A stretch of 64,000 bases of DNA, taken from assembly GCA_943788515.1 (NCBI GenBank), contig CALSQM010000001.1, positions 1-64,000 on the forward strand, read 5' to 3'. This DNA comes from an uncultured SAR86 cluster bacterium. Its GTDB lineage: Bacteria; Pseudomonadota; Gammaproteobacteria; Magnimaribacterales; D2472. This document shows, piece after piece, positions 1 through 64,000 of the stretch. The number at the start of each line of letters is the position of its first letter. Position 1 is the first letter of the stretch. The notes under the pieces were generated by a model. That model was not told the origin of the DNA. It saw only the letters and a list, made by a program, of their open reading frames with translations, and made no database searches. Both the position numbers and the translations under genes were made by a program.

Positions 1-287
1 GGGAAAGAAAAGTAAAACAAGAAGTCTCCATAGATATGGAATTTCCTTTTGATTGCAAAAGAGCAGCTGCAACCGATTCTATTGATGACACTATTGACTA
101 CAAGGCCATCTGCAAAGGCGTAATTAAATTTGTTGAAGATTCATCTTTTCAGCTTCAAGAATCACTTGCTGAGGGTATAGCTGCGCTTGTTAAAGAAGAA
201 TATAACGTAGAGTCCATAAAGCTAAGAGTATCAAAGCCTGGAGCTCTCAGGGGCGCTAAAGATGTTGGCTTAGTCATTCACAGATAA
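1..287 (+). CDS. folB: Dihydroneopterin aldolase, C-terminal part (5' truncated by window)
   Basis: This is the folate-pathway aldolase that converts 7,8-dihydroneopterin to 6-hydroxymethyl-7,8-dihydropterin. The ORF track starts it at the ATG at 36, but the same frame is open back to the window edge and reads ERKVKQEVSIDMEF, which fits the FolB beta strand containing V-x-V-x-Ixx-D. The real start is therefore outside the window and the ATG at 36 is an internal methionine. DTIDYKAI and the C-terminal KPGALRGAKDVGL match the family. The stop overlaps the start of folK by one base, so the two are co-translated steps of the same pathway. Confidence 0.9.
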   Translation, partial: ERKVKQEVSIDMEFPFDCKRAAATDSIDDTIDYKAICKGVIKFVEDSSFQLQESLAEGIAALVKEEYNVESIKLRVSKPGALRGAKDVGLVIHR

Positions 288-661
288 TGAAGTTTTACCT
301 CTCACTAGGAAGCAACATTAACGCAGAAGCAAATATTATTCTTGCTATAGAAAAACTCCAAAAAATATTAGATAACAGTGAATACTCGTCAGTGCATCAG
401 ACCAAGGCAGAAGGATTCGAGGGTGATGATTTTTTAAACCTTGTTGTATCAGGAGATACCGAACTATCTTTTGACGAGCTTAATAAAAAGTTAAAAGATA
501 TTGAAGATGAGGCCGGCAGAAATAGAGATGCTCCAAAATTCAGTGCCAGAACTTTGGATATAGATATAGTTCTTCAGGTTGATGATGAAGAAATCATATT
601 TGAGAGTGATGAAGTTGCAAAATATTCATTTGTTTCAGAGCCACTCAAAGAACTACTCTAA
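287..661 (+). CDS. folK: 2-amino-4-hydroxy-6-hydroxymethyldihydropteridine pyrophosphokinase (HPPK), short form
   Basis: FolK transfers pyrophosphate from ATP to 6-hydroxymethyl-7,8-dihydropterin, the step after FolB. The N-terminal LSLGSNI motif, DFLNLVV near residue 46, and the signature RNRDAPKFSARTLDIDIVL near residues 98-116 with the Asp-x-Asp Mg-binding pair are present. At 124 residues it is shorter than the usual 155-165. The end (SFVSEPLKELL) resembles the usual R-x-FVL-x-PL-x-EL end, so the shortening is spread through loops and is not a truncation. The start codon overlaps the folB stop (TAATG). Confidence 0.88.
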   Translation: MKFYLSLGSNINAEANIILAIEKLQKILDNSEYSSVHQTKAEGFEGDDFLNLVVSGDTELSFDELNKKLKDIEDEAGRNRDAPKFSARTLDIDIVLQVDDEEIIFESDEVAKYSFVSEPLKELL

Positions 662-675
662 ATAAACTAGCTTAC

Positions 676-1737
676 TTATTTAAAGTTTTTCTCCACAATA
701 GACCAAGCCGCATCTGATAAAGGATAAACCTTCATTCCTCTATCTTCAGCATGTTTGCTAGCAGCAGTCCCATCTCTTACTCTTCCTAAAATGCCCTGAC
801 ATATAGCTGCAACTTTAAAGATATTAAATGCCATATAGAACTCCCAATTAGCCGACATGTCTTTGCCAGTCGCCTCTGAGTACATATCTCGGTATTCTAT
901 TTCATTAGGCACGCCAAGTTCTTTCAGTTTTACATAATCATAATATAGAGGCTCTGTTCTCCATGTTAAGCAGTGATAGCTAAAATCTGCTACGGGATGC
1001 CCGAGAGTAGATAGCTCCCAATCTAAAACTCCAATAACCTCTTGGTTTTTCATAATCATGTTATCTAGGCGATAGTCACCATGCACAATAGAAGTTTCAT
1101 CATCGTCAGGAATGTTGTTTGGAAGCCACTCAATTAAATTATTCATAGCTTCAATGTTGTCAGTTTCTGATGCCATATACTGCTTTGACCATCTAGATAC
1201 TTGTCTTGCTACGTAGTTTCCAGGTTTGCCATAATCGTCTAGACCAACTTTCTTATAATCAACACTATGCAGAGCTGCAAGAGTCTTATTTTTATTTTGA
1301 TAAACTTTAATGCGTTGTTCTTTTGTTAAAGAGGGCAGCATTGGATCCCAATATATATCCCCATCTAAGCAGTCCATGACAAAAAATTCAGTTCCAGCAA
1401 CATCTTCATCCTTGCAGAGCCCATATGTCTTTGGAACAGGAACGTCAGTTTCATATAAAGCACTAATAACCTTATATTCTCTATCTACTGCATGAGCAGA
1501 TGGCAAGAGTTTTCCTGGAGGTTTTCTTCTTAAGACAAGGTTTTTAGCTTCAGTAATAATCTTATATGTTGGGTTAGACTGCCCACCCTTAAACTGCTCA
1601 ATAGTTTTGATGGCTCCTGCCCCAGGGACATTAGCATCAATCCAAGGTTGCAGCTTTGAAATCTCAATTTTTAAGTTTTCGGCAACTTCTTTGGTACCAG
1701 AAAATATTTGTTCGTATTTTTGTGCATCACTTGTCAT
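676..1737 (-). CDS. APH-family phosphotransferase, ACAD10/11-like kinase domain
   Basis: This 353-residue protein has the aminoglycoside-phosphotransferase fold: an N-lobe with a glycine-rich stretch (FKGGQSNPTYKI), the invariant lysine region LVLRRKPPG, the catalytic loop VHGDYRLDNMI (about residue 219) and the metal-binding GVLDWELSTLGHPVADF. The LRRKPPG and GHPVAD stretches are typical of the branch fused to or found beside acyl-CoA dehydrogenases (ACAD10/11), where the kinase is thought to act on hydroxyacyl substrates. It is unlikely to be a drug-resistance enzyme. It starts one base before the end of folM and is probably cotranscribed. The substrate is unknown. Confidence 0.75.
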   Translation of the reverse strand: MTSDAQKYEQIFSGTKEVAENLKIEISKLQPWIDANVPGAGAIKTIEQFKGGQSNPTYKIITEAKNLVLRRKPPGKLLPSAHAVDREYKVISALYETDVPVPKTYGLCKDEDVAGTEFFVMDCLDGDIYWDPMLPSLTKEQRIKVYQNKNKTLAALHSVDYKKVGLDDYGKPGNYVARQVSRWSKQYMASETDNIEAMNNLIEWLPNNIPDDDETSIVHGDYRLDNMIMKNQEVIGVLDWELSTLGHPVADFSYHCLTWRTEPLYYDYVKLKELGVPNEIEYRDMYSEATGKDMSANWEFYMAFNIFKVAAICQGILGRVRDGTAASKHAEDRGMKVYPLSDAAWSIVEKNFK

Positions 1738-2462
1738 TACAGAGATCTCCCCCCATCAACTTTAATAATTTGACCTGTTATATATTTTGCTCCAGCAATA
1801 AACTTAACTGCTTGGGCAATATCTTTCTCAGAACCCATTTTTTTTAAAGGTATATTCGAAATTACTTTCTCTTTTTGTTCATCTGTCCATACAACATCCG
1901 GCGGCTCAAGCATTGCCCCTGGAGCAATTGCATTAACAGTAATTTCAGGCGCTAGTTCTCTTGCTAGACCTTTGGTTACCGATTCTAAACCACCTTTGGC
2001 AGCTGAGTATATAGAAAAATTTGCAACACCCTTGCTCAAATTAGTGTCTGTGATATTTATAATTGAACCATTAGATTCTTTTAATTTATCTCTAAGACCA
2101 TTAATTAAAAAAAGAGGCCCTTTTAAATTAGAGCCTACTAAGTTTGTCCAATGCTCTAAAGATATGTCTTCAATTGGAGTTGGATAAAAAGTAGATGCAT
2201 TATTAACAAGGATATCTATAGTCTCAAAAAGACCTTTAGCCTCATCCACCAATCTTGTAACTTCACTATCTACGTCTAGGTTGGCTTGAATAATTTTTGC
2301 AGTATTTGGATTTTTGGAATTGATTTGATTGGCAAGTTTCTCTGCATCATCTTTGGATGAGTTGTAGTGAATAATAATATTCCATCCCAAGTCAGAGTAG
2401 GTAAGGGCAATTTCTTTACCAATTCTCTTTGCAGCCCCTGTAATTAAAATTGTCTTATTCAT
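1737..2462 (-). CDS. folM: Pteridine reductase / FolM-type short-chain dehydrogenase
   Basis: A 241-residue SDR. The cofactor motif is TGAAKRIG, and the Arg in place of the usual Gly is the hallmark of pteridine reductases (PTR1/FolM), which reduce dihydromonapterin or dihydrofolate with NADPH. NNAS (about residue 87), the Ser (ITDTNLS region), and YSAAKGG (Tyr-x3-Lys, about residue 153) complete the active site. The C-terminal TGQIIKVDGGRSL is standard for SDRs. It overlaps cca by 8 bases and lies 1 kb from folB-folK, which supports a pterin role. Other SDR activities cannot be ruled out. Confidence 0.75.
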   Translation of the reverse strand: MNKTILITGAAKRIGKEIALTYSDLGWNIIIHYNSSKDDAEKLANQINSKNPNTAKIIQANLDVDSEVTRLVDEAKGLFETIDILVNNASTFYPTPIEDISLEHWTNLVGSNLKGPLFLINGLRDKLKESNGSIINITDTNLSKGVANFSIYSAAKGGLESVTKGLARELAPEITVNAIAPGAMLEPPDVVWTDEQKEKVISNIPLKKMGSEKDIAQAVKFIAGAKYITGQIIKVDGGRSL

Positions 2463-3477
2463 CTAGATTCTCTATAACTTGTTTGAGTAGTTTAATCTTT
2501 TCTTCTTCAATATGCTCATTTGAAACCTTTGATAATATTGAAAAATCCGTATTCTTCATTCCTTCTACCAATTTGAGTATTAATTTTTTTGTTTCTTTGA
2601 TCTGAGGGAGGCATACAAGATGTTTTATTAAATCCTCATCCCGCTCCAGACGTACATTTTTAAGGATACCTAAAAGACATTCTTCATCAGGGTTAGCTGG
2701 TATTTTAGATAAGGCTTTTAAGGTCTGCGAGGCATTTATAAAACTATTTGGTATTGGCAAATCTTTCCCAATCAAAAAACTATTATTAATTTGGAGTTCG
2801 GCCCATCTTATGGATGGATCATTCACTGATGAGCACCCTGAATTTTTAAGATCCTTGAAATGAAAGACATGCATTTCATATTCAATTAAAGTTTCAAAAT
2901 AAATACTTGGGTTGTTTGAGGATAAAGCCCTTTCTGTCTCTGCCCATATTCTATTCTTTGAAAGGGTCCCAATTTCACCAAGATCAATAATAGTATTTAT
3001 GAGTTTTTTGGTTTCTTTAGATATCACAAAGTCTTTTAGATGATCATAAGTTCTAAATCTTGCCAGTCTTATAGCTCTCAAGGGATCCTCAGAAAATGCA
3101 TCAGAAACATGTCTAAAAATTTTATTTTTTATATCGGCAATGCCATTAAATGGATCAATTAGTCTGCCACTATCATCTTTGGCGATTGCGTTTATAGTGA
3201 AGTCTCTTCTTGAAAGATCCTCTTCAAGAGTTACTTCTTTCCCATAATAAAAATTAAAACCATGGTATCCATGTCCAGTTTTCCTTTCGGTTCTTGCTAG
3301 GGCATATTCTTCCTTTGTAGATGGATGCAAGAAAACTGGAAAATCTTTACCAATAGGCTTAAAACCTTTCTCAATCATTTCTTCAGGAGAGGAGCCAACA
3401 ACAACCCAGTCCCTATCTTTTGCTTTAGTTTTTAAAAGAGCGTCTCGAACAGCACCCCCAACTTCATAAATCTTCAT
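2455..3477 (-). CDS. cca: CCA-adding tRNA nucleotidyltransferase, lacking the HD domain
   Basis: Class II nucleotidyltransferase that builds or repairs the 3' CCA of tRNAs. Diagnostic are VGGAVRDALL at residues 7-16, the catalytic DRDWVVVG, the family block HPSTKEEYALARTERKTGHGYHGF, SRRDFTINAIA and DPLRAIRLARF. At 340 residues it is shorter than the E. coli enzyme (412) and has no HD phosphohydrolase motif in the C-terminal half, so the 2',3'-cyclic phosphodiesterase activity of E. coli Cca is probably absent. It overlaps apaH by 4 bases. The two encoded tRNAs in this window already carry CCA, so the role here is mainly repair. Confidence 0.93.
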   Translation of the reverse strand: MKIYEVGGAVRDALLKTKAKDRDWVVVGSSPEEMIEKGFKPIGKDFPVFLHPSTKEEYALARTERKTGHGYHGFNFYYGKEVTLEEDLSRRDFTINAIAKDDSGRLIDPFNGIADIKNKIFRHVSDAFSEDPLRAIRLARFRTYDHLKDFVISKETKKLINTIIDLGEIGTLSKNRIWAETERALSSNNPSIYFETLIEYEMHVFHFKDLKNSGCSSVNDPSIRWAELQINNSFLIGKDLPIPNSFINASQTLKALSKIPANPDEECLLGILKNVRLERDEDLIKHLVCLPQIKETKKLILKLVEGMKNTDFSILSKVSNEHIEEEKIKLLKQVIENLDE

Positions 3478-4280
3478 GCTTTTTTAACTTGAAATAATTT
3501 CCTGTCTTCTAATCTTATCGCTGTGAGCTTATTTCCCCAAACGCATCCTGTATCAACTCCTATTATATTAGTTAATTTAGTTTTACCCTCGAGAGCTGCC
3601 CAATGCCCAAAAATAATATATTGATTCTCTTTTAAATTTTTAATTGTTTGGTTGAACCATGGAACATGTATCTCATCAGTTTTATTTTTTTTAGCCTTCA
3701 ATTTTAACGAACCATCTTTTCCAAGAAATCTCATTCTAGTAAAGTAATTAATAATAATTCTAGATCTCTTATAGCCCTTAAGGTCTGAATTCCATATCTT
3801 AGGAGTATCTCCCCATATATTTTTTAATATCTTAAAAGAATCATCTTTCATCCCAGTTTGTATTTCTTTTGAAAGTTTTTTAGCCATCCTGATATCCCAA
3901 ATATAAGGTATACCCGCATGAGATATCCAAAAAGTTTCTTTTGTTTCTTTAATTTTGATCTCTAGTAATAAAGGTAATTTTTTTAACCAGGAGTGATATT
4001 TTTGAATATTTTTTGAATCTAAAACTTTTTTTAGTGATTTATTTTTCTTTTGATGTTCTATTAGGTAAAGCAAATAGAAGTCATGATTTCCCAATACTGC
4101 TTTTATAGATCCTTTGTGCCTCATGCAAAACTCCATCACTTCAAGAGATTGATGGCCTCTATTAACAAGGTCTCCAGCAAAGATAATTTTATCTTTATTT
4201 GGGTTGAATTTTATTTTTTTTACAAGTGCTTGAAGTTCTGAATAGCACCCCTGAACATCGCCTATTACGTAATGAGCCAT
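3474..4280 (-). CDS. apaH: Bis(5'-nucleosyl)-tetraphosphatase (symmetrical)
   Basis: ApaH hydrolyses diadenosine tetraphosphate to two ADP. The metallophosphatase signature is complete: GDVQG at residues 7-11, GDLVNRG near 36-42, GNHD near 64-67, and downstream histidines including SHAGIPYIWD and FGHWAALEG. The length of 268 matches the family. The gene abuts rsmA by a shared base, as in many gammaproteobacteria, although the apaG gene commonly found between rsmA and apaH is absent here. Confidence 0.93.
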   Translation of the reverse strand: MAHYVIGDVQGCYSELQALVKKIKFNPNKDKIIFAGDLVNRGHQSLEVMEFCMRHKGSIKAVLGNHDFYLLYLIEHQKKNKSLKKVLDSKNIQKYHSWLKKLPLLLEIKIKETKETFWISHAGIPYIWDIRMAKKLSKEIQTGMKDDSFKILKNIWGDTPKIWNSDLKGYKRSRIIINYFTRMRFLGKDGSLKLKAKKNKTDEIHVPWFNQTIKNLKENQYIIFGHWAALEGKTKLTNIIGVDTGCVWGNKLTAIRLEDRKLFQVKKA

Positions 4281-5050
4281 TATTCTTTATAAGACTCAGC
4301 TAGTTTTATATATTCTTCAAGTGAAATTTCTTCTGGCCTAAGATTATTATCAATATCTAAACCAATCCAATCAAAATCTTGTTTTTTTAAATTATTCCTA
4401 ATACTTTTTCTTCTAGATACAAATGATAGATCTATGACCTTATAGAGACTTGTAATTAATTCAGGGTCAAGATTAGAGTTTTCTTTTGGAGTCATTCTTA
4501 TAAAGCTAGACATCACCTTTGGTTTAATATCAAAAGATTCAGGAGGCACATCAAATAAAATTTCAGCATTAAAGAAGGCAGAAATTTTTAAGGATAATTT
4601 CCCCCAATTTTTAGTCTTGATATTACCGGTTATTTTTTCGGCTACTTCTCTTTGAACTAAAAAATGCATGTCTTTGATACAGCTCGACCATTGAATAAAT
4701 TTCAAAATAATTTGGGTAGATATATTGTATGGAAGATTTCCTACTATTCTAAAGTTACCCTCATTAAGAAAATCTAAAGATGTTTTAAGAATATCATCAT
4801 TGACGAAGTTAAATTCAGCTGGCCCATTTAAGTTTTTAGACAAGTATTCAATATTCTCTCTATCGACATCAATAGCTTTTACTTTAATACCTGGCTTATT
4901 GAGAGTTTTTGTAAGAGCCCCCATCCCAGGACCAACTTCTAAAAATTGATCTCCAGAATATGGAGAGACTGACTGACCCATTTCAAAAATAATAGCTGGA
5001 TCAGATAAGTAGTTTTGCCCAAACTTTCTTCTTATATCTCTCTTATCCAT
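4280..5050 (-). CDS. rsmA: 16S rRNA (adenine1518-N6/adenine1519-N6)-dimethyltransferase
   Basis: RsmA (KsgA) dimethylates two adjacent adenosines in helix 45 of 16S rRNA late in small-subunit assembly. The N-terminal RRKFGQNYL, SAM-binding FLEVGPGMGALTKTL (about residue 37), and the catalytic NLPYNIST (about residue 104) are all present, followed by the C-terminal region with SRRKSIRNNLK. At 256 residues it is slightly shorter than the E. coli enzyme (273). It shares one base with pdxA upstream and one with apaH downstream. Confidence 0.95.
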   Translation of the reverse strand: MDKRDIRRKFGQNYLSDPAIIFEMGQSVSPYSGDQFLEVGPGMGALTKTLNKPGIKVKAIDVDRENIEYLSKNLNGPAEFNFVNDDILKTSLDFLNEGNFRIVGNLPYNISTQIILKFIQWSSCIKDMHFLVQREVAEKITGNIKTKNWGKLSLKISAFFNAEILFDVPPESFDIKPKVMSSFIRMTPKENSNLDPELITSLYKVIDLSFVSRRKSIRNNLKKQDFDWIGLDIDNNLRPEEISLEEYIKLAESYKE

Positions 5051-6027
5051 TAGATAATTTTCTTTGCAGCTCTTAACGCCTCTTGAAAAGAAGCAACATC
5101 TGCCTTGCCAGACCCGGCAATATCTAATGCAACACCGTGGTCCACCGATGTCCTTATGATAGGTACTCCGAGGGTAATATTAATGGAGCTTCCAAAACTT
5201 AGTGCTTTTATAACAGGTAAAACCTGGTCATGATACATTCCAAGATAGGCATCAGTTTCTTGTAATATTTTTGAAGTAAACGCAGTATCAGCTGACGTAG
5301 GCATAGATACATTAATATTATTTTCTCTTAGTTTTATTACAGCTGGCTCTAAAACATTTTTTTCTTCTGTTCCAATTTTTCCCCCTTCTCCAGCATGAGG
5401 ATTTAAACCAAGTAGCTTTATTCGAGGCTCCTGAATTTTAAATTTCGATACAAGCTCATTATGTAAAATCGTAACTTTATTAATAATAAGTCTTTCAGTT
5501 ATTAACTTTGGCACTTTTTTTAAAGGAACATGTGTTGTCGCAATAGCAACCTTAAGTTTTTTTGAACCCAGAAGCATTAAGACATCTTTGCTGCCTGTTC
5601 TTTGCTGAATATACTCAGTATGTCCTGAAAAATTACTTTTAAGAGATATTATATTTTCTTTGCTAATAGGGCCTGTGACTAAAGCAGTTTTGGAATTCAA
5701 TGATTGGTCAATACCAAAATCGAGATTTTTAAGAACATATGCTGCATTAGATTTATATAACTTCCCAGGTTTTGTATTTCTACATTTTGAGATCTCTTTG
5801 ACTTGAATAGTTCCAGTCTTGTTTGAATTAATACTATCTAAATTATCAATAGCACATACTTTTATTTTTTGCTTAAGCAGTAACGCTCTATCCTCAATCA
5901 GCTTTTTATCAGCTATGCAGACAATAGGAATTTTAATTTTTTCCCAAAAGGGGAGGCTGCATAATTGAATAATTAAATCAGGCCCAATGCCCGAGGGTTC
6001 TCCAGGAGAATAAAGAATTTTCTTCAA
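5050..6027 (-). CDS. pdxA: 4-hydroxythreonine-4-phosphate dehydrogenase
   Basis: PdxA oxidises 4-phosphohydroxy-L-threonine in the DXP-dependent pyridoxal phosphate pathway. Seen: GEPSGIGPDLI at the N-terminus, VTGPISKENI, the metal-binding SGHTEYI, LGLNPHAGEGG and MYHDQVLP histidines, and the closing ITLGVPIIRTSVDHGVALDIAG. The length of 325 is normal. It overlaps surA by four bases (ATGA type), the usual surA-pdxA-rsmA coupling. Confidence 0.95.
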   Translation of the reverse strand: MKKILYSPGEPSGIGPDLIIQLCSLPFWEKIKIPIVCIADKKLIEDRALLLKQKIKVCAIDNLDSINSNKTGTIQVKEISKCRNTKPGKLYKSNAAYVLKNLDFGIDQSLNSKTALVTGPISKENIISLKSNFSGHTEYIQQRTGSKDVLMLLGSKKLKVAIATTHVPLKKVPKLITERLIINKVTILHNELVSKFKIQEPRIKLLGLNPHAGEGGKIGTEEKNVLEPAVIKLRENNINVSMPTSADTAFTSKILQETDAYLGMYHDQVLPVIKALSFGSSINITLGVPIIRTSVDHGVALDIAGSGKADVASFQEALRAAKKII

Positions 6028-7265
6028 TCTAGGTCTTTAAATTCAACAAATGCTTCTGCTCGCATCGATCTTAAGGAGTTCTCAAGCGCCTCATCATACT
6101 TTCTAGAATAAAGAACTTGATAAGCTTGATCTTCAATTAATTCAGCTGTTTGATCATGATTCCTTGTTTCCATCACCTCTAAAAAATGAAAACCAAACTG
6201 GGTTTGAAATACATTAGATAAAACTCCAATTTCTGAATCAATCATGGTTTCTTCAAATTCTGGTGCCAGAACGCCTTTACCCAACCAGTCCAAAACACCA
6301 CCAAGCTTTGCAGATCCAGGGTCTTCAGAAAACTCTTCAGCAAGCAATTCAAAACTTTCACCATCCACAACTCTTTGTCTAATAGCATTAAGCTCAGCTT
6401 CTGTTTCTTCTTCAGTCCTTATAGCTGAAGGCATTAATAAAATATGTCTGGATAGCCATTGATCTTCATATCGAACAAAAGTACCTCTTTTATCTTGAAG
6501 CTTAAGTATGTGAAATCCTGCGCCACTCTCTAAGGGCTCAGTTACAAAACCTACATCTTTTCTATTTATAGCATCGGCGAATAATTGAGGCATATCAGCT
6601 GCTTTTCTCCATGGCATAACTCCACCAGTTGAAGCATTCCCACTTAATGAAATTTCTTTTGCAAGTTCAGAGAAGTTTTCTCCATCACTAACCCTTTTAA
6701 GTGCAGAGATCGCATCATTTTGAGTTTTCACTAGTATCTGATTTACTAATAATTCTGGTTCCAATTCTACTAACGACTCGTCCGTTGCCAAAAACGCCTC
6801 AAATTCTTTAGCAGTAATATCAATTTCTGATTGAACTCTTCCTCTTTGAATTCTTTGTATGATCATCTCTTTACGAATCTGTTCTCTAAGATCTTCATAT
6901 TTAGTACCCTCATTTTCTAAAGAGGTTATAAATTCTTGAAGCTCCATTTTATTGTTAGCAGCAACTCTTATCATTGTTTGATTTAGCTCAGAGTCACTTA
7001 TTCTTACACCAGCCCTATCTGCCATTTGTAACTGCAATTCTTCAATGATTAGCCTTTCTGCTACTTGTTCTAATAATTCTTCTTTAGGAGGCTTTGGAAT
7101 ATTTTGCTGGTCATACCTGGCTGTCATCTCTTCAAAATCATTATTTATTTGAGATTCCATGATGACTCCATCATCAACAATAACAGCAACCCTATCCAGT
7201 ATTTCGACTGCAGAAAATAATGAAGGAATCAAAAGAACAAATGAGGGTAAAAATATTTTTTTCAT
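6024..7265 (-). CDS. surA: Periplasmic chaperone / peptidyl-prolyl isomerase SurA
   Basis: SurA escorts unfolded outer-membrane proteins, including LptD, through the periplasm to the BAM complex. A signal peptide occupies about residues 1-19 (cleavage after FSA), followed by the SurA N domain (VAVIVDDGVIMESQI) and two parvulin-type PpiC domains at about 165-265 and 275-375, each with the ...GG-x-x-x-W... block (STGGVMPW; AKLGGVLDW). The length of 413 is close to the E. coli protein (428). It lies 7 bases downstream of lptD, its classic partner. Confidence 0.95.
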   Translation of the reverse strand: MKKIFLPSFVLLIPSLFSAVEILDRVAVIVDDGVIMESQINNDFEEMTARYDQQNIPKPPKEELLEQVAERLIIEELQLQMADRAGVRISDSELNQTMIRVAANNKMELQEFITSLENEGTKYEDLREQIRKEMIIQRIQRGRVQSEIDITAKEFEAFLATDESLVELEPELLVNQILVKTQNDAISALKRVSDGENFSELAKEISLSGNASTGGVMPWRKAADMPQLFADAINRKDVGFVTEPLESGAGFHILKLQDKRGTFVRYEDQWLSRHILLMPSAIRTEEETEAELNAIRQRVVDGESFELLAEEFSEDPGSAKLGGVLDWLGKGVLAPEFEETMIDSEIGVLSNVFQTQFGFHFLEVMETRNHDQTAELIEDQAYQVLYSRKYDEALENSLRSMRAEAFVEFKDLD

Positions 7266-7272
7266 ATTAGAT

Positions 7273-9648
7273 TTAGTAATTAAAAAGTGAATTATTCAGT
7301 AGTCTATTTATTTTATTAGTGGAGGAATTAAAGCCCTTGAGTTCAAACTCAAAATTTATTCGTCCCTTGTTTTCAATCTGAATAATATTATCCCATGCTT
7401 CTGCCAAATGGGGATAGTAAATATCTTTATTAATATATTTTGAAAGATTTCTATCTGATCCAGTCATTCTTAATGCAAAACAACAGTTCTCATATTCTAT
7501 ACCTAAGATACTCTCAATATTTTTATTAATTTCATCATCATGTTTTAGTTTTGCAATAAATTTAAATTTGGAGCTTAGCCTGATATCACCGAATATTTCT
7601 GAATAACTCATAGGGAAATTAAAATCACCCGACATTCTCCTGTATCTTTTAGCAATTCCAATCGACCCACCATTAAAATCATGCTTTAGGGTTAATCCAC
7701 CTAACGGCATTTTTTTATTTTTATTAAAATATCCTCCGTAAGCCATTAGCATGGTATTTCTATTAGGCATCCACTTGCCCATGACAGTTGTAGGTCCTCT
7801 ATCCATTGGCATCCCATCTATTTTAGTTGATTCCATGTTCATAGAGCTATCTAATATGCTATGACCAGACATCATTGGACGCATCCAAACCCTTCTATCA
7901 TCTAAAAAATATTTCTTGGAAACAGATACTGACAACTTTTCCATGCCCATTATGATTTTTTTATACTTTAAGCTGAGGGTGTAAAATTTTTGATCTCCAA
8001 TTCTATCCATCCCAGAAAAACGCAGATTATTAAATAATTCATTATTCATAGATAGTTCGTCTGCATCAAATATTGGGTTATTTGTTTGATCCTTATATGC
8101 TGTGTAACCAACAAATAGTCTAGGCTCAATAAAGTAGTTATTGTCTTGAGAGTTCCTTATAAAAATAGAGCTAATATCAATAGATGCATTGGGCACATTC
8201 ACATCATTAGTTGCTTGAGAGTTCCCAGAAAGATTATATTTAATAGAACTGATTCCAACATTTGCAACGATCTTTATTCCTTTAATATAACTATGATTTT
8301 GCAATGAAAGATCTGAATAAATTCTTGAACCCTCAGCTGGATTATTGATAAGTCTAGGGTATTTACCAGACATATCCTGATTGCCAAAATAGCCATGAAT
8401 AGAACTAGCCTTAAATGAAGATATATTGAGCTGCTCTTTTAAAATAATTTTTCCAAAACTTCTTGAATAGTTAAAATCAATCGATGGAGATTGTTCATAA
8501 CCATTGGTTAGAATAGGGTTCAGAGTTTGATAGCCTTGATGTTTTATTTGCACAGACGCATTTTTAAAAGTTTTTGATAAAGAAAAATTTTGACTTAAGT
8601 TTTGTATTCTCTGATAACCAATTGAAGTTATGTCTCCAGGGATATCTCTAAGAAAAAGACTATCCGATACTTTCGACCAATCTAAATCAATTTTTATTGA
8701 TTCATGCTCGAATGTATCGAAAATATTAAAGGCCCATCTTGGAGAATTACTGCCATATCCTTCTTTTTCATATTCGTCATCTTTACTAAAATAAATGATA
8801 TCTAGGTTTCGTAGGTTTCTATTTTCTCCATGCAGAGACCGGAAATTTAATTCTAACCCTTGTCCGCGCTTTGCAATCATCCTTGGGGCTATTGTTATAT
8901 CAGAAGACGAAGACAGCACTTTGTAATATGGGAGTGTTATATCAGCCCCATCCGATGAAAAAGATAACGAGGGCTCAAGAAATCCTGTCATCCTTTCAGT
9001 TGACGTTGCAAAGGGCAGTTGCGGCAATGCAAGAACAGTTTTGCCCATTACTTGAAGTTTTATTGATTTAGCTAAGCCTCGATTAGTTTCCGCATTCAAT
9101 CTAATTTCTTTAGCTTGTATTACCCATCCCTTGCTCGGGTTAGCGCATGAAGATATCGATGTATTCGCTAAATTTATTATGCTATTTAACTGCCCATCAA
9201 GGCTTTCAAATTTAAAAATAAGGCCTCTTTCATCAAGGTAGGCCTGACCATCAAAAAGAGATAATTCGCTATCTTTTTTATTAAAAAAACCATTTTCTGC
9301 TCGAAAGTAGAAGTCTTTTAAGAAGATTTCACCACCATTAAAAAATTGTATTTTTCCATTATCTCTATCCAGATTTGCATTCTGTGCTTTTAATAAGCCT
9401 TCTGGAAAATCTAAAGTAACGTTACCATCAAGAACAAGATTCTTATTATCAGTAAACTCAAATTGATCTGAATTTACCTTAAGATCTTGACCTTCCTTTA
9501 CTTCACCCATTAAGGGTGAATAGGCTATACATCTACTTACATTTGACTCGGATGTTGGAATTAAAACCAATTCACTTATTTCACCATATGCAAAAGATGA
9601 TATAGAAATAAGCCCACAGATATTGGTTATAAAAGAAGATTTCTTCAT
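7273..9648 (-). CDS. lptD: LPS-assembly protein LptD
   Basis: LptD is the outer-membrane beta-barrel that inserts lipopolysaccharide into the outer leaflet with LptE. A signal peptide is followed by the periplasmic OstA/jelly-roll region (DQFEFTDNKNLVLDGNVTLDFPEG) and a long C-terminal barrel. Cysteines at about residues 39 and 168 and an adjacent pair at about 722-723 (YENCCFAL) match the conserved disulfide-forming cysteines of LptD. The length of 791 equals the family norm. It heads the lptD-surA-pdxA-rsmA-apaH-cca series, and the cell therefore probably makes LPS. Confidence 0.93.
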   Translation of the reverse strand: MKKSSFITNICGLISISSFAYGEISELVLIPTSESNVSRCIAYSPLMGEVKEGQDLKVNSDQFEFTDNKNLVLDGNVTLDFPEGLLKAQNANLDRDNGKIQFFNGGEIFLKDFYFRAENGFFNKKDSELSLFDGQAYLDERGLIFKFESLDGQLNSIINLANTSISSCANPSKGWVIQAKEIRLNAETNRGLAKSIKLQVMGKTVLALPQLPFATSTERMTGFLEPSLSFSSDGADITLPYYKVLSSSSDITIAPRMIAKRGQGLELNFRSLHGENRNLRNLDIIYFSKDDEYEKEGYGSNSPRWAFNIFDTFEHESIKIDLDWSKVSDSLFLRDIPGDITSIGYQRIQNLSQNFSLSKTFKNASVQIKHQGYQTLNPILTNGYEQSPSIDFNYSRSFGKIILKEQLNISSFKASSIHGYFGNQDMSGKYPRLINNPAEGSRIYSDLSLQNHSYIKGIKIVANVGISSIKYNLSGNSQATNDVNVPNASIDISSIFIRNSQDNNYFIEPRLFVGYTAYKDQTNNPIFDADELSMNNELFNNLRFSGMDRIGDQKFYTLSLKYKKIIMGMEKLSVSVSKKYFLDDRRVWMRPMMSGHSILDSSMNMESTKIDGMPMDRGPTTVMGKWMPNRNTMLMAYGGYFNKNKKMPLGGLTLKHDFNGGSIGIAKRYRRMSGDFNFPMSYSEIFGDIRLSSKFKFIAKLKHDDEINKNIESILGIEYENCCFALRMTGSDRNLSKYINKDIYYPHLAEAWDNIIQIENKGRINFEFELKGFNSSTNKINRLLNNSLFNY

Positions 9649-9697
9649 AGATTTATTTTATACCTCTTAGCTTTGAAAGAGTATTTTATAAAAAGTT

Positions 9698-10303
9698 CTA
9701 TTTCTTATAAGAATTAATATACTCTTCAAGCTGATAAAGGTGGTCTTTTCCAAAAAATATTTGCTGATCCATAAAGAAAGTTGGAACTCCAAAAGCTCCC
9801 TTATCAACAGCTTCGCTTGTATTTTTAATCAGCTTATCTTTACATTCTTGTGAAGTTACTATTTTGATAATAGCTTCAGCATCAAGTTTATTACTTATAA
9901 GAGTTTCTTGCAGGACATCTAGATCTGAAAGATTCTTACCTTCTTCCCACATAGCGCAAAGCATTACCTCAATATACTGATCAAATATGCTTAATTCTTG
10001 AGCTGCAAGAGCCCCTCTTTGGACATTGACAGTATTCTGCGGAAAATGCGAATTAAATTTATATTTATCAAGCTTATGCTGTTTTATGAACCTTTCAATT
10101 TCAATAAATTGATAGTTATTCTTATTTTTAATATCAGCAAAAGCAACGAAGGGAGGCTGGTTACCAGATAACTTCATTATTCCTCCTAGCAAACAAGGTA
10201 CATAATTAAATTTCACCCCAGTTCTTTCTTCGAACCCAGGAATTAGTTGATGACAGAAATATGCATTCGGGCTTGCTATATCAAAAATAAAGTCTACTTT
10301 CAT
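9698..10303 (-). CDS. DsbA-fold oxidoreductase, 2-hydroxychromene-2-carboxylate isomerase-like
   Basis: A 201-residue thioredoxin-fold protein of the HCCA isomerase / GST-kappa group. The N-terminal FIFDIASPNAYFCHQ has Ser (ASPNAY) at the position where DsbA has its CxxC cysteine, as in this glutathione-dependent subgroup. The conserved late GAFGVPTFFMDQQIFFGKDHLYQLEEYI matches the cis-proline region (GVPT). No signal peptide is present, so it is probably cytoplasmic. The true substrate is unknown. It is divergent from the SDR at 10350, with only 46 bases between them. Confidence 0.75.
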   Translation of the reverse strand: MKVDFIFDIASPNAYFCHQLIPGFEERTGVKFNYVPCLLGGIMKLSGNQPPFVAFADIKNKNNYQFIEIERFIKQHKLDKYKFNSHFPQNTVNVQRGALAAQELSIFDQYIEVMLCAMWEEGKNLSDLDVLQETLISNKLDAEAIIKIVTSQECKDKLIKNTSEAVDKGAFGVPTFFMDQQIFFGKDHLYQLEEYINSYKK

Positions 10304-10349
10304 TTGTACCTACAATTTTGTAAAGTTATGTAAACAATTAAACACTTAT

Positions 10350-11090
10350 ATGAAAGATTATTCAAAATATTCAGCAATAATTATAGGAGCTGGCGATGCA
10401 ACTGGAGCCGCACTCACTAGAAAATTTGCAAGCCATGGTTACAAAGTATGTCCAGTAAGAAGACCCGGAAGTGAAGAAAAAATAAACGCATTAGCAGATG
10501 AAATTAATAATTCTGGAGGATGGGCAAAAGGATTTGGTGTCGATGCTCGTGATGAGGATTCAATTGTTAGCTTATTTAAAGAAGTTGAAGAAAATATTGC
10601 CCCAATAGATGTTGTTATTTTCAACCCAGGAGCAAATGTATTTTTTCCAATTGAAGAAACAACCTCAAGAGTTTTTAGAAAAGTATGGGAAATGGCTGCC
10701 TTTGGTGGATTTCTTTCTGGAAGAGAGGCTGCAAAGTATATGAAAAAAAGGCAATCAGGAAGTATTTTTTTTACAGGTGCTACTGCGTCGCTAAGAGGAG
10801 GATCGGGTTTCTCAGCTTTTGCTAGTGCCAAGTTTGCATTAAGGGCACTTAGTCAAAGTATTGCAAGAGAGCTTGGCCCTCAGGGCATACATGTTGCTCA
10901 TTTTATTATCGATGGGGCTATAGACACTGCATTTATTAAAGAGAATTTTCCAGAGGCATATGCTCTTAAAGAAAAAGACGGTATCCTATCTCCTGAAAAA
11001 ATTGCAGATTCATATTGGTTTGTTCATTCTCAACACAGAAGCGCTTGGACACATGAGTTAGATCTTAGGCCTTATATGGAAAAGTTCTAA
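10350..11090 (+). CDS. Short-chain dehydrogenase-like protein with Phe in place of the catalytic Tyr
   Basis: A 246-residue Rossmann protein. The cofactor loop reads IIGAGDATGAAL, and the NNAG motif is replaced by FNPGAN. In the active-site region (FTGATASLRGGSGFSAFASAK) the usual Tyr-x3-Lys is Phe-x3-Lys, so the proton-donating tyrosine is missing. The rest (ARELGPQGIHVAHFIIDGAIDT) is typical of SDRs. A conventional redox role is thus doubtful unless another residue substitutes. It begins 47 bases downstream of the divergent DsbA-like gene and is followed after 22 bases by a second SDR, probably as one transcript. Confidence 0.7.
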   Translation: MKDYSKYSAIIIGAGDATGAALTRKFASHGYKVCPVRRPGSEEKINALADEINNSGGWAKGFGVDARDEDSIVSLFKEVEENIAPIDVVIFNPGANVFFPIEETTSRVFRKVWEMAAFGGFLSGREAAKYMKKRQSGSIFFTGATASLRGGSGFSAFASAKFALRALSQSIARELGPQGIHVAHFIIDGAIDTAFIKENFPEAYALKEKDGILSPEKIADSYWFVHSQHRSAWTHELDLRPYMEKF

Positions 11091-11112
11091 AATTTTAAAA
11101 TAAGGAAATATT

Positions 11113-11970
11113 ATGAGTTTAAAAGATAAAGTTATTTTTATGTCTGGTGGAAGCAGGGGCATTGGCTTGGCTATGGCAAAGAGGGCAGCTCAAGATGGTG
11201 CTAAAGTAGTTATAGCTGCAAAAACCGCAGATCCTCACCCTAAATTACCAGGAACTATCTATACGGCAGCAGATGAGATTATAGAAGCTGGTGGTGACGC
11301 TTTGCCGGTTTTATGTGATATCAGGAACGAGGATAATGTTAGAGATGCTATTAATAAATCTGTAGAGCATTTTGGCGGAATAGATATTTGTATTAACAAT
11401 GCCTCAGCTATTCAATTAACAAATGTTACAGACACTGAAATGAAAAGATATGATCTTATGCATCAAATTAACGGAAGAGGTACTTACATGGTAAGTAAAT
11501 ATTGCCTTCCTCATTTAATGAAGTCTTCTAATCCTCATATTTTAAATTTATCTCCACCTCTAGATATGAGCTCTAAATGGTTTTCAGGAACTGTTGCATA
11601 CACCATGGCTAAATACACTATGAGCATGTGTGTTCTTGGAATGGCTGCTGAATTTGCTGATAAAGGAATTGCAGTAAATGCACTTTGGCCAAGAACTGCG
11701 ATTGCAACTGCTGCTGTTCAGAATCATTTAGGCGGAGATGAAATTATGAGACTATCAAGGAATGTAGATATCATGGCTGATGCAGCCTATGAAATCTTGA
11801 TAAAAGATTCTAAATTATTTACTGGAAACTTTTGCATAGATGATCTAGTTCTTCATGCAGCCGGCGTAAAAGATTTTACAAAATATGCAAACGTTCCTTT
11901 TGCTGAACTAATGCCAGACTTTTTTGTACCAGACGACACGCCATTACCTGAAGAGGTAAAAAACAGCTAA
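11113..11970 (+). CDS. Short-chain dehydrogenase, HSDL2-like
   Basis: A 285-residue SDR with intact motifs: MSGGSRGIGLA at the N-terminus, the NNAS block near residue 97, Ser at LSPPLDMSS and YTMAK for the catalytic Tyr-Lys. The signature insertion KTADPHPKLPGTIYTAADEI and the ending LWPRTAIATAAVQNHLGG are typical of hydroxysteroid dehydrogenase-like protein 2 relatives, which are implicated in fatty-acid or lipid metabolism. A Shine-Dalgarno-like AAGGAA lies about 7 bases before the ATG. The substrate is unknown. Confidence 0.8.
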   Translation: MSLKDKVIFMSGGSRGIGLAMAKRAAQDGAKVVIAAKTADPHPKLPGTIYTAADEIIEAGGDALPVLCDIRNEDNVRDAINKSVEHFGGIDICINNASAIQLTNVTDTEMKRYDLMHQINGRGTYMVSKYCLPHLMKSSNPHILNLSPPLDMSSKWFSGTVAYTMAKYTMSMCVLGMAAEFADKGIAVNALWPRTAIATAAVQNHLGGDEIMRLSRNVDIMADAAYEILIKDSKLFTGNFCIDDLVLHAAGVKDFTKYANVPFAELMPDFFVPDDTPLPEEVKNS

Positions 11971-11971
11971 T

Positions 11972-12937
11972 TTGATAGATTCTGAAGTAATACAAGTCTC
12001 TAAAGAGTGTGGCTTTAATGTAAGTAAAGTCGATGCTCTAAAGCTTGAAGCAAGTGGCAGAGAGTATTACAGAATCAGTAAAGATTCAGGCGAATCATTT
12101 GTTTTATGTTATCTAGATCCTAATTTGGGAAATCACTCTAAGTTTCAACACGTCTCTAAATTTCTTTTTGACCAGAATGTTCGATGTCCAGAAATTATTT
12201 TTTATGATGATAGTTTGGGAATTACTATTCAGGAAGATCTAGGAGATCAATCCCTCATAGATTTAGATGTATTAAATGAAAAAAATAATCTATTACTTCA
12301 AAAATCCTTAGGTGTTTTAACAAAAATTCAGACAGCAAACGTACCTCAGATACCAAAATTAAATCAAGATAGTCTGTTTGAGCAAATGACTCTGATGGAG
12401 AATTTTTTTATAAAAGATTTATTATCTATGGATTCTCATAGAGATCTTGATGTATTAAAAACGCTAGCAATTGAAGAGTTACTAAATCAGCCATGGATGA
12501 ATTGCCATTTTGATTTTGAAAGAAGAAATCTTATTCTTCTAGAAGACAATGAAATTGCTATAGTTGATTATCAGGATTTATGTTCTGGTCCTATTGGAAT
12601 AGATCTTGCTGGGTTACTAATAGATCATTACGTTAAATATACAGATCAAAAAATAATGGAATCACTGGCAAGCTACTCAAGCTTGATAGAAATTGTTGCT
12701 AGTCCTGAAGAAATATTTGAGTGGGTTAGGTGGGGTGCAATACAAAGAAATATGAGAATACTTGGAATATTAAGTAAGATTTATATCGATACTGATAGAT
12801 CTTTTAGACTTAAGGACCTGCCTCAGATTTTAAATAATTTAATTGAACTCATACCCGATAAAAATTTTACAGCTTTAAAAAAATATCTTAATGAAGAAGT
12901 CCATCAAAATCTTTTGGTGAGGCTGGACAAGATATGA
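11972..12937 (+). CDS. amgK: N-acetylmuramate/N-acetylglucosamine kinase AmgK-like phosphotransferase (TTG start)
   Basis: A 321-residue APH-fold sugar kinase. The catalytic loop is CHFDFERRNLIL and the metal-binding motif IVDYQDLCSGPIGIDLAGLL; both match AmgK, which phosphorylates N-acetylmuramic acid at C1 in the cell-wall recycling bypass. The start codon is TTG at 11972, one base after the previous stop. The immediate downstream neighbour is the MurU-like uridylyltransferase that uses its product, and the pair lies near lptD-surA as in pseudomonads, which strengthens the call. Confidence 0.85.
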   Translation: MIDSEVIQVSKECGFNVSKVDALKLEASGREYYRISKDSGESFVLCYLDPNLGNHSKFQHVSKFLFDQNVRCPEIIFYDDSLGITIQEDLGDQSLIDLDVLNEKNNLLLQKSLGVLTKIQTANVPQIPKLNQDSLFEQMTLMENFFIKDLLSMDSHRDLDVLKTLAIEELLNQPWMNCHFDFERRNLILLEDNEIAIVDYQDLCSGPIGIDLAGLLIDHYVKYTDQKIMESLASYSSLIEIVASPEEIFEWVRWGAIQRNMRILGILSKIYIDTDRSFRLKDLPQILNNLIELIPDKNFTALKKYLNEEVHQNLLVRLDKI

Positions 12938-13605
12938 AAGTCATGATTCTTGCTGCAGGCTATGGAAGAAGATTACTTCCTTTAACAGAAGTTACTCCAA
13001 AACCTTTATTAGAAGTTAACGGAAAATCTTTAATTCAAAGAAATATAGAAACACTTATAAGCTCTGGTTTTGATGAGTTTGTTATTAATATTTCCTATTT
13101 AGGCCAAATGATTAAAGAACATGTAAGTCATACATTTCCTGGTATTAAAATTTCCTTCTCTGAAGAGGTTGAGCCTTTAGGTACAGGTGGTGGCGTGTCA
13201 GCAGCCTTAGACATTCTTGGCAAAGACACTTTCGTTTTAATAAATTCTGATATCTGCCATGATATAAATATTAAAAACCTTAGCTCAGACACTGAATCTG
13301 CTCATCTGATTGGAGTCAAGAATCCTGATCATAATTCTGATGGAGATTTCTCTTTAGACGGAGATAGGTTAATAATAAAAGAAGGCAAGAATGAATTTAC
13401 ATGGACAGGAATATCCGTTATCAATCCAACTATCTTTAGCAATTTTAGGGATCAAGAAGGGCCTTTTGACATATGGAAATCAGTAATGACCAAGCCTATT
13501 CAGAATAAAACTGTTACAGCCGAAATAACCCACAGCAATTGGATAGATACAGGGACATTCGAGCGCCTAGAACTTGCTAATAAGATATATAAAGACGAAA
13601 ATTAG
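12934..13605 (+). CDS. murU: N-acetylmuramate alpha-1-phosphate uridylyltransferase
   Basis: MurU converts MurNAc-1-phosphate and UTP to UDP-MurNAc, feeding recycled muropeptide sugar back into peptidoglycan synthesis without the MurA/MurB steps targeted by fosfomycin. The nucleotidyltransferase signature MILAAGYGRRLLPLTEVTPKP is at the N-terminus, with PLGTGGGV near residue 82, the metal-binding NSDICHD and the late THSNWIDTGTFERL. At 223 residues it has the normal short MurU length, without the hexapeptide tail of GlmU. It overlaps amgK by four bases. Confidence 0.88.
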   Translation: MKVMILAAGYGRRLLPLTEVTPKPLLEVNGKSLIQRNIETLISSGFDEFVINISYLGQMIKEHVSHTFPGIKISFSEEVEPLGTGGGVSAALDILGKDTFVLINSDICHDINIKNLSSDTESAHLIGVKNPDHNSDGDFSLDGDRLIIKEGKNEFTWTGISVINPTIFSNFRDQEGPFDIWKSVMTKPIQNKTVTAEITHSNWIDTGTFERLELANKIYKDEN

Positions 13606-13608
13606 ATT

Positions 13609-14277
13609 ATGAGTGATACAAACTACATAATTGCACCATCAATACTGGCTTCTAACTTTGCTACTTTGGGTGAAGAGGTTGTAAATGTTTTAAATGCTGG
13701 AGCCGATTGGATTCATTTTGATGTTATGGATAATCACTATGTACCTAATTTAACTATAGGACCCATGGTTTGTAAGTCATTAAGAGATTATGGAGTTAAA
13801 GAATTTATCGATGTCCATTTAATGATCGACCCAGTTGATGACTTAGCCCAAAGCTTTATTAAGGCTGGTGCTGATTTAGTGAGTTTTCACCCAGAAGCAA
13901 CAAATCATATCCATAGATCAATTCATGCAATTAAAGACCAGGGCTGTAAAGCAGGATTAGTGTTTAATCCAGCAACTCCTCTTCATGTTCTTGACAATGT
14001 AATAGAAGATTTAGATTTAATTTTAATCATGAGCGTTAATCCCGGCTTTGGAGGGCAATCCTTTATTCATAGCTCACTTGACAAAATAACTAAGGTTAGA
14101 AAAATGATTGATGAATCTGGAAAAGATATTCGCCTAGAGGTAGACGGCGGAATTAATAACGAGACTATAGGCCTTGCCTCTGCTGCGGGTGCTGATACTT
14201 TTGTTGCAGGATCTGCAATCTTTAACACGGATAATTATGAGCAGACAATCTCAACACTTCGTTCAAAGATCGTTTAA
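13609..14277 (+). CDS. rpe: Ribulose-phosphate 3-epimerase
   Basis: Rpe interconverts ribulose 5-phosphate and xylulose 5-phosphate in the pentose phosphate pathway. Motifs are [16 protein letters not shown], the metal-binding [33 protein letters not shown] and the catalytic LEVDGGIN; the length of 222 is standard. The order rpe then trpE-trpG resembles pseudomonads, though the gph gene usually between them is missing and a DUF192 gene takes its place. Confidence 0.96.
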
Positions 14278-14686
14278 ATTCTTTTTATATATTGTTTTTG
14301 TCTCCAGTATTCATGGGTCTGAACCTATTCCATTAGAAAGCTTTTTAAATAAAATAGAAGTTGCTAATAATTCTCAAGAAAGAAAAAGAGGACTCATGTA
14401 TCGAAGGGTGCTTCCTCAAGATCACGGAATGCTCTTTGAATGGGATTCAAAAAAGATTCAATGCATGTGGATGAAAAATACTTATGTACCTTTAAGCGTT
14501 GCATATGTAGATACTGAAGGTAAAATTATTAATATTTCTGATATGACTCCGTTATCCAAAGCATCTGTCTGTTCAGCAAAACCAGCCTTGTATGCATTAG
14601 AAGTCAGCCAAGGAGTCTTTAAAAAAAATAATATTAATGCTGGCGATATTTTAGCTATAGATAAAACGTTACAAAATGATAAATAA
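14237..14686 (+). CDS. DUF192 family secreted protein
   Basis: A small exported DUF192 protein. I place the start at the ATG at 14237, not the track's 14174, because it gives a clean signal peptide ([24 protein letters not shown], cleavage near HGSEP) and a 41-base overlap with rpe instead of about 104. The DUF192 core is clear: [38 protein letters not shown] and [18 protein letters not shown]. No biochemical function is established for the family. It overlaps trpE by 11 bases. Confidence 0.85.
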
Positions 14687-16142
14687 AGAACAATTTCAGC
14701 AATACGCAGATCAAGGATTCAATATCATTCCTGTTGCTAAAGATGTCCATCTGGATGATGTGACTCCACTTACCATCTACTCTCAAATATCAAATAAGTC
14801 GAACACTTTTTTATTAGAATCTGTTGAAGGTGGTGAAACTTGGGCACAATATTCTATTGTAGGGTTAGATTGTTTGGATACGATCAAAGTCACCGGAAAT
14901 ACTATTGAAACCAAGACAGGCGCTCAGATTTCATCATTCATTTCAGACAATCCACTAGATGAAATCCAAGAATTAATAAGGAGTCTAAAAACCCCTGAAA
15001 TTAAAGACTTGCCAAGATTTTATGGAGGTTATGTAGGCTTTTTTGCTTACGAAAGCGCCAAGTATGCAGAAAAGAAGATTGCAGATCTTGTAAATAAAGA
15101 TTCAAAGTTTGATGAGCATATGCCTGAAATTTTTCTAGTTAAAGCTGAAAAGCTAATCGTTTATGACAATACCGATCAGTCAACCCAGATAATTTTTAAT
15201 GTTGATCCCAAAAAGACTTCTTATGAAGAGGCACTAGATGCAATCGAAGAGATTAGCAGTCTATTAAATAGTGAAGATACTATTTTTGATGATACTTTTA
15301 AAACTCCTTCTGGAGAAATGGCCTTTAATTCTAATTTTGAAAAAGATGATTATATTAAGGCTGTAGGTCTTGTAAAAAATTATATTGAAGAGGGTGATGT
15401 TATGCAGGTCGTTCTAGCTCAGGACTTTTCCCAGGATTTTCAGAATGATCCTTTTGATTTATACAGAGCACTACGACAATTAAATCCATCACCATATATG
15501 TATTACTTAGATCTTGATGAATGCCAAATTGTAGGAGCTTCTCCTGAAATTTTGGTTCGATTAGAGGAAGACAAGGTAACATTAAGACCCATTGCAGGAA
15601 CAAGGAAAAGGGGGTTGAATACAGAAGAGGATTTAGCTAACGAGAAAGATTTATTAAATGACCCTAAAGAAATTGCAGAACACTTAATGCTAATAGATCT
15701 TGGAAGAAATGATGTTGGCAGAGTCTCTAAAATGGGAACCGTTCAAGTAACAGACAAGATGATTGTTGAAAAGTATTCGCATGTCATGCATATCGTATCT
15801 AATGTTACAGGCACTTTATCTGAGGACTTAGATGCTATCGATGCATTAAAAGCTACGTTGCCAGCTGGTACCTTATCTGGAGCTCCAAAAATAAGAGCAA
15901 TGCAAATTATCAACGAGCTTGAGCCAAGTTCAAGGGGAATATACGGCGGAGCTATTGGCTACATCTCGTGGAACGGCAATATCGATACAGCAATAGCCAT
16001 AAGAACTGCTGTTATTAAAGACAACGTTATTCATGTTGGAGCTGGAGCTGGCATTGTTGCTGATTCTATTGCAGAAAACGAATGGCGTGAGTGTGAGCAA
16101 AAAGCAAAAGTCTTCTTAGATGCTATGGAGATGATTTCATGA
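14676..16142 (+). CDS. trpE: Anthranilate synthase component I
   Basis: TrpE makes anthranilate from chorismate using ammonia delivered by TrpG. The 488-residue protein has the N-terminal feedback domain with LLESVEGGETWAQYSIVG (the LLES element belongs to the tryptophan-binding site) and a full chorismate-binding domain with GDVMQVVLAQDF, PSPYMYYLDL, RPIAGTRKRG, LMLIDLGRNDVGRV, KATLPAGTLSGAPKIRAM and GAGAGIVADS. The start overlaps the preceding DUF192 gene, so there is no leader long enough for a trp attenuator directly upstream. Confidence 0.96.
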   Translation: MINKEQFQQYADQGFNIIPVAKDVHLDDVTPLTIYSQISNKSNTFLLESVEGGETWAQYSIVGLDCLDTIKVTGNTIETKTGAQISSFISDNPLDEIQELIRSLKTPEIKDLPRFYGGYVGFFAYESAKYAEKKIADLVNKDSKFDEHMPEIFLVKAEKLIVYDNTDQSTQIIFNVDPKKTSYEEALDAIEEISSLLNSEDTIFDDTFKTPSGEMAFNSNFEKDDYIKAVGLVKNYIEEGDVMQVVLAQDFSQDFQNDPFDLYRALRQLNPSPYMYYLDLDECQIVGASPEILVRLEEDKVTLRPIAGTRKRGLNTEEDLANEKDLLNDPKEIAEHLMLIDLGRNDVGRVSKMGTVQVTDKMIVEKYSHVMHIVSNVTGTLSEDLDAIDALKATLPAGTLSGAPKIRAMQIINELEPSSRGIYGGAIGYISWNGNIDTAIAIRTAVIKDNVIHVGAGAGIVADSIAENEWRECEQKAKVFLDAMEMIS

Positions 16143-16702
16143 TCCTAGTTTTAGATAATTACGATAGCTTTACCTATAACTTAGTTCATTACATAGGCGA
16201 GAGCGGACAAGAAGTTCTAGTAGTTAGAAATGATGAAATAACAATTGAGCAAATCAATAATCTTAATCCAGAAAAAATAGTCATTTCTCCTGGACCTTGT
16301 ACCCCCAACGAAGCTGGCATATCTATTGAGCTAGTTAAAAATGCAACTGTACCTTTGCTGGGAGTTTGCTTGGGCCATCAAGCAATTGGCGCCGCTTTCG
16401 GTGGAAGTGTTATTAAAGCACCAGAAATATTTCATGGAAAACTTTCTGAAGTTGAGCACAACAAAGTAAATATTTTTAAAGGTATTGATAGTCCCTATTC
16501 TGTAGTGAGATATCATAGTTTGATAATTGAAAAAGACTCTTTGCCAGATGAATTAAAAATTACAGGAGTTTTAAAAGACAATCCTGAAATAATTATGGCA
16601 ATCGAGCATAAAGAAAAGCCTATTTACGGTGTTCAATTTCATCCCGAATCTATTGAGACTGCTTTTGGTATGAAACTTATAGAAAACTTTTTAGCCCTAT
16701 GA
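16139..16702 (+). CDS. trpG: Anthranilate synthase component II (glutamine amidotransferase)
   Basis: TrpG hydrolyses glutamine to supply ammonia to TrpE. The class I amidotransferase triad is visible: the nucleophile in GVCLGHQAIG (about residue 79) and His-Glu in QFHPESIET; NYDSFTYNLVHYIGE and SPGPCTPNEAGIS are family blocks. The 187-residue length is normal. Overlaps of four bases with both trpE and trpD (ATGA) indicate translational coupling. Such subunits sometimes also serve PabB; none is encoded in this window. Confidence 0.96.
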   Translation: MILVLDNYDSFTYNLVHYIGESGQEVLVVRNDEITIEQINNLNPEKIVISPGPCTPNEAGISIELVKNATVPLLGVCLGHQAIGAAFGGSVIKAPEIFHGKLSEVEHNKVNIFKGIDSPYSVVRYHSLIIEKDSLPDELKITGVLKDNPEIIMAIEHKEKPIYGVQFHPESIETAFGMKLIENFLAL

Positions 16703-17709
16703 TTAAAGATATTCTCAAAAAATTAAAAGATAAAAAAGATCTACAGTCTGAAGAAATGCAACATGCTGTCGAAAGTATTATGACCGGAGAGGTTGAAGAT
16801 AAAGATATTGAAATCTTTCTTATTGCCCTTAATGAAAAGGGTGTTAAAGAACCAGAAATAACTGCCGCCGCTTCAGTAATGAGAGCTAAGTCTTTAAAAT
16901 TTGATATAGGCGATGGTACACATATAGATACATGCGGAACTGGTGGAACTGGTTTACACACTTTTAATTGCTCAACAGCATCTTCCTTTGTTGCCGCTGC
17001 AGGCGGAGCCTCAATAACAAAACATGGCAATAAGGCTATCTCAAGCAAATCTGGTAGTGCAGATTTCTTAATAGCTGCAGGCGCAGATATCACGCATGAT
17101 AGAGAAAAGCTTTTACACGTATTTGATCAAGTTGGATTTGTATTTTTATTTGCACCTCTTCATCATGAGTCTATGAGATACGTAATGCCAGCAAGACAGC
17201 GCATTGGCAAGAAAACAATATTTAATTTATTGGGACCTCACACCAATCCCTGTGGAGCAAAAAGACAAGTTATTGGTGTCTACGATAAAAAATTACTCAA
17301 AACATTTTCAACAGTGGCAAAAAATTTAGAAATGGAACATGTCCTTGTTGTTCACGGTGACGATGGCTTGGATGAGATAAGTGTTAGTGGCCCGACCCAA
17401 ATATCTGAATTAAAAAATTATAAGATCGAGAACTACTCAATAACACCTCAAGATTTTGGTTTATCAACTTCTGGACTTGATGAGATTGCGGCACAATCCC
17501 CAGAAGACAGTTTAAGACTTGTTAGGGAAGCATTTTCTGGAGAACAATCTGCAGTGCAAGACATGATTGCCCTAAATGCTGGTGCAGGACTCTATATTGC
17601 AAGAAAAGTGGATTCAATTGCAGATGGCGTGGAATTAGCATTTACACTAATGAATAACGGTAAAGCGGCAGATAAATTAGCCGCATATGTGAGGGTTTCG
17701 AATCTATAA
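16699..17709 (+). CDS. trpD: Anthranilate phosphoribosyltransferase
   Basis: TrpD joins anthranilate to PRPP. Seen are the PRPP-binding DTCGTGGTGLHTFNCSTASSFVAAAGG, KHGNKAISSKSGSADFL, the FAPLHHESMRYVMPARQRIGKKTIFNLLGPHTNP block and VVHGDDGLDEIS. The length of 336 is standard. It is part of the trpEGDC chain and shares one base with trpC. Confidence 0.96.
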   Translation: MIKDILKKLKDKKDLQSEEMQHAVESIMTGEVEDKDIEIFLIALNEKGVKEPEITAAASVMRAKSLKFDIGDGTHIDTCGTGGTGLHTFNCSTASSFVAAAGGASITKHGNKAISSKSGSADFLIAAGADITHDREKLLHVFDQVGFVFLFAPLHHESMRYVMPARQRIGKKTIFNLLGPHTNPCGAKRQVIGVYDKKLLKTFSTVAKNLEMEHVLVVHGDDGLDEISVSGPTQISELKNYKIENYSITPQDFGLSTSGLDEIAAQSPEDSLRLVREAFSGEQSAVQDMIALNAGAGLYIARKVDSIADGVELAFTLMNNGKAADKLAAYVRVSNL

Positions 17710-18458
17710 TGACTATCCTTAACAAAATAGTTGAAAATACCAGAGAAAAGCTAATTCAAAAAAAAGAGTCTCTATCTCTCAACGACATCAAAACACAACT
17801 TGGTGGATTAAATCTCTCCAAAGGAGCCTTTAAAGCAGGGTTGGCTAATAAAAATCAGGCTATTATTGCAGAAATTAAAAAAGCCTCACCCAGTGCTGGA
17901 ATTATTGCCGAAGATTTTGATCCCATTAAAAAAGCTAAAGAATACGAAGCTTTTGGAGCCTCAGCATTATCTATTCTTACTGAAGAAGACTTCTTTCAAG
18001 GACACAATCAATTTTTGATAGACGTAAAAGCTATAACTAAACTTCCTATTATTAGAAAAGATTTCATGATTGATGAATATCAAATATATGAAGCTAAACT
18101 TATTGGTGCTGATTGCATACTGCTAATTGCTAGCGTTCTTTCCGATGAAGAGATAACCCACTTTGTAAATGTGGCTGAAGAATTAGAACTAGATTATTTA
18201 ATAGAGGTTCATGATGAAGAAGAGCTTAAAAGAGTTGAGCACTTTAGCAATGCGATGATTGGTGTTAATAACAGAAACCTAAAAACCTTTGAAGTAGATT
18301 TAAATAATTCGATCAATCTTAAAAAGATATTTAATGGCGATAATATTTTTATTGCTGAATCTGGAATTAAAAATCAAGAAGATATAGATCTTCTTAAGCA
18401 AAAAGACATCCACGTATTCTTAATCGGCGAGAGCTTAATGAAAGGTGTTTTTAGTTGA
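17709..18458 (+). CDS. trpC: Indole-3-glycerol phosphate synthase
   Basis: TrpC closes the indole ring of CdRP. The TIM-barrel catalytic residues occur in AIIAEIKKASPSAGII, LSILTEEDFFQG, IIRKDFMIDEYQI, YLIEVHDEEEL, IGVNNRNLKTFEVD and FIAESGI. At 249 residues it is the monofunctional form, without a fused TrpF. TrpF, TrpA and TrpB are not in this window. The stop overlaps the TTG start of the helicase gene. Confidence 0.95.
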   Translation: MTILNKIVENTREKLIQKKESLSLNDIKTQLGGLNLSKGAFKAGLANKNQAIIAEIKKASPSAGIIAEDFDPIKKAKEYEAFGASALSILTEEDFFQGHNQFLIDVKAITKLPIIRKDFMIDEYQIYEAKLIGADCILLIASVLSDEEITHFVNVAEELELDYLIEVHDEEELKRVEHFSNAMIGVNNRNLKTFEVDLNNSINLKKIFNGDNIFIAESGIKNQEDIDLLKQKDIHVFLIGESLMKGVFS

Positions 18459-19621
18459 AACTAAGAGACTGGCAAGAAAATGCCTTTCCTTTGTGGTGGG
18501 AGAAAAAAAGAGGCATCATAAAAGTTGTAACGGGAGGAGGCAAGACGGTCTTTGCCATTCACTGCCTAACCAAGTATTTAGAAGAAAATCAAAGTAACTC
18601 AATATTAATTGTTGTCCCATCTATAGCCCTGTTAGATCAATGGTATGAGGGCTTATCGCAAAGTTTTAGCTTTAAAGAAATAGCTCTAAATGGTGGCGGT
18701 GAGCAAATAGAAGATATTGCAAAGATCTGTATAACAACAATAGATTCACTTAAAAATCTTATAGATAAAGTTGATCCTGAAAATACACTTTTGATAGTCG
18801 ATGAGTGTCATAAAATAGGAACTGAGAAAAGAGGAGAGATGCTAACAAATAATTGGCATGCAACCCTGGGATTATCAGCAACTCCAGAAAGAGACTACGA
18901 TGACAATTTTTATATCATCATTAAAAAAATTCTTGGAGATATTATTTTTGACTATGACTATATTGATGCTAGAGAAGATGAGGTAATAGTAAATTTCAAG
19001 CTTCTTTACGCCTATGCTGCAATGACAAAGGATGAAGAAGATAAATACAAAAAGTTTACGAAAAGTATTCAAAGAAGAGCTGCAACAATTGGTGGTAATA
19101 ATATGAATGACTACCCGTTAAAGATGCTCATTTTTAATAGAGCAAGAATGGTAAAAAACTCAAAGAACAGAATTCCTTTTGGAGTTGAATTGTTACAAAA
19201 GCACAAAAGAGAAAGCTGGATTGTTTTTACAGAAAATAAAAAGCAAGCAAAAGAATTCAATACAATTATAAATACCAAGGGATATAAATCAGCTATCTAT
19301 AATACGGATTTAGATAATGCTGCAAGAGAAGAAAATCTTAATAATTTTAAAAATGGTAATCTAAATGTCTTGGTAAGTTGCACTGCATTAGATGAAGGTT
19401 TTGATATGCCAGAGGCTGATGGGGCAATGATATTAAGTGCTTCTTCATCTAAAAGGCAAAGAATACAAAGAATGGGTAGGGTGCTTAGAATAACTGCAAA
19501 TAAAGAAAATGCCTTAATCGTTACTGTATATAGCTCAAATACTGAGTATGTGAAATTAAAGGAAGAGTCTAATAGGTATCAATTAGAAAATGTTCCAATC
19601 AGATGGCAGCAAATGAAGTAA
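18455..19621 (+). CDS. Superfamily II DEAD/DEAH-type helicase (TTG start)
   Basis: A compact 388-residue SF2 helicase. Q-tip/Walker A: LRDWQENAFPLWW then VVTGGGKTVFA; DEAH-type Walker B IVDECHKIG; motif III GLSATPER; helicase C domain with ALDEGFDMPEADG and the arginine-finger motif QRIQRMGRVLR. The arrangement resembles phage UvsW/XPB-like and restriction-type helicases, but no methylase or nuclease gene is nearby. The start is TTG within the trpC stop (TTGA), so it is translationally coupled to tryptophan synthesis. The function is unknown; DNA repair or recombination is a reasonable guess. Confidence 0.8.
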   Translation: MKLRDWQENAFPLWWEKKRGIIKVVTGGGKTVFAIHCLTKYLEENQSNSILIVVPSIALLDQWYEGLSQSFSFKEIALNGGGEQIEDIAKICITTIDSLKNLIDKVDPENTLLIVDECHKIGTEKRGEMLTNNWHATLGLSATPERDYDDNFYIIIKKILGDIIFDYDYIDAREDEVIVNFKLLYAYAAMTKDEEDKYKKFTKSIQRRAATIGGNNMNDYPLKMLIFNRARMVKNSKNRIPFGVELLQKHKRESWIVFTENKKQAKEFNTIINTKGYKSAIYNTDLDNAAREENLNNFKNGNLNVLVSCTALDEGFDMPEADGAMILSASSSKRQRIQRMGRVLRITANKENALIVTVYSSNTEYVKLKEESNRYQLENVPIRWQQMK

Positions 19622-19622
19622 T

Positions 19623-20357
19623 TTAAAAAACGTACCTGAAGTTTGTAGTGAATGAATGGTTTGATTTTTTTGATATATCTGGGGGGTCATTATCAAGAGC
19701 GCTTGAGACTTGAATCTCAAATAATATTTTTTCTGATAAAGGAATATTTAAAGCCATTAAAGCTGAAACTTTATAATCTGAACTAAACTCATTAAGTGAT
19801 GGCTGATAAAATAATGATGCTGAAAAAAAGTTACTATTTTTTAATTTTATCTTTTTGTATAGATATAAATTAACCCTATCTGTTTTTTTATTAATTCCCT
19901 CAAGGCTTTGTTCATTTTCATGCAATAGGCTTAATCCAATTTTAGACATTTCATTTAAATCAAATCTTAAACCAATACCAAATAGATCTCTTTTTTTATA
20001 GGACTGGAAGGGGTTTTTACTACTTTGAAGATAAACCTCGTAGTCAAATAAATTATCTGATTTAAATAATAATCTGCCATGAAAAAATGAAGATTTATCT
20101 TCTAATGCATCTCCTTTAGTTCTCTCTGAGTGGTTGAATGTCAACAGGGACTCAATATCCTCATTGTTTTTTGTGAAGGATAGATTCAACTTATAGTCAT
20201 CCCTATCTTCATTCCCTCTAGATCCGTTTAAAGAGATACCTACTGATTTAAATTCACCAAGCTCTCCCGAATATCTTAAATTTTCTATATTTACTATAGA
20301 TTGTGAAAAGATGATTGGTGAGGCTAAAAGGCTCGCAATGAGATAGAGATTTTTCAT
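19623..20357 (-). CDS. Putative outer-membrane beta-barrel protein
   Basis: I do not recognise a specific family. The 244-residue product has a signal peptide (MKNLYLIASLLASPIIFS, cleavage near IFSQS) and a pattern of alternating polar and hydrophobic residues in short strands (KLNLSFTKN, GLSLLHEN, RVNLYLYKKI, FFSASLFYQ), ending in the aromatic TTNFRYVF typical of outer-membrane barrels recognised by BAM. It ends two bases from the convergent helicase stop and lies upstream-to-downstream behind coq7. No enzymatic motif is seen. Confidence 0.65.
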   Translation of the reverse strand: MKNLYLIASLLASPIIFSQSIVNIENLRYSGELGEFKSVGISLNGSRGNEDRDDYKLNLSFTKNNEDIESLLTFNHSERTKGDALEDKSSFFHGRLLFKSDNLFDYEVYLQSSKNPFQSYKKRDLFGIGLRFDLNEMSKIGLSLLHENEQSLEGINKKTDRVNLYLYKKIKLKNSNFFSASLFYQPSLNEFSSDYKVSALMALNIPLSEKILFEIQVSSALDNDPPDISKKSNHSFTTNFRYVF

Positions 20358-20368
20358 GAATGCCTTTT

Positions 20369-20995
20369 TTAGATATGAGTACTGGTTGATGTCATAACTT
20401 TAGCTGTATATTTCATTATCTTTTTTGCTGGAATTTGCAATTCCTCTCCACCATTATCTACAGCTTGCTGCGCATGAATATCCTCGTCTTCTCTCATTGT
20501 CTTAAGAATTTCAATTGTTTGGATGTCTTTTGGTGAAATCTTATTAAGATGCTTATCAATATGAGCTACAACTTGTTTTTCTGTTTCTTCTACAAAGCCT
20601 AAACTTACTTTTTCACCAAAAGTTCCAAATACAGCACCTATACCAAAAGAGCCGGCATACCAAACAGGGTTAAATATAGAACCTCTACCCCCGAGCTCAT
20701 CAAGTCTTTTTTTACACCAAACAAGATGATCAGTCTCTTCTTGCCCAGCTTCAATTAAGTGTTCTTTAACCTCGGGATCTTTACATACAAGTGCTTGTCC
20801 CCTGTATAAAGCTTGGGCCGCAACCTCTCCAGCAAGATTAACTCTCATCATTTGAATAGATAGCTTTTTTTCTTTTTGAGTGAGCTCCTCTGAGTTCATT
20901 GCAGACGGGTAAGGTCTATCAGTTCCAGATTTTTTATTTGAAAGCGTTTTTAGTGCAATATCAAACTCATTAACAATATTATTCAGAAAACTCAT
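20369..20995 (-). CDS. coq7: 3-demethoxyubiquinol 3-hydroxylase
   Basis: Coq7 is the di-iron monooxygenase that performs the penultimate hydroxylation of ubiquinone, a sign of aerobic respiration. Iron ligands are supplied by NLAGEVAAQALYRGQ, GQEETDHLVWC and REDEDIHAQQA; GSFGIGAVFGTFGEKVSLGFVEETEKQV is characteristic. The length of 208 is normal for the bacterial form. It overlaps purD by four bases. Confidence 0.93.
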   Translation of the reverse strand: MSFLNNIVNEFDIALKTLSNKKSGTDRPYPSAMNSEELTQKEKKLSIQMMRVNLAGEVAAQALYRGQALVCKDPEVKEHLIEAGQEETDHLVWCKKRLDELGGRGSIFNPVWYAGSFGIGAVFGTFGEKVSLGFVEETEKQVVAHIDKHLNKISPKDIQTIEILKTMREDEDIHAQQAVDNGGEELQIPAKKIMKYTAKVMTSTSTHI

Positions 20996-22260
20996 TTTAT
21001 TCCTTTAAACCCTATATCTTTTCTATAAAAAGCACCCTCAAACGATACTTTATTAACGAGATTATAAGCCTTAGATTGAGCTTCCTTCAAGTTGGTTCCA
21101 AGAGCAGTTGCGCAAAAAACTCTGCCGCCTGATGTCATTATTTTATGGTCAACTAATTTAGTTCCTGCGTGAAATAATTTTGTATCTTGATCTCCTTCTG
21201 GATGAATTTGAACTTCTTTATTAGATATATAGTTCTCAGGGTATCCCTCAGAAGCAATAACAACACCACATGAGTGTTGCTCTGTCCATTCGACATGAAT
21301 TGACTCTAATTGTTCATTTATTGCTGCTAGACATAGATCAACAAGGCTTGATTTAAGTCTTAATAATATTGGTTGAGTTTCAGGATCCCCGAATCTACAA
21401 TTAAATTCCAAAACTTTAAGCTCATCATTCTTAATCATTAACCCAGCATATAAGAAACCAAGATAGGGTGACCCTTCTGATATGAGGCCTTCCATTGTTG
21501 GTTTCATAACTTCATCAATAATTTTTTTATGGATATGATCATCAACTATTGGAGCTGGAGAGTAGGCGCCCATCCCACCAGTATTTAATCCAACATCACC
21601 CTCACCAACCGCCTTATGGTCTTGGCTTGTAGCTAGTGGAATAATTTTATCTTTACTTACCACTGCAATAAAACTAGCTTCTTCACCCTCTAAAAATTCC
21701 TCAATAACAACACTACTGCCTGCTTCGCCAAATGCTTGGTCTTTAAAGATGCTATCGAGCGCTGATACAGCTTCATTTTTATTTTGACAAATAAGAACTC
21801 CCTTGCCAGCTGCTAGCCCGTCAGCTTTCACCACAGTAGGGTACTCAATATTATCTAGATAATTAATTGATGCATCATATGAGTCAAACGCTGCATAAGC
21901 CGCTGTAGGTATTCCATATTTAACAAAAAAATCTTTTGAAAAAGTTTTAGAGCCTTCTAACTGAGCTGCTGCCTTAGAGGGACCAAAGGTCTTTATTCCT
22001 TTGCTTTGAAGGTAGTCGGACATACCATCAACAAGAGGTTGCTCAGGACCAATAATAACCAAACCTATATGCTCTTCTTTACAAAAACTTTCAACCTTAG
22101 AAAAGTCGCTGGTATCTAAAGATAGATTTGTAATTTTAGATTCAAGAGCTGTTCCTGCATTACCAGGAGCCACAAATACATTAGTAACTGATTCGTCTTG
22201 AGCTGATTTCCATGCAAGAGCATGCTCTCTGCCGCCTGAGCCAATTACAAGTACTTGCAT
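20992..22260 (-). CDS. purD: Phosphoribosylamine-glycine ligase
   Basis: PurD ligates glycine to phosphoribosylamine in purine synthesis. ATP-grasp features: VIGSGGREHALAWK at the N-terminus, VVKADGLAAGKGV, EEFLEGEEASFIA, DHKAVGEGDVGLNTGGMGAYSPAP and the metal-binding EFNCRFGDPETQ. At 422 residues it is standard. It directly follows purH (shared base), the usual purH-purD pair. Confidence 0.96.
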   Translation of the reverse strand: MQVLVIGSGGREHALAWKSAQDESVTNVFVAPGNAGTALESKITNLSLDTSDFSKVESFCKEEHIGLVIIGPEQPLVDGMSDYLQSKGIKTFGPSKAAAQLEGSKTFSKDFFVKYGIPTAAYAAFDSYDASINYLDNIEYPTVVKADGLAAGKGVLICQNKNEAVSALDSIFKDQAFGEAGSSVVIEEFLEGEEASFIAVVSKDKIIPLATSQDHKAVGEGDVGLNTGGMGAYSPAPIVDDHIHKKIIDEVMKPTMEGLISEGSPYLGFLYAGLMIKNDELKVLEFNCRFGDPETQPILLRLKSSLVDLCLAAINEQLESIHVEWTEQHSCGVVIASEGYPENYISNKEVQIHPEGDQDTKLFHAGTKLVDHKIMTSGGRVFCATALGTNLKEAQSKAYNLVNKVSFEGAFYRKDIGFKGIK

Positions 22261-23801
22261 TAGTGTCTAAAGTGCCTCGTGCTAGTAAAAACCATTGCAA
22301 TATTGTTCTCATCTGCAGCAGCAATAACCTCATCATCCCTGATCGATCCACCTGGCTGAATAATTGCAGCTATCCCACTGGAAGCGGCCTTATCAATCCC
22401 ATCTCTAAAGGGAAAAAATGCATCCGATGCCATAACAGCACCTTTAACTTCAAGACCTTCCTCTTTTGCTTTTAAATTAGCTATATCGGCACTTATCACT
22501 CTACTCATTTGCCCTGCACCAATGCCTATTGTTTGTCTATTGTGAACATAAACTATTGCATTACTTTTAACGAATTTAGCAACTCTCCAAGCAAACATAA
22601 GGTCATTTAGCTCTTCAGATGTTGGCTGTCTCTTAGTAACGCATTTTAAGTCTTCCCTTGGAACCGCATAAGTATCATCGCTTTGAACCAAAATTCCACC
22701 AGAGACTTTTTTAATAACACCTGGATAGGGATTATCTTGTTCCAAGTCAACTTTTAAAACTCTAACGTTTTTCTTTTTAGCAAATTCAACCAAAGCACCT
22801 TCTTCATAGTCAGTGGCTATGATCACTTCAACAAATTGGCGGCTATTAATCTCTTCAGCTGTCTTGGTATCCAATGTTCTATTGAGAGCAATAATTCCTC
22901 CAAAAGCAGATGTTGGATCTGTTTTAAAAGCCAAATCATAAGCACCAAATATAGTATTTGACTCTGCCACCCCACAAGGATTAGCGTGTTTCACAATTAC
23001 ACACGCAGGATCATCAAAGGCTCTGGCGCATTCCCATGCAGCATCCGCATCAACTATATTGTTATATGAAAGCTCTTTGCCTTGAAGAATATCCGCATTG
23101 GCTATGTTTTTAAATTTAAGATTTGAAAAAGTTAATAAATTTGCTGTTTGGTGGGGATTTTCTCCATATCTTAAGGGTTCACTTTTTTCAAAATTATAAT
23201 TAGGCAAAAGATTATCCGTATCTTCTTTTAGATAATTAGAGATAGATAGATTGTAATCAGCCATAAGATGAAAAACTTTTTGAGATAACTCTTTTCTAAA
23301 TTCATATGAAATTCCATCCTCATCTTTCCACTCTTGAATTAATCGTGAATAATCATTTGGATTTGAAACTACAGCAACATCTTTAAAATTTTTAGCCGCA
23401 GATCTAATCATAGTTGGCCCACCTATATCTATTTTTTCTATAGCCTCTTCGAATGAACATCCCTCTGCAATCGTTTCTTTAAATGGATATAGGTTTACGA
23501 TTACTAAATCAATTGGCTCATAACCTCTTTCTTTTAAAACATCTAAATCTTGATCTCTTCTTGCAAGAATTCCTGCATGTATTTTGGGATGTAATGTTTT
23601 AACTCTCCCATCCATCATTTCTTCAAATCCGGTGAAGTCAGAGACCTCAATAACATCTGTTGTTATTTCTTTTATCGCTTTAAAAGTTCCTCCAGTCGAT
23701 AAAATTTTCACTCCTTGAGATATTAAAAATGATACCAACTCACTCAAGTGTGATTTGTCTGAAAGGCTTATAAGTGCTGTTTTTGGTTTTATTGCATTCA
23801 T
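22260..23801 (-). CDS. purH: Bifunctional AICAR formyltransferase / IMP cyclohydrolase
   Basis: PurH carries out the last two steps to IMP. The N-terminal cyclohydrolase domain has ALISLSDKSHL, GVKILSTGGTFKAI, MMDGRVKTLHPKIHAGIL, and the C-terminal formyltransferase domain has LRYGENPHQTA, KHANPCGVAES, DPTSAFGGIIALN and SDAFFPFRDGID. The 513-residue length is standard. The start codon touches the fis stop, reproducing the fis-purH-purD order seen in pseudomonads. Confidence 0.96.
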   Translation of the reverse strand: MNAIKPKTALISLSDKSHLSELVSFLISQGVKILSTGGTFKAIKEITTDVIEVSDFTGFEEMMDGRVKTLHPKIHAGILARRDQDLDVLKERGYEPIDLVIVNLYPFKETIAEGCSFEEAIEKIDIGGPTMIRSAAKNFKDVAVVSNPNDYSRLIQEWKDEDGISYEFRKELSQKVFHLMADYNLSISNYLKEDTDNLLPNYNFEKSEPLRYGENPHQTANLLTFSNLKFKNIANADILQGKELSYNNIVDADAAWECARAFDDPACVIVKHANPCGVAESNTIFGAYDLAFKTDPTSAFGGIIALNRTLDTKTAEEINSRQFVEVIIATDYEEGALVEFAKKKNVRVLKVDLEQDNPYPGVIKKVSGGILVQSDDTYAVPREDLKCVTKRQPTSEELNDLMFAWRVAKFVKSNAIVYVHNRQTIGIGAGQMSRVISADIANLKAKEEGLEVKGAVMASDAFFPFRDGIDKAASSGIAAIIQPGGSIRDDEVIAAADENNIAMVFTSTRHFRH

Positions 23802-24067
23802 TATTTTATGTCATATTTTTTTAATTTAGTTCTCAACGTTGTTCTATTAATTCCAAGAACCTTTGAGGCTTTAGATTGATTATTATTAGAAAACTTCATT
23901 ACTGATGAAAGTAAAGGTGGTTCGATTTCATTAAGGACTAACTGATAAACATCAATTGGAATATTGTTTTGATCTAATTGCTTAAAATACCTCTTCATGG
24001 CTTTTCTGACCTCTTCTTTTAGAGGACTTTTTGAATAGCTATCAAAAGATTTTTTTTTATTTCCCAA
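23801..24067 (-). CDS. fis: Fis family nucleoid-associated DNA-binding protein
   Basis: Small (88-residue) Fis. The C-terminal helix-turn-helix NNNQSKASKVLGINRTTLRTKLKKYDIK is nearly canonical, and the N-terminal half (LKEEVRKAMKRYFKQLD) matches the dimerisation helices. Fis bends DNA and modulates stable-RNA promoters and recombination. The dusB gene often found upstream is missing here; a histidine phosphatase gene lies upstream instead. Part of a fis-purH-purD-coq7 series. Confidence 0.9.
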   Translation of the reverse strand: MGNKKKSFDSYSKSPLKEEVRKAMKRYFKQLDQNNIPIDVYQLVLNEIEPPLLSSVMKFSNNNQSKASKVLGINRTTLRTKLKKYDIK

Positions 24068-24130
24068 AATATAGTTGTAATTAGAAAGAATATTTAGTTT
24101 ACAGTTGTTTAAAAATTGCTCAATAGGTTT

Positions 24131-24694
24131 TTAGAGATTTATTGGAGTTTTTCTCTCTCCGCCGATATAAAACTCTTTAACTTTATTATTGTTCACAATT
24201 ATTTTTGTAATCGAAGTGTAGTCAGGATAAAAACATAACAAATTTTGATTATTTGTAAATTCAGCTATCAGAGCATTTATAACCATAAAATGGCTAAATA
24301 TTATCGTATCCCTTTCAATTGATAGGATTTGTTTTGTAAGCTCTGAACGCCAATTATTAACCTCATTCGGTAGATTAATTAAATCCATTTTTATAATTTT
24401 TGTTAGCCAATCTTTTTTATCTTTTGGATCTATTCCATTAGAAGGGATTTCAGAAAATACTGCATTTATTTCAACATCTTTATTATATTTTTTGGCAAGT
24501 GGGGCGGCAGTCATCAATGCTCGAGACTTAGGGCTAGAGATAAAGTGATAATTCTCCAAAAAGAGAAGTTCATTATTATTAATCAACTCTATAGCTTGAT
24601 TCTCTCCTAATTGACTTAATCCAGGGTCGGGATCGTCACCCCAGGAAGCAGAGGCCTCCCCATGCCTAATTAATATTATGTTTATCTGTGACAT
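24131..24694 (-). CDS. Histidine phosphatase superfamily protein
   Basis: A 187-residue phosphoglycerate-mutase-fold phosphatase: catalytic ILIRHGEAS at residues 6-14 (RHG), a second arginine/Ser stretch FISSPKSRALMTAAPLA, and the late catalytic His in TIIFSHFMVINALIAEF. The size fits SixA or CobC-like enzymes; the substrate is not evident. It is divergent from rsmE with about 30 bases between start codons, so the two promoters must overlap. Confidence 0.78.
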   Translation of the reverse strand: MSQINIILIRHGEASASWGDDPDPGLSQLGENQAIELINNNELLFLENYHFISSPKSRALMTAAPLAKKYNKDVEINAVFSEIPSNGIDPKDKKDWLTKIIKMDLINLPNEVNNWRSELTKQILSIERDTIIFSHFMVINALIAEFTNNQNLLCFYPDYTSITKIIVNNNKVKEFYIGGERKTPINL

Positions 24695-24724
24695 TTATAT
24701 TGAAGCTATAGCTATAATGCTTAT

Positions 24725-25462
24725 GTGAGAATTCATAGAATATATTGTAATTCAGTATCGGACCAAGATAATGTTTTTGATTTAGATCAACCTCAATCAA
24801 CCCATATATCAAAAGTGCTGAGATTGAAGCTTGGGAATGAGATAGATGTCTTTGACGGGAAAGGCTCATCTGCAATTTGCAAAATAGTCGAAATAACTAG
24901 ATCGAGCATAGTCTTAGAAAGAATATCTGAATTAAAAAAATTAAATCCCACGCATCCAAAAATAAATGCAATCCTTCCTATTATTAAAAAAGACAATTTG
25001 CACTTTATGCTACAGAAGCTAACAGAGGTTGGGGTTTATGAATTTATTTTTTACAAACCAGATCTTGTTGACCAAAGTATTGCAAAAAAAGATTCAGAAA
25101 AAATTATGAATAAATGCAATGAAGTTATTATTAATGCTTGCAAGCAATGCGGATCAAATTTTATTCCTGCTATATATTATTTTAGTAATTTAGAACTAGC
25201 AGTCAATTCAGTTAAAGGTATTGCCATTGAATCATATGCCTTTGATTTGGACGCTAAAGAACACTTTAATTTAGCTGAAATTAAAACAGGAGAAGATGTT
25301 TGTATGATAACCGGACCAGAATCTGGATTTTCTAAAGAAGAGATTGAAATTTTAAGCAAAAAAGATACGAAAATAAGATTATTAAAAAACAATGTTCTAA
25401 GAGCAGAAACGGCTCCCATTGTTATATCATCGTTGTTGCAAAATCATTTTGGTAATATTTAA
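24725..25462 (+). CDS. rsmE: 16S rRNA (uracil1498-N3)-methyltransferase (GTG start)
   Basis: RsmE methylates U1498 of 16S rRNA. The SPOUT knot signature is present near the C-terminus (MITGPESGFSKEEIEIL, LRAETAPIVISSLLQ), preceded by the PUA-like N-terminal domain with IHRIYCN and HISKVLRLKLGNEI. Length 245. The start is GTG at 24725; the nearby ATG at 24723 reads straight into a stop. It precedes gshB by two bases, an order found in many gammaproteobacteria. Confidence 0.92.
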   Translation: MRIHRIYCNSVSDQDNVFDLDQPQSTHISKVLRLKLGNEIDVFDGKGSSAICKIVEITRSSIVLERISELKKLNPTHPKINAILPIIKKDNLHFMLQKLTEVGVYEFIFYKPDLVDQSIAKKDSEKIMNKCNEVIINACKQCGSNFIPAIYYFSNLELAVNSVKGIAIESYAFDLDAKEHFNLAEIKTGEDVCMITGPESGFSKEEIEILSKKDTKIRLLKNNVLRAETAPIVISSLLQNHFGNI

Positions 25463-25464
25463 GA

Positions 25465-26391
25465 ATGAGTAAAAAATTATTATTCATAACGGATCCTTTA
25501 AAAGGTTTAAAACAAGAAAAAGATACTTCCATTTTCATGATGGAGGAGTCAATCGCTTTGGGCTGCAAGGTTTATCAGTGCGAAATGTCTGATCTTTATG
25601 TTTCTGATGGCATGGTGCTTGCTGATTCAAGAAATATCATAGCCATAGGATCCAATAAAGTTGAAAGCATTAAAAAAGAATCAATAAAAGTTGCTGATTT
25701 TAATTTTACTTTTATGAGAAAAGATCCTCCTGTCGATAAGGATTATATAAATGCACTCCACTTGTTGGGTTTGGCAGAAACTCATGGAGCAACAGTTTTT
25801 AATAAACCAAACTCTATAAAAGAGTTCAATGAAAAGATATTTGCTATACATTTTAAAGAGTTTATTCCTCAGACCTTAGTAACTTCTAACATAAAAAAGG
25901 TAATAGAATTTCAACTCAAACATGACACTATAGTAGTCAAGCCTTTGGATGGAATGGGTGGGGAATCAATCTATAAAATGGATAATTTTGAAGATGATAA
26001 TCTAGATATTTTGCTTGATATGACAGATAACGAAAATACTCAGATTATTGCTCAAGAGTTTCTTGAAGATATTTATAAAGGTGACTTTAGAATTTTAATT
26101 ATAAATGGGAAGCCTTTCCCAAAAACCTTAGCTCGAATTCCACAAGGCGAAAGTTTTAAAGGTAACTTGGCTGCAGGAGGAGTGGGTGTTGTAAAAGATA
26201 TAACCGAAGTTCAGCAAAAAACCGCTGAAAAAATAGGAAAATATTTAATAACCAAAGGAATCAACTTTGCTGGTATAGACATGATTGGTAAGTATTTAAC
26301 CGAGATTAATATCACAAGTCCTACCTGCGCAAGAGAGATATATAAACAATCAGGCAAAAACCCAATTAAAGAATATTTAGAACTTTTATGA
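25465..26391 (+). CDS. gshB: Glutathione synthetase
   Basis: GshB joins gamma-glutamylcysteine and glycine. ATP-grasp enzyme of 308 residues: LLFITDPLKGLKQEKDTS at the N-terminus, FMRKDPPVDKDYI (substrate region), VVKPLDGMGGESIYKM, QEFLEDIYKGDFRILIING, RIPQGESFKGNLAAGG and TEINITSPTCAREI. All match the bacterial enzyme. It overlaps the TonB-like gene by four bases in the familiar gshB-tonB-ruvX series. Confidence 0.95.
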   Translation: MSKKLLFITDPLKGLKQEKDTSIFMMEESIALGCKVYQCEMSDLYVSDGMVLADSRNIIAIGSNKVESIKKESIKVADFNFTFMRKDPPVDKDYINALHLLGLAETHGATVFNKPNSIKEFNEKIFAIHFKEFIPQTLVTSNIKKVIEFQLKHDTIVVKPLDGMGGESIYKMDNFEDDNLDILLDMTDNENTQIIAQEFLEDIYKGDFRILIINGKPFPKTLARIPQGESFKGNLAAGGVGVVKDITEVQQKTAEKIGKYLITKGINFAGIDMIGKYLTEINITSPTCAREIYKQSGKNPIKEYLELL

Positions 26392-27011
26392 CGTCAATCT
26401 CCTTGAAGCAAAGAGTTAGCAGAAGGTCTTTAACCCTTAACAAATCCTTTATCTTATCTCTAACTTTCCACGTCTTTTTGATATTTGGAATAACATTTAC
26501 AACTTTCTATAAAATACCTTTGTTACAAGATTCTCCAATTATTAATGTAAAGCTGGCAAACTCATCGCAAGATATCATTGGCAATGAAAGTTTTGATCAA
26601 GAAATACTAGCTATAGATAGTAATGGTTTTAAAAACAAACAAATGCAAACGCAGAAAAGTTCATATCAGCCTCATAAAATAAAAAAACTTGAGGCTAATT
26701 CAGTTGTAAGTAATGAGGAGGCCATGTATTTAAATCTTTGGCAAAGAAATATTGAGACAATAGGAGATAAGATTATAGGAGAAGAGGGCGCCATCTATAA
26801 CGAAAGCAGGGTGCAGGTTATGGCAACAATAGATTCATTTGGGAATTTAATAAAATCAGAGGTTCTTATATCATCTGGAAACGAATCTGTTGACGAATTA
26901 GCTCTTAATATTTTAAATGAAGCCGCTCCTTTCGCTCCCTTTAATCCAAAAATGATTAATGAATATAGTGTTTTAGAAATAGTTAGAGATTGGAACTTTT
27001 CAACAGAATAA
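26388..27011 (+). CDS. TonB-like energy transducer protein
   Basis: A 207-residue protein with one N-terminal transmembrane helix (about residues 22-42, SFILSLTFHVFLIFGITF, including the His-containing SxxxH pattern of TonB helices) and a C-terminal TonB-type domain (NESRVQVMATIDSFGNLIKSEVLISSGNESVDELALNILNEAAPFAPF). The linker is short and not proline-rich, unlike E. coli TonB. Its position between gshB and ruvX is where pseudomonads carry a tonB paralogue. It could energise the TonB-dependent receptor at 49446, but no exbBD is in the window. Confidence 0.78.
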   Translation: MTSISLKQRVSRRSLTLNKSFILSLTFHVFLIFGITFTTFYKIPLLQDSPIINVKLANSSQDIIGNESFDQEILAIDSNGFKNKQMQTQKSSYQPHKIKKLEANSVVSNEEAMYLNLWQRNIETIGDKIIGEEGAIYNESRVQVMATIDSFGNLIKSEVLISSGNESVDELALNILNEAAPFAPFNPKMINEYSVLEIVRDWNFSTE

Positions 27012-27397
27012 TGCAAATAGTATCTTTTGATTTTGGAACAAAAAAAATAGGCATTGCTGTTGGGCAAACAAAAACAAAAACGTCATCCCCGTTAGAAATT
27101 ATTTTTAATAAAAATAATGCTGTGAATTGGGTAAAAATTTCTTCTATTATTAATGAGTGGAAGCCAGACTTACTTCTAGTTGGCAAACCTCTTAATATGG
27201 ATGGTACCGATAGTGATATCATGGAAAAAGTAGATATCTTTTTTAAGAAATTAGGAAAGGTAACAAAGGTTCCATGTGAATATGTTGATGAAAGGCTTAC
27301 TAGTTTTGAAGCAAGACAAAACCTTGCAGATCTTAAGACCGATCTCATTGATGCACATGCAGCTAAGATTTTAATAGATCACTGGTTTAATAAATAA
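27011..27397 (+). CDS. ruvX: Putative pre-16S rRNA nuclease (YqgF/RuvX)
   Basis: RNase H-fold protein implicated in 16S rRNA 5' end maturation. The start is set at the ATG at 27011 (MQIVSFDFGTKKIGIAVGQ), which overlaps the preceding stop (TAATG), not the track's 26990. Conserved acidic residues are in FDFGTKKIGIA, VGKPLNMDGT and YVDERLTSFEA, ending IDAHAAKILIDHWF. About 128 residues. The yqgE/algH gene common just upstream is absent. Confidence 0.9.
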   Translation: MQIVSFDFGTKKIGIAVGQTKTKTSSPLEIIFNKNNAVNWVKISSIINEWKPDLLLVGKPLNMDGTDSDIMEKVDIFFKKLGKVTKVPCEYVDERLTSFEARQNLADLKTDLIDAHAAKILIDHWFNK

Positions 27398-27399
27398 TT

Positions 27400-29175
27400 A
27401 TGTCCATACCTTCAAGCTTTATTGATCGACTGATAACTTCTGTCAATATAGTAGATATTATAGGAAGAAGGCTTCAACTTGAGAGAAGAGGCGGAGCTTA
27501 TTGGGCAAAGTGTCCATTTCATGGCTCTGGAGAGGAAAGAACTGGGTCTTTCAAGATCTATGAGGATACAGGCACCTATCATTGTTTTGGTTGCAAGGAG
27601 TCTGGTAACGCAATTCACTTTTTGAGAAAACATGACGGCCTTGATTTCATGGAGGCTATTGAATTGCTGGCATCTTATGTGGGTATGGAAGTTCCGCAGC
27701 AAGAAAAGCCGGTAGATGTGTCTGATGCTCTAAATATTAATTCTCGAGCCGTAGAGATTTTCATAGAACAACTAAAGTCGCCTATAGGAAAAGCGACTAT
27801 TGAATATTTAAAAGCAAGAGGTATTAGCGGTGAGACTGCTAAATTTTTTGAACTAGGATATTCCGTAGAAAGAAACCCATCTCTCCATTCTATACTTTCT
27901 CCAAAGTATGAAAAATCTGATCTTGAGGATTCGGGATTATTTGGATCAAATGACAATGGAGAAATGTATGATCGTTTCAGAGACAGACTTATGTTTCCAA
28001 TTAGAAATATTAAAGGTGAGCATATAGGCTTTGGTGGAAGGCTTCTGCAAGATAAAAAAGACCAAGCTAAATACTTGAACTCACCAGAGACTAAAACATA
28101 TAAGAAGAAATATGAATTATATGGGCTTTATGAGGCAAGATTGATTGAAAAAAGACCGCAATCCTTATTTCTGGTTGAAGGCTATATGGATGTTATTGGA
28201 TTGCATCAGCATGGCATAAAAAATGCAGTAGCTTCTTCTGGGACAGCATTCACTCAAGAGCAACTCAGAAAAATTCTTAGTTATACCAACGTTATTTACA
28301 TAGTGTTTGATGGAGATGAGGCCGGGCAAAAAGCTTCTTGGAGAGCTGTAGAAAATGCTCTTCCTCTTCTTAGAGAAGATATCAGAATGAGTTTTATATT
28401 TTTAAAACCTGGAGATGACCCAGATAGCTATATCAAAGAAAATGGCAATGATGCTTTTGTTAAGCTGGCGTCTGAAGCAACATCATTTTCAGATTATTTT
28501 TTACAATCTATTAAAGACCATGATGACCTATCTTCTATTGAAGGAAGGTCTATGGTTGCTCAGTTTGCAAAACCCTTAGTAAACAAAATAGCCAATCCAA
28601 CACTTAAAGAAGCATATACGAGTGAGATAAGTAATATATGTGATTTAGATTTTAGCAAGCTACTATCTGGAGAGGACAGATATCAACCCAATAAATCTTT
28701 ACAAAAAGAAGAGGTAAAAAAGACCCCCAATTCGGTTATAAGAAAATCTGTACTTGGAGTCTTTACAGCTCTTATCCAGCACCCCAAGTTAGCTAAAGAC
28801 AGAGTATTTGATTTGATAAGAAAAGATTCTAGATTTTTATTTTTAAACGATGTAAGAAATTTCTATAAAGATAATCCAGAAGCAGTTCCATCCATACTAT
28901 TTGAAAAAATAGAAAATGAAAAAATAAAGAACTTATTTGGTGAAGCTCTAGTATCAGAAATTAAGCTTTCAGTTGATGATGCAAAATCAATGATTGAGGA
29001 TTGTATTAGCCTAATATCAAAAACTGAAAAAGATAGAGAGGAAATCTTAAAAGAAAAGTATAATATGCAAGAAATAACATCTGCAGAAAAAAGGGAATTA
29101 CAACAACATATTCTCAAAAAAGCTTCCATGACAGAAGAAGACCAGATTTTATTAAAAAATTTAAGCTCTAAATAG
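27400..29175 (+). CDS. dnaG: DNA primase
   Basis: DnaG synthesises primers at the fork. The N-terminal zinc-binding CHC2 domain is intact (CPFHGSGEERTGSFKIY then YHCFGCKESG), followed by the TOPRIM core with LFLVEGYMDVIGLHQHG and VFDGDEAGQKASWRA, and a C-terminal DnaB-interacting region that is divergent, as usual. 591 residues. The adjacent rpoD downstream reproduces the macromolecular-synthesis operon, though rpsU does not precede it here. Confidence 0.96.
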   Translation: MSIPSSFIDRLITSVNIVDIIGRRLQLERRGGAYWAKCPFHGSGEERTGSFKIYEDTGTYHCFGCKESGNAIHFLRKHDGLDFMEAIELLASYVGMEVPQQEKPVDVSDALNINSRAVEIFIEQLKSPIGKATIEYLKARGISGETAKFFELGYSVERNPSLHSILSPKYEKSDLEDSGLFGSNDNGEMYDRFRDRLMFPIRNIKGEHIGFGGRLLQDKKDQAKYLNSPETKTYKKKYELYGLYEARLIEKRPQSLFLVEGYMDVIGLHQHGIKNAVASSGTAFTQEQLRKILSYTNVIYIVFDGDEAGQKASWRAVENALPLLREDIRMSFIFLKPGDDPDSYIKENGNDAFVKLASEATSFSDYFLQSIKDHDDLSSIEGRSMVAQFAKPLVNKIANPTLKEAYTSEISNICDLDFSKLLSGEDRYQPNKSLQKEEVKKTPNSVIRKSVLGVFTALIQHPKLAKDRVFDLIRKDSRFLFLNDVRNFYKDNPEAVPSILFEKIENEKIKNLFGEALVSEIKLSVDDAKSMIEDCISLISKTEKDREEILKEKYNMQEITSAEKRELQQHILKKASMTEEDQILLKNLSSK

Positions 29176-29233
29176 ATTGAATTTATAGATTTAATCACTA
29201 CATAGAGTAAACATATTTGGAGTACAAGAATTC

Positions 29234-31048
29234 GTGGATAAATTAAGTAAAAAAGGTTCAAAAATAGCTGAACTCATTGAGAAAGGAAGAGAGCAGGGCT
29301 ATTTAACCTATGCAGATGTTAATGATCACCTTCCTGAAGATATTTCTGATCCAGATCAGGTTGATGAAATCATTGGAATGATTAATGATTTAGGTCTCCA
29401 AGTTCATGAAACTGCACCTGATGCTGATGACTTATTATTGGCAAACTCAGAAGAATCTGATGATATAGCTCTTGAGCAAGCTGCAGAAGCTCTTGCTGCT
29501 GTAGAAAATGAGACTGGAAGAACTACAGATCCTGTAAGAATGTATATGCGTGAGATGGGAACAGTTGACCTCCTAACTCGTGAAGGTGAAATAGAAATTG
29601 CTAAAAGAATTGAAGAAGGCATGAGAGATCTTCTTGCCGCAAGTGTTGTTTACCCCAAAACTGTGGAGTTCGTAATCGATTATCATCAAATGGTAAAAGA
29701 TGGCGAAAAGAAAACTAATGATTTTTTAACTGGGTTCCTTGAAGAAATGGAAGTAGTTCCATCTGCAGGACCAGGAAGCCAAAGAGCGAAAGATGAAGCA
29801 GCTGCCGCAGAAGAGTCAGACGATGAGACTCCATCAGGTCCGGATATGGTAGAAGTCCAAAGGAGGATGACTAATCTTAAAAGACATTACAACAAAACAT
29901 TAAAGGTTATTGAATCAAAGGGGCGTCATTCAAAAGAAGCTAATGCCGAATTTAAGAAAGTCGGAGAAATTTTCCAATTCTTAAAATTTAGCCCAAGAAT
30001 GTTTGATGATATCGCATCCATTGCTAGAGAAGGGCTGGCAATGATTAGAGATAAAGAAAAATTTATTCAAGAGCAATTAGTAAGAAATGCTCGCATGCCT
30101 AGAAAAGATTTCTTAGCTATGTATACAGACAACTTAACAAAAGTTAGATGGGTTGACTCTTTAATGAAAGAGAAAAAATACAAAAAAGATCTTTTAGAAA
30201 AAGTTAAACAAGATGTTGTTATTGCTCAGAAAGACATTATTGAGCTTGAGACTAGAGTTGGTCTTAGTGTGAAGGAAATTAAAGAGATCAATAGAAACAT
30301 GTCTATGGGTGAGACCAAGATGAGACGTGCTAAAAAAGACATGGTTGAAGCTAACCTAAGATTGGTTATTTCTATTGCTAAAAAATATACCAATAGAGGA
30401 CTTCAGTTCTTGGACTTAATCCAAGAGGGAAATATAGGTCTTATGAAGGCCGTAGATAAGTTTGAGTATAGAAGAGGTTATAAATTCTCTACTTATGCAA
30501 CTTGGTGGATAAGACAGGCCATAACAAGATCTATTGCTGACCAAGCAAGGACCATTAGAATCCCGGTTCATATGATTGAGACTATTAACAAATTAAACAG
30601 AGTGTCTCGCCAGATGATGCAGGATATGGGAAGAGAACCAACCCCAGAAGAGCTAAGTAAAGAACTTGACATGCCTGAAGACAAAGTAAGAAAAGTTCTT
30701 AAGATTGCAAAAGAGCCAATTTCAACTGAAACCCCTATCGGCGATGATGAAGATTCAAGTTTAGGTGATTTCATTGAAGATACTGTTATAGAGTCTCCAC
30801 TTGAAAATGCAACAGAAGACAGCCTGCATTTTGCAACGGATGATGTCTTGGGGTCTCTTACAGCAAGAGAAGCCAAAGTATTAAGAATGAGATTTGGTAT
30901 TGGCATGAATACTGACCATACTCTTGAAGAGGTTGGAAAACAGTTTGATGTTACTAGAGAAAGAATAAGACAGATTGAAGCAAAGGCTTTAAGAAAACTT
31001 AGACACCCTAGTAGATCAAGTCATTTAAAAAGCTTCTTAGACGAGTAA
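29234..31048 (+). CDS. rpoD: RNA polymerase housekeeping sigma factor sigma-70 (GTG start)
   Basis: Primary sigma factor, 604 residues. Region 1.1 ([20 protein letters not shown]) and 1.2 ([21 protein letters not shown]) are followed by the gammaproteobacterial non-conserved insert, region 2 ([46 protein letters not shown], the -10 and melting helix), region 3 and region 4.2 ([27 protein letters not shown], the -35 helix-turn-helix). The start is GTG at 29234, where the conserved N-terminus begins. Confidence 0.97.
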
Positions 31049-31050
31049 AC

Positions 31051-31689
31051 CTACTTCCAATTACCTTTTCTTCCTGATAAATCCCAGTTGATTCTTGACC
31101 ACATCAATTGGATTCGTCTTTCTATATACCTTTTTGCAAAGAAATAACTTATTTCAGGAAGCGGAACAAACGATGATGAACCTAGACCATCAATAATTTT
31201 TAAAACGATTAAATTATCTTCATAGCCCACAACTATATTATGTGGAATGATATTTTTTGTTAAAACTAAACTAGATCTTAGCCAAGATTCAAGATCATCC
31301 AGAGCCTTTTTTATTTCATCCGTCATGCCAAATGTAAACAAATATTTTTCAAGTGTGATTGCTATATTTTGATTATTATCTAGGACTAATTCTGTTTCTG
31401 ATGCTGGTCCTAAAGATGTCTCAACCATCCCATACCACTTGGCTAAGTGCTTCCACTTATTTGGATTATTATTCTTAAGAGACCTTTGTTGATAAGCAGA
31501 CTGCTCTCTGAGGTTGTCATCAAAGCTTTCTGCTGATCTTAGTTTTTTATACCATGCTGCATTTTTTTTTGCTTTTGCTGATTGATCTTTGAATGAAACC
31601 TTAAGACATCTATCTTTTTTTAAAGGATGAACAAAGCATCGCCTATTGCCGCCTTGAGCAAAGTGCTCGATGTTATTCAGGTTAATCAT
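31051..31689 (-). CDS. yrbL: YrbL family protein (kinase-like)
   Basis: A 212-residue homologue of YrbL, named in enterobacteria as part of the PhoP regulatory network; biochemical activity is not established. The N-terminal FAQGGNRRCFVHPLKKDRCLKV is diagnostic, as is the later LVLTKNIIPHNIVVGYED, which resembles a degenerate protein-kinase catalytic loop. It converges on rpoD with only two bases between stops. Confidence 0.8.
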   Translation of the reverse strand: MINLNNIEHFAQGGNRRCFVHPLKKDRCLKVSFKDQSAKAKKNAAWYKKLRSAESFDDNLREQSAYQQRSLKNNNPNKWKHLAKWYGMVETSLGPASETELVLDNNQNIAITLEKYLFTFGMTDEIKKALDDLESWLRSSLVLTKNIIPHNIVVGYEDNLIVLKIIDGLGSSSFVPLPEISYFFAKRYIERRIQLMWSRINWDLSGRKGNWK

Positions 31690-31791
31690 CTTTTAATAAT
31701 AACTTATATGATTGAGATCAACATATAAAAGCTTCCCTAAATCATATATTCTTATATAATTGTTCGCTCTTAATTCAATAGAATTTATTAA

Positions 31792-31868
31792 GGGCCTGTA
31801 GCTCAGTTGGTTAGAGCAGTGGACTCATAATCCATTGGTCGTAGGTTCGAGTCCTACCGGGCCCACCA
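31792..31868 (+). tRNA. tRNA-Ile2 (anticodon CAT, lysidine-modified type)
   Basis: A complete 77-base cloverleaf ending in an encoded CCA. Acceptor GGGCCTG pairs with CGGGCCC, the anticodon stem-loop is GTGGA-CTCATAA-TCCAT and the T-arm GTAGG-TTCGAGT-CCTAC. The anticodon CAT could mean elongator Met, initiator Met or Ile2. C4-G69 and C5-G68 in the acceptor (TilS identity elements) and the variable-loop similarity to E. coli ileX favour Ile2; an ileX-type tRNA also lies near rpoD in E. coli as I recall it. Initiator is excluded because G1 pairs with C72. Confidence 0.8.
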
Positions 31869-31896
31869 CTTTATTTAGTTATTTTTTTTATAAAGA

Positions 31897-32310
31897 TTAT
31901 TTTTTTAAAAAATCTTTCATTGCAGTGAGCGTTTTTGAGCTTACATGATGTTCAATACCTTCACTGTCAATTTCTGCATTGGTTTTATCAACACCAAGCT
32001 CCATTAAGAAGGCTAAAACAACAAGGTGTCTATCTTTTACTCGTTTCGCGAGTTTAAGTCCTTTCGCTGTCAGTTCTACTGGTTTGTAGGGCATCGTATG
32101 TAAAAGGTTTTCATCAGCCAGCCGTTTTACTATTCGAGAAACAGTGACATGACTAACATTAAAATATCTTGCTAGATCTAGCACTCTGCATTCTCCAAGT
32201 TCCGTAATTAACTCCATAACAGCTTCAACATAATCTTCTGCAGTCTCATTAGCATGACGTGCACGGGTCTGCGAAAAGGGTACCGAGCGGGCTTTAATTT
32301 GTTTTTTCAA
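31897..32310 (-). CDS. mntR: Manganese-responsive transcriptional regulator MntR
   Basis: A 137-residue DtxR-family repressor. The winged helix-turn-helix is LDLARYFNVSHVTVSRIVKRLADENLL, and the metal-binding region contains KDRHLVVLAFLMELGV and DSEGIEHHVS, close to E. coli MntR (ERHQIVENFLLVLGV; DAEGMEHHVS). When loaded with Mn(II) it represses Mn uptake genes. It is divergent from the MntX-like gene, and the intergenic region carries an MntR-type palindrome, so it most likely controls that gene and perhaps itself. Confidence 0.9.
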   Translation of the reverse strand: MKKQIKARSVPFSQTRARHANETAEDYVEAVMELITELGECRVLDLARYFNVSHVTVSRIVKRLADENLLHTMPYKPVELTAKGLKLAKRVKDRHLVVLAFLMELGVDKTNAEIDSEGIEHHVSSKTLTAMKDFLKK

Positions 32311-32353
32311 TTCTTACCCTCTCTTAAATATTACCTTAGACAAGATTATACAC

Positions 32354-32382
32354 TTGACATGATCCGTAGCCATTGATACATT
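32354..32382 (+). promoter_or_regulatory. Sigma-70 promoter for the MntX-like gene
   Basis: A perfect -35 hexamer TTGACA (32354-32359), a 17-base spacer and -10 TACATT (32377-32382). The expected transcription start is near 32389, at the edge of the MntR operator. The spacer itself contains a half-site CCGTAGCC matching one arm of that operator. Confidence 0.75.
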
Positions 32383-32390
32383 TAAAATCC

Positions 32391-32404
32391 GTAGCAAAGG
32401 CTAC
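32391..32404. promoter_or_regulatory. MntR operator palindrome
   Basis: GTAGCAAAGGCTAC is an inverted repeat with GTAGC and GCTAC arms around AAAG. Its core TAGCAAAGGCTA matches the enterobacterial MntR box as I recall it (AACATAGCAAAGGCTATGTT). It sits just downstream of the predicted -10, at the transcription start, the position expected for repression, between mntR and the MntX-like gene. Confidence 0.78.
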
Positions 32405-32424
32405 TAAAATAAAGGGCATTATCG

Positions 32425-32922
32425 ATGAAAAAATATTTAAAATATGACGACGTAAAAATTTTTAAATATGAGAACCTTTATTTATCTATAATTTATACCA
32501 TAGGGCATATCCTTGTTGCTATGGCATGTAATAAAATCATTACTGGTGCATCACTTAATATGGCAGCAGCAGACGCATTTGTAGAGCCAATCATTAATGG
32601 CTTTTGGTTCTACTTCCTTTTAGTTTATCTAAAGAAAGTATTTGTAAATAAAATAGAGCAAAGCAAATCAATCTTAATTAATGTTAATCAGGTCGGTATT
32701 TTGTTGGCATTTTTATACACCATTGGACATGTTTTCATTGCCATGACTTGCAACAGATTACTTACAGGAGCTCCATTAAACCTTGCTGTGATAGATGCAT
32801 TCGTAGAACCTATAATTAATGGCTTCTGGTTTTTCTTACTTTTTGAGGTTTTCAATAAATATAAAGAGAAAAAAATCTTAAGTGGTGAAGGTGGAATGAA
32901 TAGCATGTCTAAGGCAGGCTAA
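32425..32922 (+). CDS. mntX: Two-repeat DUF2061-like inner-membrane protein, probable manganese importer MntX
   Basis: A 165-residue membrane protein made of two internal repeats. Residues about 18-55 (YTIGHILVAMACNKIITGA... DAFVEPIINGFWFY) and about 96-135 (YTIGHVFIAMTCNRLLTGA... DAFVEPIINGFWFF) are almost identical, with conserved His, Met, Cys, Asp and Glu that could handle a metal. Each repeat resembles a DUF2061 unit. MntX, reported as a small inner-membrane Mn importer in marine alpha- and gammaproteobacteria, is the best match I know; that link is from memory and supported by the divergent mntR and MntR box. Two short repeats imply about four membrane helices. Confidence 0.65.
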   Translation: MKKYLKYDDVKIFKYENLYLSIIYTIGHILVAMACNKIITGASLNMAAADAFVEPIINGFWFYFLLVYLKKVFVNKIEQSKSILINVNQVGILLAFLYTIGHVFIAMTCNRLLTGAPLNLAVIDAFVEPIINGFWFFLLFEVFNKYKEKKILSGEGGMNSMSKAG

Positions 32923-32970
32923 GTTTCAAGGCTTGCACCAATAAATAACAAAAAAATACTCTTATCTTTA

Positions 32971-32996
32971 AAGGGCTATTTATGAGGCCCTCTTGA
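32971..32996 (+). terminator. Possible terminator after the MntX-like gene
   Basis: AGGGC and GCCCT form a 5-bp stem with a loop of about ten bases, about 50 bases after the stop codon, followed by only a few T residues. The stem is short, so this is a weak call. Confidence 0.35.
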
Positions 32997-33008
32997 ACCC
33001 ACCCCTAA

Positions 33009-33209
33009 TTATTTTTCATCTACCTCGCCATATATTTCACTGGTTCCATCTTTAAAAAGAATGCGAACCTTATAGGGGGTAAAACGATCGCCAACTTCCA
33101 TACCTGGTGAACCTAAAGGCATTCCAGGGACAGATAAGCCTATAGCATTTGTGTGATTTTCTGTTAGAAATTGCGCTATATACTTGCTAGGTATATGACC
33201 TTCAATTAT
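33009..33209 (-). pseudogene. DUF411 remnant (C-terminal third only)
   Basis: Read on the minus strand, this stretch gives IIEGHIPSKYIAQFL... then GLSVPGMPLGSPGMEVGD and ends in a natural stop after YGEVDEK. The EGHIP and PGMP-GSPGME blocks are the signature of DUF411 metal-related proteins. An in-frame TAA lies directly before the first isoleucine and I could not find the CxCC N-terminal half upstream in any frame, so only about 67 codons survive. Not in the ORF track because there is no start codon. It lies tail to tail with the MntX-like gene. Confidence 0.75.
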
Positions 33210-33437
33210 TTATCCTTCAAACCCTTTACTATAATTAAAGTAATTAATGCATTTTGTTCAATGGCATGGTTTAAATAGTCCTATTTTTAATATAAAAAGT
33301 ATCCCCTAAAATATTCTTTTAAAACCCAATAAATTTTGATTTACAAATCAAAAAAAAGGGCGTAAATTTAATAAAAATGCTCTTGTAAACTATTTACATG
33401 TAGCAGTCATAACTTTAAATTTCGGGGGGAACTTAAT
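33210..33437. other. AT-rich intergenic stretch upstream of the DmdA-like gene
   Basis: No convincing gene. It contains A/T-rich runs and near the end a purine-rich GGGGGGAAC preceding the ATG at 33438 that could serve as ribosome binding site. An inverted-looking TGTAAACTATTTACA lies about 50 bases before the ATG and may be a regulator site; nothing identifies the regulator. Confidence 0.4.
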
Positions 33438-34744
33438 ATGACAAATCCAAATCACCCTAGTGTTGATCAAAGCGATCGCGTAGTACCTTATAACCTTAGA
33501 CAGAGCGGTCGAACGCCTGTGCAGATGTTGATTTCAACTCGAGTGAGAAAGTCACCCTTTTGGCATTTATCACATGAAGCAGGCTGCTGGAGAGCAACTG
33601 TCTATAACCGCATTTATCATCCGAGAGGTTATGTAAAACCTGAAGATGGCGGTGCAATGGTTGAGTATGAGGCATTGGTAAATCGAGTAACTATGTGGAA
33701 TGTTGCTGTTGAAAGACAGATAAGAGTAAAAGGGCCTGATGCAGAAGCTTTTACTGATTATGTTATTACTCGTGATGCAACAAAAATACAACCAGGAAAT
33801 GGTAAATATGCAATTTTGTGTAACGACAAAGGCGGAGTTCTTAATGACCCAGTTTTATTAAGATTAACGGAAGACGAATTTTGGTTTTCTATTTCAGACA
33901 GTGATCTATTGCTTTGGCTCCAAGGGGTTAATGTTACCAAAAAGTATGATGTAGTTATTGATGAAATTGATGTATGCCCGGTTCAAATCCAAGGTCCTCT
34001 TTCTGAAGATCTGATGGCTAAACTAGCTGGTGAGGAGCTTAAGAGATGTTCCTTATTATGGAATTATGGAAACCCAAGTTGGTGGAGCTGATGTGGTGAT
34101 TAGCCAAACAGGGTTTACTGGAGAGAAGGGATATGAAATTTATGTTCGCGATGCTCATCAGAATGCAGAAAAAGTATGGAATGCAGTCCTTGAAGGGGGA
34201 GAAGAATTTGGTTTAATGGTTATTGCTCCTGCCCATCATCAGAAGAATTGCTGCCGGTATATTATCTTGGGGGCAAGATCTTGACCATGAGACTTCTCCA
34301 TTTCAGGTTAATTTGGCCTATCAAGTTCCTCGTAATAAAGAAGCTGATTACATCGGCAAAGAGGCACTTGAAAAGCAGCGTGCAATGATAGATGAAGGAA
34401 CACCACCATTTAAAATGAGAATGGTTGGCATTACTCTTGGTGGAAAAGAAATTACTGACTATGCTCCTGATTTTTGGTTGGTAGCGGATACCGACGGAAA
34501 TGATATGGGATATGTCACTTCACCTTGGTGGTCTCCAGAGTTAGGTACAAACATTGCTCTTGCATGGGTTCCATGGGCTTCATCAGATATTGGAACTAAA
34601 TTATTGGTGAAACTGCCTGACGAATTTTCAGTGTCACCTGGGGTTCCAGTTGATGGAGAAATTGTTGATGTACCATTTAGGGAGTCAGTCAACCCAAATA
34701 AAAGAGAAGTTCAGTCAGCTAAGGGGTTAGACTTTGCTGATTAA
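33438..34744 (+). pseudogene. GcvT/DmdA-family folate-dependent methyltransferase, broken by two frameshifts
   Basis: Three track ORFs (33438-34091, 34030-34284, 34223-34744) are successive parts of one protein of about 435 residues. The N-terminal part (TVYNRIYHPRGY, MWNVAVERQIRVKGPDA, GGVLNDPVLLRL, FWFSISDSDLLLW, CPVQIQGP) closely follows the DMSP demethylase DmdA and its GcvT-like relatives, which transfer a methyl group to tetrahydrofolate. The reading frame shifts +1 near 34043 (restoring EEL-x-DVPYYGIMETQV) and +1 again near 34231 (a CCC run; restoring IIRRIAAGILSWGQDLD). Each is explained by one extra base. Whether it is DmdA proper or a related dehydrogenase-linked demethylase is not certain. 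Confidence 0.8.
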
Positions 34745-34813
34745 AAAGAATTTTAGTTAAAGGCCTGTATTGGCTTTTCGCTGAACTTTTTTAAAAACTA
34801 GAACTGTAATTAG

Positions 34814-34844
34814 AATCATGGGAAGACTAAACCCTCCCATGATT
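34814..34844 (+). terminator. Hairpin terminator after the DmdA-like gene
   Basis: AATCATGGGA and TCCCATGATT form a perfect 10-bp stem with an 11-base loop, followed by TATTTA. The T tract is weak, but the stem is long and lies between two plus-strand genes. Confidence 0.6.
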
Positions 34845-34863
34845 TATTTAAAATGATATAAAA

Positions 34864-36099
34864 TTGACTATGGATTATATAACTCTTGCTGTTCCCTTTT
34901 TCCTGCTAGCCTTGTTAGTAGAACTAGCCTATGGAATAGCAATAAAGAAAAATACTTATAGACTTAATGATGCAATAAGTAATTTATTCATGGGAACACT
35001 ACGAACAGCCAATAAGTTTATTATTATTGGTGCTGCAGGGTATGTTTTTTACATGGCAGAGACCCGCTTTGCATTGTGGAGATTAGATCCAAAATCTACT
35101 TTCACATGGATATTCGCTTTTATTATCTATGACTTTTTTTACTATTGGTTTCATCGCATTAGCCATGAAAGGCAAATTTTTTGGGCATCTCACGCAGCCC
35201 ATCACCAAAGTGAAGATTACAATCTCAGCACTGCTTTAAGACAAACAGGTACTGGTGCATTTGTAAGTTGGGTTTTTTATATTCCCATGTTTTTAATAGG
35301 CATTCCCTCATATGTTTTTGTGAGTGTTGCCTCGTTAAATCTTATTTATCAATTTTGGGTTCATAGTGAGCATATTCCAAAGCTTGGATGGTATGAAAAT
35401 TATTTTGTGACTGCTTCGAATCATAGAGTGCACCATGCACAAAATGACCAATATATCGATAAGAACTATGGTGGAGTCTTTATTATTTGGGACAGAATGT
35501 TTGGAACTCATAAGATTGAGGATGAAAATGAAGCATGTATTTATGGCATTAGAAGCACATTAAATACTTTTAATCCTGTTTGGGCGAATCTACACGTGTA
35601 CCTAAAAATAGTAAAAGAAATGTGGCTATCAACTTCGTGGAAAGATAAGCTTTATGCACCTTTTGCAAGAACAAACTGGACTCCTGCTAGCTTTCCCTCA
35701 GCGACAAAAAAAGATAATTTTAATGCAGAAACTTTTAAGAAGTATGATCCTGTCATTAGTCCAAAATATAAAGCCTATGCCTTATTTCAATATTTATTTA
35801 TAACTTATATTTTTCTTGTTTTCATTCAAGGCAACTATTTAAACTACTCTCAGCTATGGGTAACTATAAGCATGATGACATTCACCATGTTCTGTACATC
35901 CATGTTATTTGATGGAAAGAAAGGGACAATACTTGAGATTGTTAGATTGGGATTATGTCTATCCATTGGAGCCTATGCTTATTTTCAAATATCTCTCACG
36001 GATATTGCTATGAGTGTAATTATTTATTCAGTAATCAACATTTTACTTTTGCCATTAATACATAGCCCAAAAGTTATTTATAGTCCGGAGACTGGCTAA
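34864..36099 (+). CDS. Membrane-bound fatty-acid hydroxylase / AGMO-like di-iron oxygenase (copy 1)
   Basis: A 411-residue integral membrane protein of the sterol desaturase / fatty-acid hydroxylase superfamily. The eight-histidine di-iron site is seen as HRISH, HAAHH, and HRVHH (HxxxH, HxxHH, HxxHH), with family blocks YDFFYYWFHRISHE, NLSTALRQTGTG and NYGGVFIIWDRMFGTH. The fold and R-LND near the N-terminus recall alkylglycerol monooxygenase. The C-terminal 120 residues add further membrane helices. A clear paralogue lies at 55817-57095. The substrate is unknown. Confidence 0.85.
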   Translation: MTMDYITLAVPFFLLALLVELAYGIAIKKNTYRLNDAISNLFMGTLRTANKFIIIGAAGYVFYMAETRFALWRLDPKSTFTWIFAFIIYDFFYYWFHRISHERQIFWASHAAHHQSEDYNLSTALRQTGTGAFVSWVFYIPMFLIGIPSYVFVSVASLNLIYQFWVHSEHIPKLGWYENYFVTASNHRVHHAQNDQYIDKNYGGVFIIWDRMFGTHKIEDENEACIYGIRSTLNTFNPVWANLHVYLKIVKEMWLSTSWKDKLYAPFARTNWTPASFPSATKKDNFNAETFKKYDPVISPKYKAYALFQYLFITYIFLVFIQGNYLNYSQLWVTISMMTFTMFCTSMLFDGKKGTILEIVRLGLCLSIGAYAYFQISLTDIAMSVIIYSVINILLLPLIHSPKVIYSPETG

Positions 36100-36157
36100 G
36101 TATTAGTTATCGAGAATCTAAGGTAAGATAAATTTAATCGCATATATTTAAACTAAC

Positions 36158-36241
36158 ATGACTAAATGGAAATTTCTCTTTATATTATTTCTTTCTTTAT
36201 CGTTACCAGTTATTTTTATTCGTTTATTTATAGGCTATTAG
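36158..36241 (+). CDS. Possible 27-residue single-span membrane peptide
   Basis: An ATG at 36158 opens MTKWKFLFILFLSLSLPVIFIRLFIGY then TAG: a positively charged start followed by one hydrophobic helix. It is too short for the track, has no clear ribosome binding site, and may be chance in AT-rich DNA. It precedes the small lipoprotein gene by 18 bases. Confidence 0.25.
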   Translation: MTKWKFLFILFLSLSLPVIFIRLFIGY

Positions 36242-36259
36242 GAATTAATATAAAAAATT

Positions 36260-36466
36260 ATGTATAAAATTTTAATAATATCTCTTTTAATGTTAGTTGT
36301 TGGTTGTGAAAGATCATCAAATGAAAACAAGCCTCAACCTCCATTTTCAAACATTGATGATTGTGTAAAGTATGTCAATAAATCTGATGCAAAAAAAGGC
36401 TATCCGAAAAGAAAAAAAGATTCAGTTATTTATGAATGTAAAAATAGCTTAACTCTTATGGAGTGA
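36260..36466 (+). CDS. Small putative lipoprotein
   Basis: A 68-residue product with a lipobox: MYKILIISLLMLVVGCERSS, where Cys16 follows LVVG. The mature part is short, polar and lysine-rich (KSDAKKGYPKRKKDSVIYECKNSL) with two further cysteines that could pair. I recognise no family. It stands between the hydroxylase and the amidohydrolase and might be transcribed with either. Confidence 0.55.
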   Translation: MYKILIISLLMLVVGCERSSNENKPQPPFSNIDDCVKYVNKSDAKKGYPKRKKDSVIYECKNSLTLME

Positions 36467-36516
36467 GGCTAAATATATCATTTCGCTTGCATCAATTCAT
36501 GTGGCAGAATTGAAGT

Positions 36517-38212
36517 ATGAAAAATTTTATTTTTGTTATTGCATTAATTTCATTTAATGTTTTCTCTTTATGTTCAAACGATCGAATCCTAGTAGCTAAA
36601 GAATTAGTCACTCTTGATGACCTATATCAAGATGCAAATGCTGTTTATATAAAAGGTAATAAATTTCATTCCATTGGCTCAAAAGAGGATTTAATTAAAA
36701 AGTTTCCCAATATCCCAGTAGATCATTTATACAAAGATAGTGTTATTGTTCCAGGTTTTATAGAGCATCACGTCACATCCACTGCTAGCTGCAATAACAA
36801 TGAATTCTGAAATTGTTGCCATTGATGACTGGAATGTGCCTCATAAAAAAAGTGACGGTGTTAGAAATAGAAAGGATTATCTTGAGCGCTTATTAAAAAC
36901 TGAAAGAAATATGAAAGATGATGCAGAGCCGCTTGTGAGTTGGGGCTTTCATCATTATTTTCATGGCGAATTAACAAGACAGGATCTAGATCTTATATCC
37001 AAGGATAGGCCTATATTAATAATACATAGATCTTTTCATGAATTTATTATGAACTCTAGGGCATTAAGCTTATTTAATATTACCGAAGATGATCTTAATC
37101 ATTTAAGTAAAGAGGAGAAAAAGTTTGCTAGTTTAGAAGAAGGGCATTTTTCAGAGCGAGGTTTAATTGCTGTGATGCCTAAGGTTATGAAATATCTTGC
37201 TGCACCTCAAAGGTTAATAACTGGTTTACAAATCACTGAAAATTATTTTCAAGAAAATGGCATCACGCTAATTGCAAATCCTGGATCTATGTATAACCCC
37301 AGCATACAGAAAGTTAAAAATTATGTTTTTGGTGATGAAGATACCCCTTTTAAATCTCTCTTTATTCCAAGTGCCCTTTATATGTTGGAACATACTGACA
37401 TATCTAATCTTTTAAAAACTACTGAAGATCATTTGTCTTGGGGTGAGGGAAAAGTAGGGTTCCTCCCAAAGCATATTAAACTTTTTACTGATGGCGCCAT
37501 GTATTCTCAAAATATGGTTCTTCGAGACGGTTATCTTGATGGACATCAGGGTGCATGGTTAATGGAAAATGATATTTTTAGAGAGGCCTTTAAGCTTTAT
37601 TGGGATGCTGGTTATCAAATTCATGTTCATCAGAATGGAGATTCTGGCCTTGATAGACTATTGGACGTTTTAGATGAGAATATGAAACGAAATCCTCGAG
37701 AAGACCATAGAACTACTGTGGTTCATTTTGGTTATTCTGCATTTGATCAAATAGATAGGATGAAAAAACTAGGAGTAATAGTTAGTGCAAATCCTTATTA
37801 TGTATCTGTGCTTTCTGATCTCTATAGTAGAGAGGGGGTTGGATATGAGCGATCTCAACAAATGGTTAGACTTGGGGATGTTGATAGAGCCAAAATAATA
37901 CTATCACTTCATTCCGATATGCCTATGGCGCCCGCATCCCCATTGGTTTTAATGCATGCAGCAATTAATAGAATTAATTATGCACATGAAGTGGCAGGCC
38001 CAAATCAAAGAATTTCAGCTCTAACAGCTCTTAAAGGAGTAACTTTAAATTCAGCTTATGTATTAGGAATTGAGAATGATTATGGCTCTATCAGCCCAGG
38101 CAAATATGCAAATCTTACCGTTCTTTCTGATAATCCTCTTTCAATTGACCCACTTAAAATAGACAAAATAAATGTTGAAGCTACTATAGTAGAGGGAAGG
38201 CCTTTTAAATAA
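36517..38212 (+). pseudogene. YtcJ-like exported amidohydrolase, broken by one frameshift
   Basis: Track ORFs 36517-36810 and 36800-38212 are one metal-dependent hydrolase of about 560 residues. The first carries a signal peptide (MKNFIFVIALISFNVFS) and DSVIVPGFIEHH; removing one base near 36773 gives the continuous EHHVHPLLAAITMNSEIVAIDDW, which restores the HxH metal motif. Later blocks are HIKLFTDGAMYSQ, YQIHVHQNGDSGLDRLLD, VVHFGYSAF, LSLHSDMPMAPASPL and SISPGKYANLTVL. YtcJ relatives include N-substituted formamide deformylase; the substrate here is unknown. The insertion could be a consensus error. Confidence 0.85.
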
Positions 38213-38220
38213 TTAACTCT

Positions 38221-39135
38221 TCAAAAATGGCTTTCAGCTAAATGCTTTAAAAGACGATCTTTAAATTGTTCAAGTATTTCTTCTTCAATCAAGTGGCGCA
38301 TATTATCAATAACAATTAATTCACTTTTAGGAATGAGGCTATTCATAACATAAGAGTTTTTAACGTTTAATACTGGATCTTGCTTCCCATGAATAATAAG
38401 GGTTTTGGCTTTTATAGATCGTATTTTTCTTAGTCTATTTTTTGAAGAAAGTATTGCAAAAAGCTGTCTTGCATATCCAAAACCATCTTTTATATCTTTT
38501 ACTCGGTTGTAATTATTAATAGTATCTTCTCTGAATTCAGAGGTATCCACTTTTCTGTTTTCCATTCCTATTAATCCAACCCATTTAAGCTCTCTTTGAT
38601 AAACTTCTTCCATTGAAGGGTCTACTAGTTGTGATCTTTCTAACATCATGGTCCTTACTTCTTTAGAGGCTCCATTGAGTGGCCCAGGAACTGAGGCTGT
38701 TGATGCAATTAAGGTTAATGAGGAAACTCTATGAGGATATTTGGCACAGATAATTTGACTTATCATCCCTCCCATTGAGGTGCCAATTATATGTGCTTTA
38801 TCAATAGAGAGATAATTTAGTATATTAGTACCATCCTTAGCCATATCATTAAGGTTATATTCAGTTTTGATAGGTAGCCTTAAGAAATAACGAACATAGC
38901 CCATAAGCAGTGATGGCTTTTCTTTAAATCTTGTTGATAACCCTGAATCTCTGTTATCAAATGTAATAGGCCTGTAGTTATTGCTGACTAAAAAACCTAT
39001 AAGGTGAGGAGGCCAGTGGACAAGTTGAGCGCCCAGACCATGAACCATAAGAATTGGCGTTGAGCTCTCTGCTCCATAATCACGATACATGATTTCTACA
39101 CCATCTTTTTTAGCAATCCCTTCTCTATATTTCAT
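38221..39135 (-). CDS. Alpha/beta-hydrolase
   Basis: A 304-residue alpha/beta-hydrolase fold protein: oxyanion-hole region MVHGLGAQLVHW, FDNRDSGLST, nucleophile elbow IGTSMGGMISQI (Ser about residue 121), the acid in KTLIIHGKQDPVL, and the histidine in IDNMRHLIEEE. No signal peptide. The FDNRDSG motif is shared with esterases acting on aromatic or lactone substrates, but the substrate cannot be told. Divergent from the GPH transporter. Confidence 0.85.
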   Translation of the reverse strand: MKYREGIAKKDGVEIMYRDYGAESSTPILMVHGLGAQLVHWPPHLIGFLVSNNYRPITFDNRDSGLSTRFKEKPSLLMGYVRYFLRLPIKTEYNLNDMAKDGTNILNYLSIDKAHIIGTSMGGMISQIICAKYPHRVSSLTLIASTASVPGPLNGASKEVRTMMLERSQLVDPSMEEVYQRELKWVGLIGMENRKVDTSEFREDTINNYNRVKDIKDGFGYARQLFAILSSKNRLRKIRSIKAKTLIIHGKQDPVLNVKNSYVMNSLIPKSELIVIDNMRHLIEEEILEQFKDRLLKHLAESHF

Positions 39136-39219
39136 TCAAATAGTTTCACATATTTTTGTATGCAATACATTCCTTTTTCCTATACATTAGGTAAATAAAT
39201 TATCAAAAAAATAAAATGT

Positions 39220-40569
39220 ATGACAGGCACTGTTAGTAATTCGATTCGAGCTGCTTATGGAATAGGCGACTATGCAATTTGCTTGTACTGGGGTGGCGTA
39301 AGTGTTTTTTTGCTATATTTTTATACTGATGTTGTTGGTATTGTTCCTTCTGCTGCTGGAATTATAATGCTCATTAGCATGACTTGGGATGCAGTTACAG
39401 ACCCTTTTATGGGATTTCTAGCTGAGAGAACAAGATCTAAAATGGGAAGCTACAGGCCTTATATTTTTTACGGCTCCATTCCATTAGCCTTATCGTTTAT
39501 TTTATTGTTATGGGTTCCTCCTTTTGAGGGCTTCACACTGCTTATATGTTTATTGTTAGTAAACTTATTCCATAGAACTTGCTTCACTATCGTGAGTGTT
39601 CCTTATTCATCCCTTACTGCAAGAATTACTGATAGTAGTGATGAGAGAACAATTCTTACAAGCTCTAGAATGCTTTTCGCTGCACTTGGCACTTTTTCTA
39701 TTGGAACATTTGGATTTCCAATTATATTTTATTTTGGTGGAGGAAATGAGTCAGTAGGGTTTGTATATCTTGGAGCTATTTCAGGTTTATTAGCAATTAT
39801 TATTCTGCAAATTACAGTTTATTTTGTTCAAGAAAGAAGGTTCAAAACTAATAAAAATAGATTACCAAATTTTATAGAAGTGACAAAATCAGTCTCTAGT
39901 AACTTTCCTTTCTGGATAGTCTTTTCAGCAATAATAATTTTAATCTCTACCTATCTAATGTTCAGTAATAATCTAATTTACTATACAAAATATGCACTGG
40001 GGCTTCATGAATATCAATTCCTTATTCAGCTTGTCCTTCTTGGAACGACTTTAATCACAGTGCCCCTTTGGGCATATGCAGCATTAAAGTTAGGAAAGAA
40101 AAACACATGGTTAATTTCAATGGTAATTTTATTTTTTGGCTTCTTTACTTTTTATTACTATCCAATCAATAATCTCAATACATTATTATATATTTTAGTC
40201 CTTATTGGTTTTGGCAATGGTGCAACTGGAGTGCTTTTTTGGTCAATGCTGCCTGATACCATTGAGTATGGTGAGTGGAAGTCTGGCATAAGAACCGAGT
40301 CGTCTTTATATGGATTCATGACTTTCGCACAAAAAGGATCCATAGCAATCTCGTTATTTATATTGACTATAATTCTTACCAATATTGGTTTTGAACCAAA
40401 TCAAGAACAATCCAATGAAACAATAAAGGCGCTTAAGAGTTTAATGTCGATCATTCCTCTTATTGGAGTATGTATAAGTTTTGCTTTGCTTTATTTCTAT
40501 CCTATAGATAAAAATTTCCATGAAAAATTAATTAAAGATATTGAAAATAGGAGAGCATTAGATGTCTAA
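39220..40569 (+). CDS. GPH-family sugar:cation symporter (MFS)
   Basis: A 449-residue transporter with twelve predicted membrane helices, of the glycoside-pentoside-hexuronide:cation family (MelB-like). Seen are YFYTDVVGIVPSAAGII, WDAVTDPFMGFLAERTRSKMGSYRPYI (the D-x3-DP-x-MG cation-binding region), VPYSSLTARITDSSDERT, and LFWSMLPDTIEYGEWKSGIRTESSLYG. Its stop overlaps the oxidoreductase fusion start by 8 bases. With the GH3 enzyme at 42555 it suggests uptake and breakdown of a glycoside. Confidence 0.9.
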   Translation: MTGTVSNSIRAAYGIGDYAICLYWGGVSVFLLYFYTDVVGIVPSAAGIIMLISMTWDAVTDPFMGFLAERTRSKMGSYRPYIFYGSIPLALSFILLLWVPPFEGFTLLICLLLVNLFHRTCFTIVSVPYSSLTARITDSSDERTILTSSRMLFAALGTFSIGTFGFPIIFYFGGGNESVGFVYLGAISGLLAIIILQITVYFVQERRFKTNKNRLPNFIEVTKSVSSNFPFWIVFSAIIILISTYLMFSNNLIYYTKYALGLHEYQFLIQLVLLGTTLITVPLWAYAALKLGKKNTWLISMVILFFGFFTFYYYPINNLNTLLYILVLIGFGNGATGVLFWSMLPDTIEYGEWKSGIRTESSLYGFMTFAQKGSIAISLFILTIILTNIGFEPNQEQSNETIKALKSLMSIIPLIGVCISFALLYFYPIDKNFHEKLIKDIENRRALDV

Positions 40570-42565
40570 AATTCGTTGGGGTATTGTTGGAAATGGAAGC
40601 ATAGCTTCAGCTTTTGCGCATTCTATAAAATATTGCCAATACTCAGAATTAATTGGAGTGTATGGAAGGAGTAATGACAAGCTTAATAGTTTCTCATCTA
40701 AATTTGATATTAAGCCATATAAAGATATAAATGACTTGATTGCCTCAAAAGAAATAGATGCTGTTTATATAGCAACTCCACATAGCAGTCATTATGAATA
40801 TTCATTGCTAGCAATCAAAAACAAAAAACACATTCTTTGCGAGAAACCAATGACAATAAACCATCTTGAAAGCATGGTGTTATTAAATTTAGCCAAAGAA
40901 GCAGAAGTATTCTTGATGGAAGCTTACATGTATAGGGTGCATCCACAAACATTCAATATTCTTGATAACCTATCTATTTTTGACAACAAAAAAAACAAGA
41001 TAACGATAACTAGTTCTTTTGGTTTCTCTGCTGATCTACCAGAGTCGCATAGGTTAAGAAATCCATATATGGGAGGAGGGGCTATCCTTGATGTTGGTTG
41101 CTATCCATTATCAATGGCAAAACTTATTGCTGGAAGACTCAACGGATTGTCTTTCGCTGATCCAGAAACCATAGATGCCAAAGGAAGGCTTGATTCTACT
41201 GGCGTTGACCTTCAATCTGAAGCTCACATAGTGTTCTCAGGCAATGTAGAAGCATATATAAAATGTGCTATAGATGAAGATTATACTAATGATTTAAAAA
41301 TTTCTGATGGCAACATAGATCTAGTAGCCAATCAGCCATGGCACTGTGGTCAATTTCAAGATGGGAATTCATCACTAGAAATATATAAAGATAATAAATT
41401 ATATAAAAAAATTCCTTTCAAGGATGAGGTGGGTTTGTTTACCAGAGAAATTGATCATGCATCTGAATGCATATTAGATAAAAAATTAGAGTCTCAATAC
41501 GTATCTCATTTAGATACTCAAAGTAATATGCTTTGGCTAGATAAATGGAGAGAATCTTTAAATATTGTCTGCCCTTTTAGTCAGCTTGAGAGCTCGTCAA
41601 TTTCAGAATCAAAATTTTATTTAACGCAAGAGTCAAAATTACAAGAAACCTCTCTTAACGGGATTGATAAATCAGGTTCTAGGCTGGCATTGGGTTGTGA
41701 TAATCAGACTTCTGCTTTACATGCATTTACCATGTTTGATCACTTCTATGGATCAGGTGGAAGAATTTTTGATACAGCATATATTTACAATAATGGAAAA
41801 GGTGATAAATATTTAGGGGATTGGATTAATTCAAGAAATGTTGAAAACGAAATTATAGTGCTTGGAAAGGGCGCACATACTCCGGAGTGTTCTCCTGAAT
41901 TTATAAGGCCTCAGATCATAGAATCCTTGGAGCGTTTAAATATTGATAAAATAGATATCTTCTGCTTGCATAGAGATAATCTAGATATACCTGTAGCAGA
42001 GTTTATGGATGCCCTAAATGAAGTCAGGTCTGAAGGCTTAATTGGATCTTTAGGGGCTTCAAACTGGGAGCTTGATCGTTTTTCAGAGGCAAGAGACTAT
42101 TCTGCCGCTAATGATAAAGAAGCATTTAGTGTGTTAAGTAATAATTTTAGTTTGGCCGAAATGGTTGATCCTGTATGGCCAGGGTGTGTTGGAACTAATA
42201 ATGAGTATTTGAATTACCTTATAGATAATAAAGTTATGCTTTTTCCCTGGTCAAGCCAAGCAAGAGGATTTTTTATAAAGAATAAAGAAATTACTTCTAA
42301 TGAGCATTTTTCAAATCCATCACTAGAAGAGGAAATAAGAGTTTGGCATGATGAGAAAAATCTTAAAAGAAGAAAAAAATGTTTTGAAATTGCCGAATCA
42401 AGAAATGTACAACCAATTCAAGTTGCTCTTGCTTATGTAATACAAAAATCTCCATTAATATTTCCACTCATTGGACCAAGAACAGTTCTGGAGACTGATA
42501 GCTCTATTGCCGCAACTCAGCTAAACCTATCTAAAGAAGAAATGAGTGAGCTATCTATAAATTGA
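40562..42565 (+). CDS. Fusion of Gfo/Idh/MocA oxidoreductase and aldo/keto reductase
   Basis: One 667-residue protein with two different NAD(P)-linked sugar reductase folds. Residues 1-335 form a Gfo/Idh/MocA enzyme: WGIVGNGSIASAFA, AVYIATPHSSHYEYSLLAI, the signature CEKPMTIN and MEAYMYRVHPQ. From about residue 365 an aldo/keto reductase follows: GRIFDTAYIYNNGKGD (Asp and Tyr), VLGKGAHTP (Lys), IDIFCLHRDN (His), SLGASNW and a nucleotide-binding LIGPRTVLETDSS near the end. The frame is clean, so this is a genuine fusion. It is cotranscribed with the GPH transporter and converges by 11 bases with the GH3 gene; a sugar isomerisation or epimerisation through a keto intermediate is a plausible role. 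Confidence 0.88.
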   Translation: MSKIRWGIVGNGSIASAFAHSIKYCQYSELIGVYGRSNDKLNSFSSKFDIKPYKDINDLIASKEIDAVYIATPHSSHYEYSLLAIKNKKHILCEKPMTINHLESMVLLNLAKEAEVFLMEAYMYRVHPQTFNILDNLSIFDNKKNKITITSSFGFSADLPESHRLRNPYMGGGAILDVGCYPLSMAKLIAGRLNGLSFADPETIDAKGRLDSTGVDLQSEAHIVFSGNVEAYIKCAIDEDYTNDLKISDGNIDLVANQPWHCGQFQDGNSSLEIYKDNKLYKKIPFKDEVGLFTREIDHASECILDKKLESQYVSHLDTQSNMLWLDKWRESLNIVCPFSQLESSSISESKFYLTQESKLQETSLNGIDKSGSRLALGCDNQTSALHAFTMFDHFYGSGGRIFDTAYIYNNGKGDKYLGDWINSRNVENEIIVLGKGAHTPECSPEFIRPQIIESLERLNIDKIDIFCLHRDNLDIPVAEFMDALNEVRSEGLIGSLGASNWELDRFSEARDYSAANDKEAFSVLSNNFSLAEMVDPVWPGCVGTNNEYLNYLIDNKVMLFPWSSQARGFFIKNKEITSNEHFSNPSLEEEIRVWHDEKNLKRRKKCFEIAESRNVQPIQVALAYVIQKSPLIFPLIGPRTVLETDSSIAATQLNLSKEEMSELSIN

Positions 42566-44996
42566 ACTGGTTGGATAAACGAATATCTTCTGAAGAAGCT
42601 CCAATATGAATCTTATAAGATCCTTTTTTAATTTCCCAGTCCTTCTTATCAAGACTCCATTCACTAAAGCTTTTGGCATTTAATATAATTTCGATTTTTT
42701 TTTCTTCCTGAGGAGATAAGAAGGTTTTATCAAATCCTTGAAGTTTTTTTACAGGTTTAGATTTTGTATCAATTATATGCTCCACATAGCATTGAGAAAT
42801 TTCAGCTCCTGAAAAGTCTCCAGTATTTTTAATAGTAAATTTACATGAAATTAAATCATCTTTAAGCTCATCAATTGCAAGATTAGAGTATTTAAATTTT
42901 GTGTAAGACAGCCCATGACCAAAAGGGTATTGCGTTTTTATTTTTTTTTTGTCATACCATTTATAACCGACTAGAAGCTTCTCATCATAATTCATTTGTA
43001 AATCTTTCCCTGGGTATGATGAAAAAGCAGGCGTATCCTCTATATTGATGGGAAAAGTTGAGGGTAATTTACCTGAGGGGCTGATATCTCCAGTAATAAT
43101 ATTAGCAAGAGCATTTCCAAACTCCTGACCTGCATACCAAGTTTGAATAACACTTTTAACTTTATGAATCCAAGGCATTTTAATTGGTGATCCTGTATTA
43201 AGGACAAGAATAGTGTTTGGATTGATATCAATAACAGCATCAATTAATTCATTTTGTCGAGAAGGCAGGTTAAAGTCAGCTCTGTCATTGCCCTCCGTCT
43301 CCCAGTCTGAATTCGTCCCTACGACCATAATTACCTGATCAACTTCTTTTGCTATCTGGAGGGCTTCATTAAATAAGTCTACTTTGTCTGGGGCTTTGCA
43401 CCCAATATATATAGCAGGAAAATTACCTTCAAACTTATATTGTATTTCTATCTGGTATTTTTTAGCATTTTCTAAGTTAGCCGTTCCTTTCTTAGAAGTT
43501 GTGCCAAGTGCAAAAAACGCATCACCTGGTTCAGTATTGCCCCAATTATCTATGATTTCTTTGCCGTCTATTAAGAGTTTGCTTTTTCCGATAGCAAAGA
43601 TCTCGAATTCATGAATGCCAGTTACATCTGGTGTATATGTGCAAGAGAATTTTACAAAAATATCTGGTCTCTCTTCCTTTGCTATTATGTCTTTAGCAAA
43701 ACCCTCAAGAGCCCAAAATTTACTTCTCAGTTCATATTCTTGAGATATAAGTTTTTCTCCACCATTAGCAGTATTAAAGTATTCAACTAGAAACTTATTC
43801 TTTTTACTTGAATCAGCTTCAATCAGATTTTCATTAAATATTGGAAGATATTTATATGTATGACAGCCTTTTGAGTATTTGATATTTACTGAATTTCCAA
43901 TCTTACTTTTTAATGCTTCAAGAGGGTGCGATTCATAATAGGATTGAAGATGAGCACTGCCTCCGCCAATAATTTGAGCATTTTTTGCATTAGGCCCAAT
44001 GATACCTATAGATTGTAAATTACTATCAAGCGGTAAAAGATTTTCATTTTTTAAAAGCACCATTCCTTCTTGTGCTGCCTCTCTTAAAAGAATGCGCTGC
44101 GCTTTATTATCGTTACTGCTCTCTGGTTTAATTTCAGGATGATCAAATCTTTTTGTAAAGGCTACCACATGAAGAATTCGTCTTACTTTGTTATTAATCT
44201 CTTGGATTGAAACGTTGTTATTGTCTACTCCGTCTTTTAGTAATTTACCCCAGTTTTTTGCAGGGCCTGGCATTTCAAGATCTAATCCACCATTAGCATT
44301 TTCAACCGTTTCTAAAGCCGCACCCCAATCACTTACTACATAACCATCAAAATCCCACTCCTCTTTTAAAATATTTATCAGTAAATTTCTATGAGAACTG
44401 CAATAAATATTATTGAGCTTGTTGTAGGCGCTCATAACAACTTTTGCATTTGCCTCTTTAATTGCCATTTCGAAAGGAAGTAAATAAATTTCTCTCAGTG
44501 TTTTTTCATCGATATTAGAACTAACAGCATACCTTTCATACTCGGTGTCATTTCCAACAAAGTGTTTTAAACATGCTGCAACATTTTTTGATTGCACTCC
44601 ATCAACATACTCAATTGCAATTCTTCCAGTAAGGTATGGATCTTCAGAGAAGCTTTCAAAATGTCTCCCACCTAAAGGATGTCTATGGATATTTATAGTT
44701 GGCCCCAGTAAAACGTCTACGTCCTTTGCTTTAGCTTCCTCTCCTAGCTCAATACCCAAGCGATTGATTAAATTCATATTCCAAGATGATCCCAAAGAGA
44801 TAGCACTTGGAAAGCAAGCAGAAGGCTCACCAGAATTTCCATTACCTCTAACCCCATTAGGCCCATCTGACATTTTTAAACTTGGTATGGCTAATCTTTC
44901 AACTTTGTTTGTATGCCACGCATCAAACCCACTTAATAATGATATCTTCTCTTCGAGCGTTAAATTGTTTAATATTTTTTCTATATTTGGCATCAT
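42555..44996 (-). CDS. Glycoside hydrolase family 3 beta-glucosidase with PA14 domain
   Basis: An 813-residue GH3 enzyme. The N-terminal TIM barrel has SDGPNGVRGNGNSGEPSACFPS, GRHFESFSEDPYLTG, CLKHFVGNDTEYERY and the nucleophile region GYVVSDWGA (Asp). The second domain has IGIIGPNAKNAQIIGGGSAHLQ; a PA14 carbohydrate-binding insertion sits at about residues 400-540 (EYFNTANGG; LLIDGKEIIDNWG), as in several glucosidases. It ends with a fibronectin-III-like domain. No signal peptide is visible, so it likely acts in the cytoplasm on imported glycosides. Confidence 0.93.
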   Translation of the reverse strand: MMPNIEKILNNLTLEEKISLLSGFDAWHTNKVERLAIPSLKMSDGPNGVRGNGNSGEPSACFPSAISLGSSWNMNLINRLGIELGEEAKAKDVDVLLGPTINIHRHPLGGRHFESFSEDPYLTGRIAIEYVDGVQSKNVAACLKHFVGNDTEYERYAVSSNIDEKTLREIYLLPFEMAIKEANAKVVMSAYNKLNNIYCSSHRNLLINILKEEWDFDGYVVSDWGAALETVENANGGLDLEMPGPAKNWGKLLKDGVDNNNVSIQEINNKVRRILHVVAFTKRFDHPEIKPESSNDNKAQRILLREAAQEGMVLLKNENLLPLDSNLQSIGIIGPNAKNAQIIGGGSAHLQSYYESHPLEALKSKIGNSVNIKYSKGCHTYKYLPIFNENLIEADSSKKNKFLVEYFNTANGGEKLISQEYELRSKFWALEGFAKDIIAKEERPDIFVKFSCTYTPDVTGIHEFEIFAIGKSKLLIDGKEIIDNWGNTEPGDAFFALGTTSKKGTANLENAKKYQIEIQYKFEGNFPAIYIGCKAPDKVDLFNEALQIAKEVDQVIMVVGTNSDWETEGNDRADFNLPSRQNELIDAVIDINPNTILVLNTGSPIKMPWIHKVKSVIQTWYAGQEFGNALANIITGDISPSGKLPSTFPINIEDTPAFSSYPGKDLQMNYDEKLLVGYKWYDKKKIKTQYPFGHGLSYTKFKYSNLAIDELKDDLISCKFTIKNTGDFSGAEISQCYVEHIIDTKSKPVKKLQGFDKTFLSPQEEKKIEIILNAKSFSEWSLDKKDWEIKKGSYKIHIGASSEDIRLSNQFNL

Positions 44997-45247
44997 GCAA
45001 TGGTAAAGGCTTATTTCTTTATCTTCAATTAAGAATTTTTTTTAAAGTCTATTATCAATTGATAAGATCGAAAAAATAAAAAAATCTGTAATGTATTTCA
45101 CAGGTTCTGAGTTGTTAGATGCTATAACTGATACTTTTATTTAGTCGTTGGTAAATAGTGTTTGGTATTTTGTCATAGATAAATTTTGGGCAAGTAGATA
45201 CGCTCAATACTCTTAAAATCTCTTTCAATTTTCTTTATAAATTTTTA
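44997..45247. other. Intergenic region between GH3 gene and bhmT-like gene
   Basis: About 250 bases, A/T-rich, with no gene seen. It should contain the GH3 promoter reading leftwards. The riboswitch and promoter of the downstream gene are listed separately. Confidence 0.5.
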
Positions 45248-45277
45248 TATACAAACGTATAGATATGTCTTTATAAT
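45248..45277 (+). promoter_or_regulatory. Promoter for the riboswitch-controlled methyltransferase
   Basis: A perfect -10 TATAAT (45272-45277) with a weak -35 TATACA (45248-45253) at an 18-base spacing. Transcription would begin near 45284, exactly at the first stem of the riboswitch, so the aptamer would open the transcript. Confidence 0.6.
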
Positions 45278-45283
45278 TTACTT

Positions 45284-45335
45284 ATTCGTGATTTGATCCT
45301 ATTGCTGCGAATTAAAAGAAAAGCTAAAACGGAAT
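45284..45335 (+). ncRNA. SAM-II (SAM-alpha) riboswitch
   Basis: The sequence follows the compact SAM-II consensus in order: an ATTCG/CGAAT stem, TGATTTGATCC, TATTGCTGC, TTAAAAG, then AAGCTAAAACGG. TCC in the loop can pair with GGA at the 3' end to form the pseudoknot. It sits in the 5' UTR of a homocysteine methyltransferase, a methionine-cycle gene, where S-adenosylmethionine should turn expression down. The gene's Shine-Dalgarno AGGAG at 45364 is about 30 bases downstream. SAM-V has a related core and could be confused with it. Confidence 0.82.
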
Positions 45336-45375
45336 AATTTCCTGAATTTAATTTAAAAATATTTAGGAGAAAATA

Positions 45376-46434
45376 ATGAAGAAACAATTAATTGAAAGAT
45401 TGAATGAAGGTCCTATAATTTGTGCAGAGGGATTTCTATTCGAGGTTGAAAAAAGAGGGTATTTAGCTGCCGGCGAATTTGTTCCAATGGTCGCTCTCGA
45501 ACATCCAGAAGCTTTAGAAAATCTTCACAAAGATTTTCAGCATGCTGGCTCTGATATTGTTCAGGCTTTTGCTTACAATGGCCACAGAGAAAAAATGAGA
45601 GTGATTGGGAAAGAAGAGCTTTTAGAACCTCTCAATAGATCTGCTTTAAAAATAGCAAAGAAGATAGCTGATAATCCAATTGATGGAGGAGAGCCAAACT
45701 TAATGTCTGGAAATATTTCTAATTCAAATATTTGGGAGCAAAATGATACTAAATCTCATCTTGAAGTAGAACGTATGTTTACTGAAATGGTTGGCTGGGC
45801 TGTAGATGAAGGAGCAGATTTAGTAATGGGTGAAACATTTTATTACGCAGAAGAGGCATATAAGGCTCTTGAAATTATTAAAAAATCAGGCTTACCTGCA
45901 GTTATTAATATAGCACCAATGGCAGAAAATATTATGCGTGATGGTGTATCTATTGTTGACACATGTAAAGAATTAGAGCAAAGAGGTGCAGACGTTGTTG
46001 GCATGAACTGTTTTAGAGGCCCAGCCACAATGCTGCCTTATTTAAAAGAAATTAGGAAGGCAATAAGCTGTCATATGGCTGCTTTACCTCTTCCATTTAG
46101 AACCACAGAAGAGAACCCAACTTTCTTTAACTTGCCTGATAATAATGGCTGTACTTGTAATGCACCTCATGGCAGAACTTTCCCCACTGCATTGGATCCG
46201 CTTTACTGCAATAGGTATGAAATGCGAGCATTTTTTGAAGAGGTTAATAAAATTGGAATTAAGCTTTTAGGTGTGTGCTGTGGAGCTACTCCAATGCATC
46301 AAAGAGAAGTTGCTGAAGCGGTAGGAAGGACTGTTCCTGCAAGTAAATATAGAGAAAAAATGGCCAATCATTTCATGTATGGAACAAACAAAAGAACAGC
46401 ACAGCATATGCAAGAGTATGGAGATAAAGCTTAG
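45376..46434 (+). CDS. Homocysteine S-methyltransferase family protein, BhmT-like
   Basis: A 352-residue zinc-dependent methyltransferase of the Pfam S-methyl_trans family, whose members move a methyl group from betaine, S-methylmethionine or similar donors to homocysteine. The N-terminal EGFLFEVEKRGYLAAGEFVP, the middle VVGMNCFRGP and the LLGVCCGATPMHQREV motif supply three zinc-binding cysteines. It resembles the marine alphaproteobacterial BhmT more than MetH. A SAM-II riboswitch precedes it. The donor is likely betaine; no choline or betaine catabolic gene is in the window. Confidence 0.85.
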   Translation: MKKQLIERLNEGPIICAEGFLFEVEKRGYLAAGEFVPMVALEHPEALENLHKDFQHAGSDIVQAFAYNGHREKMRVIGKEELLEPLNRSALKIAKKIADNPIDGGEPNLMSGNISNSNIWEQNDTKSHLEVERMFTEMVGWAVDEGADLVMGETFYYAEEAYKALEIIKKSGLPAVINIAPMAENIMRDGVSIVDTCKELEQRGADVVGMNCFRGPATMLPYLKEIRKAISCHMAALPLPFRTTEENPTFFNLPDNNGCTCNAPHGRTFPTALDPLYCNRYEMRAFFEEVNKIGIKLLGVCCGATPMHQREVAEAVGRTVPASKYREKMANHFMYGTNKRTAQHMQEYGDKA

Positions 46435-46461
46435 TAAGATTTCATTAATCTTTAAAATATT

Positions 46462-46491
46462 AAAAGGCTCTTTCAAATAAAGGGCCTTTTT
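46462..46491 (+). terminator. Rho-independent terminator of the methyltransferase gene
   Basis: AAAGGCTCTTT and AAAGGGCCTTT form an 11-bp stem with one G-T wobble and the loop CAAAT, closed by TT. It lies 28 bases after the stop codon. Confidence 0.85.
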
Positions 46492-46507
46492 CAGTTAAAA
46501 TTATATT

Positions 46508-47092
46508 ATGAGGTTTTTACTAATATTCTTTATATCAATTCCTGCTTATGGAGCGACTTCTAAAATTCTTTGCGAATTAGATGGCACTTATTCAGTTACA
46601 TATAAAGATATAAAAAAGACTTATCTATCCGAAGGTATTGAACTTTTTAAAAACCTAGCAAGGCAGACTCAACAATCATTATTCTTACTGCAACGCGCTA
46701 AAACGAATTTTGCCGAAGAGGATTGGGAAAAAGATAAAATCTATGTAGTTCAGTATTGGGAAGTTGATAGCAACAAAGAAACATTCAAATCATTAAAATA
46801 TACCTTTGATCCTTCTCCAGCATGGATCAACCCAAGTGCAGACTGGAAGGCAGAAAATTCAGATACTGGCGTAACAATAACTCATACTATGGAGCCTGGT
46901 GACGTTCATCCATTATTCCCTGATTATGAGGTTGATATTTATCGTATTTCCAATACATTTAATTGGTTTACTGGAAAAGGACAAATATCAGGAGATATAT
47001 GGCTGAACAAAAAAGATGGGACAAAAAATAGAAACCCAAAGGTTGAAATAATGGCTGCAGGAAAGTGCCAGACTCAAAAGAAAAAGTTTTAA
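46508..47092 (+). CDS. Exported protein of unknown function
   Basis: I do not recognise this 194-residue protein. It starts with a signal peptide (MRFLLIFFISIPAYGATS, cleavage after AYG). The mature part has two cysteines, ILCELDG near the N-terminus and AAGKCQTQ at the C-terminus, that may form a disulfide, and a beta-rich middle (TYSVTYKDIK, VDIYRISNTFNWFTGKGQISGDI). It follows a strong terminator, so it has its own promoter. Confidence 0.6.
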   Translation: MRFLLIFFISIPAYGATSKILCELDGTYSVTYKDIKKTYLSEGIELFKNLARQTQQSLFLLQRAKTNFAEEDWEKDKIYVVQYWEVDSNKETFKSLKYTFDPSPAWINPSADWKAENSDTGVTITHTMEPGDVHPLFPDYEVDIYRISNTFNWFTGKGQISGDIWLNKKDGTKNRNPKVEIMAAGKCQTQKKKF

Positions 47093-47098
47093 AAAAGT

Positions 47099-47197
47099 TT
47101 AAGCTATAGCAGCAATAAAAAATATCAATATAACTATTCCAACTGGGACATATTTGTCTATATTATCCGAGACCATTTTGTAGATTTTTTCTAGCAT
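47099..47197 (-). CDS. Small 32-residue single-span membrane protein
   Basis: Below the ORF-track cutoff. Minus strand reads MLEKIYKMVSDNIDKYVPVG then IVILIFFIAAIA and a stop: a charged amphipathic start and one C-terminal transmembrane helix. No clear Shine-Dalgarno is seen upstream. It could be a tail-anchored peptide or chance. Confidence 0.4.
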   Translation of the reverse strand: MLEKIYKMVSDNIDKYVPVGIVILIFFIAAIA

Positions 47198-47265
47198 ATT
47201 ATTAGTTATGAAGTTCCCTACTGTAGTTTAAAGTATTTGATAAATTAAGCTTCTTTTAGCTAAAT

Positions 47266-47391
47266 TTATTTATTTCGAGCTTTTCTTAATTCTCTATATA
47301 TTTTATTAAGTTTTTTTTTCTTAATTTCTTTTATAGCTTTTCTTTTAACACTAGCATCAGCTGATTTTTTTGCTCGCTCACCTCTATCCAT
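47266..47391 (-). CDS. Small basic protein (41 residues)
   Basis: Below the track cutoff. Minus strand reads MDRGERAKKSADASVKRKAI then KEIKKKKLNKIYRELRKARNK and stops. A strong GGAGG lies 6 bases before this ATG, which favours it over the ATG two codons upstream. More than a third of the residues are Lys or Arg, suggesting a nucleic-acid-binding or ribosome-associated peptide. I do not recognise a family. Confidence 0.55.
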   Translation of the reverse strand: MDRGERAKKSADASVKRKAIKEIKKKKLNKIYRELRKARNK

Positions 47392-47474
47392 AAACATCCT
47401 CCAAAAAGATTTTTAATGAACTCAATTAATAGTAACAAATTTTTATAAAATCTCTACAATATTATTTAAATTTT

Positions 47475-48782
47475 ATGATTGTTGAAAAAACCCATATACC
47501 CAAAACCCTAATAATTTTTATTGATGTTGAATCTTTAAGAACAGGACAAGAGTTAGAAAACATTTATGGAGAATTTTTTGAGCTTGTTAACTCAGCAGGA
47601 GCTGAGATTGTTCAATCAAGTTCTAGTAAACAGAAATCACCCTCTGTAAGTCATTTCATTAACAAAGGTAAGCTTGAAGAAATCAAGGATATAGTTGATA
47701 GATCGAAGGCCGAGCTTGTTATTGTTAACCATCAACTTTCTGCCTCTCAAGCAAGAAACCTTGAATTAAAATTAAAAGTAAGGGTTATAGATAAAACAGA
47801 ACTTATCTTAGATATTTTTGCATCAAGAGCAACAACTCATATCGGTAAACTTCAAGTCGAGCTTGCTCAGCTAAATCATCTATCAACTAGACTTATAAGG
47901 GGTTGGACTCACTTAGAAAGACAAAAAGGAGGTATTGGCTTAAGAGGCCCCGGAGAAACTCAGCTTGAAACTGATAGACGTCTTATTGGGCATAGGATCA
48001 AGCGTTTAAAAAGTAGGCTGGATAAAGCTCATAAGCAAAAACAACTTAACAGCTATTCAAGAAAAAAAAGCAGGAACAAGCTTGTTGCTTTAGTTGGATA
48101 TACCAATGCAGGCAAAACTACCTTATTTAATTCTTTAACTAATAGTAAACAGCTCGCAGAAGATAAACTCTTTGCTACCCTGGACTCTGTAACAAGAAAA
48201 AATATAGACCCAGAGCTGGGGCCAATATTATTCTCAGATACAGTTGGGTTTATATCTGAACTGCCAACTCAATTGATAGAATCATTTAAAGCTACACTTG
48301 ATGAGCTCAAATCAGCTGATTTGTTGCTGCATGTGGTAGATATATCCGATATAGATCACCGTCAAAAAGAAAAAGAGGTTAATCAAATTTTAGATGAATT
48401 AAATTTACAATCCATTCCACAAATTAGGGTTAATAATAAATGTGATATTAAAGGCCCTACAAATGTTGAAAGTCAGAACAAAGAAAATGAAGTATGGATT
48501 TCTGCTGAAAAAAATATTGGTATAGAGGAGTTAAGAGAATTAATTAATAATGATTTATTTAATGGTATCTACAAAGGCTGGATTTCATTGGAGGCATCTC
48601 TAGGAAAAATCAGAGCTAAATTATTTAGAATGGGATGTATTGATGAAGAGAAGGTGTCGCCAACAGGAAAGATATTTGCTCATATTCATATAGGACAAGA
48701 TGAATTAGATAATTTTATTCACATTAATGGCTTTGCTCTTTGCAACGACAAAGATATACTTTTAGAAACACAATCAACATAA
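47475..48782 (+). CDS. hflX: Ribosome-associated GTPase HflX
   Basis: HflX is a GTPase that splits stalled ribosomes under stress. The N-terminal HflX domain (VNHQLSASQARNLELKLKVRVIDKTELILDIFASRA) and the GPGETQLETDRR hairpin precede the G domain: P-loop GYTNAGKTTLFN, switch II FSDTVGFISELP, NNKCD and SAEKN. At 435 residues it is normal. The hfq gene that usually precedes it is not here. Confidence 0.95.
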   Translation: MIVEKTHIPKTLIIFIDVESLRTGQELENIYGEFFELVNSAGAEIVQSSSSKQKSPSVSHFINKGKLEEIKDIVDRSKAELVIVNHQLSASQARNLELKLKVRVIDKTELILDIFASRATTHIGKLQVELAQLNHLSTRLIRGWTHLERQKGGIGLRGPGETQLETDRRLIGHRIKRLKSRLDKAHKQKQLNSYSRKKSRNKLVALVGYTNAGKTTLFNSLTNSKQLAEDKLFATLDSVTRKNIDPELGPILFSDTVGFISELPTQLIESFKATLDELKSADLLLHVVDISDIDHRQKEKEVNQILDELNLQSIPQIRVNNKCDIKGPTNVESQNKENEVWISAEKNIGIEELRELINNDLFNGIYKGWISLEASLGKIRAKLFRMGCIDEEKVSPTGKIFAHIHIGQDELDNFIHINGFALCNDKDILLETQST

Positions 48783-48785
48783 CCA

Positions 48786-49238
48786 ATGAAAAAAATAAAT
48801 AGCACCTTAGATAAAATAACAAATCCATTATTAAATGTTGTCCCTTGGCTTCCAAGGCTTGCATTAGGCATAGCTTTCTTTTTTCACGGTTATGGAAAAC
48901 TTCCTGCTCCTTTCATGATGGATGAGCAGCATAGAATGGTTACATGGTTTGAAAGTATTTTTATACCTATGCCAGAGCTATGGGTAAATTTAGTAATTCT
49001 TGGAGAAATGGCTGCTGGTATTGGAATTATCTTAGGCGGAGTAGTGGGCTTATTTGCTAGCCAATTTGGACATCTATTAACAAGGCTATCTGGGCTTCTT
49101 GTTGTAATTATAATGATCTGTGCTTTATACATCGCTCATTCAGACTGGTTTACTAGCTTAAGTACAAAATTTGTTACAAGTGAGCAAATGTTCTTGTTAG
49201 TTTTAGGAATATTCTTTGCAATACGTGGCAATAAATAG
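48786..49238 (+). CDS. DoxX family membrane protein
   Basis: A 150-residue protein with about four membrane helices and the DoxX signature RLALGIAFFFHGYGKL near residues 25-40. DoxX proteins have been linked to thiosulfate:quinone oxidation and to redox homeostasis, but most are uncharacterised. It begins 3 bases after hflX and may be cotranscribed. Confidence 0.8.
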   Translation: MKKINSTLDKITNPLLNVVPWLPRLALGIAFFFHGYGKLPAPFMMDEQHRMVTWFESIFIPMPELWVNLVILGEMAAGIGIILGGVVGLFASQFGHLLTRLSGLLVVIIMICALYIAHSDWFTSLSTKFVTSEQMFLLVLGIFFAIRGNK

Positions 49239-49288
49239 TCTTTAAAACATTCCTCTAAAATAATAAAAAAACTTCTTGCATTTCTAAA

Positions 49289-49338
49289 TGAGAATGATTA
49301 TCATTCTCAATCATAAATGAGAATGATTCTTATTTAGA
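49289..49338 (+). promoter_or_regulatory. Tandem Fur boxes upstream of the TonB-dependent receptor
   Basis: GAGAATGATTATCATTCTC at 49290-49308 is a palindrome extended by T and A on the flanks and matches the 19-bp Fur box closely. A second, imperfect copy (TGAGAATGATTCTTATTTA, from 49319) follows within 12 bases. The pair lies about 110 bases upstream of the receptor ATG, so the receptor is expected to be iron-repressed. Confidence 0.9.
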
Positions 49339-49445
49339 CTGTGGGGAAGTTAATAATCCCCTGAAAGTGTGCTATTTGGTTTGTTATTTAATCAAATAAG
49401 GAATTTCTTCCCCCAGTTTTTTTACACATTTAGATAAAGGAAAAA

Positions 49446-51636
49446 ATGATTAAAAAAATAATTGAAACTAGACAAGCATTGATAACAATATCTGCATTAA
49501 TAATGCTATCGGCCACATCATTGGTATCAGCAAATGATAACGTGGAGTCTGTAACTATAATTGGTTCAAAAGAGGATGCTAAAAATCTTGCTGGCTCAGG
49601 TACAGTTATTAATAATGAAGATTTAGAAAAAGCTATGGATACTGATATTGCTAAGATTTTATCTGCGGTTCCAGGAATGTACATGAGAACTGAAGAGGGT
49701 TATGGATTAAGACCAAATATTTCAATTAGAGGAACTGCAATCGAGAGATCAGGAAAGGTGGCTATTATGGAAGATGGCGTTCTTGTTGCTCCTTCTCCTT
49801 ATACATCATCTGCTGCATATTATTTTCCAACAACTGGAAGAATACATTCAGTTGAAGTTCTTAAGGGCCCATCAGCAGTATCTCAAGGACCACAAACTAT
49901 TGGAGGTGCTATAAATTTAATTAGTACTCCAATACCAGAATTAAATTCAGGAAAATTTGTTCAGGAATTAGGTGAGAATGGCATGTCAAGAACACATGCA
50001 TATTATGGAGGAACAAGTGGCAAACTTGGTGCGTTGATTGAAGTTCATGACCATTCTAGCGATGGGTTTGATAGCATTGCAAATGTTGGTGGCAGATACA
50101 GGTTTTGATAAATCTGATCTCATGATTAAGGCTAGATACGAAAGTGGGAATCATTCATTAACATTTAAAATGGTAGATTTGGATGAAACCTCAAACCAGT
50201 CTTATGTAGGTCTTTCACAAGCTAGTTTTAATGCTAATCCAAGAATGAGATATGGAGCTACAGCATATGACGAGATGATGAATGATGGAGATCAATCATC
50301 CTTAACATATATTGGTGACTTCGATAGTTTTGATGTTGTTTTTACATCATGGAGTAACGACTATCACAGAGATTGGTTTAAAGTTAATGACTTTAATAAT
50401 GACTCTGAGCATGGTGAAAGAGATGATATTAATGAGTTAATTAGTGATGCTAATAATGGGAGTGCTAATGCTCAAGCTATTTTAGATGGCGAGCTTGCTG
50501 TTGAAATAGAGTATAAACATAACAATAGGTATTACACTAATGAGGGATATCAATTTGTTATTTCTACAGATGTTGGAATTCATGCCATCAAACTAGGTTA
50601 CAGAGATATGGAAGACTCAGAAAGTAGAGTTCAGGCATATGAGTATGCTGATCAGGCAGCAGATGGCTCTCTTTCAGCATTGTATGGATATGTAGGGCTT
50701 GGTGGAAGCAATAATAGATTGAGAGAATCGGCAGCTACTTCATACTATTTAGAAGATACCATGGATTTTGGAAGACTTAATCTAACTGTTGGTTATAGAT
50801 CTGAGGATTATGATCAACGTCACAGAAGATGGGATGAAGGGGCCGGACCGAATCTTACAGCGGTTAGAAATACTATTGTAAGAGATACATTTGCTGAGAA
50901 TGATCATACGACTTCAAGTTTTGCTGCTACATATGACTTAAATGATAATGTAATGCTGGTTGCAGGTTTTCATCAGGGCATGACCCCAATGTTTGGTGCT
51001 GAACCAGAAGAAGCAGATAATACTGAAATAGGCCTTAGGTTTTCTGAGGGCACTACCAATATAGAAGCTTTCTATTTCTCAAGTGATTATTCAAATCTAG
51101 CTGCAGAATGTACATTGGTAAGTGGTGCATCATGTGATGCAACAGAGTCAGCTGTATTTAGTGGTGGTGAGGCTGATGTTTCTGGTCTTGAATTTAGTGG
51201 ATCTTGGATAATAGAAGGTGTGGGCGTAACTTACCCTATAGCATTAAGCTATACATCTACCGATGCAACATTTAACAATAGCTCAGAAAGTGATTATTTT
51301 GGACTAGTTGCAGCAGGAGATGATTTGCCATATATACCAAGCAGTTCTATGTCATTAGTTGCTGGATTTATATCTGATTCTGGTCTAAGTGGTAATCTTC
51401 GATTAATTGATATTGGTTCATCATGTTCTATTGCAGCATGTGGTAAATTCAACAAAATAGATGCTCATACGATTCTAGATACCAATCTCAAAAAGTCATT
51501 AAATGACTCAATGGATGTCTATGTAATTATCGAAAACATTCTTGATGATGAGAATATTATATCAAGAGCCCCATCTGAAGGAGCGAGATCACAAAAACCA
51601 AGAACAATGAAAGTAGGTTTTTCATATAAGTTTTAG
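49446..51636 (+). pseudogene. TonB-dependent receptor, FecA-like, broken by one frameshift
   Basis: Track ORFs 49446-50108 and 50038-51636 are one receptor of about 728 residues. The first has a signal peptide (ending LVSANDN) and the plug domain with VPGMYMRTEEGYGLRPNISIRG, MEDGVLVAPSPYTSSAAYYFPTTGR and VEVLKGPSAV, similar to ferric dicitrate receptor FecA. The second carries the barrel and ends in TMKVGFSYKF with the C-terminal Phe for BAM. One extra base near 50090 separates them; removing it restores GG-x-DTGFDKSDLMIKARY. Fur boxes upstream imply uptake of a ferric chelate. Confidence 0.88.
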
Positions 51637-51673
51637 TTTTCTTGGGAGAGGGGTGTGCAACATTCCCTAAATT

Positions 51674-51704
51674 AAAGGGTGGTCTAACTGCCCTTTCTTT
51701 TATT
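51674..51704 (+). terminator. Rho-independent terminator of the receptor gene
   Basis: AAAGGG and CCCTTT form a 6-bp stem extended by wobble pairs around TGGTCTAACTG, followed by CTTTTATTT. It lies about 40 bases after the receptor stop codon. Confidence 0.7.
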
Positions 51705-51761
51705 TAAAAGATTGTACAAATATAAAATATTTTCAAGTACAATAGCGTTTCATTGATTAAT

Positions 51762-51837
51762 GGGGCTATAGCTCAGCTGGGAGAGCACCTGCTTTGCAAG
51801 CAGGGGGTCCGCGGTTCGATCCCGCGTAGCTCCACCA
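51762..51837 (+). tRNA. tRNA-Ala (anticodon TGC)
   Basis: A 76-base cloverleaf with encoded CCA. GGGGCTA pairs with TAGCTCC through the G3-T70 wobble that is the alanine identity element. The anticodon stem-loop is CCTGC-TTTGCAA-GCAGG, giving TGC, and the T-arm CGCGG-TTCGATC-CCGCG. It stands alone, not in an rRNA operon. Confidence 0.95.
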
Positions 51838-51842
51838 TTCTC

Positions 51843-52754
51843 TTATTTTTTTAACTTCAAGCCTTTGGTATTTTTTAGAAGCGAGGATAAGAATAATTCA
51901 CTCAATAATTCAACACTTTCTATTGAGGAATAAGAGGGCCTAATTACGATTGCTAGCTCTCTATGAGGACCAGGCTCGTCTAACAAGGCCTTGTCTATTA
52001 GAGAGTTTTTACTAACTAGTTGATCAATTGCCATATGAGGAACCAGAGTAGATCCCATACCACCTGCCACTAATTGAGTTAAGGTTGAAAGACTGGATGC
52101 TTCCATAGCATATTGTTTATTAGTTTCAATTTTACATGCGGCAAGAACATGACTTTTAAGGCAATGACCATCGTCTAAAAGCATCAAATTAGATATATCT
52201 ATATCTTTAGCTTTAATCTTATCTTTTCTATAATTGTTGATATTGGTTACGTAATAAAAATTCTCTTCCCAGAATTTAAAAGATAGAAGGCCATCGACCT
52301 TGTATGGCATTGCAAGAATAGCCATATCAATTTCTCCATTATTAACTTTTTCAACCAGTGCGCTTGACTGGGCTTCAATAATTTTTAGCTTTAAGTTAGG
52401 AAATTTCTTCTGAAGAGTAGGAAGAACCAATGGAATAAAATATGGCCCTATAGTTGGTATTATCCCAAGAGTGATAGGCAAAGTCAGAGGCTTATTTTGA
52501 CTATCACTTAATTGATTTATTTCATCTATGCCAGATTTTATATCCTTTGCTTTACTTAAAAATATTCTGCCAATATTTGTAACTATTACTTTTTTATTAG
52601 TCCGCTCAAAAACCTGAAAACCAAGCTGTGATTCCATCTCAGAAATAGCATTACTCAAGGTAGATGGTGATATATAGCATGCGTCAGCTGCTTTTTTAAA
52701 GTGCAATTTTTTTTCAACCATAAGAGCATAATGGATTTGTTTTACTGTAATCAT
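51843..52754 (-). CDS. oxyR: Hydrogen peroxide sensor regulator OxyR
   Basis: A 303-residue LysR-type regulator. The N-terminal winged helix (FKKAADACYISPSTLSNAISEMESQLG) is standard, and the redox switch is visible as LLDDGHCLKSHVLAAC, two cysteines with eight residues between them as in Cys199 and Cys208 of E. coli OxyR. Peroxide oxidises the pair and activates scavenging genes. It is divergent from katG, its usual target. Confidence 0.93.
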   Translation of the reverse strand: MITVKQIHYALMVEKKLHFKKAADACYISPSTLSNAISEMESQLGFQVFERTNKKVIVTNIGRIFLSKAKDIKSGIDEINQLSDSQNKPLTLPITLGIIPTIGPYFIPLVLPTLQKKFPNLKLKIIEAQSSALVEKVNNGEIDMAILAMPYKVDGLLSFKFWEENFYYVTNINNYRKDKIKAKDIDISNLMLLDDGHCLKSHVLAACKIETNKQYAMEASSLSTLTQLVAGGMGSTLVPHMAIDQLVSKNSLIDKALLDEPGPHRELAIVIRPSYSSIESVELLSELFLSSLLKNTKGLKLKK

Positions 52755-55012
<2,258 letters not shown>

Positions 55013-55028
55013 GGTCCTTTAATTTTTG

Positions 55029-55047
55029 GGCGGCATTCAATGCCGCC
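55029..55047 (+). terminator. Rho-independent terminator of katG
   Basis: GGCGGCAT and ATGCCGCC form a perfect 8-bp GC-rich stem with a 3-base loop, followed by TATTTCTCTTT, 16 bases after the katG stop. Confidence 0.9.
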
Positions 55048-55088
55048 TATTTCTCTTTAAATATTTTAAAAAGCATATAATTAGTTTT

Positions 55089-55814
55089 ATGGATATTAAC
55101 TTATGGAATAAAATAGAAAGCGAAGTTCGTCTTAGAATTGATGCTGAGCCAACATTAGGCCCATTTCTTAACTCACTAGTTTTGTCACAAAAAGATTTGT
55201 TAGCAGCAGTAGCTTCTATACTTGCATCTAAACTGCATAGCGATGCTCTTTCTGCTACAGATATTAAAAAGTTTATTTTAGACGTTTACAGAGATTGCAA
55301 AGAGATAGAGCCGGCTCTTGAAGCAGACTTAAGATTTTTCAAACAAAATGATCCGGCATGTAAATATTTTTCTACCCCACTTCTTTTTTACAAAGGGTTT
55401 TTGGGCTTAGCAACTTATAGAGCTGCTCATTGTTTATGGAATGGTGAGAGGCACACAATGGCATTATTTCTTCAAAATAGGGCCTCAGAAGTTTTTGGTG
55501 TTGATATTCACCCTGCAGCAACAATAGCAGGTGGAGTTATGATTGATCATGCTACCGGAGTTGTAATTGGAGAAACTTCAGACATAGAGAAAGATGTATC
55601 TATTTTTCAAGGGGTAACTCTTGGAGGCAAGGGGTTTGAATCAGGCAAAAGACATCCAAATATTAAACAAGGAGCGACGGTTTTTGCTGCGAGTACAGTT
55701 CTAGGAAATATTACAGTTGGAAAAAACTCAATCGTAGCAGCTGGTAGTCTTGTATTACATAATGTCGATGACAACAAGACAGTTGCTGGAGTTCCCGCAA
55801 AAGAGACTAATTAA
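55089..55814 (+). CDS. cysE: Serine O-acetyltransferase
   Basis: CysE acetylates serine to O-acetylserine, the first step of cysteine synthesis. I take the ATG at 55089 (MDINLWNKIESEVRLRID) as the start, not the track's TTG at 55026, because that start lies inside the katG terminator and 55089 matches the family N-terminus. The N-terminal helical domain is followed by the hexapeptide left-handed beta helix with HPAATIAGGVMIDHATGVVIGETS and VTLGGKGFESGKRHPNI. At 241 residues it lacks part of the C-terminal tail that mediates feedback and CysK binding in E. coli (273 residues). Confidence 0.92.
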   Translation: MDINLWNKIESEVRLRIDAEPTLGPFLNSLVLSQKDLLAAVASILASKLHSDALSATDIKKFILDVYRDCKEIEPALEADLRFFKQNDPACKYFSTPLLFYKGFLGLATYRAAHCLWNGERHTMALFLQNRASEVFGVDIHPAATIAGGVMIDHATGVVIGETSDIEKDVSIFQGVTLGGKGFESGKRHPNIKQGATVFAASTVLGNITVGKNSIVAAGSLVLHNVDDNKTVAGVPAKETN

Positions 55815-55816
55815 GA

Positions 55817-57095
55817 TTATAAAATACTTTTATCTTTTATCGGAAGAAGTGTCTTGTAGCCTTGATAAGCAACGACTAAGGAAACCACAAGTGCATTCAC
55901 TGAGAATTGACTCATCAATAATTGAGTAGAAATCAGACTCATATTCAATAGGTTAAGGTACTCGATACCTAAAATTCCACACACAGAAAATCCAAAAATA
56001 ACTAAGTACACATACCAATTACCCTGAAGTAATGACGCAGTTAGTGTGCTTAATAGGGTTATGGTGATACCAAAAAGAGCTATCTCATTGTAAGAATGCT
56101 CAGGCAGTACAAAAAGCACTGATCCTGAAACAATAATAGTAAACAGCATCTGAAAGAATGCAAAAACTGTGATGTCTTTAGAAACAATAGGGTTATATTT
56201 TACAAAGAACTCTTTAGGATCCTTTTCTTCTATGCAATCATCTGGGCGCCAGTATGTCTTTGAATAAAAAACTTTGAGCTTATCACTTAATTTTTTGGTC
56301 TTAATACTATCCTTGATCATAGTTGTATATATCTGAATATTTGCCCATATAGGATTAAAGCTTTTGAGTGCACTTACTGTTCCATAAACAGGATCTACCT
56401 CTGGCATTCTTGCAGTATAGGTTCCAAACATCCTATCCCAGATTATAAAAACACCACCATAATTAGCATCAATGTATTCTTTATTTTTTGCATGATGAAT
56501 TCCATGATTCATAGGAGTGATAAATATTTTTTCTAAAAACCCTAAATGCCCAATATGTTCTGTATGAACCCAAAATTGATATACCAAATTTATTCCAGCT
56601 ACAGTTACAAAAACCTCTACAGGAACTCCAAGAAGGATCATTGGCAAGTAAAAAATCCACTTCCAGATCCAACCCAGTACTTGTCTGTCTTAATGCAGTT
56701 GCAAGATTAAAATCTTCTCCATGATGATGAACACTATGTGTAGCCCATAATATTTTTATTTCGTGATGCAGTCTGTGCATCCAATAATAAGAAAGGTCAT
56801 ATAACAGAAAGGCTATAATCCAAGTTAGAGGATTCTTAACTGATAGCAGGCCTACATTAAAATACTTACTTACGTAGACAAAAATTAGGCTTTGGACTCC
56901 CAGATTTAGCATAGTAGGGTATCTGCTTATCATCCCCAATGAAATACTCGTAAATGTATCATTAAGCCTGTAGGTATCTTTTCCTACATACCTGCCATAG
57001 CAATACTCAATTAAGATAAGTATAAAAAATACAGGCACAGCGAAGGTGATAATAATTGACTTATCAGTAACGACTGCTGCAGTAGATTCGATCAT
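55817..57095 (-). pseudogene. Membrane-bound fatty-acid hydroxylase / AGMO-like (copy 2), broken by one frameshift
   Basis: Track ORFs 56481-57095 and 55817-56647 are one protein of about 425 residues, a clear paralogue of 34864-36099. The di-iron histidines are HRLHH, HSVHHH and HGIHH; NLATALRQTSTG and NYGGVFIIWDRMFGTY are shared with copy 1. One extra T near 56672 interrupts it; deleting it gives TSTGWIWKWIFYLPMILLG, aligned with the intact copy's TGAFVSWVFYIPMFLIG. The paralogue thus confirms the repair. The gene converges with cysE (2-base gap). Confidence 0.88.
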
Positions 57096-57128
57096 AAGTA
57101 ATACTTAGATTTATATATATTAAAGATT

Positions 57129-57948
57129 TTAAATTTTACCGTGCAAATAAGCAAGCGCACCAATTGCATTTGCATATTCCATATTTGGTTTATACTCGCT
57201 ACTAACCCCAGCAAGTCCAAGTCTTTGATCTATTGCATCTCTTACAGATTTTAGTAAGGGTATCCTTCCAACAAAGTATACTTTAGCTAACTCCCACCAA
57301 TAACGCATTTAAATACGCTACAGTACCAATAACCTCACCAGTCATATTGGTCAAAGCTGCTGCAATATCATTTATGTTGTAATTCTTATCATCTCTTGCT
57401 TTTACAAAATTTGAAGCTGTAATATCTCTATCTAATCCACCTATATTATTTACAACATCACCAATCAAAAAATCAACATTACCCCTATCACCTTTAATGG
57501 CTTTTTTATTTATTTCATGAGCATCTGAAATATTAATAAGGAGATTTGCAAGACCCTGAAGAGAACCTCCGCCAACAGAAATTCCACCTAGGTGATGAAA
57601 GTTATTAGCTTGATAGTTTATACATGCTGTTCCAGTTCCAGCACTAACAACAACGAAAGTATTGTCTTGAATACTGTAGATATCTTTAGCACCATGACCA
57701 ATTGCCATAACCTCATTAACCTTAGTTATTGAAGCTGATCTAAATACATCCGGAAGATCACTTGATTTGCCTCCAGTTACAGCAATATTTTTTATTTCTG
57801 GTAGGGCTATATCTAGTTTATTAATAACATTATGAAATTTATCAGATATGCTCTTATCTGAAGACATGAATGTATAAAAACGTATTTTACCCTTCATTTT
57901 TATTGCAACATCAATATTAGATATTCCAAAATCGATACCGATGTCCAT
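57129..57948 (-). pseudogene. Type II pantothenate kinase-like protein, broken by one frameshift
   Basis: The track ORF (57283-57948) shows an actin-like ATPase fold: GIDFGISNIDVAIKMKG (phosphate 1), VVVSAGTGTACIN (phosphate 2) and FHHLGGISVGGGSLQGLANLL, as in Staphylococcus CoaW and the PanK II group, which start coenzyme A synthesis. The ORF stops prematurely at VGVS. Deleting one base near 57289 continues in frame as VGVAKVYFVGRIPLLKSVRD and ends IGALAYLHGKI, the family's C-terminal (adenosine) region. Full length about 272 residues. Type II kinases are less common in gammaproteobacteria than CoaA or CoaX. Confidence 0.78.
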
Positions 57949-57950
57949 AA

Positions 57951-60332
57951 TTAATTATGAGAATTAATTTCTTTATTTCTTTCCATTAAATCTTTCATAA
58001 GGTTTTTTGGATTACTATTACTAGCGTTTGGTCGAAGTCTTGCTGGTATCATTCTTTGAGGATAATAGTTATTTTCAATATCTACATCAGCTATTTCCCA
58101 AAAGGGATCAGCAATAATAGACTTAATTTTAATTGTAGATCTTTTAAGCCATTTAGCTTCAATTGGATTTTTTCTCCAAATCTCTGCGGGTATTTTTAAT
58201 AACTCGCTGGTACCATCTTCGTAGTTTATTTGAAGGGGGATTGGCATAACCAGACCGCCAATATTCTTAAAATCTAAAATGTAATAGAATTCACCTTTAT
58301 CAACAGCGCCTACCAGTGCCTTTTTCTTCCATTCAGGGTCACTGTTATTTCTATCATAAAGGTCATCAAGAATTTCTTCATAATCAGTCATTTCTCTTTT
58401 TGAAGGAGTAAATTCATCATATTCATCATATATATCCAGCAGTTCCGGTCTGAGTTTTACTCGCTCTTCTATGCCCTCAGATATGTTTCTCTCATCAAAA
58501 AGCATTTTTGGCTCATTATTAAAGTCTTCTCGATCTTTTTTAAGATTTTCAGATGGATTAAGCGTATCTAATGTTGCTTCAAAAACATTCTCTAGCGCAA
58601 TGTCTACATGATCTGTTGAGAAGAACCACCCATTCCAAAACCAATCCAGGTCTACACCAGAGGCTTCTTCCATTGTTCTAAAAAAATCATATGGAGTAGG
58701 GCGTTTGAATCTCCATCTATTGCAGTATTCTTTAAAAGCAAGATCAAATAGCTCTCTACCTAAAACCGTTTCTCTAAGAATAACTAATGCAGTTGCAGGC
58801 TTAGCATATGCGTTATTTCCAAACTGCAAGATAGATTCAGAATTTGTCATAATTGGAACCTGATATGAACTTTTCATGTAATCAGTAATCCATCTAGCTT
58901 CACCTCTTCTAGATTTATATTCTATATCCCATTCTTGCTCTGCTAGGTATTGAAGAAAAGTATTAAGTCCTTCATCCATCCATGTCCACTGTCTTTCATC
59001 AGAATTAATAATCATTGGAAAGTAGTTATGACCCACCTCATGAATAACCACTCCTATTAAGAATTTCTTTTCACTTCTTGAATATGTTCTTGTTCCATCA
59101 TCTTCCAGGTCAGTTCTTGGGCCATTAAATGTGATCATTGGATATTCCATACCACCCACTGGTCCGTTAACGCTCTGGGAAGTAGGATATGGGTAATCAA
59201 ATGAGTACTTGGAATAAACCTTCATAGTATGCATTACAGCCTCTGTTGAATACTTAGACCAGAGCGGCTCTCCTTCATTTGGGTAAAATGACATTGCCAT
59301 AACTAAAGGATTTTCAGCTGAATCTTGTTTAAATCCAGCAGCATCCCATATAAATTTTCTTGAGGAGGCCCAAGCAAAATCTCTTACATTGTCAGCTTTA
59401 AATATCCATGTTTTCAGGTCCGAAGATCTAGTTTTTTCATTCTCGTAAGCTTCATCTGGTGTAACTATAAAAATAGGTTTATCTGATTTTTTTGCCTTAT
59501 TAAGTCTCTTTATTTGTTTTTTTGTTAAGACATCTTCAGGATTCTGCAGAACTCCTGTTGAAGAAACAATATGATCTGATGGGGTTGTAATAGAAACTTC
59601 AAAATCTCCAAACTCAAGTGTGAATTCTCCATTACCAATAAATTCTTTATTGTGCCATCCCTCATAATCTGTATATGCTGATACCCTTGGATACCATTGG
59701 GCAACAAGGAAGATGTCATTACCATCCTCAAAAGTTTCATATCCATTTCTAGCTCTTACTGCATTTTCTTCAACTAGCTGGTATTCCCAATCAATTTCAA
59801 TATCAACTGAGTTATTGCTTGTTAGAGCCTCATCTAAATTTACTCTAATCAAAGTTCCAACAAGATGAGTTGAAGCATCTTTGCCATTCACTCTAATTTT
59901 AAGATTTTTTAAACCGCCACCGAATTCATCCATGAAATTATTTTTTCTTAATTCGCCAAACGAAATACTTTTTGTGCTGCCGGTTGTAGCAGTCATATTT
60001 TTAATAGAGTCCTTCTTAAATATATTTTGATCTAATTGAACCCATATATATCGAAGATCTAGAGGTGAATTATTTTTGTATGTAATCACCTCAGACCCTG
60101 ATAGCGATCTATTATCTTCATTAAGAATAATAGAAATTTTATAGTCAGCTTGCTGCTGCCAATATAACTTTCCAGGCTCACCTGTAGCTGGCCTATATTG
60201 ATTAGGATCTGGATATTTTTCTTCTAGCTGTCTAAATTTATCTTCGAATGATCCTTTTGTTTGATGGGCATCATGAGAAAAAGAAAAGACTGAAAAAACA
60301 ACCAATAACATCCCAATAAAATTAATCTTCAT
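57951..60332 (-). CDS. M1-family zinc metallopeptidase, exported
   Basis: A 793-residue peptidase when started at the ATG at 60332 (MKINFIGMLLVVFSVFSFS signal peptide), which I prefer to the track's 60356 because a GAGG lies about 10 bases upstream and the start overlaps the preceding small gene. The zinc site is VIHEVGHNYFP with the third ligand in WMDEGLN 18 residues on (HExxH-18-E), and GPVGGMEYPMI is the exopeptidase-type GxMEN-like motif. No transmembrane anchor other than the signal is seen; probably periplasmic or secreted. It is one base-pair gap from the pantothenate kinase. Confidence 0.9.
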   Translation of the reverse strand: MKINFIGMLLVVFSVFSFSHDAHQTKGSFEDKFRQLEEKYPDPNQYRPATGEPGKLYWQQQADYKISIILNEDNRSLSGSEVITYKNNSPLDLRYIWVQLDQNIFKKDSIKNMTATTGSTKSISFGELRKNNFMDEFGGGLKNLKIRVNGKDASTHLVGTLIRVNLDEALTSNNSVDIEIDWEYQLVEENAVRARNGYETFEDGNDIFLVAQWYPRVSAYTDYEGWHNKEFIGNGEFTLEFGDFEVSITTPSDHIVSSTGVLQNPEDVLTKKQIKRLNKAKKSDKPIFIVTPDEAYENEKTRSSDLKTWIFKADNVRDFAWASSRKFIWDAAGFKQDSAENPLVMAMSFYPNEGEPLWSKYSTEAVMHTMKVYSKYSFDYPYPTSQSVNGPVGGMEYPMITFNGPRTDLEDDGTRTYSRSEKKFLIGVVIHEVGHNYFPMIINSDERQWTWMDEGLNTFLQYLAEQEWDIEYKSRRGEARWITDYMKSSYQVPIMTNSESILQFGNNAYAKPATALVILRETVLGRELFDLAFKEYCNRWRFKRPTPYDFFRTMEEASGVDLDWFWNGWFFSTDHVDIALENVFEATLDTLNPSENLKKDREDFNNEPKMLFDERNISEGIEERVKLRPELLDIYDEYDEFTPSKREMTDYEEILDDLYDRNNSDPEWKKKALVGAVDKGEFYYILDFKNIGGLVMPIPLQINYEDGTSELLKIPAEIWRKNPIEAKWLKRSTIKIKSIIADPFWEIADVDIENNYYPQRMIPARLRPNASNSNPKNLMKDLMERNKEINSHN

Positions 60333-60501
60333 CTTTTTTTTCCTCTTTATGATCATTTTCTATAATATTTTGCTGATTAGATTCTCGAAATCTATTAATT
60401 CTATTATTTCTATTTGTTTGATTTTTTGATGCTTTAATTTTACCTAGATTAAAGAATACGAAGAGTGAAATAGCAGCCATGCCTACCAAATATAAGAGCA
60501 T
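60322..60501 (-). CDS. Small 59-residue membrane protein coupled to the M1 peptidase
   Basis: Missing from the ORF track. Minus strand reads MLLYLVGMAAISLFVFFNLG then a highly polar tail (KIKASKNQTNRNNRINRFRE...) ending HKEEKKDED. One N-terminal transmembrane helix and a charged cytoplasmic or periplasmic tail. Its stop overlaps the M1 peptidase start by 11 bases, so the two are translationally coupled. I recognise no family. Confidence 0.6.
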   Translation of the reverse strand: MLLYLVGMAAISLFVFFNLGKIKASKNQTNRNNRINRFRESNQQNIIENDHKEEKKDED

Positions 60502-60512
60502 TAGACATTTGG

Positions 60513-61319
60513 TTATCTACTTCTTATTTTTGCTAGAAGTCTTAATATTTCTAAATACAGCCATATCAAAGTAACCATTAATGAAAAAGCACCATACCAT
60601 TCCATGTATTTTGGAAGTCCTTTCTCTGCACCTTCTTCAATATAGTCAAAATCGAGAACTAGTGATAAAGATGCAAAACATACAATGCCCAATGAAAGCC
60701 CAATACTCATTAAGGATCCATTAGTTGGCGATAGTAGACTTATGCCCGATCCAAAAAAACTCATAACAAAGCTAACCATATAAAGTATGAATATTCCCCC
60801 AATGCCAGCACCAACCATTAATCTAAAATTTTCAGTTGGTTTTATAAGACCACTTTTGTAACAAACTAATAGAGATGCAAGTATTCCAAAAGTTAACCCA
60901 ATAGCTTGTATAGCTATTCCGTCGTAAAGGTTTTCATACATTAATGAAATCCCCTCCAAGCATAACTCCTTGGACAAGTGCATAAAAAGGAGCTGTAGTT
61001 CCAGCCTTTGATGGGCTTCTAAAAATAGTCACAAGAGCAAGAATAAAACCTAAAATACCAGCGGGCAAGCAAGAGCCGGAATATTCCAACCTACTGCAGC
61101 ACCAGTAAAGCAAAGAGCTAAAAGAATTCCTGTCTTATTAACAGCGCCATCTAAAGTCATAACATCAGTAGATTCAGCAACTGATGATGTTGTCCTGAAA
61201 CCACTGCCAGCATTCATCTCACTGCTAGATTGAGTTCTAAATCCACCTTGATCAAAATTTCTTGAAAATGCAGGATTGCGCGATCTACCAAATCGATTAA
61301 TTGCAGAATGTTTAGACAT
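60513..61319 (-). pseudogene. Bax inhibitor-1/YccA family membrane protein, broken by two frameshifts
   Basis: Track ORFs 61050-61319 and 60513-60983 share one reading frame, with a stretch in another frame between them that reads AGILGFILALVTIFRSPSKAGTTAPFYALVQGVMLGG. The assembled product of about 268 residues has the BI-1 order: VMTLDGAVNKTGILLALCFTGAAVGW, then membrane helices, and the C-terminal LDFDYIEEGAEKGLPKYMEWYGAF ending LRLLAKIRSR. The first shift (near 61075) looks like a missing base or two extra; the second (near 60955, GGGG run) one extra base. BI-1 proteins are calcium-leak channels or protease modulators. Confidence 0.82.
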
Positions 61320-61377
61320 AAATAACTCCTTTAAAATTACTTTTATATATTAAATACTTAAGGCCTTAATAACAAAT

Positions 61378-62415
61378 TTAAAGCTGATGAATCCATTTTC
61401 TTAATAGATCTACAGCCTCAACATGTTGCAGAGCTCTTCCAGATTCAGGCATCATTATTCCTGGATCAAGAGATTGCATTCTATATAACAATATAGATTC
61501 ATCTGGATTTCCAGGAACTATCGAATATTTTAAATTATTACTTGCTCGCCCAGCAGCTATTGGTTTTTTAAAGTAACCTAAGTTTATTTTTCTATTTTCA
61601 GTAAAGTTAAGATAAAGGCCTGTTGTATCAGCAGATCCACCTTCGATATGACAATGACCACAATTAATATCTAAATATGAGCGAGCTCTGGTATCTAAAT
61701 CTTCATTAATATTAGACCAATCCACCATTGAGTTAGTAGAGATATTTTCTGTTATCCAGCCCTGTTGATGCCATTTTAAAAGCTGATTCATTGAGCCATC
61801 AGCATAGCTTATGTCTTTGTTAAGGTTTCTGGCTTTAGGTCCTATGGGAGAAATAGTTTCATTTGATTGATGACATTCTTTACATTGATTGATATTGGGA
61901 ACTCTATACCTAATATCTTGCATTTCACCATATTCATTTATAAATTGAGTTGATATTGTTTTTCCAGCAATACTTTTATATGCATCTGTCTGCTCTTTAT
62001 TCCAAATGTAACTTACATTTTTCCAGCCATCATCATGTCTTATAAGCAATCGAGTTTCTAAAAGCTGAGCATCAAGTTCTGATTCTGGAAAATCGTTAAG
62101 ATATGCAAAGGTTTTTATTAAAACGGATCCAGTTGGAAAATCAAAAACTTCATCTGGATGATATTCTGCAAAGCCACCTGCTGGAACATAAACGAATCTT
62201 AATTTATCAGCATAATCAGAAAATAATGCCGAATTTAAGTCATATGGAAGCACTCCATCAGTTGGTATTTGCTTACTTAAATTAGTAAAAAAACCATAGT
62301 CTGATAATTTTAATGCAACATCTTGGCTTATTACTTTTGAGTGATTAACCTCAGCAGTTATTGAGATTGAAAATATAGCAAAGGCTATAAGAATTAATGA
62401 ATTATAAAGTTTCAC
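61378..62415 (-). CDS. SO2930-family diheme c-type cytochrome (GTG start)
   Basis: A 345-residue periplasmic cytochrome. It has a signal peptide (SLILIAFAIFSISITAE) and two heme c sites, INQCKECHQS (about residue 178) and NCGHCHIEGG (about 252), with distal methionines in IMMPESGRAL. The layout matches the family annotated as SO2930/HNE_0200 (TIGR03806 as I recall), of unknown function and typically beside a parallel beta-helix protein, which is exactly the next gene upstream. The start is GTG at 62415, overlapping that gene's end. Confidence 0.82.
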   Translation of the reverse strand: MKLYNSLILIAFAIFSISITAEVNHSKVISQDVALKLSDYGFFTNLSKQIPTDGVLPYDLNSALFSDYADKLRFVYVPAGGFAEYHPDEVFDFPTGSVLIKTFAYLNDFPESELDAQLLETRLLIRHDDGWKNVSYIWNKEQTDAYKSIAGKTISTQFINEYGEMQDIRYRVPNINQCKECHQSNETISPIGPKARNLNKDISYADGSMNQLLKWHQQGWITENISTNSMVDWSNINEDLDTRARSYLDINCGHCHIEGGSADTTGLYLNFTENRKINLGYFKKPIAAGRASNNLKYSIVPGNPDESILLYRMQSLDPGIMMPESGRALQHVEAVDLLRKWIHQL

Positions 62416-63644
62416 TTAGAACCACTGGAGGGAGGGGAGTTATCTCACCAGAGAATTTTTCATAGCTAGTTTCTATAGGATCAAAAAATGGCAATATGTA
62501 TTTCAATGCGATTAATGGTTAAAAAAGAGGCATCACCATTATCACCAAGTACAATTTTATCTTCCTTGGGCTGGCCAAAGATAATTTGGGGCAAGGGGAG
62601 TATTCCATCCCAAAAAATATCCGGCATGTCCCCACCAGATATTTCAAATAAAATTTTAGCTAACTCACCTGTTTCAAGGTCTGGGTTATATCCAGATTTG
62701 CCAAATCTATTTCCATGAATCTGAATTGATCTTGGGTGAGGATAATAGCTTTCATCATCTGTATCATAACCATAAGTTACAACAGCAATATTTATAGTGT
62801 CATTATCTCCAATGTCATTATCAAATATTTCAACATGTGAATTCGCTTGAATAATAATCCCTGACCCTCTTGGGACCTCTCCAACAATATTCCCCTCAGG
62901 AGCAAAGTTATCTGTATTATTATTCACTGATTTATTATTAAAGACCCTAATATGGTGACCGCCTTGCTGTGGAATATCAGGTAAGTCAAAAACCAATATT
63001 CCGCCTGTGTTATTGGAAGCATAATTATTAAACACATCTGCATAATAGGAATTCTCAATCTCTATTCCTGCTACATTAAATTCAGCAATTGAATTTTTTA
63101 CAATTATATTCTCTGACTGCCCTACATAAATACCAGCGTCAGATGCCCCAATAGCTACACATGAGTCTATAAGTACATTTTTTGATTCGACTGGATATAA
63201 ACCATAGGCTCCATTTTCTGAGCTAGGCCCTCCAGTCCATTCGGTACGAACTCTAATAAAGCTTATTCCATCAACACCTTTAACTTTTATAGCATCCCCT
63301 TTGCATTTTCTACAGCAAAGTCCCTAAGAATTACATTATCAGAGGTTACTGAAAGCCCTTGAGCACCAGAGAGCTGATTTTTAAATGATAAGAACAGTTT
63401 CATCAATTCCCTCGCCTTCTAGAACAAGGTTATTAACATCAATAGAAAGGCTATCTTCAAGCTCATATAGTCCAGCTGATAAGTGAATAATATCACCTGG
63501 GCTGGCAAGAATGAGGGCTTCTTGTATTTCTGTGTAAGGATCCTCAGACGGAGAGATATAAACAGTGCTTGCAAAGCAAACAGTGCTGAGCAGTCCTAGA
63601 CAATAAAGTCTAAATTGCTTCAGGAATATCTTCAAAGCTTTCAA
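62402..63644 (-). pseudogene. Parallel beta-helix repeat protein (partner of the diheme cytochrome), broken by three frameshifts
   Basis: A single exported beta-helix protein of about 413 residues spread over frames. It starts with a signal peptide (LYCLGLLSTVCFAS), YTEIQEALILASPGDIIHLSAGLYEL and VLEGEGIDETVL, passes in another frame through DAIKVKGVDGISFIRVRTEWTG and SDAGIYVGQSENIIVKNSIAEF, then NNYASNNTGGILVFDLPD, and ends in a third frame (KYILPFFDPIETSYEKFSGE). Shifts are near 63400 (one extra T), 63302 (one base missing) and 62510 (one extra base). This is the TIGR03805-type partner of SO2930 cytochromes. Confidence 0.8.
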
Positions 63645-64000
63645 GAGGTTTCTTTAGCTCACCCCAATCACACTCAAAGTCATCTGGAGCATGCTCATAC
63701 TCGAGCAAGCCTAATGCTTCAAATTTTGGTCTTACTGAATCAGTTAATAAACCAATTCTTGATAGATTAGGTATAACTCTTGAGAACAAGAAGTTTCTAA
63801 ACATTTCGAATGACTTTGTATTCATTGAGAATTCTCTTGCTTCTTCTTCTGTCATTTTTAGAAATCTTTGCTCAGCCTTTGTATTTATTAATCTTTCTCT
63901 AGAAATAACACATGCTTCATAAGCAAACTGAGCTCTATCTTCTATTTCTTCTGGAGTTAAAGTTTTGATATAGTCTTCTAAATAGTTAATACCAAAAGTT
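63610..64000 (-). CDS. C-terminal part of an unrecognised protein (5' end outside window)
   Basis: The track starts this at 63855, but the frame stays open to the window edge (TFGINYLEDYIKTLTPEEIEDRAQFAYEACVISRERL), so at least 129 residues of a longer protein are present. It is helical and charged, ending RIGLLTDSVRPKFEALGLLEYEHAPDDFE. Glu- and His-rich helices hint at a ferritin-like or diiron protein, but no full motif is visible here. It overlaps the beta-helix start by 35 bases, so it is probably the first gene of the beta-helix/cytochrome operon. Confidence 0.6.
   Translation of the reverse strand, partial: TFGINYLEDYIKTLTPEEIEDRAQFAYEACVISRERLINTKAEQRFLKMTEEEAREFSMNTKSFEMFRNFLFSRVIPNLSRIGLLTDSVRPKFEALGLLEYEHAPDDFECDWGELKKPLESFEDIPEAI

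Follow-up and report, generated by a model that had tools for sequence, protein, structure and literature searches.

What would a bacterium gain from encoding a Gfo/Idh/MocA dehydrogenase and an aldo/keto reductase (AKR) as a single protein, and which reaction would such a protein carry out? The question is raised by a gene of SAR86, a group among the commonest bacteria of the surface ocean and mostly uncultured. A first-pass annotation of the window (the whole stretch of DNA analysed here, 64,000 nucleotides) had described one uninterrupted frame of 667 residues joining both oxidoreductases and had proposed that oxidation by one half and reduction by the other convert a sugar. The first of these claims was borne out by the reading frame itself, by Pfam and by 77 further open loci.

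Architecture of the fusion

The frame starts with ATG, ends with TGA and contains no internal stops. Its N-terminal half comprises both domains of a Gfo/Idh/MocA oxidoreductase, namely PF01408 (residues 4-121, E 2e-24) and the C-terminal domain PF22725 (residues 149-243; 27.4 bits, cut-off 27), and its fold matches that of 2o48 with a TMt of 0.86. The C-terminal half is a PF00248 barrel (residues 381-664, E 5e-45), which is also apparent in the DSSP assignment of the predicted model. The two are connected by a short linker, whose length differs from lineage to lineage in the alignment and whose dN exceeds that of either half. The coordinates of these and of the neighbouring features are given in Table 1.

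Table 1 Features of the fusion gene and its neighbours in the window.
Feature	Position	Strand	Evidence
GPH-family sugar:cation symporter	39220..40569	+	TIGR00792 (E 1e-93), MFS_2
Fused Gfo/Idh/MocA dehydrogenase - aldo/keto reductase, 667 aa	40562..42565	+	ORF, Pfam, 78 open homologues, predicted structure
N-terminal Gfo/Idh/MocA half, residues 1-335 (about)	40562..41566	+	PF01408, PF22725, PDB matches
Lys95 of the CEKP motif, predicted catalytic	40844..40846	+	Invariant in 78/78
Asp177 and Tyr181 (DVGCY), predicted catalytic or substrate-binding	41090..41104	+	Invariant in 78/78
Linker, residues 336-360	41567..41641	+	Alignment
C-terminal aldo/keto reductase half, residues 361-667 (about)	41642..42562	+	PF00248, PDB matches
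Asp404 and Tyr409, AKR catalytic tetrad	41771..41788	+	Invariant in 78/78
Lys436, AKR tetrad	41867..41869	+	Invariant in 78/78
His470, AKR tetrad, within the conserved HRDN motif	41969..41971	+	Invariant in 78/78
GH3 beta-glycosidase with PA14 insert	42555..44996	-	Pfam; closest PDB chains are beta-glucosidases

The fusion occurs once in the assembly containing the window (~1.12 Mb), which also holds a distant, unfused AKR on a different contig. The closest homologues are found in other SAR86 genomes, and a single-cell genome (L001) carries the same uninterrupted frame at 92% identity. Since the same open frame occurs in 77 other loci, including this one, the fusion is not an assembly error; independent genomes from single cells, metagenomes and isolates show an open frame, which rules out an assembly or sequencing artefact.

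Comparison of the window's gene (40562-42562) with that of L001, its closest relative (8001-10001), gave a dS of 0.18 for the Gfo half and 0.53 for the AKR half, which suggests recombination within the gene among SAR86 strains.

Conservation of both active sites

The Gfo half carries the EKP lysine (Lys95) and the DxxxY/H motif (Asp177, Tyr181) of its family, while the AKR half carries the full Asp-Tyr-Lys-His tetrad (D404, Y409, K436, H470). Loss of either active site would have spoken against a two-step conversion, but both sets are complete and invariant in all 78 aligned fusions, and their residues are also unchanged whether the halves are fused, split or single. Purifying selection acts on both halves: against three close relatives, dN/dS is 0.07-0.16 in the Gfo half and 0.06-0.10 in the AKR half. 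A degenerate half was ruled out on these two grounds, and both halves look active as judged from their sequences. In addition, Arg36, which follows the second Rossmann strand, is near-invariant; we take an arginine at this site to favour NADP in such families. Both halves are probably NADP-linked.

Structure prediction of the fusion yielded a mean pLDDT of 93.2 and a pTM of 0.92. For a two-domain protein, this pTM suggests that the halves are held in a fixed mutual placement, at least in the model.

Distribution and origin of the fusion

A scan of genomes returned 79 loci. Counting the window, 78 sequences are complete or nearly complete fusions, free of stops, that could be aligned end to end. 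Represented among them are SAR86, Actinomycetota (mostly Kribbella), Chloroflexota, Planctomycetota, Lentisphaerota and one Pseudomonadales genome, and a plasmid collection contributed many more records from Rhizobium, Sinorhizobium and Phyllobacterium, Rhizobiaceae plasmids among them. The fusion therefore recurs widely, in at least five phyla, and represents a family rather than a local oddity. Within the SAR86 order, whose genomes are mostly incomplete, 112 of 203 had a match at E 1e-20, mostly full length. An even sample of 200 Pseudomonadota genomes contained the fusion only seven times, in the window's genome and in six genomes from a single family; two copies from that family share 88% and 96% identity with the fusion protein of R. 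etli (plasmid p42b, WP_011427608.1).

Four further genomes (G787, G725, G788 and G918) gave fusion-length matches with lower scores and one or two in-frame stops; these could be same-frame split pairs or broken copies.

Searches in Actinomycetota, Planctomycetota and Chloroflexota also revealed separate neighbouring halves in eight genomes, always on the same strand and in the order Gfo then AKR, with the two genes overlapping by a few bases in most of them. Halves encoded as separate, unlinked genes in close relatives would have weakened the proposal, but none were found within SAR86; farther relatives have linked pairs, and unlinked singles are limited to genomes more distant still. Lone AKR halves occur in Chloroflexota and lone Gfo halves in Martelella and Chloroflexota, in each case with the partner absent next door, so each half is able to work unfused somewhere.

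In quick domain trees, built without bootstraps and with some long branches, all 63 of 63 fused rows formed one clade of the AKR tree (SH-aLRT 99), outside which lay single AKRs and then split-pair AKRs, whereas the fused rows of the Gfo tree formed one clade (95) together with five single Gfo genes, next to the split-pair Gfo genes; the order among the non-fused groups is uncertain. These trees are most simply read as one fusion event, after which the gene moved between phyla and lost its AKR half a few times, as on plasmid pMM170 of Martelella. The fusion is both old and widespread.

The fused class and the split pairs differ near the catalytic motifs of both halves at once: Trp-Thr versus Met123-Tyr124 in the Gfo half, and Asp versus Asn473 and Pro versus Asn527 in the AKR half. 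These differences fit a joint specialisation of the fused class toward a new substrate, of which they are only suggestive.

Two loci outside the fused class deserve description. On plasmid pMM170 of Martelella mediterranea (L094, 6989-8020), a single Gfo half is 59% identical to the rhizobial fusion and its AKR half is gone. The surrounding ABC cluster also contains genes for an alcohol dehydrogenase, a D-lactate dehydrogenase-like protein, ManD and a relative of mandelate racemase, and the place of the lost half may have been taken by another dehydrogenase. An actinobacterial locus (L147, 399-8128) combines ThuA, three extra Gfo genes, an AP_endonuc_2 TIM barrel, a split Gfo-AKR pair, an SSF symporter and GH38, and looks like a 3-keto-sugar catabolic locus.

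Genomic context

The GPH transporter and the GH3 enzyme that the first-pass annotation had placed beside the fusion were both confirmed. The end of the symporter gene overlaps the start of the fusion gene by 8 bp; the GH3 gene is convergent with the fusion gene, their 3' ends overlapping, and its product has no evident signal peptide. Both neighbours are conserved among the 47 SAR86 loci of the scan, where GPH lies upstream in 46, the sole exception beginning at a contig end, and a convergent GH3 gene lies downstream in all. The closer relatives of the window within SAR86 thus have the fusion next to a sugar importer. The arrangement varies in distant SAR86 families, with only GPH (L161, L163), both genes (L162), GH3 and no GPH (L165), or neither within ~6 kb (L164). 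An Amidohydro_3 gene (window 36800-38212) lies upstream of the cassette in the window and in L001/L002 and downstream of GH3 in L004, L005, L007 and L009.

In other lineages, genes at high-GC loci were called from GC3-weighted ORFs and tblastn, plain ORF calling being unreliable there. In rhizobia, the fusion is the last gene of an operon, following a substrate-binding protein, two permeases and an ATPase, with a regulator of the AraC type, or of the ROK type in Sinorhizobium. The smallest of these operons consist of the regulator, the ABC transporter and the fusion, with no kinase, aldolase or dehydratase present. Similarly, the Kribbella operon comprises three ABC genes and, downstream of them, the fusion. 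Many Planctomycetota copies appear to stand alone, and no nearby transporter was recognised for them.

The nature of the sugar is less evident from these neighbourhoods. Besides GH3, the adjoining glycosidases belong to GH4 (L174, L181), to GH13, together with a HAD phosphatase (L155), or to a GH32/43-like family, together with ThuA (L064), and since they differ among lineages, a common substrate does not emerge. The closest solved relative of the Kribbella binding protein is the cellobiose-binding 8bfy and those of the R. etli binding protein are 6h0h/6q5g and Lin1841; for these two lineages, the solved relatives point loosely to sugars or disaccharides and disagree on a single one.

Proposed reaction and alternatives

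Several lineages keep little beyond an importer and the fusion, which supports a self-contained sugar conversion. Given that non-homologous importers stand beside the same enzyme and that the smallest cassettes hold no kinase or lyase, the enzyme alone would make an ordinary product. The presence of an oxidising and a reducing half in the same chain, each probably using NADP, likewise fits a conversion that is redox-neutral overall. We consider it probable that the fusion converts one sugar to another through an oxidation paired with a corresponding reduction. In this part the original proposal stands, as the intact sites, the old fusion, the linked sister genes and the transporter-plus-fusion operons all fit it. 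Beyond this, we infer a substrate and carbon atom shared by the halves, the direction of the reaction, the use of NADP by both, epimerisation, and hand-over or channelling between the sites.

Our preferred version of such a bifunctional, net redox-neutral sugar converter, which we hold tentatively and at slightly short of even confidence, is epimerisation via a keto-sugar. The sugar would be imported, in SAR86 via the GPH symporter and perhaps after a cytoplasmic GH3 enzyme has freed it from a beta-glycoside. The Gfo half would oxidise one hydroxyl with NADP+ to a keto-sugar, which the AKR half would then reduce from the opposite face with the NADPH just made, giving an epimer usable by central metabolism. 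Several observations speak against this version: each half also exists alone in some genomes, the adjoining glycosidases vary with the lineage, many Planctomycetota copies have no recognised transporter close by, and the cassette is partly lost in distant SAR86 families. The fullest form of this proposal is a single-chain oxidation-reduction epimerase that passes the keto-sugar from the Gfo to the AKR site, was fused once, spans at least five phyla and makes an odd sugar usable with a transporter and one enzyme; taken as a whole, it is rather unlikely to hold in every part.

The steps might instead not be successive. The Gfo half could oxidise a glycoside to its 3-keto form, a separate enzyme could cleave it, and the AKR half could reduce the released 3-keto-sugar. 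Levoglucosan breakdown, which uses separate Gfo enzymes for its oxidation and its last reduction (PMC7676230), is a precedent, and the company of ThuA, a TIM barrel of the AP_endonuc_2 type and several Gfo genes around the split pair of L147, and of ThuA and the GH32/43-like gene at the fusion of L064, agrees with such a route. However, the SAR86 cassette and the smallest operons of rhizobia showed neither a TIM-barrel lyase nor ThuA, and we consider this reading unlikely.

Aldo/keto reductases commonly reduce aldoses, and an isomerisation that begins with reduction, as in the fungal pair of xylose reductase and xylitol dehydrogenase, is a further and somewhat weaker candidate. Here the AKR half would convert an aldose to an alditol, which the Gfo half would oxidise at another position to a ketose. 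This scheme would also be redox-neutral with one cofactor pool and would account for the transporter-plus-enzyme operons, but the matches of the AKR half are IolS, DepB and perakine reductase, not aldose reductases, and ring-carbon oxidoreductases, for instance the 3-ketoreductase KijD10, are among the closest sugar-active matches of the Gfo half.

It is improbable that the protein is a dismutase, in which lactone formation from a sugar by the Gfo half would be coupled, only through cofactor recycling, to reduction of a different carbonyl by the AKR half. Such chemistry is known from two kinds of Gfo relative found among the structural matches, the glucose-fructose and the aldose-aldose oxidoreductases, but these manage with one domain, which would leave the AKR half superfluous. 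AKR folds can be regulatory, as in Kv-beta, and one half might then be a scaffold or regulatory domain beside a sole catalyst in vivo, but with both catalytic sets complete and invariant in 78 sequences and purifying selection on both halves, we regard this as very improbable.

Annotation and significance

Each half belongs to a known family, and the combination is already present in public genomes under single-domain names, deposited records labelling it 'aldo/keto reductase' (RefSeq) or 'Gfo/Idh/MocA family oxidoreductase'. No curated NCBIfam model and no PDB chain among the matches spans both halves. The fusion is undescribed in the papers searched, with most subscription journals outside the coverage, and no biochemistry on any family member was found in that literature. 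We conclude that this family of bifunctional enzymes is real, widespread and, it appears, uncharacterised, but that it does not constitute a new class of system. Its reaction, once known, would name a carbon source for SAR86 and root-nodule bacteria, correct the 'aldo/keto reductase' annotation across a large family and offer a one-protein, cofactor-balanced route for sugar conversion.

Comparison with known systems

The fusion falls below the NCBIfam equivalog cut-offs of IolG (inositol 2-dehydrogenase; 67.7 versus 355 bits), levoglucosan dehydrogenase (64 versus 650 bits) and the glycoside 3-dehydrogenase BT_2158 (38 versus 750 bits). The best PDB matches of the Gfo half are dihydrodiol dehydrogenase (2o48) and KijD10 (3rbv), with ~20-24% identity to the best. 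With the Gfo/Idh/MocA oxidoreductases, including dimeric dihydrodiol dehydrogenase, KijD10 and the glucose-fructose and aldose-aldose enzymes, it shares the Rossmann and alpha/beta C-terminal fold, the EKP lysine and DxxxY, but unlike the fusion, none of the solved chains among the matches has a second oxidoreductase domain.

The AKR half matches IolS (1pyf) and DepB (8hwn) in the PDB and shares the TIM barrel and the Asp-Tyr-Lys-His tetrad with AKR11/AKR13-like enzymes (IolS, DepB, perakine reductase). It differs from these in being joined to a Gfo domain, and its signature consists of His439 past the catalytic lysine, HRDN at the histidine of the tetrad, and ETxSS, whose matching sites are occupied by Q, D and N in outgroup AKRs.

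Among pathways, LgdA and LgdC of levoglucosan catabolism likewise combine an NAD-linked oxidation with a later reduction at zero net cofactor use, but there the two steps are carried out by separate proteins, a beta-elimination and a hydration intervene, and the paper mentions no AKR (PMC7676230). The deoxynivalenol (DON) epimerisation pair acts on a substrate that is not a sugar and, in reported cases, relies for oxidation on a separate quinone/PQQ-dependent dehydrogenase with no Gfo domain. In principle, however, it is alike: a dehydrogenase forms 3-keto-DON, from which an AKR such as DepB then makes the epimer.
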